Positions 1 through 64,000 of a DNA stretch of 64,000 nt are shown here, one piece after another. The stretch's first letter is position 1. Each line of letters opens with the position of its first letter. Where the stretch lies: contig NZ_CP017641.1 of the NCBI RefSeq assembly GCF_001983935.1, positions 1,240,001 through 1,304,000 of the forward strand, given 5' to 3'. The position numbers and the translations under genes were made by a program. The stretch is from Fuerstiella marisgermanici (lineage in GTDB: Bacteria; Planctomycetota; Planctomycetia; Planctomycetales; Planctomycetaceae). The notes beneath the pieces were generated by a model. That model did no database searches, was not told the origin of the DNA, and saw only the letters and a list, made by a program, of their open reading frames with translations.

Positions 1-32
1 CGGCACGTTCTCGAACAGAGAGGTACACCCCT

Positions 33-728
33 ATGAAGCATCAATGCAAATTTATGGTCAGCCTTCCAGCCCTCGCGTTCGGGCTGTTGCTCAACTGCGC
101 CGCAACGGCAGACATCATTGTCAACGGCGGTTTCGAACTGGACGCAAACACGGATGGAATCGCCGATGGCTGGACCTATGCGTCGCAGGACGCAAATCCT
201 CCAAATTTGACATTGGGCATAAACGCTTCACGGGCTTTCGAGGGCAACAACTTCGTTGGTTTCAACAGCGGAAATCAGGCTCCCAACGGCATCGTCCAAC
301 AGCTTGTTCCAACGAACACCGGAACCGAGTACACAGTGACATTCCACGTTGCGCGACTTGCGAACTCCCCCTTTTTCGGGACGTCGCAGATTTTTGGGGA
401 GGCCTTTGACGGCACCGGTACCAATCAGCTTGGGAGTCTTCTGCTGCAGGATCTGACAGGCAGCCCGTTCGGCGATCCTAATCGTCCGAGCTACGAAATG
501 GGAAGCTTCAGTTTTACGGCGACGGGAACACAGTCGCTGATCCGATTCTCCGATGCGACGACCAACAACGGCCAGAATTTTGATACTTCCCTGGACGCGG
601 TCAGCGTGACTGCGGTCCCCGAACCTTCGTCGTATGCTTTGCTGAGCGGGGCCGGAATCGGATTCGTCGTGGTCGGGCGACGGCGACGAGCGAATGCCAG
701 GCGAAGACCGACCTGGGGCGCTCACTGA
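33..728 (+). CDS. PEP-CTERM sorting domain secreted protein
   Basis: A 231-residue secreted protein. An N-terminal signal peptide (a hydrophobic run ending near the ATADI junction, about residue 27) is followed by a beta-rich domain opening with NGGFE, typical of carbohydrate-binding-like (DUF642-like) secreted proteins. The C-terminus has the PEP-CTERM signal: a VPEPSS motif near residue 195, a short hydrophobic helix (GAGIGFVVV) and a basic RRRR cluster. By family knowledge such tails are processed by an exosortase and the protein goes to the envelope or matrix. The purine-rich AGAGAGG just upstream of the ATG supports the start. No exosortase is in the window. The tail after the basic cluster (ANARRRPTWGAH) is longer than usual. 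The ligand is unknown. Confidence 0.85.
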   Translation: MKHQCKFMVSLPALAFGLLLNCAATADIIVNGGFELDANTDGIADGWTYASQDANPPNLTLGINASRAFEGNNFVGFNSGNQAPNGIVQQLVPTNTGTEYTVTFHVARLANSPFFGTSQIFGEAFDGTGTNQLGSLLLQDLTGSPFGDPNRPSYEMGSFSFTATGTQSLIRFSDATTNNGQNFDTSLDAVSVTAVPEPSSYALLSGAGIGFVVVGRRRRANARRRPTWGAH

Positions 729-1158
729 TTCTGGCTGTGCCCGAGTCACTTTCACTCAATGGTTTCGACAACTGATTTGTGGAACCCAACTCATGATCTA
801 TCTGAGTCCCAGGAGCCTGCCGCCGGGTGCCCCATCCGCGCAGCGGTTGGGCGCCGCAGGCACAGGAAGCTGCTCTCGAATGTTCCTCAGACTAGCAGCC
901 CGTTTTCGTAGTTGTGCCGTCAGAGTAGTCTCTTGTTGCTCCGCAACCCAGCCTGGACAGGCTGGGCCACCCAGCGCAGAGGCCACACGTATGGTTTTCA
1001 GTTTCGACGTGGGAACCTCATGTCGTTTCCCGCTAGCAACTTATGAAGAATCCGAAACCAATTCCAAATTTTCGCGTGGCGCTCGTGCAATATGACTGGT
1101 AGATGCCCGTCATTCGGCGCGTTACGTTTAAAGTCTCCACAATTCAAGTTTTTGAGCC
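729..1158. other. Intergenic region between two PEP-CTERM genes
   Basis: I see no credible gene in this 430-base stretch. It holds a strong hairpin (listed separately at 947-975) and, around 810-865, GC-rich partly self-complementary sequence (GCCTGCCGCC ... GGCGCCGCAGGC). Short open frames here have no recognisable protein character. A promoter for the gene starting at 1159 is expected in the right half, but I cannot pick out convincing boxes. Confidence 0.5.
947..975. repeat. REP-like compound hairpin
   Basis: CCCAGCCT / AGGCTGGG form a perfect 8-bp stem with a GGAC loop (947-966). The right arm can also pair with the next bases, GCTGGG-CCA-CCCAGC (961-975), so two mutually exclusive stem-loops are possible. 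There is no T tract, so a classic terminator is unlikely. It resembles short extragenic palindromes, but copy number elsewhere in the genome cannot be seen here. Confidence 0.5.
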
Positions 1159-1944
1159 ATGTATTCCACTCTTCGATCGGCCGCTGGTGCTGCCGTCACC
1201 GCCTCATTTCTTTTGGCATCCAGCCATCTCCACGCCGACATTATCTGGAATGCCTCATCCGGGCAAACACCGACCGGCACCGATCCGCTTTGGCTGCAAG
1301 TCGACGACGAGGATGATTTTGACCCCGTCATTGGTTCCTCCGGCGGCATCAACCACATGACTCTGCAAACCGACTCTGAAGGTATGCCGACGAATACGAG
1401 CAGAATGTACTTTCAAAGGCTTCCAGCAACTTTGCCGCTGGAAGCTGGCCGGGATCTGGTCGTCGAGTTTGAAATGCAACTGGTCTCCGGCACATCGTTC
1501 CTGCCAGCGTCCAGAGCACCAGCAACTGTCGCGATCAATGTCGCTGCGGGGGCTGCCATGTATCTGAATTTCACCGAAACCGGCATCGCTTTTCAGCAGT
1601 CCCAAACCAGCTTTTTTGATCAGGCTGCAATCAACACATCTGACTTCCATCAATACAGGCTCGAAATCGATCACGAAGCCGGAGCCGGTGGCGATGTCCT
1701 TCTGTACCAGGACGGCATATTGGTACAGACCTCATCGTTGCGGAACCAGCCATCGTTTTTCGGAACTCAGCCGAGAGTCTGGTTTGGCGAAGGCACGAAC
1801 GCCGCCTTTGGAGAATCCAACTGGCGTTCGTTCAGCGTCACCGCCGCCGTGCCCGAACCTTCGTCGTACGCCCTGCTGGCCGGAGCGACCATCGTGTTTG
1901 GCTGGCGGCGAAGGAAACGTTTATCAAGTCGGTCGCTGCGTTAG
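1159..1944 (+). CDS. PEP-CTERM sorting domain secreted protein
   Basis: A 261-residue secreted protein with an N-terminal signal peptide (hydrophobic AAGAAVTASFLLASS, then a likely cut near residue 27). The central domain looks like a concanavalin/LamG-type beta sandwich, with alternating strands such as LVVEFEMQLVSG and YRLEIDHEAG. The C-terminus has VPEPSS, the hydrophobic stretch ALLAGATIVFGW and a basic RRRKR end, which is the complete PEP-CTERM signal. It is the second such gene in 2 kb. The body does not look like a close duplicate of the gene at 33-728; only the tails are alike. Sugar binding is an inference from the fold guess. Start: the ATG gives a normal signal peptide with no extra residues. 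Confidence 0.85.
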   Translation: MYSTLRSAAGAAVTASFLLASSHLHADIIWNASSGQTPTGTDPLWLQVDDEDDFDPVIGSSGGINHMTLQTDSEGMPTNTSRMYFQRLPATLPLEAGRDLVVEFEMQLVSGTSFLPASRAPATVAINVAAGAAMYLNFTETGIAFQQSQTSFFDQAAINTSDFHQYRLEIDHEAGAGGDVLLYQDGILVQTSSLRNQPSFFGTQPRVWFGEGTNAAFGESNWRSFSVTAAVPEPSSYALLAGATIVFGWRRRKRLSSRSLR

Positions 1945-1959
1945 CAGTCGCAAATGCAG

Positions 1960-1997
1960 GCTCCTGCCTAACTGTAGAGGCGGCGGCAGGCGGGAGC
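1960..1997. repeat. Imperfect inverted repeat
   Basis: GCTCCTGCCT (1960-1969) and AGGCGGGAGC (1988-1997) are inverted copies with one mismatch, separated by an 18-base loop. The element lies 16 bases after the stop of the second PEP-CTERM gene. There is no T tract after the stem. It may act as a transcript-end structure or be a REP-like element. Confidence 0.45.
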
Positions 1998-2010
1998 ATG
2001 CCCTACGTTG

Positions 2011-2121
2011 ACTGTGCCCGAGCCATCGTCCACCGCACTGCTGGCCGTCATTGGAATCGGGTTCGTTGTGATACGGCGACACCGTTCGAAAATGAGCCAA
2101 TCCGCAGCAGGGTGCGGCTAA
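2011..2121 (+). pseudogene. Orphan PEP-CTERM tail (remnant)
   Basis: Reading from 2011 to the TAA at 2119-2121 gives TVPEPSS, then the hydrophobic ALLAVIGIGFVVI, then RRHR and a short end. This is a complete PEP-CTERM signal of 36 residues with no protein in front of it: the frame is closed by a TAG at 1975-1977 and no signal peptide or start precedes it. The GIGFVV core matches the tail of the gene at 33-728 better than its immediate neighbour. The likely history is a third PEP-CTERM gene whose body was deleted, or a duplicated 3' end. It is not expected to be expressed. Confidence 0.7.
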
Positions 2122-2197
2122 AAAATGCCACGCCGATTGACGCATCCGGACGACGGTCGGTGCCGCAATGACTCGATTCACCGAGATCGAGCGGCGT

Positions 2198-3580
2198 TCA
2201 GTTTTCGTCTTTGCCTGTGAGCAGGCGTTCGATTTCGTCGGCTCGGGAACCGACTTCGATGGCGCTGCGACGGATTTCTTCGGCGCTGACGGTGGCTCGA
2301 GGATAGGTGTCGACCATCACGAACCATGGCTTTCCATCGATGTCCTTAATAGAAAGGCCGCCGTGCAAGACGACAGCGTTGAGCCGCAGGGCGTCTTCGT
2401 AGAAATCGGTGCGAGCTTCACAGCAGAGGCTGTAGATGTTCAGCAGACGATCGCCCGCTCGATGATCACTGTTTTCGATGTATACCGCCTGATGTCGTTC
2501 TTCCGGCAACTTCAAATCGATTCGCACACCACTGCCTGCCTGTTCCCACTGGACACTGGGGATGCCGTGGAAGGCTTCGTAAACCAGTGAGTGCATATCG
2601 CGAGTGGACCCCAGAACGGCCTGCAGCAGTTGGGACACGGCGGCTCCGTCACGCGGGCGGTTTTCGGGGGCTCGAGCCAGCATGAGGCTAACGGCTTCTG
2701 CCATTTCGAGCGGGATGTCAGGATTGTGTCGTCGCACGCCTTTGTATTCGCCCGCAAGAATTGCGGCCATCAGCGACGTCATCGTCTCGCCTTCGAAGGG
2801 ATATTGGCCGGTCAGCATCAGGTAATAACAGACGCCCAACGCGAAGACATCACTGGCGGGCGACGCCTCAACGCCCTGCCATAATTCGGCGGCCATAAAG
2901 TGAGGCGTGCCGGCAAGCTTTGTGGTTCCGCCATTCGAAGAACGGATCTGCTTGGCAAGGCCGAAATCGGCGATCTTTGGGTGACCTGCAGGAGTGACCA
3001 ACACGTTGTCAGGTTTGAGATCGCGATGCACGATCCCCATGCGGTGAGCCATCGCCAAACCTTCGGCGATTCCGACAACCATTTGCGTGGCTCGCAAAGG
3101 GCCGATACCACCAGTGCTGTCGATTTCCTTTTGCAGTGACTGGCCGGGGACGAATTCCATTTCGAGGAAATGGTGAGGGCCTGTTTTGCCGATCGCATGC
3201 GTCGTCACGATGTTGGGATGCACCAGCGCGGCGGCCGCGCGCCCTTCGTTTTCAAACCTCGCGACGTAATCGATGCTGCGAGACGCCTGGCGTGGCGAAA
3301 GTACCTTCAACGCGACCTGGCGGTCCAGATTCTGATTGGTGGCGAGGTAGACGACTCCCATTCCGCCGCGGCCCAGCATGTTTTGGCAGGCGTAAATGTG
3401 AACGACCTGGCCGTCGAGCAGCACTTCGTCTAATTCGATACCTGTGGACGATGTCACGTCGCCGTCGTCGGGCACCAGCACTGTGTCCATCGACTGGGCC
3501 GGCAGCATGCCACACCGCGGACACTTCCCATCGTTGTTGGGGAAGGCCTCATTGCATCCGGGACAATAAAGTTCTGGCAC
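2198..3580 (-). CDS. Serine/threonine protein kinase with zinc ribbon
   Basis: A 460-residue Hanks-type kinase. Residues about 5-24 form a zinc ribbon (CPGC ... CPRC). The kinase domain covers about 60-330: glycine loop LGRGGMGVVY, catalytic lysine in VALKVL, HRDLKPDN loop, DFGLAK, and AAE in place of the usual APE. No transmembrane helix is seen, so it is probably cytoplasmic, unlike many bacterial kinases of this class. The C-terminal part (about 375-455) has a pattern recalling the YbjN / type III secretion chaperone-like fold (a LNA...HGGLSI segment followed by a long helix); this is a by-eye inference. It is transcribed divergently from the sulfotransferase-like gene. The targets are unknown. 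Confidence 0.88.
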   Translation of the reverse strand: MPELYCPGCNEAFPNNDGKCPRCGMLPAQSMDTVLVPDDGDVTSSTGIELDEVLLDGQVVHIYACQNMLGRGGMGVVYLATNQNLDRQVALKVLSPRQASRSIDYVARFENEGRAAAALVHPNIVTTHAIGKTGPHHFLEMEFVPGQSLQKEIDSTGGIGPLRATQMVVGIAEGLAMAHRMGIVHRDLKPDNVLVTPAGHPKIADFGLAKQIRSSNGGTTKLAGTPHFMAAELWQGVEASPASDVFALGVCYYLMLTGQYPFEGETMTSLMAAILAGEYKGVRRHNPDIPLEMAEAVSLMLARAPENRPRDGAAVSQLLQAVLGSTRDMHSLVYEAFHGIPSVQWEQAGSGVRIDLKLPEERHQAVYIENSDHRAGDRLLNIYSLCCEARTDFYEDALRLNAVVLHGGLSIKDIDGKPWFVMVDTYPRATVSAEEIRRSAIEVGSRADEIERLLTGKDEN

Positions 3581-3762
3581 GGCGGTTCAGTTCCCTCGAA
3601 AAAGTATCAATCGTTCGATTATAGTGGTTTCCGTCGCGGAACAGGTAGTGGCTGATGGACTGGAATGATCCGCGTCGGCCGCATTTCGATCTCATTCGCC
3701 GTTTCTTGCTGCCGTGTGGCGGCGAATATTGTATTTCTGAAAAATCGGCGGACAGACGATTC

Positions 3763-4410
3763 ATGTTGCAGGTCATTGGACTCGGTTATCCACGCACCGG
3801 CACGATGTCTTTAAAGCACGCTTTGGAGACGCTGGGCATTGGGCCATGTTACCACATGATTGAAGTGTTTCGTCGTCCTGAAGATGCTGACTTCTGGCTG
3901 GCCGCACTGAACGCCAACGGCAGCAAAACGGATTGGAATCGCGTGTTCGCCGGGTTTCCGTCGACAGCCGATTGCCCAGCGTGCTATTTTTGGCAGCCAT
4001 TGTGGGAATGCTATCCGCAAGCAAAATATGTTCTCACTGTGCGAAACGCGGACGACTGGTACGACAGCTTTCTGTCGACCGTTTACGAAGCGATGCAGCA
4101 CCCGGAACGGTCGCCCGATGAAAAGCACGCAGCAGTGCAGCGGATGGCGAAGAAGCTGATTCTGGACACCATGTTTCAGGGCCGCTTCGACGAACGTTCG
4201 TTCGCGATCGACAGCTACGAACGCCACAATCAGACGGTGATCGATACGCTGCCGAAAGATCAGCTACTGACGTTTAACGTGGCAGATGGCTGGAAGCCAC
4301 TGTGCGACTTTCTGGAAGTCGCGGTGCCCGACGAACCGTTTCCGCAATCGAATACGCGTGAAGAATTTCAGCAGCGGTTTGCCGTCGAACCACCAAATGC
4401 ATCGCCGTAA
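3763..4410 (+). CDS. Sulfotransferase-family protein
   Basis: A 215-residue protein starting MLQVIGLGYPRTGTMSLK. The YPRTGT loop is the 5'-phosphosulfate-binding P-loop of the sulfotransferase fold, and the layout (short, with NADDWYDSF and WKPLCDFL near the end) fits the Sulfotransfer_4-type family. The frame is open back to an ATG at 3655, but the extra 36 residues have no family character, so I chose the internal ATG at 3763. The reaction would be transfer of sulfate from PAPS to an unknown acceptor; some members of this family have no proven activity. It lies head-to-head with the kinase gene and near a sulfatase, which may be chance. Confidence 0.75.
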   Translation: MLQVIGLGYPRTGTMSLKHALETLGIGPCYHMIEVFRRPEDADFWLAALNANGSKTDWNRVFAGFPSTADCPACYFWQPLWECYPQAKYVLTVRNADDWYDSFLSTVYEAMQHPERSPDEKHAAVQRMAKKLILDTMFQGRFDERSFAIDSYERHNQTVIDTLPKDQLLTFNVADGWKPLCDFLEVAVPDEPFPQSNTREEFQQRFAVEPPNASP

Positions 4411-4448
4411 AAACGGCGTTGGCGCATGACTGCAGAAGCGTGCGTGTC

Positions 4449-7403
4449 TTACGGTTTGGGTTTGGCCTTTTCGTTTTCGCGAACCTTATCCACGATGGCC
4501 TGCCAGTCCGGGTGCTGATGCAGCATCTTCAGGTCGGGGTCATCCAACAGATGTTCAAGGTCGTCGAAACCGCCCTTGCGATTCGTGCAATCCTGCAGCA
4601 GCGTGATGGCACGCTGTTCGTATTTAGCCTGCACTTCGGTGTTCGGCGCGACTTCTGACGCTCGCCCATACACGCACGCTGTGTTGTAAATGGTGTCGCG
4701 GCGAAGCTGTGTCGTCAGGTCCGGGATTTTTTCAAACTGAGCTTCGGCTTCTGCGATCCCCTGTTCGACATTGCCGAGACGCACCTGAGCGATGGCCGAG
4801 ATGCTTTCGATGACGGCATCTTCCGGATTCTGCCGTGCCGCAATTTGCAGGTCCTTCATCGCAGGTTCGGGATGGTCTGTTCTTAGATACAGTGACGCTC
4901 GTGAAACATACAGTGACGTGTAGAAAGGATCCTTTTCTAACAGCTCACTAATGGCCTTAATGGCTTCTTCGTGCTCACCCGCATTGCGTAATTCGAAGAT
5001 CTTTTTGAAGTCAGCTTGATACGGCGTGGAGCGAAAATACGATCGAGTCCCCTCATCAATGCAGTTGTCTGCCATATCTGAAAGTTTAAGCACCGACGAC
5101 CGATGACAACGATTGACGATTCGCCGGGCTTCCGGGTACGTCACGTTTTTTAGTTGCTCAAGCGTTCGCGCAAACAGACTTTGCGTGGCGGAGTCGAAAC
5201 CGTCGGCGTCGTCAATCTTCAGGCGAAGAGCTTCCAGGAAGTCGACGACAACTTGAATCGATTCCGGGGTGCCCTGCCTGCTAAGCGTCGACAACGCGAT
5301 GTTTTGGACTCTGATATCCTTTTGCAAGCAGGCGGTGGCGGTTTGCAGCCAGCTCGGGTGGTTCATGCCGCTGAGATGCCCCAACAGAAATCCGAGTTGA
5401 TCGCTGCTCATTTCCTCAATATTTTCTGTCAGTTCTGTGATGCATTGATGATCCGCACAGCGAACAGCCGTTCGAAAGACCTGAGTGGCCGTGTTGCTGG
5501 TGACGGCTTCGCTTTCAATCAGATTCAAGAGACGGTCCGCGTATCGAGTGTCAGGGTACTTGCGAATTGTTTGCAAAACCTGACCTGTCATCATGCGATT
5601 ATGCGACCCGGGCCGCGGCCCAAGTCGGTCGTTCAAAGCTTTCGTTTGCTGCTTTGTCAGTTGATCCGGCGAATCATCTGAGGCGGCTTCGGGCGGGAGT
5701 CGCTGTTCGATGTAAGCGGTCGCCAGAGCTTCATCCGCGCCATCAGGAGACCGCAGCAGGTAGCTCATCAACACGTCCTGCGCAACCGGATCATGAATCT
5801 CAAGCAGAGTTTCCCGAGCCACGCTTAATAGTTGATCGTTGTCGTGTGCCTGCAAAAACACAAGAACCTTCGACAGCGATTGCGACGCCCTCGCGATAGC
5901 CCTTGCTTCTTCTTTTGCAGCGATCGCCTGTTCGGCGGCGGCTTCCGATTTGTCTGCGGCTTCGTCCGAGTCTGAATCTTCTTCGTCGGCGTCTTCGTTG
6001 GCAGAAGTGGGTGGCTCTGAAAAGCGGCGCAGCTGACTGATGGCGTAGTCGGTTAACAGTCGTGAATGTCGGTGGTCACTGGATTCCAGCACCTTTTTGA
6101 CAATGACTTCCCGCAGCACGTGATCATCCTTGCCATCTCTCCAAATCTTGTTCAGGGTGGCAACGCTGTTGGGGGAAACTGACTTCACCAGCGATTCGAC
6201 GGCGGCTTCAGAAACCTGTTTGTCTTCGTGTTGGACGAGCTCAATCAAAGTTTCGGCCACCGATGGAAACGGAACGCGGAACAGGTTCTTCGCAACTAGA
6301 ACCTGATAGTCCGTTGTTCGATTCTTTGCCTGACGCACGACTTCCTGAAGCTGCGGTTCGGTGAGTCGATCCAGATTTGCTTCGATCGCGACAAGCTGCA
6401 CTCCCGGTTCTTCGTGCGCCAGATCTCGTAAGGCATCCTCCAGCGGAACATGGTTGTAGGCGAGTCGAAGACTATCTGCGATGGCTCGGTCACGATCTGT
6501 TTTGAAGACGGGACTCTGCCGCGCGTAGTAGCCTGACTGTGACGTCTGAGTGGCCATGCCAACCACGTGGAAGCTTTCGAATTGCACAGGCGCCTGCAAC
6601 GTCTTCGAAAACACGCCGCGCTGACCGTTTTGCCCTGCCTGTACCGACGCCAGCCAGCCCGCAATCGACGAGCGCATGCTGTACAGATTTGGGGGCGGAT
6701 CCTTTGGATGCACAGAAAGCAGCACTCGTTCGTTGCCACTACGTTTTAATGCCTGCAGCTGTTCAGAAATCAGCCAGACCCCAAGATGGTCAACCGTTCT
6801 GTGAAATTCGACAATTGCCAGGCAATCGTCCGGCCCGACGTGCGATGTGGAAATTTTTGTCGTCCGTCGCGCTTCGGCGTTCAGATCGGCCTCAAAGACC
6901 GTTCCGTCGTAATTCCACGTCAGAACCATATTCGGTTCTTTGGAAGACGCGAAACGCACGTTGAACGCCAAACTGCCCACGCGGCTTTCTCCCGGCGGGA
7001 TTTCCGTGTTCCTGACAATCAATGGTTCAGGGACGGCCGGATTGAAGTCGCACGGCGTTTGATTTAGCGACGCAGCGAAGTCTGCCGCATCCAAGGTGCA
7101 GGTGGTGGCCGTGTTGTTGGTGATGGAAACCTGAACCACGAGTTGGCCGTGAATCACATCCAGCGACGACAGGTTTTCAATCTTGACATGAAGAACTTCC
7201 AGCTTCAGCCCGTTTGCAGATTCTTCGTCAGAATTCGTTTCTGCGGCTTTGTCTGGAACCGCCTGTTGACCGGGCTTTGTTTTCGCAGCTGCGGCTGTTT
7301 CATCGGATGCGAATCCAGGCGATTGCAGGCTACACAGCAATCCGGCCAGAAGCAGCCATGCGATCGTCAGTCGATTGTTGCATTGCGAAACGAATGAGCG
7401 CAT
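4449..7403 (-). CDS. Secreted HEAT/TPR repeat protein
   Basis: A 984-residue exported protein with no known catalytic motif. The ATG at 7403 gives a proper signal peptide (basic start, hydrophobic WLLLAGLLCSL, cut near FASDE); the frame is open a further 26 residues upstream but that would spoil the signal. After it comes a beta-rich domain (about 50-200), then helical HEAT-like repeats (about 330-720) broken by a highly acidic and alanine-rich linker near 464-511. The end (about 785-980) has TPR units (EEAIKAISELLEKDP, EPAMKDLQIAARQNP) and a DPDLKMLHQHPDW segment common at the end of TPR proteins. The likely role is a periplasmic scaffold; partners are unknown. It stands alone, convergent with the sulfotransferase gene. 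Confidence 0.8.
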   Translation of the reverse strand: MRSFVSQCNNRLTIAWLLLAGLLCSLQSPGFASDETAAAAKTKPGQQAVPDKAAETNSDEESANGLKLEVLHVKIENLSSLDVIHGQLVVQVSITNNTATTCTLDAADFAASLNQTPCDFNPAVPEPLIVRNTEIPPGESRVGSLAFNVRFASSKEPNMVLTWNYDGTVFEADLNAEARRTTKISTSHVGPDDCLAIVEFHRTVDHLGVWLISEQLQALKRSGNERVLLSVHPKDPPPNLYSMRSSIAGWLASVQAGQNGQRGVFSKTLQAPVQFESFHVVGMATQTSQSGYYARQSPVFKTDRDRAIADSLRLAYNHVPLEDALRDLAHEEPGVQLVAIEANLDRLTEPQLQEVVRQAKNRTTDYQVLVAKNLFRVPFPSVAETLIELVQHEDKQVSEAAVESLVKSVSPNSVATLNKIWRDGKDDHVLREVIVKKVLESSDHRHSRLLTDYAISQLRRFSEPPTSANEDADEEDSDSDEAADKSEAAAEQAIAAKEEARAIARASQSLSKVLVFLQAHDNDQLLSVARETLLEIHDPVAQDVLMSYLLRSPDGADEALATAYIEQRLPPEAASDDSPDQLTKQQTKALNDRLGPRPGSHNRMMTGQVLQTIRKYPDTRYADRLLNLIESEAVTSNTATQVFRTAVRCADHQCITELTENIEEMSSDQLGFLLGHLSGMNHPSWLQTATACLQKDIRVQNIALSTLSRQGTPESIQVVVDFLEALRLKIDDADGFDSATQSLFARTLEQLKNVTYPEARRIVNRCHRSSVLKLSDMADNCIDEGTRSYFRSTPYQADFKKIFELRNAGEHEEAIKAISELLEKDPFYTSLYVSRASLYLRTDHPEPAMKDLQIAARQNPEDAVIESISAIAQVRLGNVEQGIAEAEAQFEKIPDLTTQLRRDTIYNTACVYGRASEVAPNTEVQAKYEQRAITLLQDCTNRKGGFDDLEHLLDDPDLKMLHQHPDWQAIVDKVRENEKAKPKP

Positions 7404-7528
7404 TTGGATAACTCCGTGGCTGAATGTCGTGCCTAAAGTGTACCCATTTGACAAAGCCGTGACCATCGGGGAAATTCCCAAACAGCTGCAGACTTAGCAG
7501 TGCGACCTCCTTCAATCAGAACGATTCG

Positions 7529-9004
7529 ATGATGATCAACGCCGACAACTCCAGGCTTTTGTATAGTGTTCTGCTTAGTTGCATCGCTCTGCTGCCATGC
7601 CAGCAGGTACGCGCGGCGAACGATGAGCCCAACGTTGTCATCATTCTGGTCGATGATATGGGCTACGGAGATCCCGGCTGCTACAACGCCGAATCCAAAA
7701 TTCCGACCCCACATATCGACTCAATCGCGCGCGACGGCATCAAATTCACCGACGCTCATGCGCCTGGTCCGCTATGCCATCTGTCTCGTTACGGGCTGCT
7801 GACGGGCCGCTATCCCTTCCGAGCGAAAGTGGGGGCGTGGCGAGACGGGCCGACGATTACCGATCAGCAGGTGACGCTGCCCGCGTTTCTGAAAGCCGCC
7901 GGCTACGACACGGCCATGGTGGGCAAGTGGCATCTGGGCTTTGCAGAAAACGGGTACGACAAAGCCATGCTCGGCGGCCCGGTTCATCGCGGCTTCGATT
8001 CGTTTTTTGGCATTCCCGCGTCGACCGATATTCCGCCGTACTTCTACATTCGTGGCGACAGGGCCGTCGCGGCACCGTCAAATCGTATCGAAGCGAACAA
8101 CAGTGACGGTTGGTCGCCAATTCAAGGGGCGTTCTGGCGGGCCGGCGGGATTGCTCCCGACCTGACGCTAAAGGGTGTGTTGCCGCGTTTTACGAATGAA
8201 GCCGTCGATGTGATTGCGGCTCATGGGAAAAAGGACAAGGCTGATCGGGCACCATTGATGTTGTACCTTGCCTACCCGGCACCACACACGCCGTGGCTTC
8301 CGTCGCCGGAATTCGTTGGCAAGAGTGGAGCTGATATGTACGGCGATTTTATGATGATGGTTGACCACAACATCGGTCAGGTTTTGCACGCGATTGATGA
8401 GTCTGGCTTAAGCGACGACACGCTATTGGTTTTCACGTCTGACAATGGCCCGACATGGTACGACAAAGACGTGAAACGGTTCGGGCACGATAGTTCGGGC
8501 GGATTGCGAGGCATGAAGGCGGATGCGTGGGAAGCTGGCCACCGAATGCCATTTGTGGTCCGCTGGCCGGGGCGAGTGCAAGCGGGGTCGACGTCGGATC
8601 GGCTGATTTCTTTTGTCGACATTTATGCGACGCTGGCGGCGATCCTGAAACAGCCACTGCCCGCCACCGCCGCACCGGATAGTTTCGATTTCCACGATGC
8701 ACTGCTGCAGAAGCCGTCTGCCGACACCGTCGCTCGTCGCGTGCTGCCTTTACAATCGGGGACTGGAATGATGACCATTCGGTCTGGCGACTGGAAGCTC
8801 ATTCAGGGATTAGGGTCCGGTGGATTTTCTCAGCCCCGCAAAATCCAGCCGCAACCTGGCGGACCGATCGGGCAACTGTTCAACCTGAAGACTGACCTCG
8901 CAGAAAAACAGAATGTCTACGCCGAATCGCCAGCTGTGGTGGCTGAGTTGTCAGCTGTCCTGGAACAGGTGAAAACAGCAATTGGCCACCGACTCATGAA
9001 ATGA
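7529..9004 (+). CDS. Secreted sulfatase with unusual active-site motif
   Basis: A 491-residue member of the sulfatase / alkaline phosphatase superfamily. A signal peptide (about 1-29) precedes VVIILVDDMGYGD, which holds the metal-binding aspartates. GKWHLGF and DNGP are further metal and sulfate ligands, and the SGGLRGMK segment is typical. The formylglycine motif is normally C-x-P/A-x-R; here residues 83-87 read CHLSR followed by YGLLTGR, so the third position is leucine. The cysteine is present but its conversion to formylglycine may be impaired. The substrate is probably a sulfated polysaccharide, as for most planctomycete sulfatases. It is transcribed away from the HEAT/TPR gene; there is no operon partner. 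Confidence 0.88.
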   Translation: MMINADNSRLLYSVLLSCIALLPCQQVRAANDEPNVVIILVDDMGYGDPGCYNAESKIPTPHIDSIARDGIKFTDAHAPGPLCHLSRYGLLTGRYPFRAKVGAWRDGPTITDQQVTLPAFLKAAGYDTAMVGKWHLGFAENGYDKAMLGGPVHRGFDSFFGIPASTDIPPYFYIRGDRAVAAPSNRIEANNSDGWSPIQGAFWRAGGIAPDLTLKGVLPRFTNEAVDVIAAHGKKDKADRAPLMLYLAYPAPHTPWLPSPEFVGKSGADMYGDFMMMVDHNIGQVLHAIDESGLSDDTLLVFTSDNGPTWYDKDVKRFGHDSSGGLRGMKADAWEAGHRMPFVVRWPGRVQAGSTSDRLISFVDIYATLAAILKQPLPATAAPDSFDFHDALLQKPSADTVARRVLPLQSGTGMMTIRSGDWKLIQGLGSGGFSQPRKIQPQPGGPIGQLFNLKTDLAEKQNVYAESPAVVAELSAVLEQVKTAIGHRLMK

Positions 9005-9085
9005 GTGGCAGGCACGACGATTGAAATCGCAAACTCAGCGAAATCGATCCGCAGTGTCCGGTTCGCCGTCGCCGCCATTTCCCAT

Positions 9086-9352
9086 CATCGGGAGCACCGC
9101 CGGCGCTTCAGCTCTCAACCCGTCACCCGCCTCCCACGCCAACCAGCCGCTTGGCCGCCCCCGCACATGGCGACCATCGGGAGCACCGCCGGCGCTTCAG
9201 CTTCCACACCGTCACCCGCCTTCCACGCCAATCGGCTGCGGGGCCGCCCCCGCCCCCGCACACGGCGACCATCGGGAGCACCGCCGGCGCTTCAGCTTCC
9301 ACACCGTCACCCGCTTCCCACGCCAATCGGCTGCGGGGCCGTCCCCGCCCAC
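9086..9352. repeat. Three GC-rich tandem repeats
   Basis: Three direct copies begin at 9086, 9175 and 9270 (spacing 89 and 95). Each opens with CATCGGGAGCACCGCCGGCG and runs through CTTCAGCTY, a CCGTCACCCGC segment, and a GGCCGCCCCCGC end; copies 2 and 3 are the most alike, and copy 2 has a longer CCCCCG run. They fill most of the gap between the sulfatase and murE. All frames give low-complexity Arg/Pro/Ala peptides, so this is not coding. A related, more divergent copy lies at 43407. There are no unique spacers, so this is not a CRISPR array. Confidence 0.85.
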
Positions 9353-9487
9353 GGCTGCTGTTGACGCGAAATTGTATTGCGGGCACAATCGGCGGATTGT
9401 GTTCAGCATGACGCTGAAACGGATCGGCGAACTGGTTTAACAGACGAGGTTCGCCATTGATTTCGACCTTCCGGCAGGATGCACGGA

Positions 9488-11005
9488 ATGAACTCGATCC
9501 CCGTAAGTCTGCAGCGTGTGCTGCTGGGTTCTCGTTTTCTGAATTGTGCCGATATCGCAGCGCGGTCTGTGACGGCCGATAGTCGGACGGTACTTCCCGG
9601 CGACGTGTTCGTTGCCGTTGCGGGGTGTCGTACGGACGGGCATCAGCACATTGCCAGCGCCGTGGCGAACGGCGCGGCTGCGATTGTTGTGCAGCGGCCG
9701 GTCGAAGGGATTCGCGTTCCACAGTGCATTGTTCCGTGTACCGCCGCGGCGTTTGCCAGACTGTGTGCGGCGTTGACGTTCGGCGACCGCTGTCCGATGG
9801 TCTCAGCGGGCATCACGGGGACGAATGGCAAGACGACCACGTCGTGGATGTTGCGATCCATTTTGCAGGAGGCGAAATTTCAGACCGGCCTGATCGGCAC
9901 GATTGAAAATAGCGATGGTGTTGAGCAGCAACCAGCCAACATGACCACGCCGCCCGCTGACAGGCTGGTTCAGCAAGTGGGCAACATGCTGGCAAAGCGA
10001 ACATCGCATTGTGTGATTGAAATCAGCAGTCACGCGTTGACTCAAAAACGTTGTGCCGGGATCCCGCTGTCGGCGGCCGCGATCACCAATATTAGTCAGG
10101 ATCACTTTGATTATCACGGCGATCTTCAGAACTACCGAACCGCGAAATCTGAGATTGCAAAATTGTTGCATCCGGACGCACCGCTGCTGCTGAATATTAC
10201 TGACGCTGGCTGCCGATCGGTGCTGGACGCGGTGTCGGAGTTCGCTCCGGTGATTACGTTCGGCCTGGATTGTGCGGAGGCCGAGTTAGGTGCGACGTTG
10301 TTGAGTCAAACGCATCGCAGCCAGCGAATTTGTTTGCATCTGGCTCAAGGAAATGCCGAAGTCCGCCTGCGAATGATCGGCCGCCACAATGTGGAAAACG
10401 CGGTGGCGGCGGCAGGGTTGGCGGAACAGCTTGGTATTCCGCTGCGAGACATCGCGGCCGGTTTGGAGGCCGTGCGAACGGTTCCGGGACGTCTGGAAAG
10501 AATCGACGAAGGTCAGCCGTTCCAGGTGCTGGTCGATTATGCTCACACCCACGACGCCCTGTCGCGTTCGATTGCCACAATCCGGGATTTCACGCCGGGC
10601 CGAATTATCTGCGTGTTTGGTGCGGGTGGCGATCGAGATGCCTCGAAGCGTCTAATGATGGGGCAGGCGGCCGCCGCGTCAGAAGTATGCGTTGTCACGT
10701 CTGACAATCCTCGATCCGAAGATCCACTGCAGATTATTCACGATTTAATGGGTGGGTTGTTACCAGGTACTCAGGCTGTGGCCGAACCCGACCGCGCCGC
10801 CGCGATCCGGCAGGCCTTCGAACTGGCGGAACCAGGTGACGTTGTTCTACTGGCTGGCAAAGGGCATGAAACGGTTCAGGAGATCCAGGAACGTCGGCAG
10901 CCGTTTGACGACCGCTTTGTCGCCCGGCAGCTGCTGCACGAACTGTACGCTCCGTTGCCCGAAGAGTCTTTGCATCCGACGTACAGCCTGATTCGTTCTG
11001 CCTAA
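9488..11005 (+). CDS. murE: UDP-MurNAc-tripeptide synthetase MurE
   Basis: A 505-residue Mur ligase that adds the third amino acid to UDP-MurNAc-dipeptide in the cytoplasm. The N-terminal domain shows TADSRTVLPGDVFVAV. The ATP loop GTNGKTTT lies near residue 112; NISQDHFDYHG and VPGRLERID follow in the central domain, and VDYAHTHDAL in the C-terminal one. Near residue 405 is DNPR, the motif that by family knowledge selects meso-diaminopimelate rather than lysine. I chose ATG 9488 because AGGA sits eight bases ahead; ATG 9479 is also in frame. It is followed by murF after 220 bases. The length is normal for the family. Confidence 0.95.
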   Translation: MNSIPVSLQRVLLGSRFLNCADIAARSVTADSRTVLPGDVFVAVAGCRTDGHQHIASAVANGAAAIVVQRPVEGIRVPQCIVPCTAAAFARLCAALTFGDRCPMVSAGITGTNGKTTTSWMLRSILQEAKFQTGLIGTIENSDGVEQQPANMTTPPADRLVQQVGNMLAKRTSHCVIEISSHALTQKRCAGIPLSAAAITNISQDHFDYHGDLQNYRTAKSEIAKLLHPDAPLLLNITDAGCRSVLDAVSEFAPVITFGLDCAEAELGATLLSQTHRSQRICLHLAQGNAEVRLRMIGRHNVENAVAAAGLAEQLGIPLRDIAAGLEAVRTVPGRLERIDEGQPFQVLVDYAHTHDALSRSIATIRDFTPGRIICVFGAGGDRDASKRLMMGQAAAASEVCVVTSDNPRSEDPLQIIHDLMGGLLPGTQAVAEPDRAAAIRQAFELAEPGDVVLLAGKGHETVQEIQERRQPFDDRFVARQLLHELYAPLPEESLHPTYSLIRSA

Positions 11006-11225
11006 GTCCCGGATTCACGCTTTTGCAACAGGTTAAACAGTGACGGCAATTCCGTCGCAGCCAAACAAATGTCCACACAATTGATGAAGATGTTCTTACC
11101 CAGACAGTCTGTTCAGGTCGAAATGAAAGCTGTGACCCGGACCCTCCCATCGGCAGGATTTGCCGGTGTGGCATCTTCAGGTGGTGTTCTCCCACACCGC
11201 CGTGGACGACAAGGCTGAGCTTGTT

Positions 11226-12626
11226 ATGCATCCGTTGACCGTTAAGCAAATCTGTGAACTGACCGATGGTGTCATCGTTGGGCAGGTGGCCCCGGGCGCG
11301 ATCATCGAGGGTTGCGTGATCGACAGTCGCGACGTCCAACCCGGCGACGCATTCTTTGCGATTCAGGGAACGCAGCAACACGGCGTGTCGTTTGCCACGA
11401 CCGCACTTAGCGCCGGAGCCAACGTTGTCATCGTCGATGAGGCCGTGTCCGCAGACTGCCTGACACCTCATATTGCCGTTGATGACATCGAAATTGCGCT
11501 CGCTCAGGTGGCACACGCCAACCGGCGGCGCAGTGAGGCACTTGTTGTCGGTATCACCGGCAGCGTTGGGAAGACGACGGCACGTAGTCTGATTTCCTGT
11601 GTGTTGCAGACCGTACATACGGGCATCGAAAGCCCTCGTAACTTCAACAACTGCCTTGGCGTGCCGCTAAGCCTGCTGGAACTGCAGGAAGGCGACGAAT
11701 TTGCGGCGATTGAAATCGGTGCGTCTGGTCCGGGAGAAGTTCAAGCTCTCTCTGCCATCGCAGAACCCGAATTTGCCGTTGTCACACGAATTGCACCGGC
11801 GCATTTACATGGTTTTAAATCGTTGAACACGGTTCGAGCCGAAAAGCAGCAATTGGTCGCTTCAATACCTGCCGATGGCGTCGCGTTTTTGAACGCAGAT
11901 GATTCAGCCGTGGCAGCCATGGCTTCGGCAACGAAGGCGCGAGTTGTCAGTTTCGGCTTGTCGGAATCAGCAAACGTTCGAGCGACCGAAGTCGAATCTG
12001 AGAACGGTCAGTTGAGCCTGACGGTGGACGGCTTTCGCTTTCACGTGCCGGTTTGCGGTCGACACAACGTCACGAACGTGTTGGCGGCTATTGCCGTGGG
12101 AATGGAAATTGGCGTGACGCCCGAGTTGATCAACGCCGGTCTGCAGACGTTTCAGCCTCAACACGGCCGTTGCGTTGTGTCGCAGGTTGGTGACTGGACG
12201 GTTATCGACGACACGTATAATTCAAGCCCGGCCAGTGTCGCCGCTGCGATCCAGACGGTTTCCGAATTCACCGACAATCGACATCGCATTGTTGTGCTTA
12301 GCGACATGCTGGACCTTGGCGATCAGGCCAGCGACCTTCATTATGGCATCGGCGCCACGTTAGCGAGATCCGCCGTTGATCATGTTGTTTTGACAGGTCA
12401 GTTCGCCGACGATGTGGTGGAAGGCTTTCTGTCGTCGGGTGGAAACATCAACCGCATTTCGCAGTTTGCAAGTCGAGCTCTGCTGCTTGAGATACTCGAA
12501 TGCCTGGTTGGCCCCGGCGATGTTGTGTTGTTCAAGGGGTCTCGCGCGACTGCTATGGAACGCGTGATCGAAGAGCTTCGGCAGCGACTGGCGCCGCCAC
12601 AATCTGTCACGCGGAAAGCTGCTTAG
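11226..12626 (+). CDS. murF: UDP-MurNAc-pentapeptide synthetase MurF
   Basis: A 466-residue Mur ligase that adds D-Ala-D-Ala to the UDP-MurNAc-tripeptide. Visible are the N-terminal IDSRDVQPGDAFFAI segment, the ATP loop GITGSVGKTT (near residue 107), FNNCLGVPLS, and VIDDTYNSSPASV in the last third, a MurF hallmark. The frame extends upstream to 11160, but the ATG at 11226 gives the normal MurF beginning (MHPLTVKQICELTDG). It lies downstream of murE on the same strand and probably forms a unit with it. Its last 20 bases overlap the convergent symporter gene. Confidence 0.95.
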   Translation: MHPLTVKQICELTDGVIVGQVAPGAIIEGCVIDSRDVQPGDAFFAIQGTQQHGVSFATTALSAGANVVIVDEAVSADCLTPHIAVDDIEIALAQVAHANRRRSEALVVGITGSVGKTTARSLISCVLQTVHTGIESPRNFNNCLGVPLSLLELQEGDEFAAIEIGASGPGEVQALSAIAEPEFAVVTRIAPAHLHGFKSLNTVRAEKQQLVASIPADGVAFLNADDSAVAAMASATKARVVSFGLSESANVRATEVESENGQLSLTVDGFRFHVPVCGRHNVTNVLAAIAVGMEIGVTPELINAGLQTFQPQHGRCVVSQVGDWTVIDDTYNSSPASVAAAIQTVSEFTDNRHRIVVLSDMLDLGDQASDLHYGIGATLARSAVDHVVLTGQFADDVVEGFLSSGGNINRISQFASRALLLEILECLVGPGDVVLFKGSRATAMERVIEELRQRLAPPQSVTRKAA

Positions 12627-14157
12627 GCCGCTTCGACAACACGGCTCCCACCAGAAACACGATCGACGTGCCGACCACGACAGCCATCAGCGGGTCCAGC
12701 AAGTCGCGCACGGGGGCCAGCTTGCTGTAAACGGGCTGCAACCACTGTGGAAGGTCTGGCATGTGAGCGACCGTGACCAACGTGATGGCGGACACGCCAG
12801 AGACGACTCCTAAAGCGGCACCGAATGCACCTTCCGCTTTAGTGAACCTCGCCAGCAGAATCAGGCCCAGAGTTCCGCCGCTGAGGATGCCGGAAATTTT
12901 CCACCACACGTCCAGCATGTGGCCTCGACTGCTAACCATCGCCAAAGCCACGGCGATGCCGAGTACGCCCAGGACGATCGTCATCAAGCGGAGGAATCGA
13001 AGGTCGAACTTGTCATCGGCCTTGTATGAACCGTCGACCTGCTGCACACCACGCCGGAAGAAACGATTCTGAACATCGCACAATAACAAGGTGGCCGAAC
13101 TGTTTAATGATGAATCAACGGTACTCATCGCCGCCGCCAGAATCGCGGCAATCAGCAGCCCGGCCAGACCTGTCGGCAGTTCCGACATGATGAAAAATGG
13201 TAGTACTTCATCGGGTTTTCGGTCGGCCGGTAATTCGCCATTAAGCTGGTAGAAAACGAACAGGCCCGTGCCGAGGAAGAACAGAATCGCAGAGATCGGC
13301 AGATACGCGATGGCTCCCATCCACACACTTCGGCGTGCGTCCGCTTCTGTGCGAGCCGTAAAATAGCGTTGCACGAAGGTCTGGTCGGCCGCGAAGTTTT
13401 GCAGGTTGATAAAGAAGCCAAAGGTCAACATCGTCAAGAAAGTGGAGCTTCCGCTGGCCGTCTTTGCGAAGCTGAGGTCCATGCTGCCCAGCGAGAGTTT
13501 ATTCTGTAAAGGCTGCGACGCCCCTTCAATAATTCCCGCAACGCCGCCGGGCACATTCATCACCAGCACAACAAGACAGATCAGCATTCCACCGACCAGA
13601 ATGATGCTCTGCACGACATCGGTCCAGATGACGGCTTCAATGCCGCCCAGCAATGTGTAAGCGATCACCAGAACGCCCAGGCAAAGGATGATCGTGGAAA
13701 TCGGCACGTCGATAAGAGCCGTTACGGCGAGCGAAACGCCATACAGAATCATGCCGATGCGGCCAACGTGATACATCACGTTAAACAGCGCCGAATACAC
13801 GCGAGCCCAGGTGCCGAAGCGTTTTTCCAGATGCTCATAAGCCGACAGGCTGCCGCAGTTTCGGAAAAAGGGCACAAAGAAAACGGTGGCAACCCAGGCG
13901 GCGTACGGCAGCGATAAAGAAAAAACAAACGGAAGCCACGTACCGGAAAATGTCTTACCGGGGTTCGCTACGAAGCTGATACTGCTGACGAACGTACCAA
14001 TGATCGACAGCCCAACCACCCAGCCAGGCAGCGAACGACCGGCCGACATGAATTCGTCGGCCGTGTGAGTTCGACGGGACATGAAGCAGCCGAGGGCAGT
14101 CACGGCAATCAGGTAGACGCCGACAACGATCAGGTCTACGGGACTGGCAGTTGGCAT
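12607..14157 (-). CDS. Sodium:solute symporter family protein
   Basis: A 516-residue inner-membrane transporter of the SSS family. About 13 hydrophobic segments are seen, starting with LIVVGVYLIAVTALGCF. The early motif FMSAGRSLPGWVVGLSIIGT, followed by SSISFVANPG, is characteristic of the family's first core helix, and GGIEAVIWTDVVQ is the conserved central motif. AAAMSTVDSSLNSSATL carries the Ser/Thr pair typical of the second sodium site. The substrate cannot be read from sequence; sugar or organic-acid uptake is likely by family knowledge. It is convergent with murF, with a 20-base overlap of the 3' ends. Confidence 0.9.
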   Translation of the reverse strand: MPTASPVDLIVVGVYLIAVTALGCFMSRRTHTADEFMSAGRSLPGWVVGLSIIGTFVSSISFVANPGKTFSGTWLPFVFSLSLPYAAWVATVFFVPFFRNCGSLSAYEHLEKRFGTWARVYSALFNVMYHVGRIGMILYGVSLAVTALIDVPISTIILCLGVLVIAYTLLGGIEAVIWTDVVQSIILVGGMLICLVVLVMNVPGGVAGIIEGASQPLQNKLSLGSMDLSFAKTASGSSTFLTMLTFGFFINLQNFAADQTFVQRYFTARTEADARRSVWMGAIAYLPISAILFFLGTGLFVFYQLNGELPADRKPDEVLPFFIMSELPTGLAGLLIAAILAAAMSTVDSSLNSSATLLLCDVQNRFFRRGVQQVDGSYKADDKFDLRFLRLMTIVLGVLGIAVALAMVSSRGHMLDVWWKISGILSGGTLGLILLARFTKAEGAFGAALGVVSGVSAITLVTVAHMPDLPQWLQPVYSKLAPVRDLLDPLMAVVVGTSIVFLVGAVLSKRPKQLSA

Positions 14158-14494
14158 TGGTGTTCCTGGCAGGGCAAAACGGCAAGACAGTGTCTGATGG
14201 CGGAGTTTCGAACAGAACGCGGTCCGTTGCTAGTGAAGGACTCATTGCGCGCTTGGGTTTGTCGTGAAATGGCCATGGCGATTTGGGCCGCAGCTGTTGT
14301 CAACCTTCAACCGGAAGCTCCGCGTGTGCAGTTGGGAACATCGCGGAATAACCGGCAGAACCGGAATTCAATCGCCGTCAAACCCGGTGGAACTGGATAC
14401 GTTGATCCGCCGAGCGGGGATTCCTGACCAAGCCTAGCGTAGAGAATTTCCCCAACAGGACCGCAACTCCTTCCTGATCCCAGAGGTCATCACC
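14158..14494. promoter_or_regulatory. Divergent intergenic region
   Basis: This 337-base gap separates the start of the symporter (minus) from the start of the HAMP protein (plus), so it must hold both promoters. I see no convincing gene. A clear ribosome site, AGAGG at 14482-14486, precedes the ATG at 14495. No operator or hairpin stands out. Confidence 0.45.
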
Positions 14495-14971
14495 ATGACG
14501 AAGCAAAAAAATCATCGAAAAAAATCCGTCGTTAATGTTCGCGTACAGTGGACTCTGGCGCTTCGGGTTGTCCTGCACTTTCTTGTGTTCGTGTGCGCCG
14601 GAGCTGTCTTCGGGCTGATCAATCAGTTTTTGATTGACCCGTTCGGCGGACTGGCTGGCAACCTGTCGGCATTTTGTCGCAACAGTGGCCCAATTTTGGT
14701 GGCGTTGCTCTGCCTGCTGCCGATTTTTATTCGCGACACGCTGACGCTTAGCAACCGGATTGCTGGTCCGATCTACAGTCTGGAGAAAACGATTGTTCAG
14801 ATTTCCGACGGTGATGAAGATGTGCGACCGCTGAAGTTTCGAAAAGACGACATGTGGGAAGAGTTGCCCGAGATGTTTAACAACATGGTCGAAAGCCTGC
14901 GTTCGTCTGGTGACTCCGCGGCTGAAACGAGTTCCGTGACACAGGATCAACGTGAGCTGGTTGAAGTTTGA
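14495..14971 (+). CDS. Two-helix membrane protein with HAMP-like region
   Basis: A 158-residue protein. A basic N-terminus precedes two membrane helices (about 28-50 and 65-82). Then comes a HAMP-like linker: RIAGPIYSLEKTIVQISDGD, a short gap, and ELPEMFNNMVESLRS. HAMP modules normally pass signals from membrane to an output domain, but here the protein ends soon after, so no kinase, cyclase or methyl-accepting domain is present. It lies just ahead of the Tad pseudopilin genes (76 bases) and may be an accessory of that system. The start is supported by AGAGG eight bases upstream. Confidence 0.75.
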   Translation: MTKQKNHRKKSVVNVRVQWTLALRVVLHFLVFVCAGAVFGLINQFLIDPFGGLAGNLSAFCRNSGPILVALLCLLPIFIRDTLTLSNRIAGPIYSLEKTIVQISDGDEDVRPLKFRKDDMWEELPEMFNNMVESLRSSGDSAAETSSVTQDQRELVEV

Positions 14972-15047
14972 CATCTGATCCGAAATCGGTAGGGGCAAAC
15001 GTAAGTTTCCGGTTAGGTTCTGACAGCAAATAAATAGAAGTCATCCC

Positions 15048-15467
15048 ATGCGGGCCATAAACAACACAACGACCAAAGCGAAGAACCGCCGACGCGGAAT
15101 TGCAGCCACGGAATTTGCCGTGTGTCTTCCGATTCTGCTTGTGCTGATCGTCGGAACCATCGAAGCCTGTTCAATGATCTATCTGAAGCAGACGCTAAGC
15201 GTGGCTGCCTACGAAGGAATTCGAGCGTCGATCAAGCCGAGTGCCACGACAGCAGATGTTACTGCAGCATGCAATCGGATTCTGACTGACAGAAACGTCC
15301 AGGGAGGAACAGTGACGATTACCCCTTCTGATTTCGAAACACAGCCCGTGCAGACATGGATCACAGTACGTGTTCATGCGACTGGCGGTTCAAATTCGGT
15401 GATTGCCGGCTGGTTTTACGACGCGCTTGTCGTCGACGGCCAGGCCACCATGATGAAGGAATTCTAA
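15048..15467 (+). CDS. TadE-like pseudopilin
   Basis: A 139-residue protein with the TadE layout: a short basic leader ending RRRGIAATEF, then a hydrophobic helix (AVCLPILLVLIVGTIEACSMIYLKQT). The glutamate-rich start of the helix and the AAYEGIR segment after it are typical of TadE/TadF minor pseudopilins, which by family knowledge are cut by a TadV-type prepilin peptidase. The rest is a small beta domain. It is followed by the VWA gene after one base, so the two are co-translated. No Tad secretion ATPase or outer-membrane gene is in the window. Confidence 0.85.
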   Translation: MRAINNTTTKAKNRRRGIAATEFAVCLPILLVLIVGTIEACSMIYLKQTLSVAAYEGIRASIKPSATTADVTAACNRILTDRNVQGGTVTITPSDFETQPVQTWITVRVHATGGSNSVIAGWFYDALVVDGQATMMKEF

Positions 15468-15468
15468 A

Positions 15469-16542
15469 ATGAGAAAGCTGCCATTTACGCGAACTTTGCA
15501 GCAACCGTCTTCTCGCCGTCAGGGCGCGATACTAATGCTGATCGTGTTGTGCGTTCCCGTGATTCTGGCGTTCTCTGCGTTTGCGATTAACATCGCCTGG
15601 ATGCAACTGACGCGCACCGAACTGCGAACCGCGACCGACGCGGCCGCTCGAGCCGGAAGCCGGACTCTAAGTCTTAGTCAAAGCCCCGCAACCGCGCGTG
15701 CGTCTGCTAAAGCCGCCGCGTCGCGGAATACCGTCGCCGGAGATGGGCTGACGCTAAACGATGCCGACGTGGTTTTCGGATCGTCCGAACGAACGGGCGT
15801 GGCAAAGTGGAGCTTCACACCTGCAGCGGATTCTGATCCGGAACTCAATGGCGTGCGAATCGTCGGAAGCCGGACAGCAGGTTCACCAGACGGTCCCATC
15901 ACGATGCTGTTTGCTGGCATGTTCGATCGCAGCAACTTCGAACCCGTCAAGTCGGCGACGGCTTCACAGTTGGACCGAGACGTAATGCTGGTCCTCGACC
16001 GATCCGGATCGATGGGCACTGTCACGCCTGGTGGCACGCGTTGGACGGACCTGAAACTGGCTGTCGACGCCTTCCTGGCTGCTCTGGCTCTTACGCCACA
16101 GGATGAATTCGTCGGACTGGCCACCTATTCAACGACTTCAACACTGGACGAAAATTTGGCACTGAGTTACACGCCGGTTCAGACAAACATCAGCAGCATT
16201 ACACCCAACGGCTGGACGGCCATCGGACTGGGTTTGCAGGATGGAATCACCGGAGTGCTGGATCCATCGTACACTCGGCCGAACGCCGCGAAGACGATTC
16301 TGCTGATGACGGACGGAAATCATAACACGGACCTCGATCCCGTCGGCGTCGCTCAAACGGCTCACGATACGCACAATATTACGGTCCACACCATCACGTT
16401 TAGCAGCGGAGCTGACCAGACGCACATGCAGCAGGTAGCGGCCGCAGGTGGCGGTAAGCACTGGCATGCTGACGACCAGGCTCAGCTGATTTCAGTGTTC
16501 GAAGAAATCGCCAACAACCTTCCGACGTTAATCACTGAGTAG
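15469..16542 (+). CDS. Tad pilus-associated VWA domain protein (TadG-like)
   Basis: A 357-residue protein. RRQGAILMLIVLCVPVILAF is the TadG-like N-terminal pseudopilin helix, followed by RTELRTATDAAARAGSR, a conserved Tad segment. From about residue 170 to the end is a von Willebrand factor A domain with a metal-ion-dependent adhesion site (DRSGS), a threonine-containing loop (GWTAIGLG) and LLMTDGNHN. It is probably anchored in the inner membrane with the VWA part outside, acting in adhesion or pilus assembly. It begins one base after the TadE stop and is followed by a second TadE gene. Confidence 0.85.
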   Translation: MRKLPFTRTLQQPSSRRQGAILMLIVLCVPVILAFSAFAINIAWMQLTRTELRTATDAAARAGSRTLSLSQSPATARASAKAAASRNTVAGDGLTLNDADVVFGSSERTGVAKWSFTPAADSDPELNGVRIVGSRTAGSPDGPITMLFAGMFDRSNFEPVKSATASQLDRDVMLVLDRSGSMGTVTPGGTRWTDLKLAVDAFLAALALTPQDEFVGLATYSTTSTLDENLALSYTPVQTNISSITPNGWTAIGLGLQDGITGVLDPSYTRPNAAKTILLMTDGNHNTDLDPVGVAQTAHDTHNITVHTITFSSGADQTHMQQVAAAGGGKHWHADDQAQLISVFEEIANNLPTLITE

Positions 16543-16571
16543 TCTGACTGCTCATTTTGCGGGTTTCGCAC

Positions 16572-17030
16572 ATGAAGAGTTTCATACGGAAAAGCGGTTC
16601 TACACGACGCAATGCGGCTTTCAACTGCCGCGGTCGTGCAGGGACTGCGATGGTTGAGTTTGTCGTCGTTGCGCCAGTCTTCTTTCTTCTGCTGTTTGCG
16701 GGGATTGAATTTGCAGTGCTGGGAACGATCCGCTCAACGGCCAACAATGCAGCCTACGAAGGGGCTCGCAAACTCGTGATTCCAGGCGCGGTCGCCAGTG
16801 ACGGGATCACCGAAGCGACTCGCATTATGGGCATCGTGGGCGTGAACAACCTGACGGTCACAACCACGCCAACGGTCATCGACGAAACGACTCAGGACGT
16901 CACCGTCAATGTCAGCATTCCGTACGACAACAACGCCGTGTTCGTACCCTGGTTCGCTGGTGGGCTGGTGATTAACGCGTCAAGTACACTGAAAACCGAA
17001 CGCTACGGCGGAATCTCGGCTGGCCCGTAG
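16572..17030 (+). CDS. TadE-like pseudopilin
   Basis: A 152-residue second TadE-family protein. RGRAGTAMVEFVVVAPVFFL starts the pseudopilin helix, with the conserved glutamate after MV, and NNAAYEGARKLVIPGA follows as in other TadE proteins. The frame can begin at a TTG at 16557, but the ATG at 16572 is the better start. It lies 29 bases after the VWA gene. It differs in sequence from the TadE at 15048 yet has the same architecture, so the two probably assemble together. Confidence 0.82.
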   Translation: MKSFIRKSGSTRRNAAFNCRGRAGTAMVEFVVVAPVFFLLLFAGIEFAVLGTIRSTANNAAYEGARKLVIPGAVASDGITEATRIMGIVGVNNLTVTTTPTVIDETTQDVTVNVSIPYDNNAVFVPWFAGGLVINASSTLKTERYGGISAGP

Positions 17031-17249
17031 CAGCAACGAATGTAGTGTAACGATTCCAACGATCCCGTTGCACTAAGAACTCGGCAGGATGCCTGGCCAC
17101 TAATCACCGTTGTCCGCTGGTGCCCCGCGCGCTGGTCTGCCGTTGGATTTTTTCTGAGGTTCGAATATCGCGAACCAGCGGCGCAGAAAATCTGCGACAG
17201 CGATGAGAACGCGACTGACAAGTGTGGTCCGTTTTGTAATGATGGCCGG

Positions 17250-18659
17250 ATGATGCCATGCAACAACCACGCCCAGCCGCGCTGTTTTATTTCAGCTTGT
17301 TTCTTCGTCTTAATAGCCGTCACCTGCGCCGACGAGACACTGGCGGCCGAACCGTTTCGCATTCGTGTGGTGGATGACGAAAACGGCTGGCCGGTGCCGC
17401 TGGTTGAATTTCGAACGACTCACGACGTCCGTTTCGTTTCGGACAATGCTGGCGTGATCGCCGTCGACTTGCCGGAAGTGATGAACGTTGAAACGTGGTT
17501 CCACGTTGAAGGGCACGGTTATTCTGTGAAAGCCGATGCATTCGGCTATCGTGGCGTCCGAATCACGCCTCGCCCTGGCGAATCGAACACGGTGAAAGTT
17601 CATCGTGAGCTGCCTGCGAGGCGACTCGGCCGGATCACGGGCGGCGGCTTGTTTGCCGAGAGTCAAAAGCTTGGCGAACATGCAGGCTGGACTGAGCAGG
17701 GAATATTCGGCTGCGACAGTGTTCAAAACGCGTCTCACAACGGGCGGATGTTCTGGATTTGGGGTGACACGACTCTGCCAAATTATCCCCTGGGGCGTTT
17801 TCATTCCATCGGGGCGACGTCGCACTTGCAGCCGCTGAAATCCTTCGAACCACCTGCCGCATTACGGTATTCGTATTTCACGGATGCGAAGCAGGTGCCG
17901 CGAAACCTGGCGAAGCTGCCTGGCGACGGGCCGACATGGTTGTCCGGTCTGGTCAGTCTTCCGGACAGCCACGGTACACAGCGGTTGGGAGCGACGTACT
18001 CAAAAATTAAGCCGCCGCTCGAAGAATACGAACGAGGCCTGTGCGTGTGGAATGAAGAGGCAGCAGAGTTCCAGAAGCATTTGGTGATCTGGGAAAAGTC
18101 GGACGCCGCACCGAAGCCACCGTCAAGCCCCGTTGGCCACGCGGTGTTCCGCACGGACGAGAACGGGCAGAAGTCGGTACTGTTTGGTGACCCGTTTCCG
18201 ACGCTTCAATGCGACGCGACGTTTGAAGCCTGGTCTGATCCGAAGTCATGGAAAGCACTGGTGCCACAGGAATCCGTACCAGCGGTCGATTCCGGTGTGA
18301 GCGTCAAACCGCATCGTGGTGGCGTGGCGTGGAATGAGTTTCGCAAAAAGTGGGTGACGGTTTTCACGCAGATGTACGGAAAGTCGTCGGCTTTAGGTGA
18401 AATCTGGTACGCCGAAGCTGACTCTCCCACGGGCCCATGGCAGAACGCGATTCACGTGGTAACTCACAATAAGTACACCTTCTACAACCCCAGCCTGCAC
18501 CCGGAATTCACGCCAGCCGATTCGCCCATTCTTTTATTCGAAGCGACGTACACCAAAACGTTCTCGAGCACCACAGCGCCGACGCCGCGGCACAACTACA
18601 ACCAGGTTCTGTACCGGCTCGACCTAGACGAACTGGCTGACCGTCTCCCGTCACCATAA
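17250..18659 (+). CDS. Secreted protein, carboxypeptidase-regulatory-like N-domain
   Basis: A 469-residue exported protein. A signal peptide (about 1-33, ending ETLAAE) is followed by an Ig-like region resembling carboxypeptidase regulatory domains (IRVVDDENGWPVPLVEF ... ADAFGYRGVRI). The main part, from about residue 125, has many aromatic and glycine motifs (GDTTLPNYPLG, GGVAWNEFRKKW, YNPSLHPEF) and looks like a beta-propeller such as DUF4185-type or glycosidase-like proteins. I do not recognise catalytic residues with certainty. Two adjacent ATGs (17250, 17253) make the exact start uncertain by one codon. It appears to be a single-gene unit. Confidence 0.7.
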   Translation: MMPCNNHAQPRCFISACFFVLIAVTCADETLAAEPFRIRVVDDENGWPVPLVEFRTTHDVRFVSDNAGVIAVDLPEVMNVETWFHVEGHGYSVKADAFGYRGVRITPRPGESNTVKVHRELPARRLGRITGGGLFAESQKLGEHAGWTEQGIFGCDSVQNASHNGRMFWIWGDTTLPNYPLGRFHSIGATSHLQPLKSFEPPAALRYSYFTDAKQVPRNLAKLPGDGPTWLSGLVSLPDSHGTQRLGATYSKIKPPLEEYERGLCVWNEEAAEFQKHLVIWEKSDAAPKPPSSPVGHAVFRTDENGQKSVLFGDPFPTLQCDATFEAWSDPKSWKALVPQESVPAVDSGVSVKPHRGGVAWNEFRKKWVTVFTQMYGKSSALGEIWYAEADSPTGPWQNAIHVVTHNKYTFYNPSLHPEFTPADSPILLFEATYTKTFSSTTAPTPRHNYNQVLYRLDLDELADRLPSP

Positions 18660-19057
18660 TCGCCTTCACGTGAACGCCGCATCTTGCGGAGCGGTATGGC
18701 GATTGGCTTCTTTTCGATGATGGCAGGTCGATGATGGCTCGTCTTGTCGCGTCACTTGTGAAAGCTTCGCTTGCGGGGACGGGGGGAAATCCTTTGCTCT
18801 GCCGGTCGACGAATACCGGCATTTTCTGCGAGTCGCGTTGCTGGCCGCAGTGGGGATTGCTTTCTGAGCCTTCGAAGGCATGCAAATCGAACTGCGGCGC
18901 GCCGTCATTGCGATGGATTATTACCGCAGGGACGATTTTGCGGATGACGCCGTCAAATTTGACCGCAGGGGCTGACGATAAACTCAGTGCGACCCGTTTT
19001 TGAACGTCGCATTGGCTGAACCACCGAAAAGATATCGCTCTCCAAGGATGAATAGTG
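18660..19057. other. Non-coding gap before the TlpA-like gene
   Basis: No supported gene in this stretch of about 400 bases. Open frames on both strands have poor protein character. The right end carries AAGGA at 19044-19048, the ribosome site of the next gene. No clear terminator follows the gene ending at 18659. Confidence 0.45.
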
Positions 19058-20194
19058 ATGAAGGTTAAATGGCAACTCTCTGCTTTGCTTCTCAGTGGAA
19101 GCGTAATCGTCGGCTGTGGAGACTCTGCGGATTCGACAGTCTCTGACACATCAGGCGGAACGGCTGCGCCAGCGAGTGCCGCTGCGGCTCCAGCTGCACC
19201 TGCCGCTCCAAAGATCGCGTTAGACCCGATCATGGAAGGACTCGCAGATGCCTTCGAAGATCCTGCAGAATTCGGCCAGATCAAAGACGCATACGAAACG
19301 GCACCAACAGACGTCGAAGCGGTCCAGACCTATGCCGGCACGCTGCTGAGCCTGGCGATGATGCACGCTCAGGACGGTCGACAGGAACTGTCAGACGAAG
19401 CTCTGACCCGAGCCGGTTCGGTCATTAAGAAGGCGGAAACAGCCGGTGTTGAGTTCCCGGAATCCGACCTGCGACCAACCATTTACTACGGATACGCCTG
19501 CGTTCAGGCCAAGCAGGGTCAGGGCAAACAGGCTCTGGAAACTCTTAACCGAGCGATCGAAACCGGCTTCAACAATCTGAACATGTTGAAGGCCGACGAA
19601 GACCTCGCATCCGTTCGAGAACTGGCTGACTACCCGACTCAGTTGACGGCATGGGAAGGTCACTTCGAAGAACTTAAGCGTCGCAACGAAGAACTGCAGA
19701 AGCAGCATGCCAAAGAAGCTTTGGCTAAGGGCGAAGGCTTTCCGTTTGATTTCGATCTGGTCGACATCAATGGCAAACCTCTGAAGCTGGACGCGTTCAA
19801 AGGTCGAGTTTGCATCGTCGACATTTGGGCCACCTGGTGCGGTCCATGTCGTCAGGAAGTTCCTCACTTCGTGAAGCTGCAGGACAAATATCGCGACTAC
19901 GGTTTCCAGATGATCGGCTTGAATCAGGAAAACGCTCCGAGCGAAGAAGCAAAAGCCGAACTGGTCAAAAACTTCGCGGCCAACAACAGCATGAACTACC
20001 CATGTGCGTTGATCACGGACGAAGTGCTGGCTCAGGTGCCTGACCTGAAAGGCTTCCCGACCACGCTGTTCATCGATCATCACGGAAAAGTACGCATGAC
20101 GGCCGTTGGCTATCACGACTACACCTACATGGCCACTGTTGTTGAAGCATTGCTGACGGAGCAGGCAGCCGAACGGAAAGCCGCGACCAACTAA
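19058..20194 (+). CDS. TlpA-family thioredoxin-like lipoprotein
   Basis: A 378-residue lipoprotein. The lipobox VIVGC near residue 20 is followed by an Ala/Pro-rich linker (about 35-50). A helical domain (about 50-215) looks TPR-like and ends in a charged helix (FEELKRRNEELQKQHAKEAL). The C-terminal thioredoxin domain (about 225-370) has WATWCGPCRQEVP with the active pair C-G-P-C near 261-264, and GFPTTLFID with the cis-proline. It probably reduces or oxidises thiols in the periplasm, perhaps for cytochrome maturation. ATG 19058 has AAGGA nine bases ahead; GTG 19055 is possible. A strong terminator follows. Confidence 0.88.
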   Translation: MKVKWQLSALLLSGSVIVGCGDSADSTVSDTSGGTAAPASAAAAPAAPAAPKIALDPIMEGLADAFEDPAEFGQIKDAYETAPTDVEAVQTYAGTLLSLAMMHAQDGRQELSDEALTRAGSVIKKAETAGVEFPESDLRPTIYYGYACVQAKQGQGKQALETLNRAIETGFNNLNMLKADEDLASVRELADYPTQLTAWEGHFEELKRRNEELQKQHAKEALAKGEGFPFDFDLVDINGKPLKLDAFKGRVCIVDIWATWCGPCRQEVPHFVKLQDKYRDYGFQMIGLNQENAPSEEAKAELVKNFAANNSMNYPCALITDEVLAQVPDLKGFPTTLFIDHHGKVRMTAVGYHDYTYMATVVEALLTEQAAERKAATN

Positions 20195-20227
20195 CCAGCG
20201 TTGCCCATCGCGGTGCCACAAAATCTT

Positions 20228-20260
20228 AAAGCCCGGATTTCTCAGAAGGCCGGGCTTTTT
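20228..20260 (+). terminator. Rho-independent terminator after TlpA-like gene
   Basis: AAAGCCCGG (20228-20236) pairs perfectly with CCGGGCTTT (20250-20258), with a 13-base loop, and the right arm runs into TTTTT. It lies 34 bases after the stop of the thioredoxin-like lipoprotein gene. Confidence 0.9.
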
Positions 20261-20480
20261 GCTTTGTCTGGCAAGTTTATCTGCGGGCGGTGTCAGGCTG
20301 GTCTGCCGCGGGTGTCACAAAGTTGGTGAATCTGGTCAGACAGAAGTGTGTCCGAATTGGAATACTGCAACTGGCCCGGCAGGGCGGCAGCACAAGAATC
20401 ACCAAGCGGCGCAACAAAATGATTCGTTCGCCACCAATCCAACCTTCCCATATCCCGGCCTGCGCCGCGGGCTGTGCTTG

Positions 20481-21359
20481 TTAAATCCGTTTAAGCAGTT
20501 CGCTTTTCTTGCTGTCGAATTCTTCCTTCGACAGGTAGCCTTTTTCCATTAGCCCGCCAAGGCGTTCGAGTGTTTGCAGGACGTCTTCGTTGGCGACCGG
20601 CCCCGGATTGGCGTATTGAGACGTCCCAGCGTCGTCTGCGCCTGACGTTGTATAGTCGTCGGTTGTCGGATTCTGTGCAGCACTGTCGACTGATTCGCTG
20701 ACTGGTTGAGTGACAGGCGGCTGAGTCACGCCAGCTCGCGAGACGACCGGCAGAGTGGATAAGTTGACCGTTCCATATTGACTGGTAAACGTGATGGAGG
20801 CGCCGCCGCCCTGTTGCTGGCCGAACCCGCCGATTCGATGGTCCAGCGTGTCGTACACCCATGGTTCGCCGCCGGTCGTGACGGCCAGTCGATGAATTTC
20901 TGCGAAGTAAGCGTACTTCACACTGTTCTGTGAACCGACTGCGTTGGGTGAACCCAGTTCCTGCGGCCACCAGTTTGCCTCAGGGTCTGGAACGAATAGG
21001 CTGTTGTTTGACCCCATCTGACCTGACGCCTGCGACTGCGAAGTCACTCCGTTCTGGCTTTGTGACTGGAACGATCCGCTAAACGGCGCGAATTGATGGT
21101 TCGCCAGGTGGCAGGCAATGTCTTCGCAAAGCGAACTGACTCGCCACTTCAGCTGTTGGTTGAACAGATCACTGACCATTGTCATCCCACCGCGCATCCA
21201 TTGGCCGGAGCCGCTGAAATCCGGGTGGTTGAACTGAGCCATCGAGCCGTTGCCGTTGTGGACGGCCACCAGCATATGAGTCACTCCGTCGGCAGACACG
21301 CCGTGCTTCTGAGCGAGATCCTGTACGAGCTGGCGTCCGGAATCAGAGAGTTGGGGCAC
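20481..21359 (-). CDS. SHOCT domain protein
   Basis: A 292-residue protein. The C-terminal 30 residues (LERLGGLMEKGYLSKEEF, then KKSELLKRI) form a SHOCT motif, a short helical module often at the end of bacterial proteins and thought to mediate oligomer or membrane contacts. The N-terminal part has LSDSGRQLVQDLAQKHGVS and a long Ser/Gln/Gly-rich region (about 95-130). There is no signal peptide or membrane helix. The middle (about 140-215) is a small mixed domain I do not recognise. Cytoplasmic location and unknown function are inferred. It is a single-gene unit with no close neighbour on its strand. Confidence 0.72.
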   Translation of the reverse strand: MPQLSDSGRQLVQDLAQKHGVSADGVTHMLVAVHNGNGSMAQFNHPDFSGSGQWMRGGMTMVSDLFNQQLKWRVSSLCEDIACHLANHQFAPFSGSFQSQSQNGVTSQSQASGQMGSNNSLFVPDPEANWWPQELGSPNAVGSQNSVKYAYFAEIHRLAVTTGGEPWVYDTLDHRIGGFGQQQGGGASITFTSQYGTVNLSTLPVVSRAGVTQPPVTQPVSESVDSAAQNPTTDDYTTSGADDAGTSQYANPGPVANEDVLQTLERLGGLMEKGYLSKEEFDSKKSELLKRI

Positions 21360-21961
21360 GGAAGAAATCCAGGTTTGTGGTTAAGCGCGGCCGACAGGAA
21401 CGGACGACGTGAACACTGCCATCCGGTCGGACATCCCATTGTCACCCGACCACGGTGCTACGTGAAGAGGCGGCAGGCACGTTTTCAGAAGTTCCCGGCC
21501 GACGGAAACTTCCCATCATCGGACCGAGCCCACCGGCGCGCGAACCTCGCCCGGTCTTGCTTCAAACAAATGCCGAACTCCCTGCTAATTCGCAGCGTTT
21601 CGCAGCATCCGCCATGGACTTGCCGATCTTTCCGAGGCGAAGGATTGGCGTCATCCAGAGCTACCGCTGAGACTTTGCCGCACATGTCCATCGGTGCGAA
21701 AGCCGCAAGCTCAGTGTCTGATCCAGGCATATCGGGGTTTGACGGGACCTTGCCACAGTTCGGATTCATCAAACGTGTGGGAACGCCGGGACGTTTTCCT
21801 TCCGAAGCAAATTCGGCAGCGGCAAGAGAAGGAGGTATTCGAGGGACAAAATGTGTGCTGATCTTTGAAGCGGTGTGGGCACTTCGAGTAAACTTCGCGG
21901 TCAGGTGTCGAGACGGCGGAGCGTCGTTCGGTTGATTCTGCCCATGCAAGGAGCTTTCACA
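21360..21961. other. Large intergenic region between divergent genes
   Basis: About 600 bases between the start of the SHOCT gene (minus) and the start of the nuclease-family gene (plus). Long open frames cross it on both strands but show no protein character and overlap known genes in other frames, so I call none. It should hold both promoters. AAGGAG at 21948-21953 is the ribosome site of the next gene. Confidence 0.4.
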
Positions 21962-22360
21962 GTGCCGGTCAAAATGCAGCTTACCCGAGTTATAATCTCG
22001 GAAATCAATGACCAGCAGGCCATTTACCTGAAGGAAGTGGACGGCGTTCGCACGTTTCCGATCCTGATTGGTGAATTCGAAGCCAACATCATCAACCGCC
22101 GACTGCTGGAAGAGCCACCTCATCGCCCGCTGACTCATGACCTGCTGCGTATGGTGATTCATGCTCTGGGCGGAGAGCCATTAGAAGTGGTTGTGTCTGA
22201 GATCAAGGACCACACCTATTTTGCAGTGCTGAAGCTACAACAGAACGATCAATTGATCGACATCGACTGCCGCCCGAGCGATGCCATTGCACTTTCGGCT
22301 CACTATGATCCGCCGCTGCCCATCTATGTGGCCGAAGAAGTTCTGGACGAAGTAAGCTGA
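21962..22360 (+). CDS. Bifunctional nuclease family protein
   Basis: A 132-residue protein of the BFN (DNase/RNase, formerly DUF151) family. Typical motifs are FPILIGEFEANII, LTHDLL, IKDHTYFAVL and RPSDAIALSAHYDPPIYVAEEV-type ending. Plant members were reported to have nuclease activity; for bacterial ones the role is unproved. I chose the GTG at 21962 because a perfect AAGGAG sits eight bases upstream; the frame is open to 21875 and contains an ATG at 21944, but neither has a ribosome site like this. It is a short cytoplasmic protein, followed 40 bases later by a secreted-protein gene. Confidence 0.88.
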   Translation: MPVKMQLTRVIISEINDQQAIYLKEVDGVRTFPILIGEFEANIINRRLLEEPPHRPLTHDLLRMVIHALGGEPLEVVVSEIKDHTYFAVLKLQQNDQLIDIDCRPSDAIALSAHYDPPLPIYVAEEVLDEVS

Positions 22361-22400
22361 CGCACGTGTGCCCTCCCCTTGCTGGAAAGCAGGCCGCAAT

Positions 22401-23456
22401 ATGAGAACTCTTCTTTGGCACCCACTGCTGTTTGGGTGCCTGCTGTTGCCGGCGATTCCCGCGGCCGCTCAAACCACTGTCTGGGGGCTTCAACAGGGCG
22501 ACCGCTTTAACGTTGAAACACTGGTGAAACAGCAGACGACGCTTGAGCTGGAAGGCCGCCCACCCACAACTGCCACATCAAAAGAACGCATCGAAATCCA
22601 GTACACTGTGTTTTCGGCGCTGCCCGACGAAACTGTCGTTCACGCTCGAGTAACGAATATCACCGACGTCGATGATTCGCAGACCGCAGAATCCGCTCGC
22701 GTGCTGGACCGACAGTCACGCCAATTGGGGCGAGTTCCAGTGACAATGTCTATCGATCCCGCCGGTGTCGTCCGCCACACTCAGGGTTTGGATGCGGTGA
22801 TTCGACAAATGTCGGGCGTTAACAAGCGTTCGCAGAAGTTGCTACAGCAGGCCGTGTCGAAAGATGCTGTTGCGACCTGGGTTCACCAACCGTTCTGGCT
22901 GTCGCCACTGAAAATGCCTCTGGCTAAGGAACAGTCGTGGGAACGCACCAGCGTTTTTTCTTTGGGGTTACTGGGAAGTGTGCACACGGCTTTGACGTTT
23001 TCTGTTTCAGAAGCAGACGAAGAATCAGCAGACATCACGATTGCCGGCAATGCCCGACATGTACCGTCGGCGGCCGGCGCCAGTTCAGCGACCGTCCGAC
23101 TGGCCTTTGAGGACGCCACAGCGGAAGTTCAGGAATTCGGTGGCTCAGGGCGCCTCATCCTTCAGCAACGATCCGGCAACGAAGACGAAGATTCGACGGA
23201 CGAGGAATCACGGGACGAGGACGATTCCGAGATCGACAGTGCTCGCCCGCAGCGACCGGCAAGCCGTCGACCGTGGTTTGAGCAATTGCAGCTGGAATGG
23301 AAGGTGACCGGCACAGCAACGGTGAAGTCTGGCGACCGCCGTGTCCCGCTAAAGTTTGAGCACCATCAGACGCAGACGTCGCGGTTATTGCCAGGCTACG
23401 TCACTGGCGCGCCTCGCCGATTCACTCCGTTTCTTCCGTCACCGATGCCCCGTTAA
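22401..23456 (+). CDS. Secreted protein of unknown function
   Basis: A 351-residue exported protein. The ATG at 22401 gives a signal peptide (LLFGCLLLPAIPAAAQ); a GTG at 22368 would add 11 residues that spoil it. The body is rich in beta strands (ERIEIQYTVFSAL, VVHARVTNI) and MSIDPAGVVRH, reminding me of DUF6263-like proteins, but I am not sure. A strongly acidic stretch (NEDEDSTDEESRDEDDSE) lies near residue 265. There are no catalytic motifs. Its last 35 bases overlap the 3' end of the convergent HEAT gene. Confidence 0.7.
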   Translation: MRTLLWHPLLFGCLLLPAIPAAAQTTVWGLQQGDRFNVETLVKQQTTLELEGRPPTTATSKERIEIQYTVFSALPDETVVHARVTNITDVDDSQTAESARVLDRQSRQLGRVPVTMSIDPAGVVRHTQGLDAVIRQMSGVNKRSQKLLQQAVSKDAVATWVHQPFWLSPLKMPLAKEQSWERTSVFSLGLLGSVHTALTFSVSEADEESADITIAGNARHVPSAAGASSATVRLAFEDATAEVQEFGGSGRLILQQRSGNEDEDSTDEESRDEDDSEIDSARPQRPASRRPWFEQLQLEWKVTGTATVKSGDRRVPLKFEHHQTQTSRLLPGYVTGAPRRFTPFLPSPMPR

Positions 23457-25302
23457 CTTCCGTGGCAGGCGATTCTGAGTTCCCACGGTTCTTCAACGTG
23501 GGGTGCAGTGGCCAGTCCTGAATGTACACTGGTTCCAATTCCGGAGCCGGCGGCGCTTCTTCGCCGAGTGTTCGCAGAGCGGTTGAAACGCAGTTGCCGA
23601 TGATCCCGCCGACGCCGTAGGTTGAGTGAGCACGCTGCAATTCCGGGACGGCAATTTTTCCACCGACGAGGCCGATCGCCAGGGCCGATCCGCAGCGGAC
23701 GGTGTCGTATTCCGGAAAAATTTCGCTGTCATCGAAGATGCGTTCAGAGAACTGCCCCACCAGTGCGTCATCCTTCGAATCTTTCGACAATTCGCCCAAC
23801 GTCCACATCGCGATCGCTCGACCATCCGGATGCAGTGCACTTTGTTTGCTGAACTGTTCCGCACACAAACTTTTTAATTCGGTTCTGTCTGTGTATGCAG
23901 CGACATGCAACAGAAACGCCAGTTGTTCGTCCAGGGCGTGGAACCTGGGGTAGTTCTGACTGTCGTTCTTCATTTCCGTCCAGTGCGTTGCGGCGACGGC
24001 TGCGGCTGCTTCCCCCAGCGAATTTTGTGGCATCAGGTGCAGCAGCCAGGCCGCTGTGACAAGAACTTCACTGCGTTCATGTGTTAGCAGCGGCACACAC
24101 GCGGGCTGGTACGCGTCATGCCGGAGATGGCCCAATAGCAGCAGCGACTGTTCAAGCTGCTGCCACGCTGCCTGAGCATTCTGAATGACTGCTCCGGCGT
24201 TGGCACAAATTTGCGAATGAAGTTCCGCGTTGTTCTCGGCTAGCATTTGCAGCGTTCGACGAGATTCGTTGCGTACTCCAATATGAACATCACTTAAGAT
24301 TTCACTCAACAGATCGCACCGTTCCACAGTCGGCAACAAGCCAACCGTGCGAACCACGGCCGAACGTACATTGGGATCGCGATGAGTTTTCCCAACACTC
24401 AGGCGGCTCAACAATCGCTCCGGTTTTAGTCGGACCAGCGTGTTCCACGCCACGGCAGCCACAGTGTCTTCCCTGTCGTCGCATAGTTGTTCTGCGAGTG
24501 TCAACGCGTCTTCTGACGTTGCGGAATTCAGCAACAGAACGGCCAGAATACGATCAGAAATGCCAGCGTTCGAAAGTTCGCTGGCTAGTTTGAATGCATC
24601 GTCTGGTGCAAGTCGGCCGAGTGCTTCGGACGCAACTCGACGCGTGGAAAACCGTGTGCGGTCGCTTGCCGCCAGATTCAGCAAATCGGAAACAGCTTGC
24701 GTCGCGTTCAGCTCTGCAATACCGCGACAGGCCAGTTGCAGCAGGGTCTGGCTATATTTTTTCGGCGCCTGAATCCGCTGCTGCCACGTGTCCAGCAGTG
24801 CTTCGGACTTCCATTCGGCCAGGGTCGGTTCAAGAGCTGCACACAGTACTTCATCACCCGGTAGACAAAGCTCGGCCAGCAGTTCAGCATCGTTCTTATC
24901 GCCAACTTCCGCCAGCGCCATTGCGCAGGATCGTCGGACATTGCGGCTGGTAGATTTCTGCAGTCGGGTACGCAGAGCATCGGCAAACTGCTTCGGGTCG
25001 GCCAGCTTTTCTTGAGCCACCCGTTGCAAAGATCGAGCCGCCTGAACGCTGATTTCGTCGTCATAGTCGCCATTGACGACTCGCACAAACAGTTCAACGA
25101 AGTCCTTTTGAAGGAACTTGCTTGGTTCGGGAATATGAAATTCGGGCCGCAGAAGAAATCGCGTGGGCAGATCGTCAAAGCGAGGCACGTCGGGAAGTTT
25201 GAGTTCGCTTTCGAACGCGCGCGTCGTTTCATCAGCGTGTGCAAACACACCGAAACAGGCGACCAGAACAGCGATGATGGAAATTCCGCGTATCGACGAC
25301 AT
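23422..25302 (-). CDS. Secreted HEAT-repeat protein
   Basis: A 626-residue exported protein with a signal peptide (IIAVLVACFGVFAHA). Nearly the whole body is HEAT-like helical repeats, e.g. SVQAARSLQRVAQEKL, NVRRSCAMALAEVGDK, NVRSAVVRTVGLLP. No enzyme motif is seen. It is the last gene of the ABC-exporter operon, 10 bases after the permease, so it may be a periplasmic partner of the exporter; that is inferred from position only. It ends with a 35-base overlap with the convergent gene. Confidence 0.8.
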   Translation of the reverse strand: MSSIRGISIIAVLVACFGVFAHADETTRAFESELKLPDVPRFDDLPTRFLLRPEFHIPEPSKFLQKDFVELFVRVVNGDYDDEISVQAARSLQRVAQEKLADPKQFADALRTRLQKSTSRNVRRSCAMALAEVGDKNDAELLAELCLPGDEVLCAALEPTLAEWKSEALLDTWQQRIQAPKKYSQTLLQLACRGIAELNATQAVSDLLNLAASDRTRFSTRRVASEALGRLAPDDAFKLASELSNAGISDRILAVLLLNSATSEDALTLAEQLCDDREDTVAAVAWNTLVRLKPERLLSRLSVGKTHRDPNVRSAVVRTVGLLPTVERCDLLSEILSDVHIGVRNESRRTLQMLAENNAELHSQICANAGAVIQNAQAAWQQLEQSLLLLGHLRHDAYQPACVPLLTHERSEVLVTAAWLLHLMPQNSLGEAAAAVAATHWTEMKNDSQNYPRFHALDEQLAFLLHVAAYTDRTELKSLCAEQFSKQSALHPDGRAIAMWTLGELSKDSKDDALVGQFSERIFDDSEIFPEYDTVRCGSALAIGLVGGKIAVPELQRAHSTYGVGGIIGNCVSTALRTLGEEAPPAPELEPVYIQDWPLHPTLKNRGNSESPATEVNGASVTEETE

Positions 25303-25312
25303 CAGATCTCAT

Positions 25313-26977
25313 TCAGTCCGGCTGACACAACTGCCATGTGCGAAACTGCAGCACGCACATCAGCAAAACACACGTGACGCCGGTCACCCACCATGTGAGC
25401 GGCACAAGGTTGTAAGATTCGAAGCCCGCAACCTGCATGGCATTTAAAGCACCCGCCATCGGATTGACGGCCAGCACTTTTTCCACAAAGGCGTGACTGA
25501 ACGGAGCATCGCGATTAGCCCAAATGACCATCGTGCCTGCGAAAATTGATATCAAAATTCCGTAAGCGACTGCAGTCGCGGCCGCCGTCGTGCGAAAAAA
25601 GGTACTGACCGTGGCACTCACTAAAAGCGACAAGACGGCCGACATTCCCAGACTGATCATCACCTGGATCACCTGTTCTCGCAGCACAGGTTTAATAGCC
25701 ATCATAATGCCATAGCCCGGCAACGACGCGCACAGGACCAGCACCAATGTGATCAGTACGCTTGTCAGCTTACCTCGAATAATTCGCCCAGGTTTCAATG
25801 GCGTTACTCGCAGAAGATTCCAGCCGCCGCTTTCCATTTCGCCGGCGATCATCCCGCCAGCAAGTCCCGGTGTGAACACCACGATCAGCGCGACCTGAGC
25901 GATGATGATGATGCCGCCAATGCGTTCCACGCCCCAGCCAACGGTGCCCATTGTGGTGCCCAGCGTCAGCAACAACGAAAGCACGGCACACCCGGCGATC
26001 AATCGCAGCAACCAGTGCAGACGGCCAAACTGCCGACTGCGGAATTCCTTGACCAGCACCGGATTCAGAAAGCCTGGGATGCCCGCTTTGCGCCGTTGCG
26101 GGTCCACCAAAAAGAACCGCCGCCTTACCGATTGCTGCTTCGCCGAAAGGTCGTCCGTGATGACGCCCTGAGACCGCGAACGGTCCAGCAGAGAATAGTT
26201 CAGTCGACTGACACAAACAAAACTGCCGACAATAATCATGGCCGCCGCTGTGGCCAGGTACCATGCCATCATGTCCTGCGCATCGGCAATGCCCACCGTG
26301 TTCAGCGGGCGGTCACCGATCAGTTGCAGCAATGCGGGCACGGGCGACAGTCGCCTCAGGAATCCAGCAAAGCTGCCCAGCAGCCCTTCTGATCCCTGCA
26401 GAAACTGCCACGGAATCAATGTGGCGATGACCAGAGCGAAGGTCGCTCCGTAAGCCCAGCGAAGAGCCGATTCTGCATTTCCGGCAAACGTGCCGACCAG
26501 CATGCCAACGACAATGAGTTGAGCACACACCACCAGAATCAACAGGTACAGCATCGCCACGTCGCTTTGCAGCGAGATTCCGCCCATCGCGAAACAGCAG
26601 GCCAGGGCAGGCAGAGTCACCAGCAATAGGATGACGGCGAAGCCCAGCAGCGCCAGCGCTTTGCCGAAGAAGATTTCGTATCGCTGCAACGGTGAATTTA
26701 ACAGCAGTTCCATCGTCCGACGGCGAACTTCCGTCACAATTCCCGTCGCGGGAAATGCGGGCACGATCAGTACCACGGCCATTAGCATCGCCAGGGCCAG
26801 ACTGCGGAATGCGGCTCGAGGTTGCGTGCCGCTAAGATCAGCGACTCCACTTTCCGGCCACTTCAACAGGACGGTCACAGCAAACGCGAATGCTACCGAT
26901 GATAGAATCCAGAATGTTTGCCGAGTGCGCAGCAATGCCGGCAACTCGCGTTCAGCCACCACAAGCGTTCCGTTCAT
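25313..26977 (-). CDS. ABC-2 exporter permease, two modules fused
   Basis: A 554-residue membrane protein with about 12 hydrophobic segments in two halves. Each half has the ABC-2 permease pattern: an N-terminal amphipathic start, then a coupling segment such as EVRRRTMELLLNSPLQRYEI (first half) and EMESGGWNLLRVTPLKPGRI (second half). ABC-2 permeases usually have six helices and dimerise, so this looks like a tandem fusion making a pseudo-dimer. Its ATG overlaps the stop of the ATPase gene (ATGA, 26974-26977), showing translational coupling. The substrate is unknown; the family includes gliding-motility-type and NosY-type exporters. Confidence 0.87.
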   Translation of the reverse strand: MNGTLVVAERELPALLRTRQTFWILSSVAFAFAVTVLLKWPESGVADLSGTQPRAAFRSLALAMLMAVVLIVPAFPATGIVTEVRRRTMELLLNSPLQRYEIFFGKALALLGFAVILLLVTLPALACCFAMGGISLQSDVAMLYLLILVVCAQLIVVGMLVGTFAGNAESALRWAYGATFALVIATLIPWQFLQGSEGLLGSFAGFLRRLSPVPALLQLIGDRPLNTVGIADAQDMMAWYLATAAAMIIVGSFVCVSRLNYSLLDRSRSQGVITDDLSAKQQSVRRRFFLVDPQRRKAGIPGFLNPVLVKEFRSRQFGRLHWLLRLIAGCAVLSLLLTLGTTMGTVGWGVERIGGIIIIAQVALIVVFTPGLAGGMIAGEMESGGWNLLRVTPLKPGRIIRGKLTSVLITLVLVLCASLPGYGIMMAIKPVLREQVIQVMISLGMSAVLSLLVSATVSTFFRTTAAATAVAYGILISIFAGTMVIWANRDAPFSHAFVEKVLAVNPMAGALNAMQVAGFESYNLVPLTWWVTGVTCVLLMCVLQFRTWQLCQPD

Positions 26978-27990
26978 GAGGTGGCCTCCACGGTCGCCGA
27001 TTCAGAGGCTGGCGGATCAACAGCACTGGCTGTGCTGACACTGCCTGTGTCGCGAGTAGCGGTGATGAAGGCTTCTTCAAGGTCGCCCGCGACTTCGCGA
27101 AATTGTGAGACTGCTGCTCCGGATGTCACGATGCTGTTCAGCAAACGGGATAGCACTTCGTCTGTGGCTGCCGTACGGACTCGAACAAGATCTTCTGTTT
27201 CTGACGTCGTGATTTCGGCTTCGTCCGACATCTGTTCGCGTACGATGGCTTCGACAGGAGCAAGCTGATCCCTGTTAAGGCACTGGATTTCAAATGTCCG
27301 CCGTTGGGTCAGCTGGCCGGTGACTTCTTTCAGCGTCCCGAACGCTTTTAGCTGGCCTGATGCGACAATGGCCACTTGATCGCAGATGCGTGAGAGTTCA
27401 GGCAGAATGTGGCTGGTCACGATCAGCGTCCGCCCTTCAGACGCCAGACGAATCAGAATTTCCCGCATTTCGATGCGGGCCTGAGGGTCCAGACCGTTGG
27501 CGGGTTCGTCCAGAATCAGGACCTCAGGTTGATGCAGCAGCGTGCGAGCGATCCCGATCCGCTGCTGCATCCCGTGGCTCAAACTTTCGACGTAGCGGTC
27601 CTGCATCCATGTGGCGTTGGTGACTTCCAGAACCTCTTCGACTCGCTTGCGTCGCGTTTTACGAGGGATCGCGTATGCGGCACCGAAGAAGTCCAGGTAT
27701 TCCCGAACCCGCATGTTGTCGTACGAACCAAACTTGTCGGGCATGTAGCCCACCAGTTGTCGCACTTTGCGAGCGTCCGTCACGCAATCCGCGCCGGCGA
27801 TCTTTGCGTGGCCTTCGGTGGGGCGAGTGAGGCCAACCAAAATGCGAATGGTCGTCGTCTTGCCAGCGCCATTCGGACCGATGAAGCCCAAAATGTCGCC
27901 TCGCTTTAAGGTCAAACTCAGGCTGTCTAACGCGACGAATTCGCCGTAGCGTTTGGTGAGATTTTCGATCTCGACAACGGTGTCACTCAT
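26974..27990 (-). CDS. ABC transporter ATP-binding protein
   Basis: A 338-residue ATPase. Walker A GPNGAGKTT lies near residue 40, the signature LSHGMQQRIGIAR near 137, Walker B LILDEPANGLDP near 160, and the H-loop in TSHILPE. It is of the CcmA/NatA type that pairs with ABC-2 permeases. The C-terminal 100 residues form an extra regulatory domain. The frame is open to 28038, but ATG 27990 gives the standard start (SDTVVEIENLTKRYG); this start overlaps the upstream gene's stop by eight bases, and the stop overlaps the permease start by four. Confidence 0.93.
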   Translation of the reverse strand: MSDTVVEIENLTKRYGEFVALDSLSLTLKRGDILGFIGPNGAGKTTTIRILVGLTRPTEGHAKIAGADCVTDARKVRQLVGYMPDKFGSYDNMRVREYLDFFGAAYAIPRKTRRKRVEEVLEVTNATWMQDRYVESLSHGMQQRIGIARTLLHQPEVLILDEPANGLDPQARIEMREILIRLASEGRTLIVTSHILPELSRICDQVAIVASGQLKAFGTLKEVTGQLTQRRTFEIQCLNRDQLAPVEAIVREQMSDEAEITTSETEDLVRVRTAATDEVLSRLLNSIVTSGAAVSQFREVAGDLEEAFITATRDTGSVSTASAVDPPASESATVEATS

Positions 27991-30490
27991 TCGCTTCTGT
28001 CTTTTTGTTCGAAGTTGAGGCAGAGGTTCGGCGACCACGAACGGTCACGAGAACGCGTTCGATCTTCCAGTCGTCATCGCGCTCTGAACTTGTGAAGTCG
28101 CTACTGTCGGCACCGTCAATTTCGCTCACGCTGATTCGCAGCAAAAAGTTGCCGTCTTTGGGACCGGCGTTCAAAACGTCGCCGGGAATTGCAAAAGTGA
28201 AGTTGCCGACGGGGCTATCCAGAGTTTCCACGAGCTTAAAATCGTCGGGCGAACCAGACTGAAGTGTGATCGTTCGCGAACCCGCGAGGACTCGAAACTG
28301 CACTTCGGCGGATTCAAAATCGAACGGCTGACAGACGTCCGGCACTTCAAACTGCAACAGCGACGCGCCGCCGGTTTCTCTGGCTAACCATTTGGCTGAA
28401 CGGTTCGTATATGCTGCGCTGACTGATCCATCGATGTCCTGAATCGCACGGTAAGGCATAAACGTTGTGGGAATCGTAATCAGCCCATCCGCAGGCGGGA
28501 TTTGAAGCCGTAGCGGCAAGGCCACAAGGCAAAGTGAATCAGTCCGCGGCGCCATGTCGACAAGCTGTACGGTCGGCGGCAGTGCGTGAGTCCAGAACAA
28601 TACCGACGGGATCTGCGGGAAGCGGGACAACCGGTCGATTTCGTGCAAAGCCGTTTGCATCAACCGACCGTGCATGATCTGCGATTCGGATAACAGCGTC
28701 TCCCGGCTGACTTCACCGGGCGCCAACACGTCAGTCGGACCCGCCGAATATTGACCCGTTGCCTGCGGCTGTAACGCCATTTTGTCCGGGCTAAGACTCG
28801 CGAGAATCAGATCTTCCGGCTGCAACTGTTCGGTGTTGGCTAACGTGATTTCTACCCCGTCGGCACCGAACTCCGCCAACGCCGACATGGGCTCAGGCAG
28901 ACTTACAAACGACCGCTGCTGGTACGTTGTGGCACCTGCTGGTTGAGAAAAATTCGTCCATTTCGAATTGCCGGTGTCTGACCAGACGTACCGTTGCTGC
29001 ATTCCTGCAGCCCCTTTTGATGTCGGGTACAGGAGGGTGTGGGTTGGCAAATCCACGGACGTCTGGCCGACGGAGGGCTGGTAGATCGTCGCCGCTCCAT
29101 CCGCTGCAAAGGTCGACTGTCCGTCACCCAATACGGCAACTCGACTTTCAATGATTGTTGGCGGCGCGACGCTGCGTGACGCGATTCCCTTGATGATTCC
29201 TGGTCCGGCTGCCACGACGGACAACAGCGGGATGCCCAGCAGCAGCAACGCGGGGCGCTGCCGTTTAGAGGCCAGATAACCGAGTCCGCCGACCAGCAAG
29301 GTAAAGACTGACAGGACCAGAATCGCGAAACCTCGGCTTGGAATTTCGTAACCGATTCGTTTTTCTGAGGCGGCGGCCAGACTTTCGTTGGGCAAAATGG
29401 GCTCAGGTTGCGGGGTTAGGAACAGGGACTCCACAATCGGCGTTGCGATGGCGTCCAGGCCGTTGCCTGAGTCCGCATTAAGCATTGCTTCGGGAGACAC
29501 CATGGAAACGAAAACGGACCCGCGGCCAAAGGGTGCTTCAACCAACGCTGGCCAGTCTCGCACGCTAAAGTGAACGCGACCTGTTTCAAATACGGCGCGA
29601 GTCAGCGACACGGGTTCTTCGAAGTTTCGCACGTGCGACAGGTCACTCATGCCAGGATGCATCACCGCCGCGTCATGTTTGAAGGGGACTTCCATCGGCG
29701 TAGTCTTGTCGACGATGGAAATCGGCAACGCCTCGCCCAAAATGGCGTTCACTGTCGCGCTGCCACATTGATCCAGCAAAAACAGAACTCGGCCGCCGCG
29801 CTGAATCCATGCTCGAACAGCATCGCACGCCTCAGGATACTGTGGCAGGTCGGGGGACGAGATCAGCAGTTGGTCGAGTGGTTCCAGTGCCTCTGCGTAG
29901 CCATGCAGTTTTTCCGGCCCGAATTGCAGCATCATCGTTTCCAGCTGTGCGGCCGCCCTCGCACGCATCTGCAGCTTCTCAATCGCCGTCGCGACTTCCG
30001 GACTTTCCGTGCGCGTTGAAATCAAACCGCAATAGCCGGTCAACAGCAGGTTGTGACTGGCTGGGTTGGATGAAAGAAAAGAGTCGGTGAAGTCTCCGCC
30101 GGTGCCATCCACGATCTCCTGAGAATCAGAATCGCCCAGCAGAGTCAGAAGATGAAATTCGAACGCGTCCGGGCTGTCGTCGTCAAGTCGGACAGGCCAC
30201 GCGGTCTGGCGCACTGAACCAGCCGGGACAACCAGCGACCGGATAAACTGAGCTCCCGAGCTGCCATTGGGAGTCACAACCGTGGTGACGGTTTCATCAT
30301 CTTCAGACGTGTTGTAGAAAGCTCCGGCAACAAGTCCCCAATGACCGGCGCGATAGCGCTGGACGCCGCCGGCCGCGATACGCCCGTTAACTTGAGCGTG
30401 AACGAGCGCCGCAGAATTCCACAACGAAACGAGAATTAGCACGGTGCCTACGGCAAAGCGGAATGTGAAAGATCCGGTAGGCACTGGCAT
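27983..30490 (-). CDS. Large membrane-anchored protein with amidotransferase-like region
   Basis: An 835-residue protein heading the ABC operon. The ATG at 30490 gives a signal peptide (FAVGTVLILVSLW ... VHAQ); 27 further residues are open upstream. After beta-rich N-terminal sequence comes a region like a class I glutamine-amidotransferase fold (RGGRVLFLLDQCG near 240; FGRGSVFVSMVSPE near 350), as in DUF4350 or BatA-type proteins, but no catalytic triad is evident. Two membrane helices lie near 415-460. The C-terminal half is beta-rich and probably periplasmic. Its end overlaps the ATPase start by eight bases, so the two products likely act together. Confidence 0.75.
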   Translation of the reverse strand: MPVPTGSFTFRFAVGTVLILVSLWNSAALVHAQVNGRIAAGGVQRYRAGHWGLVAGAFYNTSEDDETVTTVVTPNGSSGAQFIRSLVVPAGSVRQTAWPVRLDDDSPDAFEFHLLTLLGDSDSQEIVDGTGGDFTDSFLSSNPASHNLLLTGYCGLISTRTESPEVATAIEKLQMRARAAAQLETMMLQFGPEKLHGYAEALEPLDQLLISSPDLPQYPEACDAVRAWIQRGGRVLFLLDQCGSATVNAILGEALPISIVDKTTPMEVPFKHDAAVMHPGMSDLSHVRNFEEPVSLTRAVFETGRVHFSVRDWPALVEAPFGRGSVFVSMVSPEAMLNADSGNGLDAIATPIVESLFLTPQPEPILPNESLAAASEKRIGYEIPSRGFAILVLSVFTLLVGGLGYLASKRQRPALLLLGIPLLSVVAAGPGIIKGIASRSVAPPTIIESRVAVLGDGQSTFAADGAATIYQPSVGQTSVDLPTHTLLYPTSKGAAGMQQRYVWSDTGNSKWTNFSQPAGATTYQQRSFVSLPEPMSALAEFGADGVEITLANTEQLQPEDLILASLSPDKMALQPQATGQYSAGPTDVLAPGEVSRETLLSESQIMHGRLMQTALHEIDRLSRFPQIPSVLFWTHALPPTVQLVDMAPRTDSLCLVALPLRLQIPPADGLITIPTTFMPYRAIQDIDGSVSAAYTNRSAKWLARETGGASLLQFEVPDVCQPFDFESAEVQFRVLAGSRTITLQSGSPDDFKLVETLDSPVGNFTFAIPGDVLNAGPKDGNFLLRISVSEIDGADSSDFTSSERDDDWKIERVLVTVRGRRTSASTSNKKTEANE

Positions 30491-30725
30491 AGTGTTGGAA
30501 TTCGTCTGAGGAGGTTCCGTGGGGAAATCATTCCACTGTGAAATGTTGGCGGTCGCAACCCAAAGTGGCATTTGAATGAGAAATCGCTGATGCCGCCACC
30601 GACGGCTCTATCTGCACGGTACCAGCGAGCCAGCCGGTACAACTTGCCTTGAGGTCATGATCTGAGTAGTCTGCCGGACTGACGACTCAACCAGCGATTT
30701 CGCACCTGCCTCAGCGGCAATCACG

Positions 30726-32351
30726 ATGCCCAACGATCCCGGCACGATTCAAACCATGATCGAACTCTATCCGTGGTTGCGGCTTGCGCCGCCAGTGGCC
30801 GCCATTACTCTGGCTGTGGCCTTCAAGGATGTCAACTTTGCGTTGCTGCTGGCCGTTCTATGCGGTTGCCTGCTGTTGGCCGACTTCAACCTGTCGGCAA
30901 CCGTCGACGGATTGTGCGACCTGTTCGTGAATGTCGTGGCCGATGCAGACCATGCGTCTGTGATTCTGTTTACCATCTTGCTGGGCGCCATGATCGGGCT
31001 GATGAACGACAGCGGCGGAACTGATGCAGTCGTCAACCGAATTGCCGCGTACGCGAATACTCGTCGCAAAGGTCAGGTTCTGACCTGGCTGGCGGGCGTT
31101 GTCGTCTTCTTTGACGACTACGCCAACACGATGCTGATTGGCGGTTCTGTGCGACCGCTCACAGACCGCTTGAAGATTTCACGAGCGAAGCTGGCGTTTC
31201 TGATCGATGCCACGGCGGCTCCCATTGCGGGGCTGGCATTGTCGACATGGACGGCGTTTGAAATTGATCAGGTGCAATTGGGGATCACTGAAGCAGGCAT
31301 GACAGCCGCAGCCGGAGAAGTCTTTCTGGCGACCATGCCGTATCGAATTTATCCCATTGTCGCCATCATTATCGTGGGGACGATCGCGTTTAGCGGGAGA
31401 GATTTCGGCCCGATGCTGAAGGCCGAGCGCCGCTGCCTGCAGGCGGATTCACACGAACAGAACAAAGGCGATAAGGTTAAAACGGGTTCAATGTGGACGG
31501 CCATTATTCCCGTTGGCGTGTTGATCGCCACTGTCGTCGGCCTGCTGTTTCGCTATTACTGGCTGGGGACCAGCGAATCTGGGACGGAACTATCCACAGG
31601 CGAAGGCAATGCCTGGTGGGCGGAAGTCGACGCCTATCGTCTGCTGCTGGTGACGGCGTTGTCGGCGTCGACAGCCGCCGTGATTTGCGGCATCTCAATC
31701 GGAAAAATGACTCTGGCAGAAGCTTCTGAAAGCTGGGCTAACGGCATCACTTCGATGATTCCGGCCATCATTGTGCTGGTGCTGGCGTGGGCTGTGAATT
31801 CGGTTTGCTCTGGTGACAACCTGAACACTGCGGCGTACATCATTTCGCTGATCGGGGAATCCGTTCGCGGCGAATTTCTGCCCGTGATCGCATTCATAAC
31901 GGCCGGAGCAATGGCTGTCGCGATTGGCAGTTCGTTCACGACGATGGGGCTGCTGATCCCATTGTTCATTCCACTTTCAAACGCTGTTTTAGGCAATGGC
32001 CCCGATGGGCTGTGCGCCAATGATCCTGTTTTCCTCGCAACGATCGGCGCGATTCTGGCAGGAGCGATCTTTGGCGACCATTGCTCGCCCATTTCCGACA
32101 CGACCGTGCTTTCGTCAGCGGCGGCGGGCTGCAATCACCTTGACCACGTCGGCACTCAACTGCCATATGCGATGCTGATCGCGGCATGCTCGCTGCTGTT
32201 TGGCTATCTGCCGATCGGATTCGGCCTGCCGTGGTGGGTGGCGTTGCCGCTAAGTACGGCGATGTGCATTGGAGCAATCCTCGTTTTCGGGACGGAACCA
32301 ACTGAGGAAGCAGAAACGCTAGAATCGCGATTGGCTGCCAAATCTGAGTGA
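30726..32351 (+). CDS. NhaC-family Na+/H+ antiporter
   Basis: A 541-residue inner-membrane protein with about 12 hydrophobic segments. It has the hallmarks of the NhaC / Na+:H+ antiporter family: FFDDYANTMLIGGSVRPLTD early, and GAIFGDHCSPISDTTVLSS in the second half, where the acidic and Ser/Thr residues line the ion path. By family knowledge it exchanges sodium for protons or transports amino or organic acids. It lies divergent from the ABC operon. The start is at a plain ATG with no strong ribosome site. A DapA-like gene follows on the same strand after 78 bases. Confidence 0.9.
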   Translation: MPNDPGTIQTMIELYPWLRLAPPVAAITLAVAFKDVNFALLLAVLCGCLLLADFNLSATVDGLCDLFVNVVADADHASVILFTILLGAMIGLMNDSGGTDAVVNRIAAYANTRRKGQVLTWLAGVVVFFDDYANTMLIGGSVRPLTDRLKISRAKLAFLIDATAAPIAGLALSTWTAFEIDQVQLGITEAGMTAAAGEVFLATMPYRIYPIVAIIIVGTIAFSGRDFGPMLKAERRCLQADSHEQNKGDKVKTGSMWTAIIPVGVLIATVVGLLFRYYWLGTSESGTELSTGEGNAWWAEVDAYRLLLVTALSASTAAVICGISIGKMTLAEASESWANGITSMIPAIIVLVLAWAVNSVCSGDNLNTAAYIISLIGESVRGEFLPVIAFITAGAMAVAIGSSFTTMGLLIPLFIPLSNAVLGNGPDGLCANDPVFLATIGAILAGAIFGDHCSPISDTTVLSSAAAGCNHLDHVGTQLPYAMLIAACSLLFGYLPIGFGLPWWVALPLSTAMCIGAILVFGTEPTEEAETLESRLAAKSE

Positions 32352-32429
32352 TGCTCTTTCCGCCACGGGTGTTTGAGAATACCATGCCCCCGAATTCACA
32401 TCAGTCTCCACCCTTTTCCCACCTCTCCC

Positions 32430-33452
32430 ATGACCCAACAAAAACTTCAGGGCATCTTCACACCCAATCTCGTTCCGTATTCCGCTGACGGCAGTGTTAA
32501 CGAAGACGAATTGCGCCGCTACGTCGAATGGTTGATCGAACGCGGTGTGCATGGCCTTTATCCCAACGGTTCGACTGGTGAATTCACTCGATTCACGCCT
32601 GAGGAACGCCGCCGCATCGTTGCGGTGATTGCCGACCAGGCTCGTGGGCGAGTTCCCATTCTGGCTGGAGCGGCCGAAGCCAACGTGAAGGAAACTCTGG
32701 CGGCCTGCGAATACTACGCGTCGCTGGGGATTCGAGCCGTCGCGATCGTCGCGCCGTTTTATTACAAGCTCAGCCCTGCCAGCGTGTATGCGTACTTCAA
32801 AGAGATCGGTGACAACACCCCGATTGACGTGACGCTGTACAATATTCCGATGTTCGCCAGCCCGATCGACGTACCCACGCTGCAACGCCTGTCGGAAGAA
32901 TGCGAACGGATTGTGGCGATCAAAGATTCGTCCGGCGAAGTGCCGCACATGATTCGCATGATCCAGGCCGTGAAGCCCAATCGACCGGACTTTGCGTTTT
33001 TGACCGGCTGGGACGCGGCACTGATGCCCATGCTTCTGGTTGGCTGCGACGGCGGCACAAATGCCAGTTCCGGCGTTGTCCCGGAGCTCACACGCAAGCT
33101 GTACGATCTGACAACCAGCCATCAGATCGAAGGGGCTCGACAGATCCAGTACGACCTAGTCAAGCTGTTCGATACGATGATTTACTCGGCCGAATTCCCG
33201 GAAGGCTTTCGCGCTGCTGTGAATTTACGCGGTTTCAATATGGGACACGGGCGCCAGCCGCTTTCTACCGAACAGCGGACCGACATTACAGCACTCAGTA
33301 ACGAATTGCAGTGCATGCTTGCCGCTCATGGCTTTACCGATCAGCCGATTGGGGGCTGTCCGATCGACGCCAATGCGGGCGGCGGTGAAGCAGAGGTTTC
33401 AGCCATCGTGCAACAGGTTGTGGCCGAACTCAACAGACGCGGCCTGATGTAA
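32430..33452 (+). CDS. DapA-like aldolase (DHDPS/NAL superfamily)
   Basis: A 340-residue class I aldolase-type TIM barrel. Conserved parts include [15 protein letters not shown] (the TTGE-type pyruvate-binding loop), VTLYNIPMF with the tyrosine, and [11 protein letters not shown] with the Schiff-base lysine. Members make dihydrodipicolinate or split N-acetylneuraminate, KDG and others; the sequence does not decide. It is longer than a usual DapA (about 290-300), with a C-terminal extension including [18 protein letters not shown] at 32373 is in frame, but ATG 32430 gives the family start. dapB lies elsewhere in the window, so a lysine-pathway role is possible but not shown. Confidence 0.85.
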
Positions 33453-33484
33453 GGCGTGCGACGTTCAGTAACTGGTTGCGGCGA

Positions 33485-34570
33485 TCACGATGCGCCATCG
33501 ACTTGTTGTGCAGCCGGTGCGCTCGGATTGTCGGCGAACTCTTCATCTGCCGCAGCATGAGCCACTTCTTCCAGTTCGTGGGTATCGGCGGCTTTGGTGA
33601 TGTCGGAGAATTTCACCTTCATCGACACCATGTAGTACAGTCCCAGCAGCGTCACCGGGATGTACATACTCATGTGGTAATACACCGAGGCCGCCATGAC
33701 CTGCGATGGGTCAAACGGGATTCCCTGAGCCACCATGCTGATGCGAAAACAGTATTGGATGACTCCGAAGTAGCCCGGAGTCGATGGAATGGTGACTCCC
33801 ATCGCCGTGACGCCCGTAATGATCATTCCCGCTGATATCGTCACAGGGACATGAAACGCCTTCAATGCGGTGTATGCGATCAAGCCATTCAGTGTCCATT
33901 GCACGAGCGAGCTGACCGCGATCAGAAAGATTGCCTTGCCGCTTTTTAGTGCGTGCAGTCCGTGAGCTCCCGCCTGCAGCATTTCGAGGATCTTCGATGA
34001 GATCGCCTTCGGCAGCACCCAGTTCATCATGGTTTCGGACAACTTCAGAAACCAGTCTGTCCAGATCAGATACGCCGCCACGCACAGCACGCCGATCACG
34101 CAAAAACCGGCAAAGATCAGAGCGTTGTCGCGATATTCCTGCGGCATGTTATCGGTGAACAGCAGGCCCAGGCTAAACAAAGCCAATATCGCCACGACGT
34201 CGAAAATGCGTTCCAGCACAACCGTCGACAACACGGTGCTTGCAGGAATGCCGTGTCGCGTTCGCACGACGAACACGCGGACAAATTCGCCCAGGTGAGC
34301 GGGCAGCAGGTTGTTAAAAGCAAAGCCGATCAGCAGCGGCTTAAATAGTTGCCTGGTGGTGAGCGGGCAAACCGGAGCCAGCAGCCATTTCCAGCGCATT
34401 GCCTTCAGCCAGTAGAAGCCGAACAGCAACAGCAGCATCAAAGGCAAAGTCAGGTAGTTAGCGCTCTGGAAGGCGACCCTTAGGCCCTCCATCGACGTCC
34501 CTGCCATGGACCTGGCGAACAAAAAGACAGATACGGCGATGCCAATAATCAGAGCGATTGCGCGTTTCAT
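33485..34570 (-). CDS. YbhN / LPG synthase TM-type membrane protein
   Basis: A 361-residue inner-membrane protein with about 8 helices. It matches the UPF0104 / lysylphosphatidylglycerol synthase membrane domain family: PAHLGEFVRVFVVR (a conserved motif of the family), LERIFDVVAIL, and ITGVTAMGVTIPSTPGYFGVIQYCF, typical of its end. Members have been linked to lipid or isoprenoid flipping; the actual substrate is unknown. It is convergent with the DapA-like gene and separated from the YkgJ gene by about 310 bases. Confidence 0.85.
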   Translation of the reverse strand: MKRAIALIIGIAVSVFLFARSMAGTSMEGLRVAFQSANYLTLPLMLLLLFGFYWLKAMRWKWLLAPVCPLTTRQLFKPLLIGFAFNNLLPAHLGEFVRVFVVRTRHGIPASTVLSTVVLERIFDVVAILALFSLGLLFTDNMPQEYRDNALIFAGFCVIGVLCVAAYLIWTDWFLKLSETMMNWVLPKAISSKILEMLQAGAHGLHALKSGKAIFLIAVSSLVQWTLNGLIAYTALKAFHVPVTISAGMIITGVTAMGVTIPSTPGYFGVIQYCFRISMVAQGIPFDPSQVMAASVYYHMSMYIPVTLLGLYYMVSMKVKFSDITKAADTHELEEVAHAAADEEFADNPSAPAAQQVDGAS

Positions 34571-34879
34571 CTGTCCTGTTTCGTGACGCGGCCGGAACCG
34601 AGTGGTTGGGGAATACGCTTTACTCTATACCAACCCACGCGGGGCCGCTGAGAAACACCATCGGCAAGGTGCATTCTCACCAACGTGAACGTTTGCAACG
34701 CCTATCGATTGCCCTCAGTGGCGAATTCGACCAAACCCGGCGTTTCGTTGTGATCGCTACAGAATGATTCTATCATCAACCACTGATCCACATTTATAGT
34801 CGCCCCCGCCATCAATTCATGGCGGGATTGCCTAAACTGGAACGGTGTTTCACCTCCCCTTCCCTACGATAAAACCACC
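34571..34879. other. Divergent intergenic region
   Basis: About 310 bases between the YbhN-like gene (minus) and the YkgJ-like gene (plus). A short open frame at 34558-34767 has no protein character. It should contain two promoters; I cannot place boxes with confidence. Confidence 0.4.
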
Positions 34880-35308
34880 ATGCGTACTCAGGTAAAACGA
34901 GAAGAACTGAAAGACGGCGAAGTTCTTTGCCAGTACTGTACCGGCAAATGCTGTCGCTATTTCGCATTGCCGATCGAAACGCCCACGACCTGGGAAGACT
35001 ATGACCACATTCGGTGGTACATGATGCACGGTTCGGTCAGTATGTTTGTGGACGAAGGCAGTTGGTACATCATGGTCCACGCCGACTGCGAACATCTTCT
35101 CCCCAATAACTTCTGCGGCGCGTATGAAACTCGGCCGAGCATCTGCCGTAAGTACACCACGGACGACTGCGAATACGACAATGACGCAGCTCATGAAAAG
35201 CTGTTCGAAACGCCCGATCAAATCTGGGAGTACGCTCACGCCGTCCTGCCTGTCCGTCCACGCCGCACGGTGGACGACCCGGTCAGCCTGCCAGTTATTG
35301 CCGGGTAG
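34880..35308 (+). CDS. YkgJ-family cysteine cluster protein
   Basis: A 142-residue cytoplasmic protein with the CQYCTGKCCRY motif near residue 17, and further cysteines in ADCEHLL, NFCGAYETRPSICRKY and DDCEYD. This is the YkgJ family, thought to bind zinc or iron through the cluster. The role is unknown. The next gene, a glycosyltransferase, begins three bases after the stop, so the two are co-transcribed and probably co-translated. Confidence 0.87.
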   Translation: MRTQVKREELKDGEVLCQYCTGKCCRYFALPIETPTTWEDYDHIRWYMMHGSVSMFVDEGSWYIMVHADCEHLLPNNFCGAYETRPSICRKYTTDDCEYDNDAAHEKLFETPDQIWEYAHAVLPVRPRRTVDDPVSLPVIAG

Positions 35309-35311
35309 CCG

Positions 35312-36601
35312 ATGAGAATTGCCATCATCACGGCTGGCGGTGCAGGCATGTTTTGCGGCTCATGCATGCAGGACAACACGCTCGCTCGCACATTGCGACT
35401 GGCCGGTGAAGACGCCGTTCTGGTTCCGACTTACACGCCAATCACGGTCGACGAAGAAGACGTCAGCGTGGATCGCGTGTTTCTGGGCGGAGTCAACGTT
35501 TATCTGGATTCGGTCTTGCCAGGCTGGAGGCGACTCCCCGGGTGGATGACGTCGTGGCTGAACCGTCCGTCGATCATTCGCGGCCTGACAAAGTTCGGTG
35601 GCGGCACAGAAGCATCGAAACTCGGATCGCTGACCCTGGACATGCTCAAGGGCGACGCCGGGCCGCAGCGGCGTGAAATTCATGAATTCGTCAACTATCT
35701 GTGCGACGAACTGAAGCCAGATGTCATCATCTTCAGCAATGCGTTGCTGTCCGGAGTCCTCACCGAACTGCGGCCTCGGTTTAACGGCAGGATCCTATGC
35801 TTGCTGCAGGGCGACGACATCTTTCTGGAAGGACTGACGGCGAAGTGGAAGCCGCGAGTCATGAAACAGCTTCAGGCGAACTGCCAGCTGTTCGATGGCT
35901 TTCTGACTCACAGCCGCTTCTACCGCCATTTCATGGCGGGCTATCTGAACGTGCCGGTTGAAAAGTTCCGCCAGATACCGCTCAGTATCGATCCTGCCGA
36001 CGTTGTGCCGCATCCGCCGCCGGAAACTGTCGATCGAGCAGCCTCAGTTGATCGCAAAATTCGCGTCGGCTTCTTTGCCAGAATCTGCCGTGAAAAAGGA
36101 GTGCAGAACTTTCTTACGGCGTCGAAGCACGTCCTGACCGAATTCCCCAATACCGAATTTGCGGTTGCAGGTTATCTTCCGGCAGAGTCGACACAGTGGT
36201 TCGAAGGATTGCTGGCAGAAGCATCGGCAGTCGCGCCAGGCCGTGTGCATTGGCTGGGAAGCCCGGCCGGACGCTCTGAGAAATTTCGTATCTACAGTAG
36301 CTTTGATTTGTTATGCGTGCCGACCGACTATCACGAACCGAAGGGCCTGTACGTGCTTGAAGCCGGACTCGCAGGAGTCCCTTCACTGCTACCGAATCAC
36401 GGCGCGTTTCCGGAATTGGTAGAAGCGTTGGGCCACGGCACGTTGTACGACGCCACAACGGAATCGGGCCTCGTCGAAGGCTTGCAGCAGCACCTCGCGC
36501 GCACGCCGAACAATTCTGCCACACTGCCGCAGCGAGTTTACGCTGCGTTCGCCATGCAGGCCACGGCTGAGCAACTGGTTGAGACGATCCGCAGTCTTTA
36601 G
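35312..36601 (+). CDS. GT4-type glycosyltransferase
   Basis: A 429-residue GT-B fold glycosyltransferase, family 4 type. The N-terminus has IAIITAGGAGMFCGSCMQDN, a glycine-rich acceptor loop. The C-terminal half has KIRVGFFARICREKGVQ and the nucleotide-sugar site EPKGLYVLEAGLAGVPSL with its two glutamates spaced as expected. The sugar donor and acceptor cannot be told. It is coupled to the upstream YkgJ gene, an unusual pairing, and convergent with the antiporter gene. Confidence 0.88.
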   Translation: MRIAIITAGGAGMFCGSCMQDNTLARTLRLAGEDAVLVPTYTPITVDEEDVSVDRVFLGGVNVYLDSVLPGWRRLPGWMTSWLNRPSIIRGLTKFGGGTEASKLGSLTLDMLKGDAGPQRREIHEFVNYLCDELKPDVIIFSNALLSGVLTELRPRFNGRILCLLQGDDIFLEGLTAKWKPRVMKQLQANCQLFDGFLTHSRFYRHFMAGYLNVPVEKFRQIPLSIDPADVVPHPPPETVDRAASVDRKIRVGFFARICREKGVQNFLTASKHVLTEFPNTEFAVAGYLPAESTQWFEGLLAEASAVAPGRVHWLGSPAGRSEKFRIYSSFDLLCVPTDYHEPKGLYVLEAGLAGVPSLLPNHGAFPELVEALGHGTLYDATTESGLVEGLQQHLARTPNNSATLPQRVYAAFAMQATAEQLVETIRSL

Positions 36602-36636
36602 GACTGCGTGAAGGTGATACAGCAAGCGAGTGGCTG

Positions 36637-38421
36637 CTAATGATCGACCAGGGCGATCAGTGTCTGGCCCGGTCTGAACACTGGTTCCAGGTCGGTCGAG
36701 ACGACTGTTACCTGATCACCTTCCAGAACAAACATCACCAATGCCGCGTCGCCATAGCGGTCGCGAAACTCTTCGTATCCGAACTCGTCCGTCAGCGGTG
36801 TCGCCTTCATGATGGCGCCAGCTTCAAATCGCTGGTCCAGGTAGTGGTAGGTTGCTTCGTTGGAAAACAACACGCGGCCCTTCAATACCTCCGCAGACTT
36901 TTCGCGACGCTTGCTGCGTTCAGGCGGGGCGCTTAAGCGATACACATTGGAACGGCCAAACCGTTCTGTAAAGTGGCTGGCCGCCAGACTGTTGACTTCA
37001 TCGTTCGGCGTCATCGACAGAAAACGCCCGATGCCGCTGATGTCCAGTTCTTCATGCATCGAATCTGACAGCATGTCGCCGTAAAAAGTCGACAGACCTT
37101 CCATGCGAGCCATGCTCAGATGTTGTGGATTGCGATCCACCAACCGCACGGTCACGCCCGCTTCCTGTAGCGCCACCGCGATGGCTCGCGACGCTGGATG
37201 AGCACTGCCGATGAGCACTCCCTGCGGGTCGGCGACGCTAAGTCCCAGTTTGCGAGCCGCCCAGGCAGCGGTCGATCCGTAGGTGATGACGGTGCCGATG
37301 ATCACCAAAAAGGTAGCGGCCACCAGCTTGTCTTCGCCGGCCAGTTCCAGAGCAAACACGGACGCCACGGCCGCCGCCACGATTCCTCGAGGTGCCAGCC
37401 ACGACAAGAACAGTCGCTCCTGAATTTTCAGGCCCGCACCAATGGTCGACACCATAACGCTTAACGGGCGAGACACCAAAATCACGAATGCCACAAACGC
37501 TGGCCCGCGCCAGCCAAGCTTTTCAAACTGACGCAGTTCCAGCCGTGCAGAGAGAAGAATGAACAGGCTGGAGATCAGCAGCACGCTTAGGTTTTCTTTG
37601 AATTCGATGATATGTCGCATCGACGCCACGTGCTGATTGGCCAGGATGACTCCCATGACCGTCACCGTGACAAGACCTGATTCGTGTTTGATCAAATTCG
37701 CACAAGTGAAGGCCGCGACGACAATCATCAGCGTGAACGAACTTTGCAGGTGGTCAGTAATCCAGTGCCTGCGCAACATCACTATCAGCAGTAGCGCCGC
37801 CGCAACGCCGATCGCGCTGCCGGCGAACATCGTTTTCAGAAAGCCAACCGTCGCTGTCCATGCGGCGCCGTCAAAATCGGCATTCTGAACCGGCCGATAA
37901 ACAGAAAAAACCAGCACCGCCAGAACGGCACCGATGGGATCGACAACAATTCCTTCCCAGCGAGCGATCGGTCCAGCCTGACCAATGGGCCGAATGTGCT
38001 GCAACATCGGCCCCACAACGGTCGGGCCGGTCACCGTAAGAATCGCGCCGATCAGCAGCGCTAACGAAACGTTGAAATCCAGAATCCACCACGCCGCCAA
38101 AGTGCAGGTGACCCAGGTGATCAGCACGCCAACGGTCAAAAGCATGATCAACGGTCGCCCGATTTGCCGTAGATCTTTAATGCGTAAACTGAGGCTGCCT
38201 TCGAACAGCACAATCCCCACACACAGCGAAACCAGTGGCAACAGCAAGTCGCCCAGCAGTTGGCCCGGATTGACGAGATTGAAGACCGGACCGGCCAGAA
38301 TTCCCGTCAGCAGCAATAGCAAGATGGATGGCACTTTAAGTCGAGACGCCACCCATTGGCTGCCGATCCCCAGCACGAAAATGCCGGAGAGGGCTACTAA
38401 AATCTTTTCGCTTTCGGTCAC
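36637..38421 (-). CDS. CPA-type cation/proton antiporter with TrkA-N-like tail
   Basis: A 594-residue protein. About 12 membrane helices make a Na+/H+ exchanger domain (VPSILLLLLTGILAGP, LFEGSLSLRIKDLR, TVTGPTVVGPML, LSWLAPRGIVAAAVASVFAL). From about residue 400 is a cytoplasmic Rossmann-like domain (GVLIGSAHPASRAIAVALQ ... VRLVDRNPQHL) like TrkA-N, though the glycine motif is degenerate. I chose GTG 38421, one base after the methyltransferase stop, because it gives the normal family start; an ATG at 38487 would overlap that gene by 65 bases. Confidence 0.85.
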   Translation of the reverse strand: MTESEKILVALSGIFVLGIGSQWVASRLKVPSILLLLLTGILAGPVFNLVNPGQLLGDLLLPLVSLCVGIVLFEGSLSLRIKDLRQIGRPLIMLLTVGVLITWVTCTLAAWWILDFNVSLALLIGAILTVTGPTVVGPMLQHIRPIGQAGPIARWEGIVVDPIGAVLAVLVFSVYRPVQNADFDGAAWTATVGFLKTMFAGSAIGVAAALLLIVMLRRHWITDHLQSSFTLMIVVAAFTCANLIKHESGLVTVTVMGVILANQHVASMRHIIEFKENLSVLLISSLFILLSARLELRQFEKLGWRGPAFVAFVILVSRPLSVMVSTIGAGLKIQERLFLSWLAPRGIVAAAVASVFALELAGEDKLVAATFLVIIGTVITYGSTAAWAARKLGLSVADPQGVLIGSAHPASRAIAVALQEAGVTVRLVDRNPQHLSMARMEGLSTFYGDMLSDSMHEELDISGIGRFLSMTPNDEVNSLAASHFTERFGRSNVYRLSAPPERSKRREKSAEVLKGRVLFSNEATYHYLDQRFEAGAIMKATPLTDEFGYEEFRDRYGDAALVMFVLEGDQVTVVSTDLEPVFRPGQTLIALVDH

Positions 38422-38422
38422 G

Positions 38423-39205
38423 TCATATCTTTCGCAGTACAAAAACGACGTCTTCGGATTCCGCGGTGATTTTATGCGGCGCATCAATGTCGTAGCTGAA
38501 GTCGTAGACGGCCGCTACTTCAAATGCTCCCACTTTTTTCAGCAACGATTTGAACTGAGCATGCTTATACGTGCGGTAGTCCATGTGATCGACGATTCGC
38601 TTGTGGCTGGTGGGCGTGTAGATATCAAGGGTGATGCCGAGGTGCTCCATTCGCTTTTTGCGGTCAAGGCCCTTGCACCACATGTACGATGTGATGGCCA
38701 GATTGCCTCGGCGAGCGGACCAGCTTTCTTCTTCCATGCGTTCACCCTTGGTTGGGTCAAGGTGAATGCCAAGCGCATAAAGTCCACCTTTGTTAAGCGC
38801 GGCGGCCATGCATTCCAGGTGCGATTGAGCCGCGTTTTCTGTTGGCAGGTGGCGGAACGTGTTGATCAGGTTGAAGGCGGCGTCGAACTTCTTTTTCACT
38901 TTGAAGTCCGCCATGTCTTCCACAACCGTGCTGCGTGGATAACCAAAGCGTTCCAGACGATCGTTACAGAAGTCGATGGCCTTCGAGTTTAAGTCGTTGC
39001 CACCGACTTCGTAGCCAGACTTCGCCATTTTAATCAGCAACCGGCCCGTGCCACAGGCGGGCTCAAACACACGTTTGACCTTACGACCGGCGTGCTTCGG
39101 GAAGCAGGCATCCAGAAAGTCGAACTCCGCCTTCCAGTCGGACCCGAATAACAGGTCGTAGTATTTTGGGTAGTCGTAGATGCTGCCCTGAATTGTCTCA
39201 GTCAT
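38423..39205 (-). CDS. Class I SAM-dependent methyltransferase
   Basis: A 260-residue methyltransferase. Motif I is RVFEPACGTGRLLIKMAKSG (near residue 45), with GNDLNSKAID next as the acidic ribose-binding strand and FDAAFNLINTFRHL as motif IV. The substrate is unknown. The stop is followed after one base by the GTG of the antiporter gene, so the two form a tight operon. I see no functional reason for the pairing. Confidence 0.85.
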   Translation of the reverse strand: MTETIQGSIYDYPKYYDLLFGSDWKAEFDFLDACFPKHAGRKVKRVFEPACGTGRLLIKMAKSGYEVGGNDLNSKAIDFCNDRLERFGYPRSTVVEDMADFKVKKKFDAAFNLINTFRHLPTENAAQSHLECMAAALNKGGLYALGIHLDPTKGERMEEESWSARRGNLAITSYMWCKGLDRKKRMEHLGITLDIYTPTSHKRIVDHMDYRTYKHAQFKSLLKKVGAFEVAAVYDFSYDIDAPHKITAESEDVVFVLRKI

Positions 39206-39329
39206 TTCCTCGCCCGCAATGAGTCGCGACGTGCCGCCATTTTCGGAAGGTGCCAGTTTACGGCAGGAAGTCTAGCGGATCACCGGAACTCGGTCATGCG
39301 GTGCGGCGACGGTCGCCTGTTTTTCTCTT

Positions 39330-40664
39330 TCAGGAATCCGTTCGCTGTCGTGCGGACTGCGATGAATAGTGAGGAGCTTTGACGGCGGATGGCTGTTGCC
39401 GGTCCGACTCACGCCGCACGTTCGCTCCCAGAGCGTTAAGTTTTGTCTCGAGTCCTGCGTAGCCGCGATCCAGATGATAGATGCGGCGGATCTGGCTTTC
39501 TCCGTCTGCCGTCAATGCTGCAATCACCAGCGCCGCGCTGGCTCGCAAATCGGACGCCATGACGCTGGCTCCGGATAGCCGAGTGCCTCCGGTCACAACC
39601 GCTGACGCTCCAACACGACGAATGTGTGCGCCCATCCGCAGCAGTTCCGAAGCGTGCATAAAGCGGTCAGGGAACACTCCATCAGTGACCACACTGCGGC
39701 CTCGGATCGTCGCCAATAGCGCCATAAATTGCGCTTGAGTGTCCGTTGGTATGCCTGGAAACGGCCGGGCCGTGATGTTGGCGGGCTTTAGTTGACGTGG
39801 TGTTGAAATCCGAAGTTCGTCAACTGTGGAAGAAACCTCAACGTCCATCGCACTCAATGCATTCGTGACGCTGGTTAGATCAGAAGGTCTCACATTTTTT
39901 AATCGAATGCTGCCATGCGTCGCGGTTGCAGCAATTGCAAACGTGGCGGCTTCGATTCTGTCGGGCAGAATTTTGTGAGCACTGCCCGTGAGGCTATCGA
40001 CACCTTCGATCTCAACGACGGGGGTACCGAGTCCAGAAATCTTCGCCCCAGCGTTGATCAGGAACCTGCCGACGTCGACGACCTCCGGCTCACATGCCGC
40101 CGATCGAATGACGGTCTGGCCCTTCGCCAACGCTGCGGCGACCATCACGTTGCAGGTGCCTGTGACGGTGCTGCCGTGCGGTCCCGACAGATCAACTTCC
40201 GCGCCGCGAAGTTGCGCGGCTGTCGCAATAACGTAGCCCGCTTCGATCCGCAGATCTGCTCCCAATGCCGCCAATCCTTTAAGATGCAAATCGATCGGCC
40301 GATGCCCGATATTGCAGCCGCCCGGCAGAGAAACTCGAGCCCGCCCGTGCCGTGCCAGCAACGGCCCGAGTACGCAAATGCTGGCACGCATGCGTCGGAC
40401 TAATTCGTAATCGGCGACGTGGCCCTGTGCGTTGTCAGCATTGATGACTGCAGAATTGGGGGTTGATCGATCCACCTCCGCGCCAAGGCTTTGCAGCAAC
40501 TGAGTCATCGTGTGCACGTCGACAAGGTCCGGCACGCAGCCCAATCGCACGTCGCCTCGCACAGCTAACGCGGCGGCCATGATGGGAAGAGCGGCGTTCT
40601 TGGCACCTTCCACCGTCACATCGCCCTGCAGCGCCGCACCTCCCTGAATGACGAGCATATCCAT
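39330..40664 (-). CDS. murA: UDP-GlcNAc 1-carboxyvinyltransferase MurA
   Basis: A 444-residue enzyme that transfers enolpyruvate from PEP to UDP-GlcNAc, the first committed step of peptidoglycan synthesis. Seen are VEGAKNAALPIMAAAL at the start, RASICVLGPLLARHG, and LPGGCNIGHRPIDLHLKG with the catalytic cysteine near residue 117; the cysteine, which fosfomycin attacks by family knowledge, is present. A ribosome-site GGAG precedes the start. It follows prmC by 79 bases, and is last in a prfA-prmC-murA unit. The C-terminal 25 residues are an Arg/Ser/Gln-rich extension. Confidence 0.95.
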   Translation of the reverse strand: MDMLVIQGGAALQGDVTVEGAKNAALPIMAAALAVRGDVRLGCVPDLVDVHTMTQLLQSLGAEVDRSTPNSAVINADNAQGHVADYELVRRMRASICVLGPLLARHGRARVSLPGGCNIGHRPIDLHLKGLAALGADLRIEAGYVIATAAQLRGAEVDLSGPHGSTVTGTCNVMVAAALAKGQTVIRSAACEPEVVDVGRFLINAGAKISGLGTPVVEIEGVDSLTGSAHKILPDRIEAATFAIAATATHGSIRLKNVRPSDLTSVTNALSAMDVEVSSTVDELRISTPRQLKPANITARPFPGIPTDTQAQFMALLATIRGRSVVTDGVFPDRFMHASELLRMGAHIRRVGASAVVTGGTRLSGASVMASDLRASAALVIAALTADGESQIRRIYHLDRGYAGLETKLNALGANVRRESDRQQPSAVKAPHYSSQSARQRTDS

Positions 40665-40743
40665 TCGCTCCGTGCCCCTTCTTCTCTCGACTGAAGAAAA
40701 CCTTGTCGCTCACAAAATGGACGACAAGTTCGCGTTGTTTTTT

Positions 40744-41634
40744 CTATCCCGGCCGTCGAGCCTCAACAATGCGGTTTTGATCGAAGCTGTCTTTGTGAAT
40801 TTTCGTGGACTCAAATCCTGCTTCCCGGAACAAACCAGCGACCGTTTCGCACTGAGCCGGGTCGACCTCAAGCACCATCCAGCCGCCGGGCTTCAGAATC
40901 GAAACAGCGTCCGGAATCAACCGACGAATAAGCTCAAGCCCATCATCGCCGGACACCAACGCTTCGCGCGGTTCGTGTTCGGCCACATCGACAGGAAGCG
41001 CCGCGAATTCGTCTTCTCGAATGTATGGTGGGTTGCTCACAATCCCGTCGAACGGTTCGCTGGTGTGTGCCTGGATGGCAGCGATGCCATCTCCGCTGAC
41101 CAGTTCCACCTGCGATTGGACTTTGTAAGTCGCAACGTTTTCTGCGGCAAACTTTTCGGCCGCTTCTGAGACATCGCACGCCACGATGGTGGCGTTGGGA
41201 CGCTGTTTGGCCAACGTGACTGCGATACAGCCTGAGCCAAATCCGATTTCGCAGACTCGCATCGGCTGATCTTTGGGCAGGTGGTCGAGACAGATGTCGA
41301 CCAGCGTTTCGGTTTCCGGACGCGGCACCAACACGCCCGCTCCGACGGAAAAATCGCGTCCGTAGAATTCCTTCCGACCTGTAATGTACGCCAGTGGCTC
41401 GTGGACGGCTCGGCGTTTGACAAAGTCCCGCATCTTCGTGCGTTCGTCGTCGGACAGTTCGGCTTCGAAGTCTGTGTAGAGGTTGATCCGCTTGCAGTTG
41501 CGGGCGTGAGCCAGCAGAAGTTCCGCTTCCAGACGAGGCGATTCGACCGATTTTTGTTCAAGAAAGTCGGTCGTCCATTGCAAAATTCTCTGCACGGTCC
41601 ACACGTCGTCCGTTGATGCGGCGGAATCGGTCAT
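40744..41634 (-). CDS. prmC: Release factor glutamine methyltransferase PrmC
   Basis: A 296-residue enzyme that methylates the glutamine of the GGQ motif in release factors. It has the N-terminal helical domain, EPLAYITGRKEFYG, the SAM site CEIGFGSGCIAVTLAKQRP and the catalytic NPPY in GIVSNPPYIRE near residue 199. It starts one base after the prfA stop, so enzyme and substrate are co-translated, as in many bacteria. Confidence 0.95.
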   Translation of the reverse strand: MTDSAASTDDVWTVQRILQWTTDFLEQKSVESPRLEAELLLAHARNCKRINLYTDFEAELSDDERTKMRDFVKRRAVHEPLAYITGRKEFYGRDFSVGAGVLVPRPETETLVDICLDHLPKDQPMRVCEIGFGSGCIAVTLAKQRPNATIVACDVSEAAEKFAAENVATYKVQSQVELVSGDGIAAIQAHTSEPFDGIVSNPPYIREDEFAALPVDVAEHEPREALVSGDDGLELIRRLIPDAVSILKPGGWMVLEVDPAQCETVAGLFREAGFESTKIHKDSFDQNRIVEARRPG

Positions 41635-41635
41635 G

Positions 41636-42709
41636 TCAGTCTTTAGCGTTGCCTTTCAGCCGTTCCTGTCGGTCGAACTCAAGCAGTCCGTCTATCAATT
41701 CTGTCATCTCGCCCTGAATAATTCGATCCAGTTTGTGGATCGACAAGCCACAGCGGTGATCGGTGATTCGGTTTTGAGGAAAGTTGTAAGTGCGAATGCG
41801 CTGGCTGCGGTCGCCTGAACCCACCAGCGTCCGCCGGGCTTCTGCGCGTTCGGCGTCGACAGCGTCCTGTCGAGCTTCCAGGATGCGGCTTTTGAGAACT
41901 CGCATCGCCTTCGCTCGGTTCTTATGCTGACTTTTCTCATCCTGAATCTTCACCACAATGCCGGTGGGAAGATGCGTCATCCGGACGGCGCTTTCGGTCT
42001 TGTTCACTTTCTGACCGCCGGGACCGCCCGCTCGCATCGTGTCGATCTGCAGGTCTTCCGGATCAATCTCGACTTCGATATCCGTCGCTTCCGGCAGCAC
42101 AGCCACCGTCGCAGCGCTGGTGTGAACTCGGCCCTGAGTTTCCGTTTCGGGAACCCGCTGAACACGATGTCCTCCGCTTTCAAACTGCAGAGAATGAAAC
42201 GCGCCTTCGCCGCTGATGGAACAGACGGCTTCTTTGATGCCGCCTAATTCTGTGGCGTTGAATTCGAGAAGTTCAACCTTCCACGCGTTCTGTTCGCAGT
42301 ACCGCATGTACATGTCGTACAGGTCTTTGGCAAACAGAGCCGCTTCGTCGCCGCCGGTGCCCGCTCGAATTTCCATGATGCACGAACCACGCGTGATGGA
42401 ATCGCCTGAGGTCGCGAGGTCTTCCAGTTCTTCCGCCATCGCGTCTCGACGAGCGATCAGGCCGTCGAGTTCTTCTTTGGCGTAGGCTTTAGAATCCGCG
42501 TCGGTTTCCTCGTCGACCATCATCTGAGCGGCTTCGATGTCGCCTTCCAGCGTGTGGTATTCGCGTACCGCCGTGGCGATCTTGGCAAGGCCGCCCATTT
42601 CTTTCTGGATGCCCAGCATCTTGTCGATGTCAGCCAGAACGTCCGGATCTAAAAGCTGTTTTTCCAGCTCTTCGTAGCGAGCAAGTTTTTGTTCGAGGCT
42701 GGGAAACAT
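41636..42709 (-). CDS. prfA: Peptide chain release factor 1
   Basis: A 357-residue release factor that reads UAA and UAG. The GGQ motif ([18 protein letters not shown]) lies near residue 230 and the codon-recognition site is PET (P-x-T) near 185, which marks RF1 rather than RF2. The length is usual. It is followed immediately by prmC. The upstream rpmE gene is separated from it by a strong terminator, so prfA must have its own promoter in the short gap at 42710-42840. Confidence 0.96.
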
Positions 42710-42836
42710 GGTTGTCGCATTGATTCTGAATGGACTGCGATTGACTCAAACCTACAGCGTGCTGTCGCGTTTGCGGTGCGACGAGACATGGTCGCTTTGA
42801 GGGGCTTAATAATCGCTTTGAACAAAGTTTTCAAAA

Positions 42837-42870
42837 ACAAAGGACGCGCACAGTTCTCTGTGCGCGTCCT
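42837..42870 (-). terminator. Terminator after rpmE
   Basis: AGGACGCGCACAG (42841-42853) and CTGTGCGCGTCCT (42858-42870) make a perfect 13-bp stem with a 4-base loop. Read on the minus strand it is followed by TTTGTTTTTG. It lies 25 bases after the rpmE stop and ahead of prfA. Confidence 0.9.
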
Positions 42871-42895
42871 GAATGTTATGTCCGGATTGAAGTCG

Positions 42896-43165
42896 CTACT
42901 TGGCGGTCTCTTCGTTCTTCTTGCCCCAGTTGTACTTCTTCTGGAATTTCTCGACGCGACCGGCTGAGTCGACGAACTTCATCTTACCCGTGTAAAACGG
43001 ATGCGAAGCTGACGTGATTTCGACCTTGAACAGCGGGTAGTCCTTGCCGTCGTCCCACGTGCCGTTTTCCTTGCACTTGATGGTCGACTTCATCAGGAAC
43101 CGAGTTCCGTTGGATGTGTCCTGGAAGATGACATCACGGTATTCCGGGTGAATGTCTTTTTTCAT
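42896..43165 (-). CDS. rpmE2: Ribosomal protein bL31, type B
   Basis: An 89-residue ribosomal protein. The [16 protein letters not shown] start and [20 protein letters not shown] segment are typical of L31 type B (the form without zinc-binding cysteine pairs; only one cysteine is present). Type B forms often replace the zinc form under zinc limitation, but no second L31 is in the window. The frame is open to 43294; ATG 43165 is chosen because the family starts there and AAGAG/AAGGCC lies just upstream. A strong terminator follows. Confidence 0.95.
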
Positions 43166-43406
43166 TGCTCTTGGCCTTTTCAGCGACGACCTTCCGGTGA
43201 CAAGTACACCGGCAGCTGGGACTCGCTGAGTGAATAGTGAACGTGGAGAAATTTCGAAGTCGCGGAGTGTAAGTGCGAGTCGTGAAATCAGCAAGCAAAA
43301 ATGGGCGGCATGTGAGTTCTGCCCAAGAGTTTGTCAGTTTTGGCCAGAAAACACACTTGCTCAACCTCGGAGGGATAGCTTTTGGCCCCGTGGCCATCAC
43401 CTCCCA

Positions 43407-43480
43407 GCGACCACCGGGAGCATCGCCGGCGCTTCCGCCATCGCCCGGCTCACACGCCCGCCATGCCAACCGCCCGCCGG
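43407..43480. repeat. Diverged copy of the 9-kb GC-rich repeat
   Basis: GCGACCACCGGGAGCATCGC and the following CGGCGCTTCCG differ from the start of the repeats at 9171-9200 by only a few bases, and the order of later segments (CACGCCCGCC, ATGCCAACCGCC) also matches. It is a single copy here, 34 kb from the tandem set, so the element is dispersed. Confidence 0.65.
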
Positions 43481-43491
43481 TGCACACCGGC
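43476..43491. repeat. Perfect palindrome after dapB
   Basis: GCCGGTG (43476-43482) and CACCGGC (43485-43491) pair with a two-base loop. It lies five bases downstream of the dapB stop, reading on the minus strand. There is no T tract; it could still slow or end transcription. Confidence 0.5.
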
Positions 43492-43495
43492 CCGG

Positions 43496-44299
43496 CTAGA
43501 GGCCGAGGACGTCGTTCATGGAGTACAGGCCGGCTTTCTGCGAAGCGACGAACTTGGCGGCTGCCAGTGCGCCGTAGGCATAGCTGTCTCGGGTATGTCC
43601 ACGCACGGTCAGGTCGATGGTTTCACCCATCATGCCGAACACAATTGTGTGTTCGCCGACGTTGTCACCGGTTCGCAATGCGTGGTAGCCGATTTCGTTG
43701 TGAGGCCGTTGACCCGGTCGGCCGCTGCGTCCGTGGATGTGGTTTTCCTGCCCCATCTGTTCGGCCACAAGTTTGCCGAAATGTAACGCCGTGCCGCTGG
43801 GAGCGTCTTCTTTGAAACGATGGTGGCGTTCGATGATTTCGACGTCGACGCCGTCCGTGTTGTCTTTCAGCACGCGAGCCGCATCGGAGACAAGCTTCAT
43901 CACCAGATTGACGGCCATGCTCATGCTGGGAGCCATGACGATCGGCGTGCTGTTTGCCGCTGCCGCGATTTGTTCTCGCTGAGCATCCGTGTAGCCGGTT
44001 GTGGCGATCACCAACGGAATCTGGCGCTCTTCGCAGGCGGGCAGAATGCTGTCGAGTGCTTCAGGCAACGAAAAATCGATGACCGCGTCCACACGGTGAA
44101 CCAGCTCAGAACTGATCGTCACGCCGCATTTGCCGGCGCCGCATACTTCACCGGCATCGTGCCCCTGCTGAGGGCTGGCGGCGTATTCCAAAGCTGCGGA
44201 TAGTTCCAGTTCCGGGTCGGCAATCGTTAGCGCGGTGATCCGCTGTCCCATGCGGCCAGCAGCCCCGTTGACGGCGATTTTAAGTAGGTCCGGCATCAC
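43496..44299 (-). CDS. dapB: 4-hydroxy-tetrahydrodipicolinate reductase DapB
   Basis: A 267-residue NAD(P)H enzyme of the diaminopimelate/lysine pathway. [12 protein letters not shown] is the nucleotide-binding loop, [10 protein letters not shown] and [11 protein letters not shown] follow, and [19 protein letters not shown] is the substrate-binding signature with catalytic His/Lys. The ATG overlaps the gltA stop (ATGA, 44296-44299), so it is translationally coupled to citrate synthase. Its product feeds meso-DAP, fitting the DNPR-type MurE found here. Confidence 0.95.
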
Positions 44300-45567
44300 C
44301 TGTTTTCCATCGGAACGTAATCGCGTTCTGTGGCCCCCGTATAAACCTGGCGAGGGCGATAGATGCGGCTGTCTTCATCGCGGAGTTCTTTCCAGTGAGC
44401 CAGCCAGCCAGGCAGACGACCGATTGAGAACATCACGGTGAACATGTTTGTCGGAATCCCCATCGCTCGATACAGGATGCCACTGTAAAAGTCGACGTTC
44501 GGATACAGCTTGCGGCTGACGAAGTACTCGTCTTCAAGAGCCACTTTTTCGAGGTTCTCGGCGATTTGCAGCAAAGGATCGTCGATGTGCAGCTCGGCCA
44601 GCACTTCTTCACACATCTTGCGAAGAATGGTGGCTCGCGGATCAAAGTTCTTGTAGACGCGGTGGCCGAAGCCCATCAGGCGGAAGCCATCGTCCTTGTC
44701 CTTGGCCTTCTGAACCCACTTCTTGTAATCGCCGCCATCGTTCTCAATCATCTCCAGCATTTCCAGAACCGCTTGGTTCGCTCCGCCGTGCAGAGGTCCC
44801 CACAACGCACAGATGCCAGCTGAAATTGAGGCGAAAATGTTGGCTCGACTGCTGCCCACCATTCGCACGGTGGACGTGCTGCAGTTTTGCTCGTGGTCGG
44901 CGTGCAAAATCAGCAGCATGTTCAGAGCTTTCGCCATGATGGGGTTCACCGTGTATTCTTCACACGGGACCGCAAACATCATGTGCAGAAAATTCTCTGC
45001 GTAGCGGAGCTTGTTTTGAGGGTAGGTGAGCGGCTGGCCGATCGATTTCTTGTAGGCGTATGTCGCGAGTGTACGGACCTTGGCGATTAGCCGAGCGATG
45101 TTTTCGTCGTGGTGTTCTTCCGTTTCGCTTTCCGGATAGTAGGTCGACAGCGAAGCGACCATGGCGGACAAAATCGCCATCGGGTGAGCGTTATTGGGGA
45201 ATCCTTCGAAGAACTTTTTCATGTCTTCGTGGATCATGCTGTGATAGGTCAGCTGACCTCGAAACTTCTTCAGTTGGTCGGCGTTGGGAAGTTCACCATA
45301 CAGCAACAGCCAGGCAACTTCGACAAAGTCCGACTTCTCTGCCAGCTGCTCAATGGGGTAGCCGCGGTAACGCAGGATGCCTTTTTCGCCATCGATAAAG
45401 CAGATTTTGCTTTCACACGCTCCGGTACTCGTGAATCCCGGGTCCAGCGTGATTGCGGCAGACTGAGCGCGCAGTTTGCCGATGTCGACGCCCACTTCGC
45501 CTTCGGTGCCTGTGACAACGGGCAATTCGTAGTTCTTACCGTCCAGAGAAAGACTGGCCGTGGTCAT
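44296..45567 (-). CDS. gltA: Citrate synthase
   Basis: A 423-residue enzyme condensing oxaloacetate and acetyl-CoA. Conserved parts are [53 protein letters not shown] with a catalytic histidine (near residue 258), [15 protein letters not shown] with the second histidine, and [14 protein letters not shown] with the aspartate. Length and motifs fit the hexameric type II enzymes of Gram-negative bacteria; NADH control is an inference. It leads a two-gene unit with dapB (four-base overlap). Confidence 0.96.
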
Positions 45568-45824
45568 GGATCACTTTCTGAATTCAATTGTCAACAACAG
45601 TCGCGATGTCAAAGCCGCGTTTCCACACGTGCCCGGCAACCAGCCACGCAGGCCGGACGGCCACATCGCACCATGATTTGATCTTCATGGGCATCAGGAC
45701 TCGTAGCGCAGGTTTTCGTGACGTGCGCTCGCCCCGGGCACCCTGCGACTCGCAAAACGAGCGGCACTCGCCGGACGCTTACGGTATCAACAGCGGCCAA
45801 AAAGTAAACTCACCGCTCTCCCGT
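45568..45824. other. Upstream region of gltA
   Basis: No supported gene. The sequence contains small inverted motifs, for example CGAGCGGCACTCG near 45760. It should hold the gltA promoter. Confidence 0.4.
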
Positions 45825-46055
45825 TCAGCGGCTGTCTTTCGAATGAAAAATCTCAAGACGCACAGTTTTCGCTTTCGGCCCAGGCAGTTTCATACACACG
45901 AATTTCGTGATTCCCCAAGCAAACCGCCATCGGAACTTGATGCGAGCCGGGGTGTCACAACATGTTGTGTCATTCCGGCAATTTACTGAGACGGCATCCC
46001 AGCGGCCATTGGCTTCATCTGGTTGAAGCGCAAATCCGGGGAAGTCGGCGCTCAC
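45825..46055 (-). CDS. Small ORF, possible second half of a broken gene
   Basis: A 76-residue open frame from a GTG at 46055. Its GTG overlaps the stop of the preceding 48-residue frame (GTGA, 46052-46055). The sequence has beta-like stretches (WDAVSVNCRND, IKFRWRFAWGITKFV, KTVRLEIFHSK) but matches no family I know. Either it is a small coupled gene or, with the ORF before it, one gene split by a frameshift. There is no ribosome site of note. Low confidence that it is expressed. Confidence 0.35.
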   Translation of the reverse strand: MSADFPGFALQPDEANGRWDAVSVNCRNDTTCCDTPARIKFRWRFAWGITKFVCMKLPGPKAKTVRLEIFHSKDSR

Positions 46056-46198
46056 TCAACGTGAATCATTGACGCGGCTACAGGCACCGACTCGGCAAAC
46101 TTGCTGTTGCCCGTCGGTCTCAAAATGACAACCCGATTGAACAGTTCATCCGTTTCAATCCGGAAAATGGAGGTGCCTTCATTTTCCGGCTGATGCAT
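46052..46198 (-). CDS. Small ORF after the multihaem cytochrome gene
   Basis: A 48-residue open frame (starts MHQPENEG, ends SMIHVE) beginning nine bases after the cytochrome stop and overlapping the next frame by four bases. Composition is protein-like (IFRIETDELFNRVVILRP). No family is recognised. The tight spacing favours either real small genes or a frameshifted single gene of about 124 residues. Confidence 0.35.
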   Translation of the reverse strand: MHQPENEGTSIFRIETDELFNRVVILRPTGNSKFAESVPVAASMIHVE

Positions 46199-46207
46199 AA
46201 AACGGTG

Positions 46208-48085
46208 TCACTTAGAAAGCTGTTTCGCTATCGATGCATGTCGATCACTAGCCTCTTTGTCTCCAAGTGCCAGATATGCGTCAACCAGCCAGCTGTGAAC
46301 TCGTTCGGCTTGCGGGTCGATCTGCACAGCTCGTTCTGCATACTCAACCGCCCTTGTCAACTGACCCTTCTGCCCCAGCAGGTGCGCCATGCGACCAAGG
46401 TATTCTGGGTCCCTCGCGTTGACTTCCAACAATCTTAGGCCGATGCGGATGGCTTCATCGGTACGACCGTGGTCGTGGTAATGAAGAAACAGTCGCCTCA
46501 GGAAACGCTCGTCAGTTGGTTTCTGATTCAGACCGGCCCGCCATGTTCTCTCTGTTGCCCCATCATCGTCAAGTAGTGAATATGCCGCGCCCAGCGCATC
46601 AAGGGCGGGAAGATCGTCCGGGACGTTTTCAACCCACTCTTCCAGCTTTGGAATTGCCTGAGCTGCCATCAACGTGCTCTTTTTTTCCTCAGCGGTCTGC
46701 GACATGAAAATCGCGTGGGCACGATCAACTTCCTCTTCGGAGATCTGAGCATTCTCCAAACCGAAAATTCTTACTTCGTAGTGTGTAGATTGAGTTTGCT
46801 GATCTGTTTTAACCTGCGGACGTCTCAGTATGCGGTGGTCGGTCTGAGAAAGGTGGGGAACGTCATTCGCCTCGAGGCTTTGCATGTGGCAGGAGATGCA
46901 AGAGTCAGCGTTTTCAATCGCCTCGCGAACTGCGAAGCTTTCGCTGCACTGGGAGTCCTGGTTTTCGTGGCATTTTAAACACCGGCTTCGATAGAAGCTG
47001 TGCTTTTCCGATTCGGCTGGCTGGCGATGCGGGTCGTGACAGGTAACGCACCCAAAATCAGCACTGTTTTGATGGCAAGTAGAGGATAACATCTGCTCCA
47101 CCTGGCTCACCGCCTCAGCTGTCTGGTCTGCGTCGACGACCGCTCCTTTCATGAACGTTGTCCAGACGTCCGTTACTCGATCACCGGGACGGAAATCGAA
47201 GTCGGTTCGACCGTAACGCAGCAGACGAGATTCGCCGATGAGGTGGCATTGCAGACAGACGTGGTCGCGCAGCTGGTTGTCCAGATCGGACGGGTTGGTA
47301 ATTGGGTCGGTTTGATCTGCTGGCAGGTGAGCCAAAGAATGAAACTCAATGTGGTCTTCGCCCGGCCCATGACAGCGCTCGCACCCTATCGCGAGTTCAT
47401 GGAACGGCTTCTCTTCAAACAAATGAGTGGATTCAGGCCGACTTGCGACGCGAGACGCATGACACTGAACGCAACCGTCGACAATTCTTCGCTGGAAATG
47501 ACGATTCTGCCGCTCGTAACCAGGCGAAAGATCCCACCGGTGCCCCTGCGTGTACCAGGTGAGTGGTGACAGCATCAGCACTCCGCCGTGGTTGATGAGA
47601 TAAGACTTTCCCCGGGTTCCCGAGCCTACCACGAAGTCAACTACTTCATCATGTTGATAGATTTGCTGTTTCGAGCCGCGATCAATCGCCGTTTCCCGAT
47701 GGATGAATGTCTTATCCTTCAGAAACGCCACGTATTCGAAGTCGTAATCGGCGTGATCACTCGGCCGGACACGAAATCGCGACGCTTCACCGGTAACTGG
47801 AGGAACGTCATCCGTCGCGACAGCCATGGAACGCCCCATCGGATGATCCGAGTATGACTCACAGATTTCCTGATGACACGAGCGACACGCATTGCTTCCA
47901 ACAAAACCCTCTGACGGTGCCTTCGGCTTTGTTACGGAGAATGCTGTATGTCGCGAATCGCGTGCCTTTGGCCGATTTTGATCGACATCAAAGACTTTGG
48001 CAGGCGGTCGTCGTTGATAGAGGTACCCGACAGCGCCCAAAGCAACTAAGACGACAACAAGTATGACCCCCACAGACTTCGTCAT
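46208..48085 (-). CDS. Seven-haem cytochrome c with TPR domain
   Basis: A 625-residue membrane-anchored protein. An N-terminal helix (VGVILVVVLVALGAVGYLY) precedes a cytochrome c-554-like region starting FVGSNACRSCHQEICESY. Seven CxxCH haem sites are visible: CRSCH, CVQCH, CERCH, CLQCH, CVTCH, CLKCH and CISCH. The last 180 residues are TPRs (LGAAYSLLDDDGATERTWRAG, LAHLLGQKG-type units, RAVEYAERAVQIDPQ). It would carry electrons in the periplasm; the partner is unknown. Its ATG overlaps the stop of the ASPIC/UnbV gene (48082-48085), so they are co-translated. Confidence 0.9.
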   Translation of the reverse strand: MTKSVGVILVVVLVALGAVGYLYQRRPPAKVFDVDQNRPKARDSRHTAFSVTKPKAPSEGFVGSNACRSCHQEICESYSDHPMGRSMAVATDDVPPVTGEASRFRVRPSDHADYDFEYVAFLKDKTFIHRETAIDRGSKQQIYQHDEVVDFVVGSGTRGKSYLINHGGVLMLSPLTWYTQGHRWDLSPGYERQNRHFQRRIVDGCVQCHASRVASRPESTHLFEEKPFHELAIGCERCHGPGEDHIEFHSLAHLPADQTDPITNPSDLDNQLRDHVCLQCHLIGESRLLRYGRTDFDFRPGDRVTDVWTTFMKGAVVDADQTAEAVSQVEQMLSSTCHQNSADFGCVTCHDPHRQPAESEKHSFYRSRCLKCHENQDSQCSESFAVREAIENADSCISCHMQSLEANDVPHLSQTDHRILRRPQVKTDQQTQSTHYEVRIFGLENAQISEEEVDRAHAIFMSQTAEEKKSTLMAAQAIPKLEEWVENVPDDLPALDALGAAYSLLDDDGATERTWRAGLNQKPTDERFLRRLFLHYHDHGRTDEAIRIGLRLLEVNARDPEYLGRMAHLLGQKGQLTRAVEYAERAVQIDPQAERVHSWLVDAYLALGDKEASDRHASIAKQLSK

Positions 48086-49884
48086 TGCGCCAACAAACCG
48101 TGCTTTTCAGAAAGGTGATAATGACGATTGGGTTCGACGTTCTCCTCGCGAAATTCTCTTCCAGATGGCCAACGAGCCGATATGGAAACGAGATTTCCCG
48201 ATGCCCCAAGTCCGAAATAGATTGCCGCTTCATGAGCGGAACAGTAGCTCGAACCTCCGCAAAGCTGCTGAATCAACTGCTGATCGTCCTGAGTCACGGT
48301 CACCTCAAGGCCGACTCCCGTCCGACTGCTCATGTCACCGATAGGGGTCAGAGATAGCCAGTTTCCCAGTTTAGCTTCATTCTTCAACAAGCCGAGAGGA
48401 GCGTTCTGGTGCACGACGGCAAGGTCTATCGCACCGTCTCGATTGTAGTCGCCACCAGCGACACCGCGTCCTAACCATTTTTCAGCGAAGTAATCGCCTG
48501 AATCCCTGGACACGTCGGTCCACAAATTCCCATCAAACCTCAGAATCTGAGCACTCATTTTCCAGGGTGAGCCGGCCAGTTCGCGCAAGTCGTCGATGTG
48601 GCCGTTTGCGATGAATAGATCCTGCCATCCATCAGCATCAAAATCAGTCATCACCGTGCCGAACCCAAGATACGGCAGGCAGGGTTGGTGTAAGCCGGAT
48701 TCCCGCGTCGAGTCAGTAAACGCGCCACGACCGAGATTCTGATACATCGTATTAGAATCATCAATAAAATGCGTTACGTATAGGTCGGGCAGGCCATTGC
48801 GGTCATAGTCACCAACCCCAATGCCCATGCTGGCCTGCAGGTGGCCCTGACCGCTTGCAGCAGCACCTGCAGCAATTGCATTTTCCGCAAAGCCTCCTAG
48901 ACCATCGTTAAGGAACAGGTGGTTTGCTTCTGTATCGTTTGCAACATACACATCCAAATCCTGGTCCCGGTCCAGGTCTGCAATGACCACCCCAAGGCTT
49001 TTGCTGCCGGGAGCATTTAGATTTCTATCGTTGGAAACTTCCGAAAAGGTGCCGTCGCCATCATTCTCAAAGTATACGTTGGCAATTTCACCGACGTGCT
49101 TGGGATGGCACGTTGTGGGAAGTCCGTCGGCATTCAGACACGGAATCGGATGTCGCGGGTCGTAGTCCACGTAATTGCAGACGTATAAGTCAGCGTCACC
49201 ATCATTATCCAGATCTCCGAAAGCAACGCTGGATGCCCATCGTGTATTATTTATACCAGCGGCGTTCGTGACGTCCTGAAAAGTACCGTCACCAAGATTT
49301 CGATACAGCACATCCGGGCCGACATTCGCGATGTAGATGTCGCTGAATCCATCGTTGTCAAAGTCCGCTACCGACACCCCGCTACCGTAGCACCGATCTG
49401 AAGCTGCAATCAGGCATTCTTCAGAACAATCCCGGAAATGTTGCCCACCGATATTTCTGAAGACCCGATCCTTTAGCTCCGGAGCTTCTGTTTCCATAGA
49501 ACCGCCTTGCGGCAGCACCAGATCCGGCCACAAATCATGGTCAAGGTCGATCCAGCCGCACCCTCCGGAAGTGGCAGACGGCATCAGTTTCTTCGGCGAA
49601 TCTCCGTTCTCGAAACGGAACGAAACGCCGACATCCGCCGCGATATCCATGAACGGTATTGGAGGCTTACTGACAGGGGACGGTAAGTCGTGAGGGTTAT
49701 CTGATGGCTGCAGATCGGCAGTCAGACTTAGCCCCTCCCGCTTCGTTGCTGGTGGCCGACCGTTGCTGAAGGGGGCAGGTGCTGAAGTCCCTGAATCTAC
49801 GCAGCCGCTGGCTAGAAAGCAGGGCAGCGTGAGCAGGGTCACGTTTAACGCAAGCAACAAATTCCGGCAAAGAAAGTTCAACAC
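48082..49884 (-). CDS. FG-GAP / ASPIC-UnbV (CRTAC1-like) lipoprotein
   Basis: A 600-residue lipoprotein. GTG 49884, with AGGA a few bases ahead, gives a signal with lipobox FLASGC; a TTG at 49917 is also open. The body is a beta-propeller with calcium-binding loops of the D-x-D-x-D-G type (DFDNDGFSDIYIAN, DLDNDGDADLYVCN, DYDRNGLPDLYVTH, DFDADGWQDLFIANG). The end is an ASPIC/UnbV domain (TGVGLEVTV ... ISARWPSGREF). By family knowledge such proteins are extracellular or surface-bound and calcium-dependent; the ligand is unknown. It is coupled to the multihaem cytochrome gene. Confidence 0.9.
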   Translation of the reverse strand: MLNFLCRNLLLALNVTLLTLPCFLASGCVDSGTSAPAPFSNGRPPATKREGLSLTADLQPSDNPHDLPSPVSKPPIPFMDIAADVGVSFRFENGDSPKKLMPSATSGGCGWIDLDHDLWPDLVLPQGGSMETEAPELKDRVFRNIGGQHFRDCSEECLIAASDRCYGSGVSVADFDNDGFSDIYIANVGPDVLYRNLGDGTFQDVTNAAGINNTRWASSVAFGDLDNDGDADLYVCNYVDYDPRHPIPCLNADGLPTTCHPKHVGEIANVYFENDGDGTFSEVSNDRNLNAPGSKSLGVVIADLDRDQDLDVYVANDTEANHLFLNDGLGGFAENAIAAGAAASGQGHLQASMGIGVGDYDRNGLPDLYVTHFIDDSNTMYQNLGRGAFTDSTRESGLHQPCLPYLGFGTVMTDFDADGWQDLFIANGHIDDLRELAGSPWKMSAQILRFDGNLWTDVSRDSGDYFAEKWLGRGVAGGDYNRDGAIDLAVVHQNAPLGLLKNEAKLGNWLSLTPIGDMSSRTGVGLEVTVTQDDQQLIQQLCGGSSYCSAHEAAIYFGLGASGNLVSISARWPSGREFREENVEPNRHYHLSEKHGLLAQ

Positions 49885-50041
49885 GTACCATCCTGATGAA
49901 GCAGATCTGAATGTCAAGAGGCCGGTTCACGACGAATCGCACGAACTGCTCGCAGAGATTAAACGTGCGTTTACTGACATAGCCCCGCTCAAGTTTTTCG
50001 TCAAATGACTGGTGAAGAGCTGGAACTTTAAAACGCAAGAA

Positions 50042-50069
50042 CCCGCAGGCGATTTCAGTCACCTGCGGG
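50042..50069 (-). terminator. Terminator after DUF1559 gene
   Basis: CCCGCAGG (50042-50049) and CCTGCGGG (50062-50069) pair perfectly around a 12-base loop. On the minus strand it is followed by TTCTTGCGTTTT, a moderate T tract. It lies 36 bases after the DUF1559 stop. Confidence 0.7.
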
Positions 50070-50104
50070 CATTGCCAAGTCATCAGATGTGGGTGAAAGT
50101 TAGC

Positions 50105-51214
50105 TTAGAAATCACTAACAGTTTCTCCCCCGCCACTGGTTCCGATTCCTTTTTGAACGCCGATGTCCAGATTTTCGCTAACGAATCGAACCGATCCATC
50201 AGCCAGAACACACTGAGCACCACCCGTGTGGGTGCTGCAGAAGCTACTGCCACGTGTGTCGTTGTCACCCCGTCCATTGTACTCGTTGTCTGAGTTAATC
50301 TTCTTGTTGAAAGTGTTCAGACCGTTGATGGGGGAAATCCAAGTGCAGTTTCGTGACATACGGCTTGGTTCACGCTTCGTATAACGCCAGTGATGGTCCT
50401 CGAAGACCATTACTGTGTTTGAAGTTCCGTCAGTGATCTGAGCGATCCTGGCGGAACCACGATGCCAGAAGCAGCCGCGACGTGGAGTGTGACCGTCCCA
50501 GTCGAGGTCGAAAGTAACGACCCACTCAGGACTGGACCAGCCGGCACCGTTATGCGAATTGTTAACGCCGGTGTTAGAGTCACGCCAGCCACTGTGGCAA
50601 AAGCCCATGTTGCCGACATAGTCTGTTCGACCGCCACTGTAGCCGATACCACCACCACCTCCACCGTCAGCGAATGGTCCTCCTCGGTAGGAAAATGCAC
50701 CGTTGTTCCCGTTCGCCGTGTAAATTTTTGCCTGACCGTTGCTGGGACACAACAACCCAGGAATTACGGTCTTAGCGAGTTCCTTAACCTCAAAACGCCC
50801 ATACCCTGTTCCAGTTCCCGGAGTCGTTCCGTTAGTGGTGGCGCTGTTTGGCGTATTGAACGTGCCGTATCCATCGAGTGCATTGTACAGCGGCCCCTGA
50901 TCCATGTACGGCAGAGCGGCTGTAATCCAGCTGATCATACCTTGCGTACCACTTCCGAAAGTTGCCCCAACGCTTGCGTTTGGGTTGTTAACTGACCCGT
51001 CGTAATTCAGTGGAAACTGGTTGAACACGTCGTGGTAGTTGTGACATGCCAACCCAAGTTGTTTGAGGTTGTTCTTGCACTGAGTTCTGCGAGCCGCTTC
51101 GCGTGCTTGTTGCACAGCTGGTAGCAATAAAGCGATGAGAATCGCAATAATTGCAATCACCACCAGCAGTTCAATCAGCGTGAAACCGCGCGGTCGGTAT
51201 TTCGTTGCCTTCAT
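50105..51214 (-). CDS. DUF1559 pseudopilin-like protein
   Basis: A 369-residue protein of the large planctomycete DUF1559 family. It starts with a type IV pilin-like leader: [20 protein letters not shown], with the glutamate at position 5 after the cut, then [34 protein letters not shown]. The body is the SBP_bac_10-like domain ending [16 protein letters not shown]. The leader would be cleaved by a prepilin peptidase; the mature protein is probably exposed outside. GAGGA precedes the start. A 64-residue lipoprotein gene lies just upstream in the same unit. Confidence 0.92.
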
Positions 51215-51311
51215 CTAGGGAATCCTCGAAAAAACATAAAAAAGCACCAGCCAACAATGACTGGATAAATTCAGGTCCATCGTCTTGTAGACGCAAGACC
51301 GTCCGATCAAA

Positions 51312-51506
51312 TTACTTCTTTGCGGCTGGATTAGAACCGGGACCGCCCCTGCCCGCACTGCTGTACTGATCATAGTCGTCCGAACCGGCTTGCGGAGGAG
51401 GAGGTGCACCTTCGGTAGGCTCATCGCTCTGGCTACCGCCACCACATCCTACGATTCCGCTACCAGCTAGCAGCAAGGTTAGAAAGAACATACTGAAACG
51501 AGACAT
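51312..51506 (-). CDS. Small proline-rich lipoprotein
   Basis: A 64-residue lipoprotein. From ATG 51506 there is a short signal (MFFLTLLLAGSGIVGCGGG) with lipobox, then a Gly/Pro/Ser-rich tail (APPPPQAGSDDY ... GGPGSNPAAKK). Small proteins like this are often found next to DUF1559 genes in planctomycetes. The open frame extends to 51602, but only the internal ATG makes a good lipoprotein signal. It is 97 bases ahead of the DUF1559 gene. AT-rich sequence upstream (51520-51640) probably holds the promoter. Confidence 0.8.
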   Translation of the reverse strand: MSRFSMFFLTLLLAGSGIVGCGGGSQSDEPTEGAPPPPQAGSDDYDQYSSAGRGGPGSNPAAKK

Positions 51507-51704
51507 CGGCAAACACCTACGTACGTGTGTCAAGAAATTTGGGATTGGCCATAATAATACAAGTAAGTTACGTAATGTCGCAGAATATCGAATAAGTGCC
51601 AAGAGTCAAATAAATCACATACCGAAACTTTGTTGAAAAACTAACCAGGCAAGCGAGGCTCTGTTTATTTGGCGTGTTTCTCGCTTCGAAACCTCTTCGG
51701 GTGA

Positions 51705-52892
51705 TTATTCCGGATTCAGCCTGCTGGCAAGGGCATTTTGGACAACGTCCGGTCCGGTTTGCTCCAGATGGGCATAGATTTCATTTACCAGTTCAAGGCT
51801 GAGGTCTCTGGCGTTGGGGCTTTGCAGTAGCTTTCCGTGGAGAGTTTTGCCCTGCATGGCTAATTCGCCCACCGTTGCTGCCTCCTCATTTTTTCCCTGT
51901 TTTCTAAGGACGTCTGCCAGGAATAATCGCGCTCTCCAGTCCCACGGCCCCAGCTCAATCGCGCGGCGCAACGAAGTTGCTGCTGCCTCAAATGACTTAC
52001 CTGCCGTTAGTAGCCAGCCACGAAATCGCCAGAAACGACCGTCGTTTTCTGCATTTGCCGGGGCTTTGCCTAAGAGACTTCGCACTTTTTCGGAGTCACC
52101 GTCGAATATCGCCAGTTCGATCAGCAGGGCGAGCGGCTCAAGTGCTTCCGGATACTTCTCGTGGCAGCGATCGACAAGGCTTCTGTCGCCTGGCATCACT
52201 GTTGATGTACCAAACTTTGGTAGTGATCGACTTGATGTCACTTTCGCGGCATAAACCGCCTGCGCGACTTCCAGGATCTGGTTGTCAGGGTACTGGCTAA
52301 GCCAGCGGGTGACGGTTGCCAAACCGTCTGAAAAGTTGAGGTCGTCGGCGAGTACCAAGTAGGCATAGGCTTCGCGTGGTTCTGCCTTGTGCTTTGCTGC
52401 TGCGATGATCTGTTCGACCAGCTTTTGTCGTTGAAGAGTCATCGCATACCAGTAAATCAGGCGCTGGTGGGGGACATCGGCCGCCGGTTCGAGAGTCAGA
52501 ATTTTGTTCCAAACGTCAATTGCCTCCAGTGGCTGATTCAAATCTGAAAAGAGGATTTCCGCTCGCATGGCCTGAGCGGACAGGTAGCCGTGATAGTCTT
52601 CACTGACGTGGTGTAAGGCATCTACGGCTGCCTGATAATCCTCAAGCTGAACACATGCTTCGGCGTAGTAGGCTTTTCCATCATTTGTTGCAGGATCCCA
52701 GCGCAACCAGTCCTCAGAAATGGTCTTCAGAGTCGTCCAGTCGCCTTTGAGAACCGCTTTTCGAGCGTCCCGCTCAAATCCTGTGATTCGATGCTGACTA
52801 GTCCAAATCCACGCGGCGACAGCCAAGACAACGGTCACCGTGAGCAGGATCAAAGAAGATGTGGACTTCAGTCTGAAACGTTTGGGCAACAA
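51705..52892 (-). CDS. Membrane-anchored TPR protein
   Basis: A 395-residue protein. One N-terminal helix (SSLILLTVTVVLAVAAWIW) is followed by TPR-like helices over the whole length (DYQAAVDALHHVSEDY, EAAATSLRRAIELGPWDWRA, LFLADVLRKQGKNEEAATVG). The start is a TTG at 52892 and is uncertain. It lies between the two ASPIC/UnbV genes on the same strand, 143 bases after the larger one, and may work with it; that is positional inference. Confidence 0.75.
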   Translation of the reverse strand: MLPKRFRLKSTSSLILLTVTVVLAVAAWIWTSQHRITGFERDARKAVLKGDWTTLKTISEDWLRWDPATNDGKAYYAEACVQLEDYQAAVDALHHVSEDYHGYLSAQAMRAEILFSDLNQPLEAIDVWNKILTLEPAADVPHQRLIYWYAMTLQRQKLVEQIIAAAKHKAEPREAYAYLVLADDLNFSDGLATVTRWLSQYPDNQILEVAQAVYAAKVTSSRSLPKFGTSTVMPGDRSLVDRCHEKYPEALEPLALLIELAIFDGDSEKVRSLLGKAPANAENDGRFWRFRGWLLTAGKSFEAAATSLRRAIELGPWDWRARLFLADVLRKQGKNEEAATVGELAMQGKTLHGKLLQSPNARDLSLELVNEIYAHLEQTGPDVVQNALASRLNPE

Positions 52893-53035
52893 GGCGTTGG
52901 ATTCTACAGAGATGGGGCGTTGGAATGTTACTTAGTGGAAATCCTGAATTGTGTATTCTATTCAGCCATGCACTCGAATCGTAAACCAAGTGAAAATTTC
53001 GTGAACAATTGCTCCCCGAACGGCTCTGGGGGGCT

Positions 53036-55945
53036 CTACTTCGGCCTCACCCAGAGACGCGGACTACCTTCCACAGCATCCAGCGAAGAGGACACAGGAA
53101 TGTCCTTAAACTCGGCAGTGCTGCCCCCTGGCCATTCAATCGTTATCTGACAGGTCGGCGGGGCCTGTGCCCCCAGCCCGATGTGAATCATCCGTTCCTG
53201 GCTTCCATGGAATCCGTCGCCTGCAGTTAGTTCCGCTCGCCACTGCTGTGACCCACATACAAGCGTGACCGCCGTCCCAATCGCATCACGGGCGGTGGAC
53301 TTAGCGTGAAGCCTGATCGAAACGTTCTTACCAATCGGTTCGGTCAGGTTTGTCAACAGAAGCGGAGCAGAAGCCAGAGTGCCAACAACAACATCAGGCG
53401 CGCCGTCGCAATTCCAGTCTGTGACCAGCGCACATCGCCCAAAGATCGGGCGTTGGAAAACGTCACCGACCTCATCAGTCGCCAGTTGGGTGAACTGAAC
53501 GCCCTCGTCGTGTCGAAAAATCTGCATGGGCATCGCATACTCGATCTCAGGCTCCTCAAATGTGGCAACGTGTCCGTTTGCCACAAAAAGGTCCCAATCA
53601 CCATCACAATCAGGATCGAAAAACTGGGTTCCCCAGCCTACGTATGGAAGTCCGGCGTGGCGAAGACCGGTGTCCGCAATTTGATCAACGAAGAACCCCT
53701 GCGATTTTTGCACGAACAATGAATTCGCTTCTGCGCTGTAGTTTGTGACCAAGAAGTCCAGCTTTCCGTCTCGATTGACGTCGGCGGCTGCAATTCCCAT
53801 TGAAGATGTGTATTTCCCCTCCGCGTTCACCGCAACGCCGCGTGCGAATCCGTCATTTTGCAGACGCGGTTTTCCAGCTTTGTTACCATCTGAAGTGCGC
53901 GAAGAAACAGGTGTCAGCAAATAGTCTGGTTGACCATCATTCCCCACGAAAAGCGACAACGCGTTTTGATTGATGGGCTCGGAATTTGAGGCTGACGCTA
54001 ATTCATGGTCGGCGGCCAGAGATCGTGAGGACATCGTGATAATTCCCAGGCCTGGCCCATCTTCCCCTTCATGAGTACACACCGATGGATGAAATATTCC
54101 GCGGTCTTGAGACCAGTGAACCTCGTCGAATGCCCCCTTGAATGGCCTGGTCGAGCAGCTGTCGCGGTTACAGTGATCACGAAAAACACGATCCCCCTCA
54201 AGATAATTAACGTCGTAAATGTCGGGGTTGCTATCCCCATCCAGATCGGCAATCAGGCAACTTGTCGTCCAACGGCTTGAGGCGAAGCCACAATCTTCTG
54301 TGGCATCGCGGAACGTGCCGTCTCCGTTGTTGAGCAGCAGGCGATTCTGTCCGATATTCGCAACATAAAGATCTGGAAAACCATCGTTGTTCACGTCACC
54401 TGCGGCGCAGCCCTGACCATAGGCTCCTTCTTTCGCGATGCCGCTGACTTCTTCGACGCTGGTGAACCGCCCGTCGATCTGACGAAAAAAAACGTCGGAA
54501 GCCTGGTCCACGGTGGAGGGTAAAAGGCTGCCGTCCGGCCAATCGGCTCCCTGTGTGAAAAACAAATCCGGTTGACTATCCAGGTCGTAGTCAATAACGG
54601 CAATCCCGCCGCCGGTCGACTCAAACATTCTGACATTGGTCGTATTCGGCGGTCGGCCAATGTTATACGCGAAGTTCAATCCGAGTTGCTGCGCCTGGTC
54701 GATAAATTGAATGCGTGTTGCCTCGCGGTTTCGCATGACTGTTGAGTCGCCGCCTGCAGACTCACTCTCAGTTGGAACCTCGAATTTTGGATATCCATTC
54801 AAAGGATGATCGCGCCAGATGTTGTCGCTGGAGACTGTCGGAACAGGCGGCGGCCTGCTGTGGCGGCTTAGCCTGACGAATGCCTCGGCTTCCCAGTTGG
54901 GAATGTCAACTTTGCTTCTGGCGAGTCGAAGCCACTGGTAGGCTTCGTTTGGGCGGTCTAATTTTTCAAGCAGATCGACAAGCTTTTTCGCCGTTGACGC
55001 ATCTTTTCCACCCTCGCGAAGGAACTTGGAGACTTGCTCCCGCAACTGAAACAGTTGTTCGGTGAGTTGTCGATACTGCGGGGCTTCGACTGCATTCAGA
55101 TTCGTCAGTGCTGAGGAGAGCAAATATGAAGCGCGATACGACGCCGGAATTTTTTGGGCAGCTTCTGAATAGCACCAAATCGCCATCCGGTGCCGACTAT
55201 CCAAATTACTCCAAAGTCCGCATGCAATCAGCACATCAGGTGAGTGTCTGATTTGTTCAGGGACCTGCTCATACCATTCTTGCAGTGCGGCTGGATCAGT
55301 GTCGACCAGGATTTCTCCGAGCAACCCTTGAGCTTCGGCAGCGTCCGGCCGGTGCAACGCAATTCTTTCCAAACGCCTTCGCGCCGTCGCAAATTCCTTT
55401 CTTGAAAACTCCTCAATCGCAAGCCCAAGATTCACGCTGATATCGTTGGGCGTTCGCTTTTCTGCTGCCTCCAGTCGTGGCCGATACTCGGGGTGCCTTC
55501 GGTCATAGTCCGTCAGCATGACCAGTTCCCGTGCTGCAAGAGACCGTTGGTTCGACTGCGACCGCCACAGATGAGCCGCCTTACTTCGATACCCGGCCAT
55601 CGCATAATAATCCGCCAGCTTCGATTGTGTGGTCCAATCGAAGTTTCTCGTGGCGGCCTCTTCTTCCAGTTGAGCAATCGCTTCCGTCAGCTTTCCGTTG
55701 ATCGTTGGGCGTATCTTGATTTCGTCGCTCGGCGTATTGCTACGAGACCCCAAGTCGGGTTGCTGTTCGCGACTGCCAGTTCGCGCATTGGCTGAGGGTG
55801 CAGATTCAGGTGGAGGCGGTTCGACTGGACTTCGACTGGAAGTGACTTCAACGGGCTGAGTGCTGTCCTTAACTTCGGGCTCAGATTGAAAGCAGCCACA
55901 ACACACGCCGATCCAAATGCAACAGGCCAGGTTTCGAAGTTGCAT
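53036..55945 (-). CDS. TPR plus FG-GAP / ASPIC-UnbV lipoprotein
   Basis: A 969-residue lipoprotein, paralogous in its C-terminal part to the one at 48082. ATG 55945 with GAGG nine bases upstream gives the signal (LACCIWIGVCCGC lipobox); an ATG at 55969 overlapping dprA is also in frame. After a Pro/Ser-rich linker come TPR helices (about 85-360), then propeller repeats with calcium loops (DVNNDGFPDLYVAN, DLDGDSNPDIY, DVNRDGKLDFLVTN) and a C-terminal ASPIC/UnbV domain (AIGTAVTLVCGSQQW ... ITIEWPGGSTAEF). It follows dprA by 16 bases, so it is part of that operon. Confidence 0.9.
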   Translation of the reverse strand: MQLRNLACCIWIGVCCGCFQSEPEVKDSTQPVEVTSSRSPVEPPPPESAPSANARTGSREQQPDLGSRSNTPSDEIKIRPTINGKLTEAIAQLEEEAATRNFDWTTQSKLADYYAMAGYRSKAAHLWRSQSNQRSLAARELVMLTDYDRRHPEYRPRLEAAEKRTPNDISVNLGLAIEEFSRKEFATARRRLERIALHRPDAAEAQGLLGEILVDTDPAALQEWYEQVPEQIRHSPDVLIACGLWSNLDSRHRMAIWCYSEAAQKIPASYRASYLLSSALTNLNAVEAPQYRQLTEQLFQLREQVSKFLREGGKDASTAKKLVDLLEKLDRPNEAYQWLRLARSKVDIPNWEAEAFVRLSRHSRPPPVPTVSSDNIWRDHPLNGYPKFEVPTESESAGGDSTVMRNREATRIQFIDQAQQLGLNFAYNIGRPPNTTNVRMFESTGGGIAVIDYDLDSQPDLFFTQGADWPDGSLLPSTVDQASDVFFRQIDGRFTSVEEVSGIAKEGAYGQGCAAGDVNNDGFPDLYVANIGQNRLLLNNGDGTFRDATEDCGFASSRWTTSCLIADLDGDSNPDIYDVNYLEGDRVFRDHCNRDSCSTRPFKGAFDEVHWSQDRGIFHPSVCTHEGEDGPGLGIITMSSRSLAADHELASASNSEPINQNALSLFVGNDGQPDYLLTPVSSRTSDGNKAGKPRLQNDGFARGVAVNAEGKYTSSMGIAAADVNRDGKLDFLVTNYSAEANSLFVQKSQGFFVDQIADTGLRHAGLPYVGWGTQFFDPDCDGDWDLFVANGHVATFEEPEIEYAMPMQIFRHDEGVQFTQLATDEVGDVFQRPIFGRCALVTDWNCDGAPDVVVGTLASAPLLLTNLTEPIGKNVSIRLHAKSTARDAIGTAVTLVCGSQQWRAELTAGDGFHGSQERMIHIGLGAQAPPTCQITIEWPGGSTAEFKDIPVSSSLDAVEGSPRLWVRPK

Positions 55946-55961
55946 TTGTAAGGACCTCACG

Positions 55962-57116
55962 TCAGACATTCCGCACCAGCATATTCCCGGGTAGGCGGCG
56001 GATGAAACGTTTCATTTCTAATACTGTCAATGTAGACAGGACTCGTGACATATCCAGTTTGGTGGTTCTTAGAACTTCGTCCACGTGGACGGGCGATGTT
56101 GTGATTAGGTTTAGCACTTCTTTTTCCTGAGGATTCAGGCTCATTTCACGCGGGTCGTGCACGGTGGTGGCTTCAGCCGATTGAGTCGGTTGGGACAGCG
56201 GGCCGAGTTCTGCGAGGACGTCCTCGACGTTGCGGATCAGGGTTGCTCCTTCGCGAATCAAATCGTGGCAACCCGCGCTGGCAAGGCTGTCGACCTGGCC
56301 GGGTACCGCGAATACTTCGCGCCCCTGCTCCATTGCATGTCGAGCGGTATAGAGGGCTCCGGAATTGCGTGTGGCTTCGACGACGATTACTCCTAGACTC
56401 ATGCCGCTGATGATACGATTTCTTTGCGGAAAAAGCCCGGGGCGTGGTTTTTGATCGAGTGGAAATTCGCTGACGACCGCTCCGCTGCGAGTGATGTCGA
56501 TGGCCAGGTCGGCGTGTTCTGGTGGATAGATTTCCTTCACGCCCGTCGCCATCACCGCAATTGTTCGGCCACCCGCATTCAAGGCGCCACGGTGAGCTGC
56601 TCCGTCGATCCCTCGTGCCAGCCCACTGATGATCGTGAAGCCAGCTCGCACCAGCGAACCCGCCATCCGTTCGGCCTGGCGTCGTCCGTACGACGTGCAG
56701 CGGCGAGAGCCGACGATTCCGACGGCAAGTTCGTCTCTCGGTTCAAACGTGCCTCGCACGTAAAGTATTCCCGGCGCGTCATCGACGGCGTTCAGGCCCG
56801 TTGGATACCCGGGTGTGTGCTTGCGGCGTAGTTTGACACCAAGGTCGACACATCGCGCGAGCATCTCGGTGGCGGCCGCGCGGTGAATGCCGATGGTGAT
56901 GCGTTCGGCAAGCTGCTTGCCGACACCGTTGACGGTTTGCAATGTTGCCGCTGGCTGGTTGAGGACGTTGTCCGCAGTTTCAAAGCGTTCCAGCAACGTC
57001 GCGTGTAGCCTTGGCCCGATTCCCGGAATCAGAGACATGGCCAACGTCGCGTGCACGTCCGCGTCGTGATCGGTGTTGGAACCACTGCCGGAATTATCAG
57101 GGACACTCGGTGCCAT
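55962..57116 (-). CDS. dprA: DNA processing protein DprA
   Basis: A 384-residue protein that by family knowledge loads RecA on incoming single-stranded DNA during transformation. The N-terminus has a helix-hairpin-helix region (SLIPGIGPRLHATLLERF ... VNGVGKQLAERI). The Rossmann core has VGIVGSRRCTSYGRRQAE, ISGLARGIDGAAHRGAL, and FPQRNRIISG. The end is a winged-helix domain (PVHVDEVLRTTKLDMSRVLS). Its start overlaps the sixA end by 20 bases. It lies in a unit with sixA and two lipoprotein genes rather than with topA, its frequent partner. Confidence 0.93.
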   Translation of the reverse strand: MAPSVPDNSGSGSNTDHDADVHATLAMSLIPGIGPRLHATLLERFETADNVLNQPAATLQTVNGVGKQLAERITIGIHRAAATEMLARCVDLGVKLRRKHTPGYPTGLNAVDDAPGILYVRGTFEPRDELAVGIVGSRRCTSYGRRQAERMAGSLVRAGFTIISGLARGIDGAAHRGALNAGGRTIAVMATGVKEIYPPEHADLAIDITRSGAVVSEFPLDQKPRPGLFPQRNRIISGMSLGVIVVEATRNSGALYTARHAMEQGREVFAVPGQVDSLASAGCHDLIREGATLIRNVEDVLAELGPLSQPTQSAEATTVHDPREMSLNPQEKEVLNLITTSPVHVDEVLRTTKLDMSRVLSTLTVLEMKRFIRRLPGNMLVRNV

Positions 57117-57612
57117 GGTCTTGACGAACGCCTCCGGAAATGAAAGTCGTCAGCGTGACGGCTTCAGAACCGTCCTGCAGCAGCTTCCAATCATTTCCGT
57201 TTAGCCGAAAAATCGCAACGCTGCCTGGCGATATTGGCAGAGATTCGTGGCTAAGCGAGTAAATCAGGCCGGCCATCCCTGGATTATGTCCCACCACCAT
57301 GATCCCATCATCATCGGCACTGGCATTCTGAACGGCTTCGTTGAGGTTTTCGCTGGCCGATGCGTGATACAGTTGTGCGGCTGCATACAGTGGCGGGTCG
57401 TGCCCGCACGCCTTTTTGATCAACTCGGCGGTTTGCGTTGTGCGCACCGCATCAGAATGGACGATGCGATCAATTCGAAAATCGGACAGCATCGCAGCTG
57501 TGCTGGTGGCGAGCTGGCGGCCGCGTTCGGTTAACGGCCGTTCATGATCGGACCAGGCTGGGTTGTTAGACGCAGCGTAAGAATGCCGCATCAATATGAG
57601 GTGTTTCGCCAT
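57097..57612 (-). CDS. sixA: SixA-like histidine phosphatase
   Basis: A 171-residue phosphohistidine phosphatase. LILMRHSYA is the catalytic motif (RHS rather than RHG, a variant seen in the family), HERPLTERGRQLA follows, and VVGHNPGMAGL carries the second histidine. It may dephosphorylate a phosphorelay or PTS protein; the target is not known. It begins two bases after the stop of the TPR lipoprotein gene and overlaps dprA by 20 bases. Confidence 0.85.
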   Translation of the reverse strand: MAKHLILMRHSYAASNNPAWSDHERPLTERGRQLATSTAAMLSDFRIDRIVHSDAVRTTQTAELIKKACGHDPPLYAAAQLYHASASENLNEAVQNASADDDGIMVVGHNPGMAGLIYSLSHESLPISPGSVAIFRLNGNDWKLLQDGSEAVTLTTFISGGVRQDHGTECP

Positions 57613-57614
57613 CC

Positions 57615-58817
57615 TTAAAACGCCTCAATCTCCGGAACCTCCGCCTCTGACACCTGTGTGGCAGAAACCGAAGTGATCGGTCCGGCACTTTTTCCGCTGT
57701 CGGAAAACGCGGGGTCTGGCATTGGTGCAGGCGTCGCGATGGGCGTGCTTGGCTGAGTGGTCGGCATGGTTCCGCCGTTGTATGGAATCGATTCGCCCGA
57801 TCCCATGGGCTCAGTTACCGTGCCGCCGATGCCGAAGGGCATCATCGGGCTGAATGGTTGCCCCATCGGGCTACTCGGCGAAGGCATGGTTGGCATCTGG
57901 ACGGATTGTGACATCATCGGCGGCTGACCATACGCCGGCATGCCCGGATCCTGTTGATGCGCGACCTGGGGTTGCCCCGAATACTGTGGCTGGCTGGCAA
58001 ACTGCGGCGGCATGTTTGGCGGATTCTGATACGTCAGCTGTTGCTGTGGCATTTGCTGCATTGGAGCGGAAGCCATGTGCATTGGTGCCATCTGAGGACC
58101 GAACGCCATCTGCTGTCGTGGCACGCTGCCTGGATGAACGCCTCGCGCCATCGCGGTTTCGCCCATCGGATGATTGGCTCCTACTGCCTGAGCCGCAACA
58201 GCCAGTTTTGAGTGTACTTCCGGCTGGTTCCAGTTGGCTTGCAGAGCTCGCTGATACATGGCGACCGCTTCGGTCGGGTTGCCTGTGTCCTGGTGGTACT
58301 GCCCCAGATGAGCCAGTGCTGTCGCGTGGTTCGGGTTCACTTGAAGCGCTTGCTGCAGCGATTGAGCGGCCGCATCGGGTTGCCCGAGTTCTCGTTGCAG
58401 CCACGCCAGTTCGACATGAGATTCGGCAATGTATGGTTGGGTGGCGGCCCACGTATTCAGCATGCGATGAGCGTCGTGGCCACGTCCCTGTGCCAGCAGC
58501 AATTCCGAATAGCCGTGGTATGACGGCTGGTGCGATGGCGACTGCGTCAGAGCTTGCTGGAACAGCTGCTCGGCGCCTGCCGAATCACCCATTTTCATGC
58601 GAGCTTTGGCTAGGTTCGCAAGGTAGTCAGGGTTGTTGGGACGACTGGCGACGGCGTTCTGGAATTCCTGAGCCGCCATGGCGTAGTTGCCCTGTTCGTA
58701 GTATCCCAGCCCGGACGCATTCGTCATGTAGCCGTTCATGGAATAGCAGCCGGACAGAGTCAGAATGCCGGCGCAAATGGTCACGCTGGCCAGCTTTTGC
58801 AGCCATTCGAAGCGCAT
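57615..58817 (-). CDS. TPR lipoprotein with Gln/Pro/Met-rich tail
   Basis: A 400-residue lipoprotein. The signal ends in lipobox TLSGC. Residues about 35-215 are TPRs (YEQGNYAMAAQEFQNAVASR, AEQLFQQALTQSPSHQPSYH, AAAQSLQQALQVNPNHATAL, EAVAMYQRALQANWNQPEVH). The C-terminal half is low-complexity, rich in Met, Pro, Gln and Ser, probably disordered. It is the first gene of the sixA-dprA unit. A long open frame on the opposite strand (57854-59014) is a shadow of this biased sequence. Confidence 0.87.
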   Translation of the reverse strand: MRFEWLQKLASVTICAGILTLSGCYSMNGYMTNASGLGYYEQGNYAMAAQEFQNAVASRPNNPDYLANLAKARMKMGDSAGAEQLFQQALTQSPSHQPSYHGYSELLLAQGRGHDAHRMLNTWAATQPYIAESHVELAWLQRELGQPDAAAQSLQQALQVNPNHATALAHLGQYHQDTGNPTEAVAMYQRALQANWNQPEVHSKLAVAAQAVGANHPMGETAMARGVHPGSVPRQQMAFGPQMAPMHMASAPMQQMPQQQLTYQNPPNMPPQFASQPQYSGQPQVAHQQDPGMPAYGQPPMMSQSVQMPTMPSPSSPMGQPFSPMMPFGIGGTVTEPMGSGESIPYNGGTMPTTQPSTPIATPAPMPDPAFSDSGKSAGPITSVSATQVSEAEVPEIEAF

Positions 58818-59158
58818 GGTGGTTGCCTTTCCTGAGAGACGGAGTTGGCAGGGGGGAATGGATCGAAGGGACGATTCGCAAAGTCGTCACACTTGACGGC
58901 CTGTCGGAAGCGACAGACGGAACTTTAGCGAATCTTTTGAGAGTTGAGAGATGGAGAGGAGTCGCAGAATACGAGCGTGCGGATTCTGCTGCAACACGGA
59001 TCTGCCCCCAATGAGGGCTCACTCAATAAGTGAATTTAGCCCTCCGGCAGATGCTGCCGCTAAGATAGCGAAGGATTTTCAGGAGCAAATGCTGCGGAAA
59101 TGGCAAAATTGTGAGCGAAATCGCAGCGTGGACCGCGATTTCACCCTCAACCGCTGGT
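58818..59158. promoter_or_regulatory. Gap upstream of the TPR lipoprotein gene
   Basis: About 340 bases between the start of the TPR lipoprotein gene and the stop of the dehydrogenase gene, both on the minus strand. It must hold the promoter of the lipoprotein-sixA-dprA unit. I see no gene or strong hairpin. Confidence 0.4.
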
Positions 59159-60262
59159 TTAACCTTCTGCGACGTTCACATACACCTTCAGCGCGTCGCG
59201 GTCTTCGACCAGCAGTCGCATCATTTCGGCGTAGTTCTCAAAGCCGTCCACCGGGTTGGTGAGGATCTTTTCGAGAACGCCAGGAAACGTGACTTCACCG
59301 AGAGCCAAGTCTGAAATTCCGGATTCGAAGTGGCGGAAGTTCGCATTGACCGAGCCAACCAGCAGCTTGTTACCAAGCACCCAATTCAGGTTCAGATGGT
59401 CACTGGGAACGTCTACTTTGCGTTCGCCACCCGTGATGCTGGTCCAAACAATGCAGCCATTGTGACCGAGGTGCTGCATGCATTCGAAGGCGATGGCGCT
59501 GCTGCCGGTGGCTTCCACAATCAGGTCCGGCTTGCCGTGCTTTGCCGCCAGTTCTTCCAAAGACATATCCGCCGTGCTGACGTAAGTTGCTCCCATTCCT
59601 TCAGCGACCTCGGCTTTCAGATTGGGTTTCTTCCCGCGAGCCAGCGTGAAGACTTCCATGCCTCGCAGCCGCAGAATGAGTGTCGATAGCAGTCCGATCT
59701 GACCAGATCCCGTGACCCACGCCAATTTTGGTTCCCACACTTGCAGCCGCTTTTGAGCCAGCATGGCCTGTTCGACGGCCTTCGCCGCACAGCTCATCGG
59801 TTCTGCGAGGACGTGCAGGTGCTTTAGGCCAACCGGCATCCGAACCATGAATTCTTCGTCGTCGACGAAATACTCGGTCAGGTAACCGTGCAACAGGTTG
59901 ATGCCGCGTTCGTAGTATTCTTCTTCGCTGGTGATGTCCGAACGACCGATGGCGTCGTAAATCGATCCACCGGGACGACGAACTGTACATGTGACGTAAT
60001 CGCCGGGCTTAACCTTCTTCACGGCCGGGCCAACTTCTTCCACGATGCCGAAGCATTCGTGTCCGATCACGAGAAAGTCGTAGCCCGGAGGCGCGTTGCC
60101 GTACAGAGCGTCGTTAATTTCGCGGTCGGTGGCGTCGACGCCGACCTTCAACGTTTTGACCAGCACGCCGCGCCCGTCCGGAATGTCAGTGACAGACGGT
60201 TTGTCGAGTTCAGCAAGATGGACACTGTTGGGTGTGCCCGGAATCACGGCGATGGCCTGCAT
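59159..60262 (-). CDS. Glucose 1-dehydrogenase-like zinc enzyme
   Basis: A 367-residue medium-chain dehydrogenase resembling archaeal-type glucose dehydrogenases. The N-terminal [11 protein letters not shown] holds an aspartate where many alcohol dehydrogenases have the catalytic cysteine, as known for the haloarchaeal enzyme, and VIGHECFG supplies His and Glu ligands. [17 protein letters not shown] is typical of the glucose-dehydrogenase branch. The cofactor loop is [11 protein letters not shown], and the basic ARGKKP after it favours NADP. The four-cysteine structural zinc site is missing. Substrate is inferred. It appears to be monocistronic. Confidence 0.85.
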
Positions 60263-60437
60263 GGTTTTTTCTATCGGTTTGAATCATTGGCAAATGGGCG
60301 AAACAAATTCCGCATGAGTCGGGCGATTGTAGAATCCCAATCGTCATCGTTCAAAGCAGCCACGCAATCGGCCAAAGATTGCCGGAAGGTTTGTCAAACC
60401 AACTCTGACCAACGAAGAATTCGCGGACCAGCCTAAG

Positions 60438-60471
60438 CCCGTGAGGTTGGGTTAGCTGAGGGACTCACGGG
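60438..60471. repeat. Inverted repeat, REP-like
   Basis: CCCGTGAG (60438-60445) and CTCACGGG (60464-60471) are perfect inverted copies around an 18-base loop. There is no T tract. The form suggests an extragenic palindrome; only one copy is visible here. Confidence 0.5.
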
Positions 60472-60778
60472 GGCCGGGCCGTCTGCCGCCGGGAGGCTTC
60501 AAGACTTCGCAGACTGACCTCGCCTGGCGGGCCTAGGCGGGCAGAATAAATCCCTGCTGGCTTCAAGCTTCTTCCGACCTTCAAGCGGTCGCAGAAACGC
60601 CTCGATTTTGCGACGCCCTTTACTTTGGTCGCACCGCTCAGGCATTCAGGCGTCCAAACTACCAGTTCTTCGGTCGCGGCGATCGCGAAATTCCGTTTGG
60701 AATTGAGCTTGCCGCAGGCGGACTTGGCAGACAGGGCGGCCGCTCGCTGTGTGCAGGCATTTGGGGCCGGCGCAACGA

Positions 60779-60807
60779 AAGCTCGACCTTGCAACAAGGC
60801 CGAGCTT
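60779..60807 (-). terminator. Probable terminator after glnB
   Basis: AAGCTCGACCTTG (60779-60791) and CAAGGCCGAGCTT (60795-60807) pair over 13 positions with one G-U pair and a 3-base loop. It lies about 60 bases after the glnB stop. The T tract on the minus side is weak (TTCGTTG), so confidence is moderate. Confidence 0.6.
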
Positions 60808-60867
60808 CTGTTTCAGTCGCATTAGGCGCGTTGGAACAGTGGATCCGAAAGATCCTGGTCCGCGAAT

Positions 60868-61236
<369 letters not shown>

Positions 61237-62688
61237 TTATAGAAAAATATAACCTTCTTCGCCGTGCTGACTGATATCCAGCCCCTGGACTTCCTGCTGT
61301 TCGCTGACACGCAGCCCCATGACAGCGTCCAGGATTTTCAGAATGACAAACGTGCCGATAGCGCTGAAGCCGACGGCCGCAACGACGCTGACAAGTTGAG
61401 TCATAATCTGTGCCGAATGACCGTCAATCGCGCCGCGACTCTCACCGCCCGTCACGACCGAAGTCGCGAACACGCCCGTCAGAATTGCTCCCAAAATGCC
61501 GCCCAATCCGTGAATACCAAAGGCGTCCAAAGAGTCATCATAGCCAAAGGTGTTCTTCAGTGTTGTGCAACTGAAAAAGCAAAACAGCCCTGCCGCGAAT
61601 CCCATCAGGATTCCACAAATCGGAGTCACCGATCCAGCCCCCGGTGTGATGCATACAAGGCCAGCAACCGCGCCGGAACATGCTCCCAAAACGCTTGCTT
61701 TGCCGTGCTTAAACCACTCGCCCAACGACCATGATAAAACGCCTGCTGAAGCTGCAAGGTGAGTCGCAAACAGGGCGTTTACGGCTTTGCCGTCTGCAGC
61801 AAGCCCGCTGCCGCCATTAAAGCCAAACCAGCCCACCCAAAGCAGGCCAGTGCCGATGCAGGTATATGTTAAGTTGTGCGGCATCATCGCCTGAGACGGG
61901 AAACCTCGACGGCGGCCGATCAGCAGGGCGCAAACCAATGCTGAAACGCCTGAGCTGATGTGCACGACCAATCCACCTGCAAAGTCAATTGCCTGGTATT
62001 TTGCTCCTGCGGTGGCTTCGGAAAGCCAGCCGCCTTCGTCCCATACCCAGTGAGCGATCGGACAATAGATCAGCAGTCCCCACACCACGCTGAAAACTGC
62101 CATCGTGGTGAATTTCATGCGTTCAGCAAACGCACCGCAGATCAGGGCCGGAGTAATGATGAAGAACATGCCCTGAAACGCGACGATGATTTGATCGTTT
62201 ATGCACTGTTCCACCGTGAGACCGCTTGCGCTCGACGGTGTGACACCAGCCAGCAATAAATGTTCGAAGTTGCCAAAGTAAGCGCCGGAACCTCCGAACG
62301 CCAGGCTGTAGCCGATAACGGCCCAGACGACGGACATCAGTCCCATCAGGAACACGCACTGCATCATCACGCTGAGGATGTTCTTTTTGCGAACCAGCCC
62401 GCCGTAAAACAGAGCCAGTCCGGGACAGGTCATCATCAGCACGAAGGCGATACTGACCAACATCCACGCGACATCGGCTTTGTCGTAGACTGCCGCCGGC
62501 GCCTCATCTTGTTGCTGAGTTGTTATTTCATCATCAGACGCTGTGTCTGAAGGTTGCGGTTCGGTTACGCCCGTCGTGGCGGGACTAATCACGTCGCCGT
62601 TTTGGACGTCAGTGGTTTGAGCCACCAGGTTGCCACAGGAACTTAGAATTACCGCCAGCAGTAGCAATCGCCTAAACGAGTTCGTCAT
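61237..62688 (-). CDS. amt: Ammonium transporter Amt
   Basis: A 483-residue ammonium channel. A signal peptide and a Thr/Asp/Glu-rich stretch (about 25-65) precede about 11 helices. The family signature DFAGGLVVHISSGVSALVCA is present near residue 235, and IYCPIAHWVWDEGGWL and GIHGLGGILGAILTGVFA carry the conserved pore histidine region. The C-terminus (GLRVSEQQEVQGLDISQHGE) is the usual P-II contact. Co-transcribed with glnB. I do not see a clear sigma-54 site upstream, though nitrogen control is expected. Confidence 0.95.
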   Translation of the reverse strand: MTNSFRRLLLLAVILSSCGNLVAQTTDVQNGDVISPATTGVTEPQPSDTASDDEITTQQQDEAPAAVYDKADVAWMLVSIAFVLMMTCPGLALFYGGLVRKKNILSVMMQCVFLMGLMSVVWAVIGYSLAFGGSGAYFGNFEHLLLAGVTPSSASGLTVEQCINDQIIVAFQGMFFIITPALICGAFAERMKFTTMAVFSVVWGLLIYCPIAHWVWDEGGWLSEATAGAKYQAIDFAGGLVVHISSGVSALVCALLIGRRRGFPSQAMMPHNLTYTCIGTGLLWVGWFGFNGGSGLAADGKAVNALFATHLAASAGVLSWSLGEWFKHGKASVLGACSGAVAGLVCITPGAGSVTPICGILMGFAAGLFCFFSCTTLKNTFGYDDSLDAFGIHGLGGILGAILTGVFATSVVTGGESRGAIDGHSAQIMTQLVSVVAAVGFSAIGTFVILKILDAVMGLRVSEQQEVQGLDISQHGEEGYIFL

Positions 62689-62910
62689 GGTGAGGTTGTA
62701 CCTTGCCCATTAGTTTTCGTTGAAACACACATTGTGCTCGAACTCGAGTGCGCGAAGCTTTTTTTCGTTTTGGAGAAGTGCTAGCTGATTGGAAACAGAC
62801 GCCTCAAAGACGGTAATCCCTGAAGCGTTCTCGCCTGTTTTTATTCTGCCGCTGATTGTGGAATCGCGAAACGGCCGTTGGCGACCGTGTGATCGCCGTG
62901 TGCGAAAAAT

Positions 62911-64000
62911 CTATTCGTCTTCGATTTTCTTGATCGCAGCCGGTAAGTCTTTATCCACAATCCCCTGTACGCCACGCCCATCACTATGAAGTCGGTCGTC
63001 GACTCCATACTGAATGTCCTCGTGATCGATCTCCCAGAACGCAGCAATTTCCTTACGAGGAACCGTTTTCAGGTTTCGGACTAGCCGAAAACCTACACCG
63101 CGAGCTGGGTCGTCCGTAAACCACCACGGGCTCTTAGGCAAATTTGGGTCCGTAGTTCGCCATTCTTCAGAATCGGACCCAAGTCGCGACGCACACCGGC
63201 ATTCTTCTGCTTCGAATTCCCACGATCCGCCGCGAATCGCACGAGGGTCAACCTCTTCGGGCCGCACCCAGTCTTTCGCCGCATTTAGCATTCCGTCAGT
63301 AGTTTTATAAGGCTGGAGATAGTCAATGACCCATTCGGCCGCGTTGCCGTGCATGTCGTACAGGCCCCACGGGTTCGGTTTTTTTTGGCCGACATTTTTT
63401 GTTCCTTCATCATCTGTGTTGTCGACATACCACGCGTAATCGCCTAGTTTTGAGGCATCGCTGCCGAAATGGTAAGCAGTTGAGGTGCCCGCTCGGCAGG
63501 CATATTCCCATTCCGCTTCTGTCGGGAGGCGGAATTGACACTCAGTAATTGCCGACAGCCACTTGCTGTATTGCTTGCAGGCGTACTGAGTCACCGTGAC
63601 GGCCGGTTGTCTGGGATCGGCTCCGTATTCGAACGTAAAATCTGGTTCGTAAAGCACTGTGGGAGCCGTGATGGCGTCAACTTTGTTCTCTTCCGTGACC
63701 GTTCGGATTTTGGCGACCTCGAACGCTTTGAAAGCATCGTACAGATCCATGAAGATCTTGTATTCGGCCCACGTGACTTCGTGGCGAGCCATCCAATACG
63801 GATCGACAGCGATTTTCCGTTGAGGGCCTTCAGTTTCCTCTCGGCCGGCTTCGTCCTGAGGGCTGCCCATTGTGAATTCGCCGCCTGGGATGGGTTCCAT
63901 CCAGAACGACACGTCTGTGCCTGGAATTTTCACTTCATAAGGAATCATGTAGCCGTCATCGACTTTGACAAAGCGACCGGATGACGGCTTTTCTTTGACC
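62911..64000 (-). CDS. SUMF1-domain protein (5' end outside window)
   Basis: At least 362 residues of a formylglycine-generating-enzyme-like (SUMF1) protein. The frame stays open to the right edge (VKVDDGYMIPYEVKIPGTD reads through the ATG at 63948), so the gene starts beyond 64000. Hallmarks are EPIPGGEFTMGSP, RLPTEAEWEYACRAGT, NPWGLYDMHGNAAEWV and RGGSWEFEAEECRCASR. The two catalytic copper-binding cysteines of true FGE enzymes are missing in that last segment, so it probably does not make formylglycine. It may be a binding or structural protein, as with many planctomycete SUMF1 proteins. Confidence 0.85.
   Translation of the reverse strand, partial: VKEKPSSGRFVKVDDGYMIPYEVKIPGTDVSFWMEPIPGGEFTMGSPQDEAGREETEGPQRKIAVDPYWMARHEVTWAEYKIFMDLYDAFKAFEVAKIRTVTEENKVDAITAPTVLYEPDFTFEYGADPRQPAVTVTQYACKQYSKWLSAITECQFRLPTEAEWEYACRAGTSTAYHFGSDASKLGDYAWYVDNTDDEGTKNVGQKKPNPWGLYDMHGNAAEWVIDYLQPYKTTDGMLNAAKDWVRPEEVDPRAIRGGSWEFEAEECRCASRLGSDSEEWRTTDPNLPKSPWWFTDDPARGVGFRLVRNLKTVPRKEIAAFWEIDHEDIQYGVDDRLHSDGRGVQGIVDKDLPAAIKKIEDE

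Follow-up and report, generated by a model that had tools for sequence, protein, structure and literature searches.

A sulfatase family of Fuerstiella marisgermanici and other bacteria with an interchangeable aliphatic residue at the motif proline position, probably matured by ordinary FGE

The motif around the catalytic residue of sulfatases has been worded in several ways. A passage of PMC5066984 gives the pattern [CS]-[STACGMV]-[PA]-[STAGF]-R and reports, for 4058 aligned sulfatases, Pro in 87% at the third motif position (+2, counted from the Cys), Ala in 369, and every other residue in <1%. As rare substitutions of <1% each are thus already on record in that source, a deviation at +2 is not new as such. 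Elsewhere, the consensus appears as CxPxR (in a section of PMC4505483) or, with targets of anSME included, as C/S-x-P/A-S/x-R (in part of the text of PMC10154612). The same part of PMC10154612 describes S1_15 enzymes, which act on 6-sulfated galactose or GalNAc via a His/Asp/Arg triad. Leu at +2 is also known from human IDS P86L and mouse Ids P88L, but as a loss-of-function mutation: an extract of PMC10185571 gives an activity of 0.04 vs. 4.72 umol/h/L blood for mouse Ids P88L and ascribes two roles to the proline. In the family described here, by contrast, Leu at +2 is a natural state.

The window analyzed in this study, a stretch of 64,000 nucleotides from the genome of F. marisgermanici, contains an ORF at 7529–9004 (+) that starts with ATG and encodes a FGly-type (S1) sulfatase of 491 aa (PF00884 (Sulfatase) profile, 186.2 bits vs. 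a cut-off of 25). Bases 7775–7789 read Cys-His-Leu-Ser-Arg at residues 83–87, in agreement with the original prediction, and Pro/Ala is indeed absent from +2; whereas the prediction had named this position alone, the published pattern from PMC5066984 is also violated at +1 (His). Compared with canonical FGly sulfatases, fold, calcium site, Cys and Arg are common, and the +1 His and +2 Leu differ. The relevant features of the ORF are the following:

7652–7657 (+): Asp42-Asp43, calcium ligands by homology (the role is the one given for their counterparts in a passage of PMC5066984)
7775–7789 (+): catalytic pentapeptide Cys83-His84-Leu85-Ser86-Arg87, TGC CAT CTG TCT CGT
7781–7783 (+): codon CTG of Leu85, the +2 position, which is M/L/V/P/A across the family
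7796–7810 (+): LLTGR element, residues 90–94, C-terminal of the pentapeptide, read from the sequence
7925–7933 (+): Lys133 and His135 (GKWH), conserved active-site region by homology
8285–8287 (+): His253, active site by homology
8441–8446 (+): Asp305-Asn306, calcium ligands by homology
8516–8518 (+): Lys330, active site by homology

By homology, the CHLSR protein thus retains D42, D43, K133, H135, H253, D305, N306, and K330 of FGly sulfatases, which bears out the expectation that the other metal ligands are intact. An N-terminal hydrophobic segment, judged by eye, makes secretion likely. Taken as a whole, the sequence data suggest that the gene probably encodes a secreted, active S1 sulfatase, matured mainly by an ordinary FGE that tolerates an aliphatic residue at +2. 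We infer that Cys83 of the exported protein would be converted to formylglycine by the general oxygen-dependent FGE of the cell, whose recognition would depend chiefly on the Cys and the Arg at +4, with any aliphatic residue tolerated at +2 and Pro as one among several; formylglycine and calcium would then hydrolyze a sulfated sugar by the usual S1 route.

An AlphaFold2 model computed from a 68-row alignment of the window and fetched loci (mean pLDDT 91.3, pTM 0.90) places Cys83 at the beginning of a helix (residues 83–92). The seven best fold matches were S1_15 sulfatases (Z 42.5–44.5, rmsd 2.2–2.5, 30–38% identity), headed by an S1_15B enzyme at Z 44.5, and Foldseek listed the same S1_15 entries on top (E 2e-43 to 2e-38). 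These entries, i.e., 7oze (BT1624), 7p26 (BT4631), 7ozc (BT3109), the carrageenan entries 9bas (S1_15A) and 9bau/9bav (S1_15B), and 6s20, which we take to be the S1_15 enzyme BT3333, have the same overall fold and lead the sequence matches, too. The likeness to S1_15 denotes nearest sequence and fold. The aligned relative 9s7x (subfamily not typed here) has an intact CTPSR motif, in contrast to CHLSR in the window sulfatase, and the motif Cys, present here as Cys83, is replaced by Ser in several of the crystallized chains. A further difference concerns an Asp-Arg pair of five aligned solved chains, which corresponds to Asp167-Ile168 in the window sulfatase; Ile is found at this position in 85/85 family members of the best-80-of-184 set described below. 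The Arg of the five chains is presumably the Arg of the galacto-recognition triad, and its replacement by Ile168 would make 6-sulfated galactose or GalNAc an unsafe guess for the substrate. Ile in place of Arg, together with an aromatic set of the family's own (W104, W195, and W256 in 85/85, W310 and W334 in 84/85 members of the best-80-of-184 set), suggests that the family likely acts on a different sulfated sugar.

Relatives were collected by scanning genome contigs, which yielded 184 matches, the best 80 loci of which were used (104 others unread). Together with loci from the window's relatives and the window gene, these gave 91 CHxSR rows and, after removal of duplicates identical over residues 61–300, 85 distinct members, a set that is biased to close relatives and is referred to as the best-80-of-184 set. 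The pentapeptides of its members were CHMSR (43), CHLSR (17), CHVSR (13), CHPSR (11), and CHASR (1); hence, C83, H84, S86, and R87 are invariant (85/85), and variation is confined to +2 and to aliphatic residues. The question raised by the original prediction, whether leucine is conserved among the closest sulfatases, is thereby answered in the negative, as +2 varies between M, L, V, P, and A with its aliphatic character kept. Over the best 80 of 184 loci, Leu, Val, and Pro at +2 are each encoded in four ways, and this large number of synonymous codons indicates that the constraint acts on the amino acid. A sequencing error in the CTG codon, one base away from CCG (Pro), had been named as a possible refutation; with M/L/V at +2 in 73/85 members of the best-80-of-184 set, from many separate assemblies, an error of sequencing or assembly is refuted and we assign it next to no probability.

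According to record titles, the best-80-of-184 set comprises Planctomycetota (51), Verrucomicrobiota (24), Bacteroidota (2), Acidobacteriota (1), and unplaced bacteria (2). Most members stem from MAGs, Fuerstiella MAGs being among the nearest relatives of the CHLSR sulfatase, and named strains are represented as well (Rhodopirellula europaea 6C and Rubripirellula obstinata CECT 8602, both CHMSR). D42, D43, K133, H135, and H253 are identical in 85/85 rows of this set, and D305, N306, and K330 in 84/85, the exception (L023) being a fragment that is gapped there. The ten catalytic and metal-site residues are therefore kept wherever sequence is present in these 85 rows, and the earlier suggestion of an inactive enzyme, in other words a pseudo-enzyme, is left unsupported. 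Ala at position 81 accompanies Pro/Ala at +2 (8/9 Ala rows of the best-80-of-184 set), and other columns score equally high; as 6/12 Pro/Ala rows form a single clade, this co-variation is uninformative. A phylum-wide search for the DNA pattern of LCHxSRYG matched 20/392 sampled genomes vs. ~27 for the reversed control (hand count), in a sample that contained the F. marisgermanici genome alone of the known family-bearing genomes. The similar number for the control and the miscellaneous +2 residues of the matches indicate that these are mostly due to chance. Among open-licence PMC papers, no description of a C-H-[MLVPA]-S-R subfamily or motif was found.

A tree of 105 rows ('quick' type, SH-aLRT support, 37/102 inner branches open) was calculated with the motif columns left out. 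A single branch (SH-aLRT 98) divides the 85 members of the best-80-of-184 set from 20 outgroup sulfatases with Pro (19) or Gln (1) at +2. Within the family (best-80-of-184 set), the tree requires 17 changes when all +2 states are told apart and at least 5 when only exchanges of Pro/Ala with Met/Leu/Val are counted; as about a third of the inner branches are open, these counts are valid for this tree alone, and the minimum is lower if only the starred branches are considered (4 for the label Pro with the outgroup counted in). L094, the member that branches off first, has Pro at +2, and Pro is also seen at several unconnected points further into the tree. Since P/A and M/L/V swap among otherwise alike enzymes, a tolerated position fits the data better than new chemistry.

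Deviations at +2 also occur in other sulfatases of F. marisgermanici. Its genome has 94 PF00884 matches, and the motif was read in 85 of them (84 fetched loci and the window gene; 9 rows miss the motif region). Here, +2 is Pro in 67 (including CAPTR at locus L151), Ala in 10, Thr in 4, Val in 2, and Leu and Ser in 1 each. Eight of the 85 are consequently without Pro/Ala: CHLSR of the window gene, CRTSR, CVTTR, CTVSR, CWVSR, CHSSR, CSTCR, and CSTSR, the seven further ones being encoded at loci L154, L155, L170, L177, L179, L208, and L216. All ten checked residues are kept in 5/8, whereas CTVSR, CSTCR, and CSTSR differ or are gapped at some. Because Thr and Ser occur at +2 in these other sulfatases, the aliphatic-only rule applies to the family and not to the whole genome. 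The nucleophile is Cys in all 84 sulfatases tabulated. Two loci (L197 and L200) read CRPSL, with Leu in place of the +4 Arg.

With regard to maturation, the F. marisgermanici genome contains 11 PF03781 matches, the best of which (L121) is a canonical copper-cysteine FGE with a C-x4-C pair (CSDQYC); of the 11 loci, L121 alone has such a pair behind an RGG element. The host FGE maps to C1:6864493–6865791. Another PF03781 protein, encoded in the window at 63163–63891 (−), is without the C-x4-C pair of a true FGE. One anSME (L132) was identified with 485.6 bits vs. a cut-off of 349.45, so that both types of maturase are present in the same genome as the CHLSR sulfatase. The presence of FGE is, however, no proof that FGE acts on Cys83. 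Among 58 relatives searched (F. marisgermanici included), the family was found in 12, anSME over the cut-off in 11, and an FGE homologue (E ≤ 1e-40) in 48. In ten of the 12 family-bearing genomes the member is full-length; G006 and G026 have 68% fragments, G006 being counted on its family match. As a separate observation, ten of the 58 genomes (G021, G022, G024, G026, G027, G030, G038, G040, G044, and G053) have no FGE homologue at E ≤ 1e-40 and 42–49 matches each to the window sulfatase, with anSME over the cut-off in G024 alone; in the part of the matches that was read, an RGG element with a C-x4-C pair behind it was absent from nine PF03781 stretches of G021, G038, G040, and G044.

These distributions bear on the question of which enzyme would modify Cys83. 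It is unlikely, in our estimation, that the radical-SAM anSME rather than FGE mainly converts the Cys, although the F. marisgermanici genome encodes one and anSME exceeds the cut-off in 8/12 family-bearing vs. 3/46 other genomes. Seven of these eight co-occurring genomes belong to one genus, by which the co-occurrence is confounded, and the consensus for anSME targets likewise has P/A at +2 in the part of PMC10154612 cited above. Moreover, four genomes have the family without anSME over the cut-off (G004, 99% complete; G029, 100%; G017, 79%; G026, 90%). As G004 and G029 keep both the family and an FGE with the C-x4-C pair, anSME is seemingly unnecessary for persistence of the family; G026 has a CHVSR fragment at a contig edge, with neither an FGE homologue at E ≤ 1e-40 nor anSME over the cut-off. 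In some family-bearing genomes, anSME could nevertheless be the main maturase. An FGE specially adapted to the family would agree with the FGE homologue (E ≤ 1e-40) in 11/12 family-bearing genomes, but 37/46 genomes without the family have one, too. Two FGE columns are fixed in 11 family-bearing genomes and reach ≤30% in 16 others, yet neither is exclusive, and a comparison of 27/30 fetched FGE loci from these genomes (11 family-bearing, 16 others) revealed no residue exclusive to family-bearing genomes. Nor did a search with the F. marisgermanici FGE and anSME over the best 80 of 184 loci (866,900 bases) reveal a maturase conserved beside the family, as it gave one weak FGE match (L032, 37% over 117 residues) and none for anSME at E 1e-5; apart from a merged sulfatase cluster, no cluster of neighboring ORFs occurred in >13/80 of these loci. 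Such an adapted FGE is therefore very improbable.

Maturation by ordinary FGE also has to be weighed against readings in which Cys83 escapes the usual conversion. Cys83 might stay unconverted and work as a plain cysteine with participation of His84, or the protein might be a non-catalytic binder; in favor of this, His84 is found in 85/85 members of the best-80-of-184 set vs. 0/20 in the outgroup, both the +1 His and the +2 Leu are off the pattern excerpted from PMC5066984, and an unmodified choline sulfatase has reportedly been characterized (PMC6189696). Arg87 is retained, however, as are the calcium-binding residues and the Lys and His of the active site, and the occurrence of P/A forms in several unconnected parts of the tree argues against changed chemistry, so that we regard an unconverted Cys83 as unlikely. 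A wider version, in which the CH[MLV]SR family as a whole stands outside the FGE/anSME rule and has a Cys-His84 active site in a sulfatase fold, with Cys83 as a thiol or otherwise modified, seems highly doubtful to us. The original prediction had also allowed for another mechanism; neither this nor a dedicated maturase is supported, as no such maturase was found beside the best 80 of 184 loci or among the 27 FGE loci compared, P/A and non-P/A forms swap on the tree, and seven further sulfatases of the same genome are without P/A. Maturation by a different route, likewise suggested there, keeps some probability.

FGE recognition is of use in sulfatase annotation and in protein engineering by the 'aldehyde tag'. 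A family in which Met, Leu, Val, and Pro alternate at +2 offers natural substrates for probing how much of CxPxR matters. It stands in contrast to the human Hunter-syndrome mutation, in which the equivalent change from Pro to Leu is disabling. For annotation, strict motif filters would drop probable sulfatases, i.e., the 8/85 of F. marisgermanici without P/A at +2. The activation signal is probably looser than textbooks say.

Regarding other features of the window, a GC-rich repeat of 95 nt lies just downstream of the sulfatase gene in three near-tandem copies (9066–9344). With ≤1 mismatch allowed, the genome has 30 copies of its 23-nt core vs. 0 for the reversed control, which identifies it as a dispersed repeat. 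Inspection of the sequence by eye further revealed a sulfotransferase-like ORF near the sulfatase gene at 3655–4410 (+), and two PEP-CTERM-like exported proteins at 33–728 and 1159–1944 (+), with VPEPSSYALL near the C-terminus.
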